A stretch of DNA of 64,000 nt from contig OZ029923.1 in assembly GCA_964023275.1 (NCBI GenBank), positions 3,515,239 to 3,579,238 on the forward strand. Reading direction: 5' to 3'. Shown one piece after another: positions 1 through 64,000 of this stretch. Each line of letters starts with the position of its first letter. Positions within the stretch are counted from its first letter, which is position 1. Below the pieces are notes generated by a model. The model made no database searches, was not told the DNA's origin, and saw only the letters and a list, made by a program, of their open reading frames with translations. Both the position numbers and the translations under genes were made by a program. This DNA is from Norana najaformis. Taxonomy: Eukaryota > Annelida > Clitellata > Crassiclitellata > Hormogastridae.

Positions 1-6
1 GCTCAC

Positions 7-36130
<36,124 letters not shown>

Positions 36131-36787
36131 CGCCGTCGTTCTCGATACGCAGCCAGCCGACCGAAAAGGGGATTTCACGACACTGCTACCGCCGAAAGCG
36201 TGCGCTATCGGGTCCGGATGGACAAGACGGGTCCCGTCGTCCGTCCGTCCGTCCAAGCCGTTCTTAGTCCGGCCTCAAACTGTTGCCGTTCGTAGCCGGT
36301 CGAACTAACGGCTGTGCCTACCTTAATACTGCGCGATCGGACGTTCGTTTAACGGTCCGATTCGTATTTTACCCCAACACTCGTGGCCCTAACCAGCGTC
36401 CGTACCCGACCGATCGTCCCCAGATCGAACGACTATCGACAGAAACACAGAAAACGACAAAGACTGACCGCCGTTCTGTTATCGCTAACAAAGCTTCTAT
36501 GTCTATAGAAGTGACTGAGGGAGGCCAGGCTGAAATGACTAATATGGCTGCCTGCAACACAGTCCTTTTTATTATACAGGCGTTTTTCTCTTTCCGGCGC
36601 TGTTCGGGCGCCGCCGTGGCTCTTATGGCGTTATTGAATCAGCAGGTTTGATGTTGCCGAGTACGGAAAAGAGGTGCAACGGATAGATCGGATTTTTGGT
36701 TTTGTTCTTTGAGTAGAGTGGTTAGGGCTACTACGCTGAAATCGATTATTATGCGTACTACTTTCGCCAGTGCCAGAACAGCGACAC

Positions 36788-36797
36788 GCGCATGCGC
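36788..36797. promoter_or_regulatory. NRF1-type palindrome upstream of ARID2
   Basis: GCGCATGCGC, a perfect NRF1 consensus palindrome, about 660 bp upstream of the ARID2 start codon. A second near match (GCGCATGCGT) is at 36882-36891. Both are followed by a similar AATATTCAYAG sequence, so the promoter-proximal segment is locally duplicated. The surrounding 36.0-36.9 kb is CpG-rich compared with the flanking DNA, as expected for an unmethylated promoter. Binding is inferred. Confidence 0.4.
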
Positions 36798-37174
36798 CTA
36801 ATCAATATTCATAGACTGCTTTCACTGCCTCCGCGCTTGCCGTTGTCCGCGTCAGACGGAACGAGTACTGGAGACCCCACCGCGCATGCGTCTTGTTAAT
36901 ATTCACAGCCTGATCAACTGCCTCCAAGTATTTACCTCGATTGAGTTATGACGGAAAGCATACTAGAATATTTCAAGCTGCGCATTTTCTGGCACATTTA
37001 AACTGTAACGCTATAGTTACGTCGTTTTAGTAGTCGTCAATTTTTACAGAATTTTGTCAGTAAGTCGCTTACCCTAGATTCAGTTTTAGATTTAAAATTA
37101 TTACTTCGGCACGATATTGGACCAATCCAAATTGTTTGCACATTCATGGAATAATATGAAATGGCTAGCGTAAT

Positions 37175-37370
37175 TTGATCATAATCGTAATTATAATCAC
37201 GAGATTTCTACAGCTGCCAACGAAAGCCATGTCACGAGAACTAGCTTATTCACAGGCGCTCAGTCAAAACAAAACCTATAGGCAGACGTGTTCGGTTCCA
37301 GGTCAAGATCCAAGAGTCAGGCAGGGGGACAGCGTGGCGGCTACGGAGGGTCATGCTTGGGATTAGACAC
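37175..37370 (+). mobile_element. Interspersed element F
   Basis: GAGATTTCTACAGCTGCCAA, CACAGGCGCTCAGTCAAAAC and TTCCAGGTCAAGATCCAAGA. Same family as 58,880-59,090 (sense), 42,530-42,690 (sense), and 37,880-38,210 and 40,345-40,570 (reverse). Confidence 0.7.
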
Positions 37371-37879
37371 ATGACAGCCTTTCAATAATATTTAATTCTA
37401 ATCAAGCTCGTCCGCTGATCTGCGATACAATCAGGTAGTCGGCGTCAATGGCCCTGGCAGCTGTAAGATGTCGTTAGAGACTAGTCTAGCATAATTAATT
37501 ATAGTCGTTTTAATGTTCGTACAATTAAGCTAGCATTTCGAACAAGTTTTTCCTTAGACCTAATTTGTCAAGACTAGTGTCACACGCCAGCCTTGGCAGG
37601 AGAGTGCAGACTCGCTCCTCCAAATGGGTCATTTGTTGGCGGCTACTCGGCTGGACTTCCGTATCTCAAAAGTCTCCGAAAAACCATGGTCTAGTGGTTA
37701 GCGTGCTCGACTGTCAACCGGAAGTCCGGTTTCAAAGCCTCGCTAGGGCAGCAATATATTTCGAGATTACGGTTCTAACTGACTGTCTACCCTGCCAGCA
37801 TGCCTAGAAGACACACGATGGGACTCTATCCCGGCTCATATGAGCTCTATGTATGGGTCTCACACAGGAATATTGGTAT

Positions 37880-38215
37880 GGTACCTCTTTCCGCTCCAAT
37901 TCCAAACATCACCCACCGTAGCAGCCACGCTGCTCTCTGCTTGATTCTTGACCTGGAACCGAACGTCTTGCCTATCGATTTTGGTTTGACTAAGCGTCTG
38001 TGAATAAACTGGTCTCCGTGACTTGGCTTTCGTTGGGCGCTGTAGATATCTCGGAATTACGATTACGGTTATGGTATGGGCCTGGTGGTAATGTACCTGT
38101 CTGTCCCTGGGATCTTGACTTGGAACCACCTTGACCTTAAACTCCTGTCGATTTTCTCTTGACTGAGCGCCTGTAAATTAAGCTTGTTCACTCGACTTAG
38201 CTTTCTTTGGGCGAT
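37880..38215 (-). mobile_element. Two reverse copies of element F
   Basis: Adjacent degenerate copies with CTTGACCTGGAACCGAACGT and TCTTGACTTGGAACC...GACTGAGCGCCTGTAA. Confidence 0.65.
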
Positions 38216-38269
38216 GAGAAATTTCGATAACTACGATTACTAGTGCTAGCTAACAGACTCGGCTGTAAA

Positions 38270-39095
38270 CGTATTAATGTAAATGTACACGGTTTTCTAC
38301 GGCGACCATATGGCCTCGACCCTGTTCATTTTTCAATGAATTAATCGGGTGAGATCCTTCACCACTGCTGCCCGTTTGAGTGGGTGCCACTCTTTTGTTT
38401 TAGTATTCAGCGTTTAACGACATCTTGTGGCTGATACGGCTGTTGACGTCGACTTCTGGGAATCGTGTGTTTATAATGTAGGATTAGTAGTAGTTCCTCA
38501 ATTTAACGACAGCTTATGGCATCAAAGGCCGTTGCCGTCGCCCTCCTCCTTTATCCAGGCTTGGGACTGGCACTACCCCCAAGTAAGGCAGTGGCGGAGT
38601 TTACGCGGGGTCTAAAAGAAATTGACAAGCATATAGCGTCGGAAAATTCGATGTAAAGGTGTCTAAGCACAGCCGAGTAATATTTGTTGCGTGTTTAACG
38701 ACATCTTGTGGCTTCCAATGCTTTTAACGTAGTCCTTTCCCAGCTATCGAAATCGAGGAATATATAGCATTGGGGCGAAGTTATTTAAAGGTGTGTAATC
38801 GCAACATAATATTTGTAATAATAAATGTAAATAAAATGTAAATGTACCGGTATTTCTATAGCGACCATATGACCTCGAAGCTGCTAATTTTCAACAAATT
38901 AATCGGGTGAGATCCTTCACCACCGCTGCTCGTTTGAATGAGCGCCACGCCATTTAAGGTCCCCGTGTACGGACCTTGCTAGCCCGAGACTGAACTCCCT
39001 GAAATAAGGCACGACCGGGACGCGAACCGGCATCCTCGCGCTTAGAGAGGCGCTTTGACTTACGCGTTAACCAATGTAGCTAACCAGGCGATTAC
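38270..39095 (+). mobile_element. Cluster of elements D and E, including a full D copy
   Basis: Two D segments (GCGACCATATGGCCTCGACC, ATCGGGTGAGATCCTTCACC); the second (38,830-39,095) continues through CACGCCATTTAAGGTCCCCG to a reverse tRNA-like end (GACTTACGCGTTAACCAATG). Between them are core copies at 38,408 and 38,503 (the latter in a full E) and 38,693. Confidence 0.75.
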
Positions 39096-39284
39096 GTAGG
39101 TGGCGGTCGAAGTCAGCGCATGACTTTGGGGGTCGGAGATGTGCTGGCTCCAGTCCAGTTCTACGCTCGGAGCCACCCGCATCACTGTCTCTTCTACTTT
39201 TGACGTGCCATTTCTGCCCATAGTTTCCGTTCTGTATAAGGAAGGCTCAGGATTGGCCGCTTCCTTTAGAGAGCCAACGCTGTA

Positions 39285-39460
39285 TGAGGGGCACGGTAGC
39301 TGATAGGTTAGAGCGCTCGGCTTGCGACGAGGAAATACGGGTTCGAGCCTCCTATGAGACGATTGTTGTGTTGGGACCTGGAGCAGGTCCTTCATTCACA
39401 AATGCTCTGCGCAATCGATTCATGGTTAGTCATTACAGAATGGCGCTTAATAATTATGCA
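39285..39460 (+). mobile_element. tRNA-derived SINE, family C (sense)
   Basis: GGGGCACGGTAGCTGATAGG TTAGAG (A box) and CGGGTTCGAGCCTCC (B box), GGACCTGGAGCAGGTCCTTC, tail GGCGCTTAATAATTATGCAG. Confidence 0.85.
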
Positions 39461-39469
39461 GAAATAACA

Positions 39470-39695
<226 letters not shown>

Positions 39696-39894
39696 GTAAG
39701 CAAGGGAGACGACATATCTTTTTGAACATTTGGAGCTGACAATTCGACGCTTCAACGCAATTGCTTTCCGCAGCACATCTTCCTTCGTGCCAGAAGTGAA
39801 GAGTAGTGGCCGTTCCAGATGTTTTACCTCTACTCCAATAAGTTTTTAATCCCAGGGATCATTGTGTACCTCGGAAATAATAATATTAATGTAC

Positions 39895-40345
39895 GATCTC
39901 GACTCTGCTCGTTTAAAACTGAATTTGTCGGGTGAGATCCTTCACCACCGCTGCCCGTTTGAATGGTCTTTTGTTTTAGTATTCAGTGTTTAACGACACC
40001 TTCTGGCTGCCAGGGCCGTTGATGTCGACCTTTCCTTAGAGATCTTTTGAGCGACGGATCCTTCCGATTGAACGAAATTAACGAATATATAATGTCGGTA
40101 GAAAGCGACTTAAAGGTGTCTAATCGCAACAGTTGTAAAACGTAAATGCGCAATTTTTCTATAGCGACAGTATGTCCTCGACACTGTTTATTTTTCAATG
40201 AATTAATCGGGTGAGATCCTTCACCACCGCCCCCCCCCGTTTGCATGGTCGCCACGCCATTTAAGGTCTCCGTATACGGACCGTGGAAGCCCGAGATTCA
40301 AATCTCTGAAATAGCAACGATCCGTATGCGAACCGGAACCAGTTA
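39895..40345 (+). mobile_element. D element, core element and second D element
   Basis: GGGTGAGATCCTTCACCACC at 39,930 and 40,210; the core GTTTAACGACACCTTCTGGC near 39,987 lies between them. Confidence 0.7.
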
Positions 40346-40575
40346 GGCGTGACATTTTCTCCCTTCTTCCTCTTATCCCTCTTTCTGCTCCAATCCCAAA
40401 CATCACCCACGTAGCTGCCACGCTGTCTCTCTGCCTGACTCTTGGATATTGACCTGGAACCGAACCCTTTTGCCTATTCGATTTTGTTTTGACAGCGCGT
40501 GTGAATAAGCTGGTCCCCGTGACGTGGCTTTCTGTGGGCGCTGTAGAAATCTCGGGCTTACGACAGTGGTATTCG
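40345..40575 (-). mobile_element. Element F (reverse)
   Basis: CACCCACGTAGCTGCCACGC, ATTGACCTGGAACCGAACCC and GTGGGCGCTGTAGAAATCTC. Confidence 0.7.
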
Positions 40576-40839
40576 CTGTAAAACTTCACGAAGGTCAAAA
40601 CTTTATTGGTTGCGTAGCGTCACCTATGGAATCAGCCGGAGAAGATTCGCCGTTGCTTTCGCCAGACGACGCCACATGTTAGTGCATGCCACAAAGTACA
40701 ATCGCGGTCTCGGATATTTCTGTAAGACTAATAAGATTCGCGGGAATCAGCCACAGGCGTCAGAACCAACATCCGTGGGAGCGTCCTAGTTTACAGTTTA
40801 AATAGTTTAAAATATTTGTAGTCAAGCGATTTGAAGGTG

Positions 40840-40990
40840 TCTAAGCGCTATTCAATTCTTGTTGCTATCGCAAAGTCAAACATGCAGAAACTCCAACGAG
40901 TTCAGAACTCTTTGACTAGAGCCATAAGAAATACTTCAAAATATGAGCATATAACCTCTGTGCTTAAATCTTTGCATTGGCTTCCTGATT
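40840..40990 (+). mobile_element. L2/CR1-type LINE C-terminal fragment (inverted partner of 41.6 kb)
   Basis: Reads MQKLQRVQNSLTRAIRNTSK and YEHITSVLKSLHWLP, then breaks. LQRVQNS-AR and HI--VL--LHWLP are the L2/CR1 signature. Confidence 0.85.
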
Positions 40991-41054
40991 CGTCTTTCTG
41001 GCAGCAGACGTCAGTTGCAACACTTCAGTTTTCATTTTATGTGAACTTCCGCTT

Positions 41055-41185
41055 GTGCCCATTCCAACGGGCAGCGGTGGTTAAGTGCAGCCATCATTAA
41101 GGATCTCACCCCATTAATTCATTGAAAAATGAGCGGGGTCGAGGCCATACGATCGATATAGAAAAACGTCTACATTTACATTTTA
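41055..41185 (-). mobile_element. D element (reverse)
   Basis: GGATCTCACCCCATTAATTC and GGTCGAGGCCATACGATCG. Confidence 0.7.
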
Positions 41186-41189
41186 CAAA

Positions 41190-41745
41190 TAATAATTAGT
41201 AACTTTTAATGCCCCGGTATCTAATGCATAGTGCATCAACCGATGGCGCACCAAAGCCAAGCCGCAATCAGGTCAATATCCAGAAGGTCAGTCCACAAGA
41301 CAGAGAGGCAGCCTATGGTGGATAAGCAATTCCAATAAGATAAGTTTTAAGCTGAGAATGAAATGACAAAAGCTACTGAGCAGAACGAACAGACACAGGG
41401 AGAGAGTTCCAAAAGTTAGGTCCAGCAATTGAAAAAGCCTGCTTACACAGAATAGGTCTAGTTCAATGTATGACCAGAGAAAGACGATCAGATGACCTTG
41501 CAGAATAATGGTAATGGACTGATTTTAAGTATTGTGGTTGGCCAAAATTCAATGTTTTATAAACTGTAAGTCCCAATTTAAAACAGATCCCTTGCTGAAC
41601 AGGAAGCCAATGCAAAGATTTAAGCACAGAGGTTATATGCTCATATTTTGAAGTATTTCTTATGGCTCTAGCCAAGGAGTTCTGAACTCGTTGTAGTTTC
41701 TGCATGTTTGACTTTGCGATAGCAACAAGAATTGAGAATTATTAG
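41190..41745 (-). mobile_element. L2/CR1-type LINE 3' end (longest in window)
   Basis: Minus strand: MQKLQRVQNSLARAIRNTSK, HWLPVQQGICFKLGLTVYKT and YSARSSDRLSLVIH, then AFSIAGPNFWNSLPVSVRS after frame disruption, and a 3' UTR to GATACCGGGGCATTAAAAG. Confidence 0.85.
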
Positions 41746-41814
41746 GTAGCGCTTAGACACCTTCAAATCGCCTCCTTCCTCCGCAATATATTTGTCAATT
41801 TCGTTCAATCGCCA

Positions 41815-42430
41815 TAAACTCCGTCACTGCCTTGTTTGGGGTAGTGCATGTCCCACGCCTGGATAAAGGAGGAGGGCGACGGCAACGGCCTTTGATGCCT
41901 TAAGCTGTCGTTAAATTGTGGAACTAATCGCCAAAGTCAGATGTTGCCTAGACTTTAACTTGGAGAGGTCGACGTCAACGGCCCTGGCAGCCACAAGATG
42001 TCGTTAAACCCTGAATACTAATACAAAAGACGTGGTGCCCATTCAAAGGGGCAGCGGTGGTGAGGGATCTCACCCATTAATTCCTTGAAAAATGAGCAGG
42101 GTCGAGGCCATACGGTCGCCATAGGAAAAGTCTACATTAAAATTTTACAAATAATTAGGTTGAGCTTAGACACCTTTAAATCGGTTCTCTCGAAGCTATA
42201 TATTCGTCAATTTCGTTTAATCGGTAGGTTTGTGTCAGTTAGACGGGGATTAACGTAAACGGCCCTGGCAGCCACAAGATGTCGTTAAACACCGAATATT
42301 AATACAAAACGAATTGGCCCCCATTCAAACAGGCAGCGGTGTTGAAGGATCACACCCGATTATTGCATTAAAAATGAGCAAGGTCGAGGCCATTAGGTCG
42401 CCATAGAAAAACGTCTACATTTACATTTAC
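41815..42430 (-). mobile_element. Cluster of reverse E, core and D elements
   Basis: E at 41,815-41,930; cores at 41,968-42,010 and 42,250-42,295; D at 42,040-42,150 and 42,315-42,430. The order repeats (core, then D, then AGACACCTTTAAATC), suggesting one composite family inserted or duplicated several times. Confidence 0.7.
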
Positions 42431-42529
42431 TTTAGTGCCAATTTCTAATTTGCGGCTTCTTAATTAGTCTCCCTTAGCGGAAGAAGAGTGAACCGCCCAA
42501 CTTTTAACACCGTTCCAAAACCCATGGAA

Positions 42530-42690
42530 TCAGCTCATTCACAGGCGCTCAGTCAAAACAAAACCGAATAGGTCAGGTTCGATTCCAGGACGAGCTCTAA
42601 AGATCAGAGAGATGGACAGTGGATGGTGTTTGGAATAATGGAGCGAGAGAGGTCAGACGAAGAGGAAGAGTCAGGATAAGATATGTTGAA
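42530..42690 (+). mobile_element. Element F (sense)
   Basis: ATTCACAGGCGCTCAGTCAA and GATCAGAGAGATGGACAGTG, the same family as 58,880. Confidence 0.65.
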
Positions 42691-42850
42691 GAGAAATGTT
42701 TTCTTTGTTTAATGAAAGATTTATATCGTAAACCAGGCGAGTCCTAAGTACTTCGGTAGCTTTATCGTTAGTACCGACTCTCAACTGAAAACTGTATTCG
42801 GGTACAAGTAACCTACGAAATAGGCCTACGATATCAATAATGTAATTTTT

Positions 42851-43365
42851 ACAAACTTTAAACTGAATTTTTCACAGACTTATATACAAACTTTAAACTG
42901 AATTTTTCACAGACTTATATACAAACTTTAAACTGAATTTTTCACAGACTTATATACAAACTTTAAACTGAATTTTTCACAGACTTATTTACAAACTTTA
43001 AACTGAATTTTTCACAGACTTATTTACAAAATTTAAACTGAATTTTTCACAGACTTATATACAAACTTTAAACTGAATTTTTCACAGACTTATTTACAAA
43101 ATTTAAACTGAATTTTTCACAGACTTATTTACAAACTTTAAACTGAATTGAATTTTTCACAGACTTATATACAAACTTTAAACTGAATTTTTCACAGACT
43201 TATTTACAAAATTTAAACTGAATTTTTCACAGACTTATATACAAACTTTAAACTGAATTTTTCACAGACTTATTTACAAAATTTAAACTGAATTTTTCAC
43301 AGATTTATTTACAAACTTTAAACTGAATTTTTCACAGATTTATTTACAAACTTTAAACTGAAATT
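42851..43365. repeat. 35-bp minisatellite, about 14.5 copies
   Basis: Unit ACAAACTTTAAACTGAATTT TTCACAGACTTATAT at strict 35-bp spacing, with TATAT/TATTT alternation and one GAATT insertion near 43,145. There are no unique spacers, so it is not a CRISPR-like array. Confidence 0.97.
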
Positions 43366-43470
43366 TTACATACATGCATACATACATACATGCATACATA
43401 CATACATACATGCATACATACATGCATACATACATGCATACATACATACATACATACACACATACCGGGC
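43366..43470. repeat. ACATGCAT microsatellite
   Basis: CATACATACATGCATACATA directly continuing from the minisatellite. Confidence 0.95.
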
Positions 43471-44130
43471 ATGTGTATATATTACAGAGCTGTTCTATCG
43501 CTGTTTAGGCAACGCTGCGGGAATCTGTATACGTTGCTCATGTTTACATAGTTTTAGGACTATTCGTAATTATACTGTAAAACAATTAGCGCCATATAAT
43601 TATAATTGTATTCGAAAAATGCTGTGTATTTCACCGTTCGTGTAGGCAAATGCAAATTCAACGAGTTTATTGAGTCCATTGTGTTTAAAATTTATATGCA
43701 TATATATATATATATATATATGTATGTATATATATACATGCATCAATAAACCTACATATGATGTTTGATTATGGAGATATATGTTTTGTTTGCATATGCA
43801 ACGAAGCTGAATAATTTCAGTACTTGAACTACATAATACATACATAATATATGCATACATACATAATATATGCATTCATATATATATATATACATACATA
43901 CATGCTACATACATACATACATACAGGCATACATACTAATGGGTGAATGTTCCGTTCTTAATGAGTAGGTTCTCTGGAAGCGGCGCTATACAAATTTCCA
44001 GTTACAACTACGATCACAAACTGCACACCTAAACACTTACGCATTTCAGAGGCTTTTAGGAAAGTGACCATCAGTGAATTACTACACCAAAAACGGTGCT
44101 CACTAAGCCCTCCATTCTTTAGAGGTCAGT
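43471..44130. other. AT-rich intergenic DNA
   Basis: Contains short TATATA and ACAT tracts (43,695-43,740 and 43,850-43,935) and a GCGGCGCTATACAAATTTCC element tail near 43,980. No gene seen. Confidence 0.5.
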
Positions 44131-44464
44131 AAACGACTTCCAACACGCACATCTACACGCATAGGCCCTACACATACGAAAACGCATACGTCCATGTAAA
44201 CGCATACAATTGCCGCGTACAGCTGTACAAACGCAGAGGTTGGCAGCCTTTGTATACAAACCAATCGACGAGTCGTATAATAAGCGTCTCGCGGCGCCCC
44301 ATAAACGTGTCAACTACGTCCGTCCATTGACGCTAATCTATGGGACGCCGCGGCGCTAATAATACCCCTAAAAACAAACATCGCATATAAGACGACGAGA
44401 GCGCAACGTCAGAGCGCATTGGACGGGCTTAACTCGCGCAGCCGAGGGAGCCGCGTTCGTCGCC

Positions 44465-44608
44465 ATGAAGACCAACACTCCAACTGTCGTGGCGTATTGT
44501 AAAAGTCTTGTTTTAGGGTTTTATGCGGCCAATAAAACCGGGCGCCGCTTGGGACCGTGCCAGGTGGAGACCGAGCCGAGGCCCCGCGATGTATTCCTGT
44601 CAAAATAA
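44465..44608 (+). CDS. Small ORF (47 aa) in a CpG-rich patch, tentative
   Basis: ATG in a good context (GTCGCCATGA), reading MKTNTPTVVAYCKSLVLGFY then AANKTGRRLG to TAA. A TATA-like CATATAAG lies at 44384-44391 and a reverse CCAAT near 44413. The surrounding 44.13-44.60 kb is CpG- and GC-rich, unlike the AT-rich flanks. No family is recognised; it could equally be a promoter or first exon of an unseen transcript. Confidence 0.22.
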   Translation: MKTNTPTVVAYCKSLVLGFYAANKTGRRLGPCQVETEPRPRDVFLSK

Positions 44609-44869
44609 GCGAATATAACGCAAGCATATATGCATAGAGTATGGATATATGGTATGCCTACACAAAAGTTAATATGTGTACGTAGAGAATGTGTATGTAC
44701 ACCTGTATGCATAAATGCATTTACAATTGTATTGTGTGGTAATGTAGTGTATTATGTTGTATTTTATGGTAGGGCCTATTGTGTGATATGGTATTGTATA
44801 GTGTTGTGTTATATAGTATTAGCACTTGTGTGCTATACTTCACATGAGCCATTATGTGTCGTCAAATAT

Positions 44870-45375
44870 ATATATATATACATACATACATATATACATA
44901 CAAACATACATATGAACATACATACATACATATGCACATACATACATACATATGCACATACGTACATGCATACATACACACATACAAATATACAAATGCA
45001 CATACATACATATGCACATACATACATACATATATACATACACAGATACTACGTACATAGTACATACATGCATATATACATACATACATGCATACATATG
45101 CACATACAAACATACATATGCACATACATACATACATATGCACATACGTACGTACATACATACATACATACACACATCCTGGCATACATACATGGATACT
45201 TATTTTAATACATATATGCAAACATACATACATACACTCATGTAGGCATGCATACAAATACATGCATGCATACAAACATACACACATACAAGTATACATA
45301 CATATAAGTACGCATAATTACATATATACATACACAAATACATAAACACCTACATAAATATATAAAGTATTCACA
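44870..45375. repeat. ACAT/GCAC microsatellite, 500 bp
   Basis: CATACATACATATGCACATA repeats. The open frames on both strands are artefacts. Confidence 0.97.
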
Positions 45376-45919
45376 CACATATGCATAAAGTATGCATGCA
45401 TACTAAGTAAGGTCACCAGTTTTTCACCATACAAGACCTCAACCACGACAAAACCGATTCCTGTCTTCAAAACCTGGATGAGACCGATATCTTCCATATA
45501 TATTCAAATGGATATATTCAAGATAATAATTAGAATACATGTATATAATTTTATTATTATTTTAAAGTATTTAGTATACATATAGTACATACACATACAC
45601 TTTTAGGATGTATTGAGTGTATTTGCATTTATGCCGTTGTTTTATGAAGGGCTGTTGTGGAGTAGAAGTAATCAGTCCGCACATGGGTATCATATATTAT
45701 GGTGAAGATTACGTGTTTATTGCAAGCATTGTGTTTGTTTAATTGGTTTATTGTTCTAGGCTGTTGTTTGCACAATTAGTTGTTGATCTTGTGAGGGAAG
45801 AACTGACTGGAGAACGTGAACTTATGTGACCTATCTTGTCCAGTGACTGCTATAGCGCCTCGGTTTGGTGAGAAATGTGATGGGATACTGGTAGGATTTG
45901 ACTGAGAGGTTCCTGTTTA

Positions 45920-46407
45920 CAATTGCTCTCTCTCTTTCGCTCTCTGTCCTCCTCTCTGTCTGTGTCTCTGTCTGTGTCTCTGCATCTCTTCTCCTCTCTC
46001 TCTCTCTGTCTCTCTCTCTTAACACCTCTCTCTCTCTTTTCTCCTTTATCTCTCTCGTTCTCTCTCTCGTTCTCTCTCTCGCTCTCTCACTCATTCGCTC
46101 TCTCTGTCTCGCTCTCTCTCTTTCTCTATGTCTCTATGTCTCTGCCTCTCTACTCCTTTATCTCTCTCGCTCTCTCTCTCTCTATCTATCTCTCTCTCTC
46201 TCTCTTCTCCTTTATCTCTCTCGTTCTCTCTCTCGTTCTCTCTCTCGCTCTCTCACTCATTCGCTCTCTCTGTCTCGCTCTCTCTTTCTCTATGTCTCTA
46301 TGTCTCTGCCTCTCTTCTCCTTTATCTCTCTCGTTCTCTCTCTTTCTCTCTCTCTCTCGCTCTCTCTCTCTATCTATCTCTCTCTCTCTTCTCCTTTATC
46401 TCTCTCG

Positions 46408-46442
<35 letters not shown>

Positions 46443-46926
46443 CTTTATCTCGCTCTCTCTCTTTCTCTCTCTCTCTCTCGCTTTCTCTATCTATCTCTCT
46501 CTCTTCTCCTTTATCTCTCTCGCTCTCTCTCTCTCTATCTATCTCTCTCTCTCTTTTCTCCTTTATCTCTCTCGTTCTCTCTCTCGTTCTCTCTCTCGCT
46601 CTCTCACTCATTCGCTCTCTCTGTCTCGCTCTCTCTCTTTCTCTATGTCTCTATGTCTCTGCCTCTCTACTCCTTTATCTCTCTCGCTCTCTCTCTCTCT
46701 ATCTATCTCTCTCTCTCTCTCTTCTCCTTTATCTCTCTCGTTCTCTCTCTCGTTCTCTCTCTCGCTCTCTCACTCATTCGCTCTCTCTGTCTCGCTCTCT
46801 CTTTCTCTATGTCTCTATGTCTCTGCCTCTCTTCTCCTTTATCTCTCTCGTTCTCTCTCTTTCTCTCTCTCTCTCGCTCTCTCTCTCTCTATCTATCTCT
46901 CTCTCTCTTCTCCTTTATCTCTCTCG

Positions 46927-46966
<40 letters not shown>

Positions 46967-47082
46967 TTTATCTCGCTCTCTCTCTTTCTCTCTCTCTCTC
47001 GCTTTCTCTATCTATCTCTCTCTCTTCTCCTTTATCTCTCTCGCTATCGCTCTCTTTCTCTCTCTCGCTCTCTCTCACTCAT

Positions 47083-47139
<57 letters not shown>

Positions 47140-47172
47140 TTCTCTCGACTCTCTCTCTCTCTCTCTCTCTGT
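45920..47172. repeat. CT-rich satellite with ~520-bp higher-order repeat
   Basis: Polypyrimidine tract of TCTC with marker words ACTCATTCGCTCTCTCTGTC and TATGTCTCTATGTCTCTGCC. Corresponding blocks at about 46,054 and 46,573, and at about 46,216 and 46,738, show a second level of duplication of about 520 bp. It ends in (TA)n. Confidence 0.95.
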
Positions 47173-47489
47173 ATTAATGACTGGATAGTCTTAATGTGAT
47201 AAATAGAAACTTCTCTAGCACTGTATGGTATGGTACCGTATTATACGATACTGTAATGTAGAGTGTAAAGGCCTGGCGCTATATTGTATTGTATTGTGTC
47301 GCCACTGAGGTTCACAGACAGACACACACACAGACAGAGACACACACAGACAGACACAGACATACAGACAGTGACATTTTACAGTTTGAAATACGTCTAG
47401 TTTTATTATGTGGACAGAACGTGTCACAATAACTACGGTCGCAATATTGAAAGCGAAAATTTGTAGCAATGTTTGCCAATAACAGTTTT

Positions 47490-47565
47490 GTGTGGTCTCG
47501 ACCTTGCTCGTTTTTCAATGAATTTATCGGGTGAGATCCTTCACCACCGCTCCCCTTCGTAGCAC
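47490..47565 (+). mobile_element. D element fragment
   Basis: GGTCTCGACCTTGCTCGTTT and ATCGGGTGAGATCCTTCACC. Confidence 0.7.
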
Positions 47566-47639
47566 ATTCATCTCTCTTTTAAATGATTTCCAGTTGTCAG
47601 GGTCTAAAACAAGACCATCACTTTAGCACGTCTGCTGTC

Positions 47640-47935
47640 CTTGTAAGTAAGTCAAGTATCTCATATCCCACAAATGAGACGTAGAGGAGGTGCTCATCTC
47701 CTTTTCTTGGCCCTTGATCTGGCAATGGACGAATCCCAAAGCCCTGGACACCAGTGCATCGCAGGACTTGCCGTTTACTTCCCAGCTTACGCCGATACCA
47801 AATCCTACTGCTTGGCTACAGAGGCACGGTGTGCGCAAACAACTTGCCCAGGGTCGTTAAACGCGGAGTCGAACCCGCAACTGCATGATCACTGATCAAC
47901 TCGTTGCCGATAGACCACGCTTTTCTTGTGCTACT
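47640..47935 (-). mobile_element. tRNA-derived SINE, family A (reverse)
   Basis: AAGTATCTCATATCCCACAA (tail), CCCAAAGCCCTGGACACC (body), GGAGTCGAACCCGCAACT and CAACTCGTTGCCGATAGACC (reverse B and A boxes). Confidence 0.8.
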
Positions 47936-48265
47936 ATACTAAATGATTTTAGCTAATAATAAATTTGTATAGCACCAATTCAGAAAAAACTTAACAAACA
48001 CGTATAAGAATACATATACTGTATGTATATATACACAGAGGTCTTTCACAACATAGGACAGAAATTTCTTTATCACAGTCAACGATTCATCTGACTTACT
48101 TACTATAAAGTAAACTTACTAGTAAATCAGCTTACTTACTATTATCTCCTGCAGCTACTATCAACATTTTTTGTTACTTTGGTATTTATTTAATGCCACA
48201 ATTTGTCAGAGATGGCGACATTATTCTTTAGATGTACAGTAGATTAGGGTAAGTCAAGGACTTTG

Positions 48266-48390
48266 GGGTGAGGTGATGTGAGGTGAGGTGAGATGAGGTG
48301 AGGTGAGGCGAGGTGAGTTGAGGTGAGGTGAGGTGAGGTGAGAGGTGAGAGGTGAGAGGAGCTGAGCTGAGCTGAGCTGAACTGATGGCT
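48266..48390. repeat. GGTGA simple repeat
   Basis: GAGGTGAGGTGAGGTGAGGT, ending in GAGCTGAGCTGAGCTGA; lies in the Frizzled 3' flank. Confidence 0.95.
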
Positions 48391-48392
48391 AA

Positions 48393-48398
48393 TTTATT
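48393..48398 (-). terminator. Possible Frizzled polyadenylation signal
   Basis: AATAAA on the minus strand about 275 bp after the Frizzled stop codon, next to a GGTGA-rich repeat. Position and orientation fit, but the hexamer is also expected by chance in AT-rich DNA. Confidence 0.35.
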
Positions 48399-48671
48399 CG
48401 ATGACTTTTAAAATTTATCGTCAAAGTCATGGTCCTGGGGGAGGTTGCGAGATCTTTCGACTGAAGCGCAGACACGACAACAGCAAATAAACAACCAGAC
48501 AACCTCTCCTAATACATACAATACGGCTCAACATTTTAACTTGCAACGGGCATCGAACCCCGAACACGGAGATGGAAATCAAACACCAGATCAATCTGAC
48601 ATCAACATCAATATATCGATGACATCACCTACTGTAACACAGGTCATACAAGAAGTTGCTTAGCAACACGG

Positions 48672-50717
48672 CTAGATGACATATTGAAACTGTCTGGAGA
48701 GCAACTGGTGCTTGTTACAAGTTCGACACCTCTTGGCTAGGTGGTCGTCTGCCAGTTGGACCTGGTGAGGAATCAAACCCAGGCGCTGCTTCTGATAGTC
48801 GATCGACGGACTTCGCCTGTATGAACGGACGCTAGGAGTGGCGTTGCCGTTGCTGGGGGCAACCCCCGTTGAAGGATGGCCCAAGCCGAGGTTATATCGT
48901 CTCGGTCCGCTGGTCGCAGAGGCGCCGTCGGGTTCGCACCTGCGTCGGAGGAATTGCCGCCATGACTGCTTAGTCTCGACGCTGCAGATAGTGCGAAAGG
49001 CGGAGAAGACTGCGACGAGGACAGTCATGAGGACCTGGATCAAGAAGACGGTCACGGATCGATGATTCGTCCTCAGCTGTGAAGGGTCGTCGTCTAAGTC
49101 GCCGCGTTCCGGTCGCTTGCTACCGTCACGCTCGACCTCCCCAAGTTCCATGCTGCCCCGATCCCCTGCTCGCTCCACATGGATGTAACCGTAGAGGACG
49201 CAGGCGATCGCACCCAGCAGCGGCAGGGCGCAGACGATGCAGAACGTCGCCACACGCGCTACCGTCGCAAGGTCACGGTTCATTGATTCCGACTCGTCAT
49301 CTGCCCTGGGAGTGCCGGATCCTCCTGCACCTCGACGGCGACGAGTCTGGCAGTAGCCCAAGAGGCCTCCGCTGAGGAACGTGGCACCGATGAAGAGGAA
49401 GGCGACCATCGGGGCAAGCAGGAAACCAACGACTGCCTCCGACTCGTCTTCCGTCACGTGACACATTCCCGTGAACTCGTTCGGCTCGATGTTCTTCCGG
49501 ACGAGTATGATGATCACCTGGATGGCAGGTACGGACCAGGCGACGATGTGAAAGTAGGTTCCGAGGCGCTGAGCCGTGGCGTCCACGGTCCAGTGGAGTC
49601 CGGCGACGAAGAGCCAGGTAAAGGTCAGAACCAGCCACCAAACAATGCCCGCCATCGAGAAGTAGTAGAGCAGGACGAAGAGTATCGTGCAATCGGTGCT
49701 CGCAAGGCCACTCCTCGCCAGAACGCTCGGGTGGTGGTCTCTGGTGGCGGAATCGATCGTCACGCATGAGATGGCTCGGCGTCCGGCGATGACACGGACC
49801 AGGTAGGCAATGCTGCACATCCCGTAGCAGAGCGTCATGAAGACGACGTGGCGTTCGGTGGAGCGGAACCGCTGGGCGTCGACGAAGTACGTGGCCGCTA
49901 CGAGGGCCGTCGAAACGATCCCAATGCTCGACCAGACCGCCATCCAAATGTCAAGGACGGCCTTGTCCCGCTGAGCGAACCATAGGTCTGCGTCGCACAG
50001 CTGGAGACACTGCTGCGTCCTGTTGCTGTAGACGAACTTCTCCGGATGGTGCAGGTGTTGACAGTTTCCGGTGACTCTCCTGCCCGGAACCACTGAAGCG
50101 GAACCACCTAGGTAAATCGGTGATGGTGGTGGGGTAAAAGCCGTCGGTGGTCTTCGTCTGGGGTCGAATTTGCCGGAGATATCGTCGGTGCTAGTCGTGC
50201 CCTCCATGCACATGTGTTGGTTGTCGTTGAACGGGTGGAACTTGGAGCAGTTGAGTCCGGCGGGCCACGGGAATCCAAACTGGTGGAGGACCGGTTCGCA
50301 CCGTTCGCGCACCTTCTCGCAGACCGACCGACACGGTCCGATGACTTCGACGACCTTCTCCGTGCACATCGGAGCGTAGACGGCACACAGGAAGAACCGC
50401 AGCTCGTTGGAGCAGCCGTACTGGATCAACGGAGTGAAGGTCCTCAGCTGGAGATCGGCATCCGGTTGGGACTCGTGTCCAACGAAGTTCGGTAGACCGG
50501 TGACGTTGTAACCGAGTCCTTGGCAGGTGTCGACGCGTATCGGCTCGCACTTTCTCACCTTCAGGTGGTCCTCCGACGGCGTTGGACTGGCTCCCGATCC
50601 GAATACGTCCAGCGCCAGGTTGAGGACGAAGATGAGGCAAGCCGTCCGTCTCGAGGACCCAACAACCGCCGTCAACAACTCCATCGCTGCGATACGAAGT
50701 CCGAACGGCTTCAGCAA
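48672..50717 (-). CDS. fzd: Frizzled receptor (FZD4-like), intronless
   Basis: 681 residues; Wnt receptor of the plasma membrane (class F GPCR). Hydrophobic leader about residues 23-40; the alternative start M12 also gives a signal peptide. The cysteine-rich domain at 57-170 has all ten cysteines. Its signature GYNVTGLPNFVGHE, TFTPLIQYGC and LNCSKFHPFNDNQHMCMEG is closest to FZD4. Membrane segments: about 254-280, 289-312, 342-374, 387-408, 428-454, 484-512 and 553-577. ICL2 (WWLVLTFTW...YFH) is well conserved. Oddities: the C-terminal motif is ETKQSW at 581-586 instead of KTxxxW; there is a long charged insertion between TM6 and TM7 (about 514-552); the serine/basic tail ends QYVI. GC and codon use are richer than in the flanks. 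Single-exon structure is common for Frizzleds. Confidence 0.96.
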   Translation of the reverse strand: MLKPFGLRIAAMELLTAVVGSSRRTACLIFVLNLALDVFGSGASPTPSEDHLKVRKCEPIRVDTCQGLGYNVTGLPNFVGHESQPDADLQLRTFTPLIQYGCSNELRFFLCAVYAPMCTEKVVEVIGPCRSVCEKVRERCEPVLHQFGFPWPAGLNCSKFHPFNDNQHMCMEGTTSTDDISGKFDPRRRPPTAFTPPPSPIYLGGSASVVPGRRVTGNCQHLHHPEKFVYSNRTQQCLQLCDADLWFAQRDKAVLDIWMAVWSSIGIVSTALVAATYFVDAQRFRSTERHVVFMTLCYGMCSIAYLVRVIAGRRAISCVTIDSATRDHHPSVLARSGLASTDCTILFVLLYYFSMAGIVWWLVLTFTWLFVAGLHWTVDATAQRLGTYFHIVAWSVPAIQVIIILVRKNIEPNEFTGMCHVTEDESEAVVGFLLAPMVAFLFIGATFLSGGLLGYCQTRRRRGAGGSGTPRADDESESMNRDLATVARVATFCIVCALPLLGAIACVLYGYIHVERAGDRGSMELGEVERDGSKRPERGDLDDDPSQLRTNHRSVTVFLIQVLMTVLVAVFSAFRTICSVETKQSWRQFLRRRCEPDGASATSGPRRYNLGLGHPSTGVAPSNGNATPSVRSYRRSPSIDYQKQRLGLIPHQVQLADDHLAKRCRTCNKHQLLSRQFQYVI

Positions 50718-50746
50718 CTCGGTTCCAGACTCATCGTAGCTCAGAT

Positions 50747-50947
50747 CGACGCCTTATTTATGGTAATACGACGCCTTATTTACGGTAATACGACGCCTTA
50801 TTTACAGTAATACGCCTTATTTGCAGTAATACGACGCCTTATTTGCAGTAATACGACGCCTTATTTGTAGTAATACGACGCCTTATTTACGGTAATACGA
50901 CGCCTTATTTACAGTAATACGACGCCTTATTTACAGTAATACGACGT
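50747..50947. repeat. 22-bp tandem array (9 copies) directly upstream of Frizzled
   Basis: Unit CGACGCCTTATTTACAGTAATA; eight copies of 22 bp and one of 19 bp, ending 30 bp before the Frizzled ORF start. Copies differ only by transitions at three adjacent positions. On the gene's strand each copy contains a match to the forkhead-type RYMAAYA motif (GTAAATA, GCAAATA, ATAAATA or ACAAATA). It is either part of the promoter/5' UTR or a neutral minisatellite. Confidence 0.85.
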
Positions 50948-51780
50948 TACATGCGTTTACATACCGCGCTGACAGAGTCCACTACAACTCATCGATGTAA
51001 CGTAATCCGGAGTTACAGAACTTTGTACAGCGCCGTCACAGAATCCAACATGTCGCAATGCATTTGTCTTTTCGGTAACCTGTTAATCCACAGAGCAGTG
51101 GGGGATTATTCTCCAGGGTTCACGACCCCGTTTGAGACGGATCTCTTCGATAAAGGCATTCGTTGTCTGCCGGTAATCACACCGCTAATCCGATCCTCAG
51201 TGTCACGCGAGGAGTCTAATCGGTCATGGCTTTGTAAACGTTCAACGCAAGGGACTCCTCTCTCTCTCTCTTACTCGATAACGCGAAGTCTTATAACTGT
51301 TTCCTTTGAAGTCCTGCTCGCTTAACGCCTAGTTTCGTCTAGGCCTGCGTTCTTAATCGCGCAGCCGAACGCGTGTGCAACGCAGTAGGACTCTCTCTCT
51401 CTCTCTGACTTGCCTACAGAACCGATACTTTTACTAGTGTGTACCGATACTCATGACGGTAATTACCTCCCTCTCGCCTGCACTAAACTGTCGTCGCAGC
51501 CCATCTCGGCGATCCGCTGCTTCTCGGCTGACGAAGGCCTCTTGTTTTAACGCACCCGGCTTTAGCGGCGGAGCTTCTAACGCCGCAGCCCCTTGGAACT
51601 CCGCCGCTGGAAAGTTCCCCAATAAACTGAATCGGGCCACCGACTTAGGATAATCGTATTTTGCCGGCACTGTGGAGTCGTCCGACAGGAAACGGGTCAT
51701 TGAAGGCTTGTGTACAACATGCTTCGACGAATGAACTCTGGGGAAAATTTTTAAGAATCCTTGTTTACAAGGATTTCACA
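50948..51780. other. CpG-rich region upstream of Frizzled
   Basis: Less repetitive and more CpG-rich than the rest of the flank; a plausible distal promoter. It has an 88-codon open frame on the minus strand at 51,434-51,700 and an overlapping one on the plus strand. Neither shows a recognisable family, so I do not call a gene. Confidence 0.35.
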
Positions 51781-51889
51781 TTAGCGCGGCTGCGTGTATA
51801 GAGATGCGTGTGAGCGACAGTTTGATTGAGATCGCTTTAAATAGGACCAGAGCGATGCTGGCTTTCTTTTTGTCTAACTCGCTAGCTCT

Positions 51890-52250
51890 GCTTCTGCGTG
51901 CCTGCCTGCCTGTCTGTTTGTCTGTGTGTGTGCTTGTCTACATGTATGTCTGTGCCTTTCTGTCTGCTTGTCTGTGTGTGTGTGTGCTTGTCTGTCTGTC
52001 TGTTTGTTTGCCTGTCTGTCTGTTTGCTTATTTGTTTGTTTGTCAGCATGTCTGTCTGTCGGTCTGTCTCTCTACTTGTCTGTTTGCCTGCGTGTCTGTC
52101 TATGTGTCTGTCTGTCTGCTGCTTATCTCTGTGTGTGTTTGTCTAAATGTATGTCTGCGTTTGTCTGTCTACATGTCTGTCTGTCTGCTTTTCTGTCTGT
52201 CTGCCTGCTTGCCTATATACCTGCTTGTCTATGTGTGTGTCTGTCCTTCC
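51890..52250. repeat. TGTC/TGTT microsatellite
   Basis: CTGTCTGTCTGTTTGTTTGC repeat with interruptions. Confidence 0.95.
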
Positions 52251-52255
52251 TTCCG

Positions 52256-53040
52256 TTAGTCCTCGATCCTCACTCTCTGTCCTCGATCCTCACTCGTTGT
52301 CCTCTGTCCTCGATCCTCGCTCGTTGTCCTCTGTCCTCGATCCTCGCTCGTTGTCCTCTGTCCTCGATCCTCGCTCGTTGTCCTCTGTTCTTGATCCTCA
52401 CTCGCTGTCCTCGATCCTCACTCGCTGTCCTCTGTCCTCACTCGCTGTCCTCGATCCTCACTCGTTGTCCTCTGTCCTCACTCGCTGTCCTCGATCCTCC
52501 ATCGTTGTCCTCTGTCCTCACTCGCTGTCCTCTGTCCTCACTCGCTGTCCTCGATCCTCACTCGTTGTCCTCTGTCCTCACTCGCTGTCCTCGATCCCCC
52601 CTCGTTGTCCTCTGTCCTCACTCGCTGTCCTCTGTCCTCACTCGCTGTCCTCGATCCTCCCTCGTTGTCCTCTGTCCTCACTCGCTGTCCACGATCCTCC
52701 CTCGTTGTCCTCTGTCCTCGATCCTCACTCGCTATCCTCTGTCCTCACTCGCTGTCCTCTGTCCTCACTCGCTGTCCTCGATCCTCTCTCGTTGTCCTCT
52801 GTCCTCGATCCTCACTTGCTGTCCTCGATCCTAACTTGCTGTCCTCTGTCCTCGATCCTCTCTGTCCTCGATCCTCACTCGTTGTCCTCTGTCCTCGATC
52901 CTAGCTCGTTGTCCTCTGTCCTCGATCCTCCCTCGGTGTCCTCTGTCCTCACTGGCTGTCCTCTTCCTCACTCGCTGTCCTCGATCCTCTCTCGTTGTCC
53001 TCTGTCCTCGATCCTCACTCGCTGTCCTCTGTCCTCGATC
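52256..53040. repeat. TCCTCGATCCTCACTCGTTG minisatellite
   Basis: About 785 bp of mixed ~18-30-bp units built from CCTCGATCC, TCACTCGCTG and TCCTCTG. A 950-bp open frame of SVLTRCPLS repeats comes from the unit. Confidence 0.95.
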
Positions 53041-53199
53041 GCAAGCAGTCGATTTGATCGGGCACTAATCACAGAACGCCGCCGCTCTGTCTGAAACCTT
53101 AAACGATCGTTATAGCAGGTGCGCGTCGTCCTGCGTTGCCCCACAGTCATGGACACCCAGATATGCGTATATCACGGATATATGGATACACGAGCGTAT

Positions 53200-53430
53200 T
53201 ATATACACATTATATCTATGTACATATATATTTATGTGTGTATATATAGGGCATCTTGCTTATATGATCGGTCGAGTTCTCTTGAGTTCTGTAAGGACGG
53301 AGTCGCTGGGTAAACATCTTGAGTATTAGCGTAGAACAATAAAGCGACTGTGTTCCGCTGCGCCTTATATAAGACGTGGACGGTGCAATAAAGGAGAACA
53401 AACGATTCTTTGTTCAACCCGCTACGGTCT
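53200..53430 (+). other. LTR-3'-end-like segment, tentative
   Basis: A TATATAAG box at 53,366 and two AATAAA signals (53,338; 53,384) lie within 60 bp, and CTTTGTTCAACCCGCTACGG and CA follow. This arrangement resembles a retroelement LTR or a compact promoter. No TG start or target duplication could be fixed. Confidence 0.2.
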
Positions 53431-53437
53431 CACAGTC

Positions 53438-53790
53438 TACCTGTATGTCTGTCTGTCTGTCTGCCTGTCTGTCTGTCTGCCTGTCTGCCTGCCTGCCTGT
53501 CTGTCTGTCTGTCTGTCTAGCCGTCCCTCTCGCTCTTGTATATATACATATATATGTGTGTGTGTGTGTTATGTCCGTCTGTCCGTCACTCTTGCTCTGT
53601 GTACATATATGTTCTTGCAGTCTGTTTGTCTGTCCGTCTGTCCCTCTCGCTCTGGTATATATGTCTGTCTGTCTGTCTGTCTCACTAGAAATGTCTCTGT
53701 CTCCACATGCATCTTTCTTTCTGTCTTTCTCTATAAATTATCGAAAGACGGTGTGTGTGTGTGTGTGTGTGTGTGTAAGTGTGTTGGTGT
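53438..53790. repeat. TGTC and TG microsatellites
   Basis: CTGTCTGTCTGCCTGTCTGT blocks at 53,440-53,520 and 53,660-53,685, and (TG)n at 53,750-53,776. Confidence 0.9.
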
Positions 53791-53989
53791 CGGTGTATAT
53801 CTGTGTGATTTTGTAATTCATAAAGAGCGATAAAAAGAGCGAAAGAAACACACACACACACACACGTACACACACGCACACTGATCTTTTGAAATGGCAG
53901 CCTGCAGCTGTGCCTGGGTTTGTCTGCTACTGGAAGAACCTCCTGGCCAGAGACTCTAATGAATGATTAGCGTCGCAATCACCTTGGGC

Positions 53990-54690
53990 GTAGGACAAGC
54001 ACCTTATCCGGCGCTTAATCCCCCGTCAGATAAGAGAACCGTTCTCTCAACACATACACACACGCATACACATGCACACATACGCATACACATGCATATA
54101 CACACACACGCATACACATGCATACATACGCATACACACATGCATACACACACGCATACACATGCATATACACACACACGCATACACATGCATACATACG
54201 CATACACACATGCATACATACACGCATACACATGCATACATACGTATACACACATGCATACACACACGCGCGCGCGTATACACACGCATACACGGGTATA
54301 CACACGCATACACACACGCATATATACATACATGCACACCCGCATACACACACGCATTCACACACGCATACACGCGCGCGCACCCTAATAATGAGCGCCG
54401 ATACGTAAATATGAGTGACCAGGACAAATTGGGGCCTTCTTACTTGTATACGTGTATGCAAGTGTTTTTGTATGCGTATGTGTTTGTATGCATGTGTGCA
54501 TGTGTATGCGTGTGTTTGTATGCATGTGTATGCGTATGTATGCATGTGTATGCGTGTGTGTGTATATGCATTTGTGTATGCGTAATGTGTGCATGTGTAT
54601 GCGTGTGTGTGTGTGTGTGTGTTGAGAGAACGGTTCTATTATCTGACGGGGGATTAAGCGCCGGATGAGGTGCTTGTCCTACGGACGCCG
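53990..54690. repeat. ~700-bp imperfect palindrome around CA/TG repeats
   Basis: Left arm GTAGGACAAGCACCTTATCC GGCGCTTAATCCCCCGTCAG (from 53,990) recurs inverted at the right end (ends near 54,682). Inside each arm is a CACACGCATACA-type repeat, complementary between arms. The centre near 54,380-54,450 is unique. Confidence 0.9.
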
Positions 54691-54949
54691 GATACACAGC
54701 TATGATTACGACAGACCTAATCAAATCAGACCTAATCAAATCTAATCAAATCTAATCCACTCTGATGCATTTAAAACCAAAGTAGTCCAACCTACTGCCG
54801 CCTGATCTAAAATCTTATTAAATCTCAGGATCATAGCGAAAACGAAGTTGGTCCTTTTCGCATGCCCTTAGCTACACAGGCCTCACAAATAGGTACTTCT
54901 CAGCCCTGCAGTAGGCTTAGCGCATACGCTATACATTTAAACCTCTCAC

Positions 54950-55225
54950 ACATGTATGTAAATGTAAATGTACACGTTTTCTATAGCGACCGTATGGCCT
55001 CGACCCTGCTCATTTTTGCAATGAATTAATCGGGCGAGATCCTTCACCACCGCTGCCCGTTTGAAAGGATACCACGCCATTTAAGGTCTCCGTGTACGGA
55101 CCATGCTAGCCCGAGATACAAATCTCGAAACTATAGCCCCTATCGGTATGCGAACCGGCATCCTCACACACAGAGACTCCTTGATGTTCGCGTTAACCAA
55201 TGTAGCTAACAAGGCCAGTAACATC
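54950..55225 (+). mobile_element. D element, full length
   Basis: Starts AATGTAAATGTACACGTTTT, then GCGACCGTATGGCCTCGACC, GGCGAGATCCTTCACCACCG, CGTGTACGGACCATGCTAGC and the reverse tRNA-like end GTTCGCGTTAACCAATGTAG. Confidence 0.8.
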
Positions 55226-55629
55226 AGATGCATTTAATCTTCAAAGTTCCAACAAGTAAACAAACAAACTTTCCAGTTAAAGAAGGCAACGAAAAACATA
55301 CTAGATAGATTTTTACACGAACTTCAACAACATACAGGCACGAACCAACAGTGAATAATGGGAGTCACTCGCAAAACTAATGTATAACACGTGCAGGAAA
55401 TTTGTAAACGGGCAAAAAACGCTTAATCTTTATGTGGCAAATCGTGTACGAGTTACTGTTAGCGTGGCAGAATTGTAAGTCTGTAAGACTACGCAGCTTC
55501 AAGATAGTTACTTATAGAAGGTCGGTAGCTTTAAAGTTCTGCCAAGATTTGCCGACAAATACCGCATTGTGTGTTTATGCGTCCAATCAATCAAGATTAA
55601 TCACCAGGCCGTCCTTGAAAAACGATTGA

Positions 55630-55910
55630 ACATGTCTTATATATATGTATATACAGTATATATAATGTATACATATGATAATATATGTATTAATGTATGC
55701 ATATTATATGTATGTGTAGGCCTATATGTCTATTAATTATGTATGCATATTAATTATGTATATATATTATGTATGAATATTAATTACGTATGAATATTAA
55801 TTATGCATCAATATTAATTATTCATGAATGCTAATTATGTATGAATATGTATGTATATAATATAATTATATTGACATATAATTAGTATGTCTACTCATTC
55901 TATTAATGCA
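55630..55910. repeat. AT-rich degenerate repeat
   Basis: ATTAATTATGTATGAATATT-type units. Confidence 0.85.
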
Positions 55911-56560
55911 CACAGTTAATATATACAATATAGATATATATGAATATTATTAGAATATTTAAATTCCTTCATCTTTGTAACTGTTTTTGCGTTTTCTGTT
56001 GCTATCACGAACAGTCAGATAACGAAGCAGAATTTCTGTTTAAAAAAAATCAACACAAACACCTTTTACAACATTTTAAAAAAAACTTGAAAATTTCAAC
56101 AGATTTAAATTAAATCACGCGTGTTATATAAGCGCACATGTGGTTACTGAGCCCCGTTACCTGTACCTCTTCCCAATAGGTATTCGAATAAGGGTTGGGA
56201 GAATTTACCGAGCGATTGAACTTGATGCGTACGTGTCAAATGGCGCAAGTCGCAATACATTGTTAGGCATGCAACCCGCACAGGACGAAGAAAATGGCGT
56301 CGGTCTGTTAATTGAAAGGTTGTTGGCAGATACTTGAGTTTCCGATCAAATATTCGCCGAATCCCTCAATGCTTCTCTCTGTCCGAAGATTATTTCTAAT
56401 ACCCGCTGCCTGTTTGTTAACAGCACGGTGTTTGTAATATGTTTTGCAATTTAACTGTAATCGCGGATTTATGTGGCGCCACTCTATGAGATATACTCAA
56501 AAGAAACGCTCTCAACCGAAACAAAATAAAACCACGAAATGTAATTTGTCACGTCTTTGT
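55911..56560. other. Intergenic DNA, nothing assignable
   Basis: A 65-codon open frame at 56,140-56,337 has no splice or family support. It lies downstream of the class C receptor and could hold its 3' UTR. Confidence 0.35.
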
Positions 56561-56561
56561 C

Positions 56562-56850
56562 ATGGCACCATTTTCTTAGCATTTAATGACCGTTTTTCTG
56601 AGCATTTAATGACCGTTTTTCTTAGAATTTAATGGCCATTTTTCTTAGCATTTAATGACCGTGTTTCTTAGCATTTAATGACAGTTTCTTTAGCATTTAA
56701 TGACCAATTTTCTTAACATGAAATGGTCAATTTTCATAGTAATTACGGGCCACTTTTCTTATCATTTAATGGCCAATTTTCTCAACAATTAATTACCACT
56801 TTTCTTAGCACTTAATTACCACTTTTCTTAGCATTAAATGACCACTTTGC
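56562..56850. repeat. ~24-bp degenerate tandem repeat, about 12 copies
   Basis: TTTTTCTTAGCATTTAATGACC units diverging along the array. Confidence 0.95.
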
Positions 56851-57034
56851 TTCCCCGTCTAAAATTTTATCCCCTTCTCGCCTTTATGGAAAGTTGCTTC
56901 CAAATTTTTCTTCCTCAAAATCGATTTTCCATCTCTTTCCCTCTCAAGAAATTTTCATGACACATCGTACTTGTCTCACTCTTCACCGCTTTAAACACCC
57001 CTTCTTGTGCACCTCATCAAACCTCTTAACCCTG

Positions 57035-57272
57035 CATACCTCTCCGCTACTGACTTGTTTGGGGTAGTGCCAGTCCCAAGCCTGGATACAGGAGGAGGGC
57101 GACGGCAACGGCCTTTGATGCCATAAGCTGTCGTTAAACTGAGGAACTTTACTTTAAACTCGGCCACTGCCTTGTTTGGGGGTAGTGTCAGTCCCAAGCC
57201 TGGATAAAGGAGGAGGGCGACGTCAACGGCCTTTGATGCCATAAGCTGTCGTTAAACTGAGGAACTACTACT
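57035..57272 (-). mobile_element. Two tandem copies of element E (reverse)
   Basis: Each runs CTTGTTTGGGGTAGTG, CCTGGATAMAGGAGGAGGGC, TTTGATGCCATAAGCTGTCG and TTAAACTGAGGAACT. The copies are nearly identical, so recent. Confidence 0.85.
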
Positions 57273-57324
57273 ACTATTCACTGTCAAGGATTCCACACTA
57301 ATAAACGTAATGAGATCAACTTAC

Positions 57325-57364
57325 GACTGCGTTTTTTCTCACGTAGTCTCTTCGACGTCGCAAC
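57325..57364 (-). CDS. Class C GPCR exon f (basic cytoplasmic tail start), tentative
   Basis: 40 bp between acceptor TTGATTGACAG and donor GTAAGT, encoding VATSKRLREKKRS in phase 0. A basic stretch right after TM7 is what the family has. The exon is short, so the call rests on splice sites and phase. Confidence 0.5.
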
Positions 57365-60300
57365 CTGTCAATCAATCAAGCAAACTTTTTTGATTGATCA
57401 ATGACCTTAACAACAAGTCGATGCGGTTATCGGTCTTACTATACAGCTGACGTAAACGGTTTTTGACCAATTTATAATAACCAGTTTTTTTTATTCATTT
57501 ATGGGTTTTTAACCAATTTATCATTCAGCGTATTATGGATTCAAACGAAAGCGCAAAGTACAAGATATTTTGCTGAGATTTGTGTGAAGAATAATTGGAT
57601 AGAGAAATTCGTTTTCCAGTTAGAGAAATTCTTGTGTCAGATAGAGAAATTACTGTCTGCACCAGGCCTGCGAGTTTATAAACCTTTTGGTAGCCACTTC
57701 ATTTTCATTTCAAATATTCATTTTATTCAATGATGATTTTTCGTTAAAAACAGGATGCCCCGAGATATCTGAGTTGTATGCATAGACACCATGAAAATTA
57801 ATATTTAATGATTCATACTGAATATTAATTAATATTTATGATGTCATTATTTAATATTCATGTTGTCTGTATACTGACTTGACCCGTGATCACCATGACG
57901 TTGGAGAAGAGGGCGATCCATAGTTCGAGGCTTCCGACGATGACGTAACGAACAGCGTCTCTGGCGCCACCTGCCGGTTGGTAGACAAACCAGAGCACAA
58001 TGGCGAGCACAGTGGAGAACGAAGCATTCACTGTCATCAGGACATAGGCGACCATATTAACGTAGTACTCGCTTGGAACACGACTGCACAAGAGCAGAGG
58101 AAACACCCCTTCTTTACTTTACACTTCGGGGTAAAAATAAACCTATCCTCAATGACGTCAACCTCAGAAAGTTCATGGATATATATATATTCTTCTTAGC
58201 CAGTTCATTGATATATGTATATATATATATGTGTATATATATATCAAAAGTCTGCCCTCCGTTTCTGTATATATACCCCTGAACTTTCTGAGGTTTCGAT
58301 ATGTATGTATATATATATTGCTATATATAAGTTTGCCCCTTCGTTTCTCTGCCTGTTTATGTTTCAGTCTCTCTGCCTTTTTCTGTGTGTCTGTGTCCCT
58401 GACTTTGCCTGTGTCCCTATCTCTGTCTTTCTCTGTATGTCCCAGTGTATTTCTAAAAGACCCGTCGGGTGACTCACATGCGAACCAGTGGAAGGAGGAG
58501 GACGAAAGCCGAGGCGAGGAAGAAACCGAAGACTGACGACAGAGACACTCGCCAGGTGAACTGCTCGCTATCGCCCTCTGGCGACTGACCGCCACATTCG
58601 TATATCGGCGCATCCTGTATTAGAAATTTTAAAAATACTTATCCAATAACTTAAAATAGCTGAGCGCCCTACGAGGGTGAGCTAAGGTAGACGTCAACGG
58701 CCCTGGCGGCCTTAAGATGTCGTTAAACGCTGAATAATCCAAGCCTCCATTTAGACACCTTTAAAACATTTTCGACAGATGCTATATATTTTCATCAACA
58801 TCCTTTAGACTTGATTTTCTACTCAGTTACGTCAAGCGTATGACCACGACGATGTCTGAACATGTTGCCCCCACTTTTCCGTATCTGGTAATCGTAATTC
58901 CGAGATTTCTACAGCGCCCAACGATAGCCACGTCACGGGGACCAGCTTAATCACAGGCGCTAAGTCAAAACAAAATCGATAGGCAAAAAGGATTCGGTTC
59001 CAGGTCAAGATTCAAAAGTCAGGCAGAGAGACAGCGTGGCAGCTACGGTGGGTGGCGTTTGGGGTTGGAGAGGAGAGAGAGACAAGAGGAAGAAGGGGTG
59101 TCAGGATAGGACGCCCCTTCTTTGATTGTGTGAATGGCGGTTCTCATATCCCATTCCTTGATTTCTAGATCTACCCTAACATTGTCCATCCATTTCTTGG
59201 ACTGTCTTCCTCGATTCCATAAAGTGCCCTGGCTGGTAATCTTCCATTGTTCATCCTCGTTACATGCTCGAATCAAGTCAGCCTTCTTTCTGTAATCCTG
59301 TCCACCAATATCTTCCTCTGTCCCAGCTCTTCTCCGGCCACCTCGTTGCGAATCCTCTCGCGTCTGCTTCTACCCAGGATTCTCCTCAGCCGGTTCATTT
59401 CCGTCACTAGCAGCCTCCTTTCATCCTCCTTTCGTTTGCACCAGCACTCTGATCCATATAGCAACACCGGGATGACAAGTGCTTCGTACAGTTTTATCTT
59501 TGTATTTGTTAATATATACTGTGCGTTTTCCATATCTTGTTCAGTCTACCAAACATTGCCGATGCCAGACCAATCTTTCGTTTTATATCTTTTGTGCATT
59601 AAAACGAAGGATTGACCATCCTTTAATAGATATGTTTAACTCCGCCACTGCCTCCTTTGGGGGTAGTGCCAGTCCCGAGCCTGGATAAAGGAGGAGGGCG
59701 ACGTCAACGGCCTTTGATGCCATAAGATGTCGTTAAACTGAGGAACTACTTAGCAGATATGTTGTTACGATGTCTCGTTAGACACCTTTAAAATGCAGTC
59801 CACCGATGGTATATAAACAATAACTCCGCCACTGTCTTGTTTGGGGGCAGTGCCAGTCCCAAGCTTGGATAAAGGAGGAGGGCGACGGCAACGGCCTTTG
59901 ATGCCATAAGCTGTCGTTAAACTGAGGAACTACTACTATATATAGAACAACTGCGTTAAGTCGCCAGTTGCTATCGGGAGTATTAGGGATAATGTGAAGT
60001 CGAAGTCAGCGACTACGGCACCCGTAAGGTGTCGCTAAGCACTGGAAAAGCAATGGCCAGATGTCACGAAATACACGAAGAATTGAATAGAATTATGAAA
60101 AACTACGAATAGAAGCTGCAAAGAAGAACGAAAAGAAACTACGAAGAAGAACGAATAAAAAATACGAAGAACAAAGAACATAAAACTAAAAAGAACGAAT
60201 AGAAAAATACAAAGAAGAACAAGCAGAAACTACGAAATCCGAGCGATTGAATTCTAAGACGAGCGAATAGAAAATGCAAAATCGGAACGCAAAAATAACT

Positions 60301-62057
60301 CCATCCATTAAATAAACATAAAATACGGGCCAGACAACGAAGAATAAAGAAAGAAGTTTTAAAAGAAATTTCAATAATGTCAACGGTCTTTGCTGCCATA
60401 AGATGTCGTTAAACACTGAACGATGCAGTGCTCTCTTTAGACACCTTTAAAACATTATTCAACGATTTTATATATTTCAAAAACTGCGTTTGATAAAAAT
60501 AAATAGAACGGGTTGATGTAATTTACGGTCGACGTCAACGGCCCTGGCAGCCATAAGATGTCGTAAAACACTAAAGCAACGAAGTTTGGGTAGACTCTAC
60601 AATAATATCCCTAAATGGGGTTTGCTTAGGCATTTGATACCAATATAAAGTTCGATGATCCCAATAAAGAGGTTCGTTTGATTCGCTTACAATTAGGAGC
60701 AGTGAATCTAAATGCCCGACTTTATAATCTAAAATTTGCATCCAACTGATTTGTGTGACATCGGTATTGCGAAGGAAAACATTTATGTGTTATTAAATTG
60801 TCGAAAACGGTGTATTTTTCAGATACTACCAGTCAAGAGCACCGCAAACCGGTTGAATTTAACTACCAATGACATTTTATGTAGCACTTATTTACGAAAT
60901 GAAGTCTATATAACTGTTTTGCCATTTCATCTGTGACCACTTGTAATAAACGAATAGGAGCGGCATGCATCGTTTGACTACTGATTAGTTCTATACGATA
61001 TGCCTGAGCTTCATACTACGTGAATAGAATGGTGTGTTGAGGGTCTATTGTTCAGACACTTGTATTAATTAATGTAAATAGTCCTGTGTTGTTATTAATG
61101 TCTGTTTTGCTAAGTAAACGACGGCTTATGTAAATGTTAGGTTAATTGTTCAGTTCTGTTGGTATGCAACTTTGGGCCACTCGCTGTAATTAATAAATCA
61201 GCAGAAGCGGCGTCTCCTAATGTAGCCTAAAACTACACTAATATAGCCTAAAACTAGACTTATATAGCCTGAAACTAAACTAATGTAGCCTAAAACTAGA
61301 CTAATATAGCCTAAAACTAGACTAATGTAGTTTATAATATAATAGACTAATAATTGTTTTCCGATCCACGTTAAATATAGCCTAGTATAGCCTAGAAGCA
61401 TATAAGTGGGCAAATTTAGGAAATAAGAAATGTGGAGTTTAGCCGACTGAAGCCGAGTAAAGCCGAACAATATCAAGTTAAGTGGAGTTATAATGAGTGA
61501 TGTCGAATCAAGCCGCTTGATACCTAATGAAGCCGAGTGATACCGAATGAAGCCGAGTGATGCCGAATGATACCAAATGATACCGAATGATACCGAATGA
61601 AGCCGAATGATACCGAATGATACCGACTGATACCGAATGAAGCCGAGTGATAATTAATGAAGCCGAGTGATACCGAATGAAGCCGAGTGATGCCGAATGA
61701 TACCGAATGAACCCGAATATTACTGAATGAAACCAAGTGATACAGAGTAAAAATCTACTGTACTGTTGTGTTGTTGAACGACGATGTCGTTGATTCCTGG
61801 TCGATTCGGTAGATGGCCGCCGTGAAGAAAATCTCCCAAATGACGACGACTATGGTCGACACAAACACAGCCACCCAGAGAACGATCGTCGCTTTCCATT
61901 CAACGAACGGCTTGATCTGCGACGAACCAAAATATTGAAAATATACAAAATTAGCATGAATAGTCAAAAATAGAGTAGATAAAATAGTTTAAATAGAAAA
62001 AGTAGTGTAAATATTAAAACAGTGTAAACAGACGAATATAACAGGAACACACACACA

Positions 62058-62109
<52 letters not shown>

Positions 62110-63412
62110 TCCAAAGTTTAACGACATCTTATGGCTACAGTGGCCGTTGACGTCTTTAAAATTCTTATCTAGGTAAAGCTTATTGTTCATAATTTTCTGT
62201 TATTGCTTTTAGTTCGTTCGCGAGACACGAATAGTAAAGACCGACGAAGTAATTTTGTAAGAATGTTTTATATCCTAAACGCTTTAAAGGTTTCACGTAA
62301 TGTTTTCTATAGCGATTTAAAGGTGTCTAAACGCAACCTAATATTTGTAAAATGTAAATGCACACGTTTTCTTTAGCGACCGTATGGCCTCGACCCTGCT
62401 CATATTTCAATGAATTAATGAGGTGAGATCCCTCACCACCGCTGCCCGTTTGAATGGGCGCCAGGCCATTTAAGGTCCCCGTAAACGGACCGTGTTAGCC
62501 CGAGATTCAAATCTCTGAAATAAGCCACGACCGGGACGCCAACCGATATAACTTGTAAGCTCATAACATATTAAATAAAAAAATTTGTGGAGCAAGTGTA
62601 GATTTGATTTCGGTGTATACATACCCGGGTCTGACCGAAGGCCACGATAAACGCAATAACCTTAACGGTCAAGCTGACCGTGAAGATTGTGAAGCCCAAG
62701 ACCACTGGCGCTATGTAAAGCTAAAACAGGCAGTTATAGACCTATAACTCACATAGTCCAACACGTAGTAGTAGTAATGGTGGTGGTAGTAGTAGTAGTA
62801 GTAGTGGTAGTAGTAGTGGTAGTAGTAGTAGTAGTAGCAGCAGCAGCAGCAGCAGTAGTTCCAGGGTTTAACGACATCTTATGGCATCAAACGCCGTTGA
62901 TGTCAAACTCCTCTTTTGTCCAGGCTTGGGACTGGCACCACCAGCCTAAAGGCAGTGGCACGTTTTTATAGCTAAGAGCAGGAGATGAACTAGAATCAGA
63001 GAACGACGTTATCTGAATATTATTTATAGCGTCTGCAAAAAGCGTTTTAAGGGTGTCTAAGAGAGCGCTGCATTATCCAGTGTTTAGCGACATCTTACGC
63101 CTATCAGGGCCATTCACATAGACCTTTCCTTCACATAGACCTTACCTGGAGTTCTGAGGTTAGATTGAATTAGCTGACTATCATAGATTAGATGAGTATA
63201 TAGTGTATTCTAAGATTAGAATAGATCAGCGTCTTATGAATTCTAGGATTAGATTAGCAATGAGTGTCGAGATTAGGCGAGGCTAGCATACCATGCAGAT
63301 GCGAAAGTAGGTTTCTTGGGACGCCCATGTAGTAGGAATTCCACGCAGCAGAACCGAAACTGCTATAAAGAGAGTCGACACATTGATGAAAAACGACATC
63401 GAGTGACCCGGA
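57325..63412 (-). CDS. GABA-B-like class C GPCR, partial (TM2 to tail), 6 exons
   Basis: Exons 63412-63292, 62720-62625, 61916-61764, 58614-58478, 58083-57894 and 57364-57325 join in consistent phase. The protein is a chain of six hydrophobic helices. The first contains FFINVSTLFIAVSVLL and the second follows RICMLYIAPVV. The Cys in RICM (start of TM3) and the Cys in YECGG (extracellular loop 2) are the class C disulfide pair. A Trp in TM4 (VVVIWEIF) and the layout of TM5-TM7 resemble GABA-B type receptors. The FVPK-like motif normally ending TM7 is replaced by LFSNVM. The N-terminal ligand-binding part and TM1 are beyond the right edge, and the last coding exon was not found. Membrane receptor; ligand unknown. 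Assignment to class C rests on topology and these landmarks, not on a search. Confidence 0.7.
57894..58083 (-). CDS. Class C GPCR exon e (TM6-TM7)
   Basis: 190 bp: VPSEYYVNMVAYVLMTVNAS, FSTVLAIVLWFVYQP, then DAVRYVIVGSLELWIALFSN. Acceptor CTTGTGCAG. Donor GTGATC after VM joins in frame to a basic exon. Without splicing the frame continues 9 residues (VITGQVSIQTT starts with the shared Val) to a TGA near 57,858, an alternative C-terminus. Confidence 0.72.
58478..58614 (-). CDS. Class C GPCR exon d (loop 2 Cys and TM5)
   Basis: 137 bp, 45 codons plus two bases: DAPIYECGGQSPEGDSEQF, then LSSVFGFFLASAFVLLLPLV. Acceptor CTAATACAG, donor GTGAGT. The Cys is the expected partner of the TM3 Cys. Confidence 0.75.
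58675..58800 (-). mobile_element. Core element (reverse) with AGACACCTTTAAA end
   Basis: GACGTCAACGGCCCTGGCGG CCTTAAGATGTCGTTAAACG, then TTTAGACACCTTTAAAAC and GCTATATATT. Confidence 0.7.
58880..59095 (+). mobile_element. Element F (sense), best copy
   Basis: GAGATTTCTACAGCGCCCAA, CACAGGCGCTAAGTCAAAAC, GGTTCCAGGTCAAGATTCAA and GACAGCGTGGCAGCTACGGT. Confidence 0.75.
59095..59545 (-). pseudogene. Non-LTR retrotransposon, C-terminal fragment
   Basis: Reads NTKIKLYEALVIPVLLYGSE CWCKRKEDERRLLV and NRLRRILGRSRRERIRNEV, frame break near 59,275, then RACNEDEQWKITSQGTLWNR and SKKWMDNVRVDLEIKEW. VLLYGSECW, the RRI-G block and K-W-DNV are diagnostic of LINE reverse-transcriptase C-termini. 5'-truncated and frameshifted. 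Confidence 0.85.
59635..59940 (-). mobile_element. Two copies of element E (reverse)
   Basis: 59,635-59,750 and 59,818-59,938, separated by a short stretch with the AGACACCTTTAAAATGCAGT segment. Confidence 0.85.
60060..60360. repeat. AAGAACGAATAGAAA-type degenerate repeat
   Basis: Purine-rich units of about 30 bp. The minus-strand open frame is composition-driven. Confidence 0.75.
60365..60580 (-). mobile_element. Two core elements (reverse)
   Basis: GTCAACGGTCTTTGCTGCCA and GTCGACGTCAACGGCCCTGG, separated by a TTTAGACACCTTTAAAAC segment. Confidence 0.65.
60581..61200. other. Intron/flank without recognised feature
   Basis: AT-rich; within the intron between class C exons c and d. No coding signal. 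Confidence 0.4.
61205..61345. repeat. 21-bp tandem repeat
   Basis: CTAATATAGCCTAAAACTAG units, about six. Confidence 0.9.
61440..61745. repeat. 10/20-bp AGCCGAGTGATACCGAATGA array
   Basis: About 25 decamer units alternating between AAGCCGAGTG and ATACCGAATG; ends 19 bp from class C exon c's donor side. Confidence 0.95.
61764..61916 (-). CDS. Class C GPCR exon c (TM4 and extracellular loop)
   Basis: 153 bp, 51 codons: IKPFVEWKATIVLWVAVFVS, then VVVIWEIFFTAAIYR and a Ser/Thr/Asn-rich loop with a possible N-glycosylation site (NNT). Acceptor TCGTCGCAG; donor GTACAG is weak, but reading on meets a TAG six bases later, so splicing here is required. Confidence 0.7.
62050..62110. repeat. (TTA)n
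   Basis: Uninterrupted ATT repeat preceded by CACACA. Confidence 0.98.
62335..62560 (+). mobile_element. D element (sense)
   Basis: GCGACCGTATGGCCTCGACC, GGTGAGATCCCTCACCACCG, GGCCATTTAAGGTCCCCGTA and GCCACGACCGGGACGCC. Confidence 0.8.
62625..62720 (-). CDS. Class C GPCR exon b (TM3)
   Basis: 96 bp, 32 codons: LYIAPVVLGFTIFTVSLTVK then VIAFIVAFGQTR. Acceptor CCTGTTTTAG, donor GTATGT, phase 0 at both ends. Confidence 0.75.
62765..62965 (+). mobile_element. (GTA)n/(GCA)n tract and element E copy
   Basis: Trinucleotide repeat ending GTAGTTCCAGGGTTTAACGA, then the E body to GGCAGTGGC. E copies commonly begin with GTAGTAGTAGTTCC, so the microsatellite probably grew from the element's end. Confidence 0.8.
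63292..63412 (-). CDS. Class C GPCR exon a (TM2 and start of TM3)
   Basis: 121 bp: one leading base and 40 codons, PGHSMSFFINVSTLFIAVSV to QETYFRICM. Acceptor GATATTTCAG, donor GTATGC. The preceding exon must end in phase 2 and lies outside the window. Confidence 0.72.
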
Positions 63413-63454
63413 CTGAAATATCCAATCATCATCAACAACATTAGTGCTGTTCAG

Positions 63455-63700
63455 TGGTCTATTGGTAACGCGTTTGGTCAATGATCATGTGGTTGTGGGT
63501 TCGTCTCCGTGTAACGACCCTGGGCAAGTTTATTTGCACACACCGTGCCTCTTTAACCAAGCAGTAGAATTTGCAACCGGCGTAAGCTGGGAAGTAAACG
63601 GCAAGTCCTGCGATGCGCTGGCCCTGTGTCCAGGACCTTGGGATTCGTCCAATGCCGCATTAAGGGCCTAAAGAAAAGGAGATGAGCGCCTCCCATAGTA
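63455..63700 (+). mobile_element. tRNA-derived SINE, family A (complete)
   Basis: Head CAGTGGTCTATTGGTAACGC (A box) and GTGGGTTCGTCTCCG (B box), body GACCCTGGGCAAGTTTATTT to CCAGGACCTTGGGATTCGTC, tail AAGGAGATGAGCGCCTCCC. Best copy of the family. Confidence 0.88.
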
Positions 63701-64000
63701 CAATAGGCCCATGTAACAATAGGCTCATCTCCTAGAAATAACTAGCACAATAGGGCTGTCTATTACAATAAGCCAATATTTATGTTATAGGATTTATCGA
63801 ATACAATGTACAGATTTAGTACTGTACAATAGCCTCTCAACTGAAATAGCTTTACCTAATATAACAGACCTACGCCCATTGAACCAGGACTGTTTGATGC
63901 AATAGGCCTACATATACTGTCTGCTAGTCATCGCTCCGTCAACGGTTCGAATCCTGCTATCAAGCCTTGTATTATCACGTGTTTAACGCCATCTTGTGGG

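Follow-up and report, generated by a model that had tools for sequence, protein, structure and literature searches.

Does a Frizzled that carries ETKQSW in place of the KTxxxW motif after its seventh transmembrane helix still engage Dishevelled? The question is raised by a gene on the minus strand of the DNA analysed here, a 64,000-nucleotide stretch of the Norana najaformis genome (the window). A single open frame at 48672..50684, stop codon included, encodes 670 amino acids; it opens with an ATG at 50684 and stays uninterrupted up to a stop codon whose last base is 48672, with an in-frame TAA 24 codons upstream of the ATG. Both parts expected of a Frizzled are present in order: a cysteine-rich, Wnt-binding domain (CRD) with 10 cysteines (residues 45-163; 50196..50552), matched by the Pfam Fz profile over residues 46-150 (4.6e-32), and then a seven-transmembrane region that retains seven hydrophobic stretches (residues 243-569, with boundaries from the alignment; 48978..49958), matched by the Frizzled membrane profile over residues 236-581 (1.2e-73). 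KTxxxW is absent. The minus-strand codons GTC GAG ACT AAG CAG TCA TGG read V-ETKQSW and place the substituted motif, in the helix 8 position, at 48960..48977. The preliminary description had read these codons correctly; its residue numbers 581-586 hold when counted from an upstream TTG and become 570-575 from the ATG. It was also right that the WxW of TM7 is lost, as the cytoplasmic end of this helix reads F-RTICSV-ET (RTICSV at 48978..48995) against M-WIWSA-KT in human FZD4, with one extra residue and both tryptophans, W7.55 and W7.57, gone. We rejected a frameshift or intron read-through as the origin of RTICSV, since a single frame carries the alignment through TM7 and helix 8 on either side of it and the other frames, judged by eye, do not restore the tryptophans. 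Mononucleotide-shuffled versions of the coding sequence contain a mean of 20.6 stops and never fewer than 9 (2000 shuffles), against the open frame of the real gene, and GC3 lies between 0.63 and 0.9 in all but two of the 22 blocks listed (0.43 and 0.53). A single-sequence AlphaFold model of residues 40-600 reached a mean pLDDT of 46.1 and was unusable.

The receptor class, left unrecognised in the preliminary description, follows from the CRD tree and from identity, which place the gene in Fz4; we regard it as almost certainly Frizzled-4-type. Among solved relatives FZD4 scores best (386 bits), followed by FZD7 at 283.9, and the CRD is 67.5% identical to that of human FZD4, compared with 40.5-50.4% for seven non-Fz4 sequences. 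Smoothened was rejected as an identity, given a best SMO chain of 98.4 bits versus 386 for FZD4 and a proline, not phenylalanine, at position 6.43. In trees of 14 sequences that include only three human chains, the CRD of the window protein and that of a second N. najaformis receptor (L010) group with human FZD4 at a support of 99; the two form a mutual pair with a support of 49 in the CRD tree and 96 in the membrane-part tree, where this pair joins FZD4 and two Fz9/10 genes at 100, with FZD4 and Fz9/10 together at 54. For the Fz4 signature 1C-R-0C named in PMC4669655, a reading of the alignment by eye gives YLVR, an ECL3 lacking cysteine and an FZD4-like linker cysteine pattern, at most a tentative correspondence. 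The C-terminal ES/TXV motif of Fz4 is absent from both copies: the tail of the window protein (residues 583-670; 48675..48938) ends in QYVI and that of L010 in ITVL.

A comparison of all Frizzled genes of the species, which the preliminary description had called for, was made by a profile search of the genome (608,420,607 bases in 17 contigs). It returned 15 Frizzled matches: eleven are full-length genes, each in a single frame, and the other four, all on contig 4, are pieces the size of an exon, of which the one bearing TM7 matches Smoothened. The eleven genes comprise four Fz1/2/7 (L001, L002, L003, L005), three Fz5/8 (L004, L007, L008), two Fz9/10 (L006, L009; a label inferred from a comparison that held no human FZD9 or FZD10 chain) and two Fz4 (L010 and the window gene). 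KTxxxW is intact in nine of the eleven. The glutamate is not private to the window gene: both Fz4 copies carry it at the motif lysine, as ETKQSW (GAG) in the window and ESLQSW (GAA) in L010. The shared residue disfavours a base-call error and, at the level of sequence comparison, glutamate is probably a feature of the Fz4 pair of this lineage rather than one stray base. The L010 locus (G000:C2:19287000-19294000) also encodes a leucine at P6.43, a position described as strictly proline or phenylalanine in an alignment of more than 750 class F receptors (PMC8225760, in the part available). The four classes, in 4, 3, 2 and 2 copies, are spread over nine contigs, and these copy numbers may point to an old large-scale duplication in the lineage. 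Two further loci were noted. L011 (G000:C4:8483000-8492000) is a Smoothened-like gene split over several exons whose TM7 exon reads ETLNSW at the motif, with glutamate where the ATLLIW of solved SMO has alanine. L012 (G000:C6:9848500-9856000), roughly 10 kb upstream of L005 (Fz1/2/7 type), is a 389-amino-acid open frame that encodes two Frizzled-type CRDs in tandem and lacks a Frizzled membrane region; its product is a candidate for a secreted Wnt binder with a double CRD.

Landmark sites were named after the cited papers, and their columns were taken from the multiple alignment. We take W494 of FZD4 to be position 7.55, on the basis of the alignment here and the motif spacing of FZD6. Among these landmark sites, six changes are found in the window copy only: Y2.39 to serine, P2.40 to threonine, F328 to leucine, G488 to alanine, W7.55 to threonine (with the one-residue insertion) and W7.57 to cysteine. 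At the first of these, residue 275 (49860..49862; equivalent to FZD4 Y250), tyrosine occupies the position in 13 of 13 other aligned Frizzleds, and at residue 358 (49611..49613), the equivalent of F328, the 13 others have phenylalanine or tyrosine. L010 alone shows P6.43 to leucine, W335 to arginine, A339 to serine and the motif threonine to serine, and it retains W7.55. Common to both copies are K499 to glutamate, G492 to alanine, K334 to histidine or aspartate, and changes at the K, L and M that are otherwise invariant in the KLEKLM stretch of ICL3. In the window gene this loop, which with the first TM6 residue spans residues 443-477 (49254..49358), is also longer, and the basic residue at 6.32 is kept as arginine (residue 477). 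R6.32, E2.41 and W8.54 are unchanged in both copies; the window copy keeps the motif threonine and tryptophan, R6.32, E2.41 and also P6.43. T237, a possible match to position 1x53 of PMC10387068, is lost there too and was left out of the site count. As judged from the alignment, the cytoplasmic docking surface, formed by ICL1, ICL2, ICL3, the end of TM7 and helix 8, is heavily altered in the window gene.

The consequences of such changes in mammalian receptors are described in the available parts of several papers. In FZD6, W7.55L and R6.32A abolish DVL recruitment and raise agonist potency for mini-G (PMC6368630). In FZD5, Y2x39A and W7x55A reduce DEP affinity and TOPFlash, Gq coupling of W7x55A is maintained or slightly reduced, and W8x54A, inside the motif, lowers TOPFlash with DEP affinity unchanged (PMC10387068). 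FZD4 F328S and F328A fail to recruit Dvl2, and the aromatic F328Y and F328W succeed (PMC4831297). With P6.43F, DVL2 recruitment drops in FZD5 and FZD6, not in FZD4 and FZD7, and the TOPFlash of FZD4 and FZD5 is reduced (PMC8225760). Among variants of familial disease, FZD4 K499E is listed as an FEVR missense variant and was only modelled in that source (PMC6408821), and the FEVR deletion M493_W494del takes out W494 (PMC6885210). The preliminary description had assigned KTxxxW a role in binding the PDZ domain of Dishevelled. This has given way to a reading in which the motif is mainly part of a helix 8 under the membrane and the DEP domain, not PDZ, is the Frizzled ligand (PMC9234668, as far as available).

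Invariant columns have been lost far more often from the membrane part than from the CRD in both Fz4 copies. We scored 94 columns that are constant in human FZD4 and the nine other Frizzleds of this genome (also in FZD5 and FZD7, as far as their residues were given). Of the 33 such columns in the CRD the window gene has lost 1, of the 3 in the linker none, and of the remaining 58 it has lost 23 (Fisher p 5.8e-5, linker left out); the corresponding figures for L010 are 2/33, 0/3 and 19/58 (p 0.0039, likewise without the linker). The columns lost by both number 11 against 8.3 expected, which is not above chance (p 0.11). Pfam scores point the same way: for the membrane region the window gene reaches 250.9 and L010 290.1, compared with 389.6-455 for the other nine, and for the CRD the pair is lowest of the eleven at 115.8 and 115.9, next to 117.9-124.3. 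Expressed as z, the membrane scores lie at about -8.1 (window) and -6.3 (L010) and the CRD scores at -1.9 and -1.8. Identity to human FZD4 (window and L010, respectively) is 68 and 67% in the CRD, at the low end of CRD comparisons with human orthologues (67-68% for the pair, 68-81% for controls), and falls to 24 and 28% in TM6 and to 28 and 33% in TM7-H8, whereas the four Fz1/2/7 genes compared with FZD7 hold 68-74% in the CRD, 64-92% in TM6 and 69-77% in TM7-H8. Counted as residues, TM7-H8 matches number 11/39 and 13/39 for the Fz4 pair, 27-30/39 for Fz1/2/7 against FZD7 and 22-25/37 for the three Fz5/8 genes against FZD5. From TM6 to helix 8, all control comparisons give 59-92% identity, and even across classes non-Fz4 sequences are 52-70% identical to human FZD4, where the Fz4 pair reaches 27 and 31%. 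Terminal branches of the pair are the longest of the 14 in the CRD tree (0.35 and 0.36) and measure 1.36 and 0.92 in the membrane tree, where the other twelve span 0.18-0.68. Branch-length ratios do not single out the pair, and an argument drawn from them was given up: the TM/CRD terminal branch ratios of 3.9 (window) and 2.6 (L010) fall among those of the remaining twelve sequences (1.4-6.5, plus 50.7 for a sequence whose CRD branch is close to zero); a general speed-up of the Fz4 pair therefore explains part of the pattern.

To call KTxxxW invariant, as had been done for this locus, is too strong: altered or missing motifs have been published for sponge, ctenophore and insect Frizzleds. In the available portions of these sources they include HduFzdA, MleFzdA and SciFzdA (PMC8235796), MlFzdB (PMC2959043) and glass-sponge FzdB (PMC5684314), with disagreement over MleFzdA, which PMC2959043 gives as KTASNW and PMC8235796 as altered or missing. 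The motif is also reported as lost in dipteran and lepidopteran Fz4 (PMC10560568), and every Frizzled of Platynereis, Fz4 included, is reported to have it (PMC4669655). KTxxxW is thus unsuited as a strict criterion for the Frizzled family, since published Frizzleds also fail it. Among the matches listed in a literature search on motif and function, with partial coverage, no natural Frizzled with glutamate at the KTxxxW lysine appeared; this substitution, with multi-site losses in an Fz4 pair, is a variant of the exceptions already published. The sponge and ctenophore receptors resemble the window gene in that they, too, are Frizzleds in which the motif is naturally substituted or absent, but they are not described as Fz4 in the parts of PMC8235796, PMC5684314 and PMC2959043 at hand. 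Insect Fz4 is of the same class and lacks a canonical KTxxxW. There the motif is reported as lost, whereas the window gene retains its threonine and tryptophan and changes only the lysine, in a genome with two Fz4 copies, one of which also lacks Y2.39, the aromaticity at F328 and W7.55. Butterfly Fz4 knockouts were interpreted by their authors as loss of a Wnt antagonist, and a decoy was proposed; the same paper cites another study in which butterfly Fz4 has an intracellular repressing role and later an activating one (PMC10560568). Drosophila and butterfly Fz3 are attenuating, decoy-type receptors, and butterfly Fz3 shares with L010 a threonine-to-serine change at motif position 2, but they belong to another class, and a change of the motif lysine is not among what the available part of PMC10560568 reports for them. 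The human FEVR variants (PMC6408821, PMC4831297, PMC6885210) offer the same change (K499E) or the same positions (F328, W494) as disease alleles; in the window gene they are the reference state. Smoothened, reported not to recruit DVL2 (PMC8225760, in part), is similar in that L011 of this genome also has glutamate at the motif lysine; the window protein differs in being a Frizzled by its CRD and membrane scores and in retaining P6.43.

In order to rationalise these features at the level of function, we consider it somewhat more probable than an even chance that the window gene encodes a Wnt-binding Fz4 receptor whose coupling to Dishevelled is poor and which plausibly acts as a decoy; this is the best overall explanation of the sequence. 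With its CRD and seven helices retained, the protein is predicted to bind Wnt at the cell surface; its altered cytoplasmic surface would recruit little Dishevelled or none, and the receptor could then act as a sink that holds Wnt at the membrane or as a competitive antagonist, a role put forward for insect Fz4 that lacks KTxxxW. Strongly reduced Dishevelled recruitment is the likelier element of this proposal, and whether a decoy function would be its main role we judge to be evenly balanced. The weak coupling first suggested from the motif alone thus fits, and is strengthened by the alterations at Y2.39, F328, W7.55 and ICL3 in the same protein; what does not carry over is the picture of a single gene departing from an invariant motif. 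The window gene combines, in one intact frame, lesions made singly in the laboratory (W7.55, Y2.39, F328) with a listed disease substitution, K499E, and would in this way probe at several sites which receptor residues Dishevelled needs. Taken with insect Fz4, a poorly coupled window gene suggests that Fz4 may have been uncoupled from Dishevelled more than once.

The main rival is a G-protein-biased Fz4, in which loss of the R6.32/W7.55 lock would abolish Dishevelled recruitment and leave G-protein coupling in place or raised. The absence of W7.55 next to a retained R6.32, in a protein with all seven hydrophobic stretches, would suit such a receptor, as would the raised mini-G potency and blocked DVL recruitment of FZD6 W7.55L and R6.32A (PMC6368630) and the largely preserved Gq coupling of FZD5 W7x55A (PMC10387068, both in part); however, L010 retains W7.55, and the many other altered cytoplasmic residues are closer to a broad relaxation than to one switch, and we consider this reading unlikely. 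We think equally little of a normal Wnt/Dishevelled receptor in a fast-evolving pair, whose helix 8 and loops have drifted and yet dock. The retained motif threonine and tryptophan, R6.32 and the unexceptional branch ratios speak for it, and the need for KTxxxW is said to be non-uniform, with a Drosophila FZD2 lacking the motif cited as still signalling (PMC4834752, in part). A diverged Dishevelled, itself assumed to be present in this genome, could possibly compensate. Against this, several DVL-relevant sites are altered together, and since the KT and W persist in the nine other receptors of this genome, the partner on which all of them dock presumably still requires these residues.

The strong decay of TM6 and TM7 would also follow if the gene were a recent pseudogene or the product of an assembly error, but such a reading is hard to reconcile with 670 open codons where shuffled sequences always acquire stops, with the mostly high GC3, with an intact set of CRD cysteines and hydrophobic stretches and with the same glutamate in L010, and we regard it as highly improbable. 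A wider version of the preferred, poorly coupled receptor would have both Fz4 copies of the lineage turned into Dishevelled-independent, naturally biased Wnt receptors, maybe acting via G proteins, through separate micro-switch losses (Y2.39, F328 and W7.55 in the window; P6.43, W335 and the motif threonine in L010) on top of the shared lysine-to-glutamate change. To this we assign a low probability, below that of either receptor rival.

The remainder of the window was surveyed for other genes. No second Frizzled was found in the 64 kb (tblastn, E up to 1), no Rfam match reached its gathering score and no tRNA was detected, and no relatives appeared in bacterial and archaeal genome contigs. 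Pfam searches covered 10 of 403 complexity-filtered frames (from 509 of at least 50 amino acids) and gave nothing above cut-off and one chance-level match below it. A 1330-amino-acid open frame on the minus strand (1-3990), which runs to the window edge, matched no Pfam family with E values allowed up to 0.1. Long open frames at 45898-47199, 51804-53094, 6220-7107 and 24063-25017 consist mostly of simple repeats (CT-rich, ACAT-like, CTGT-like) and are probably not genes. A 22-base unit repeated 9.2 times with a 92% match (50747-50946) closely precedes the ATG of the Fz4 gene.
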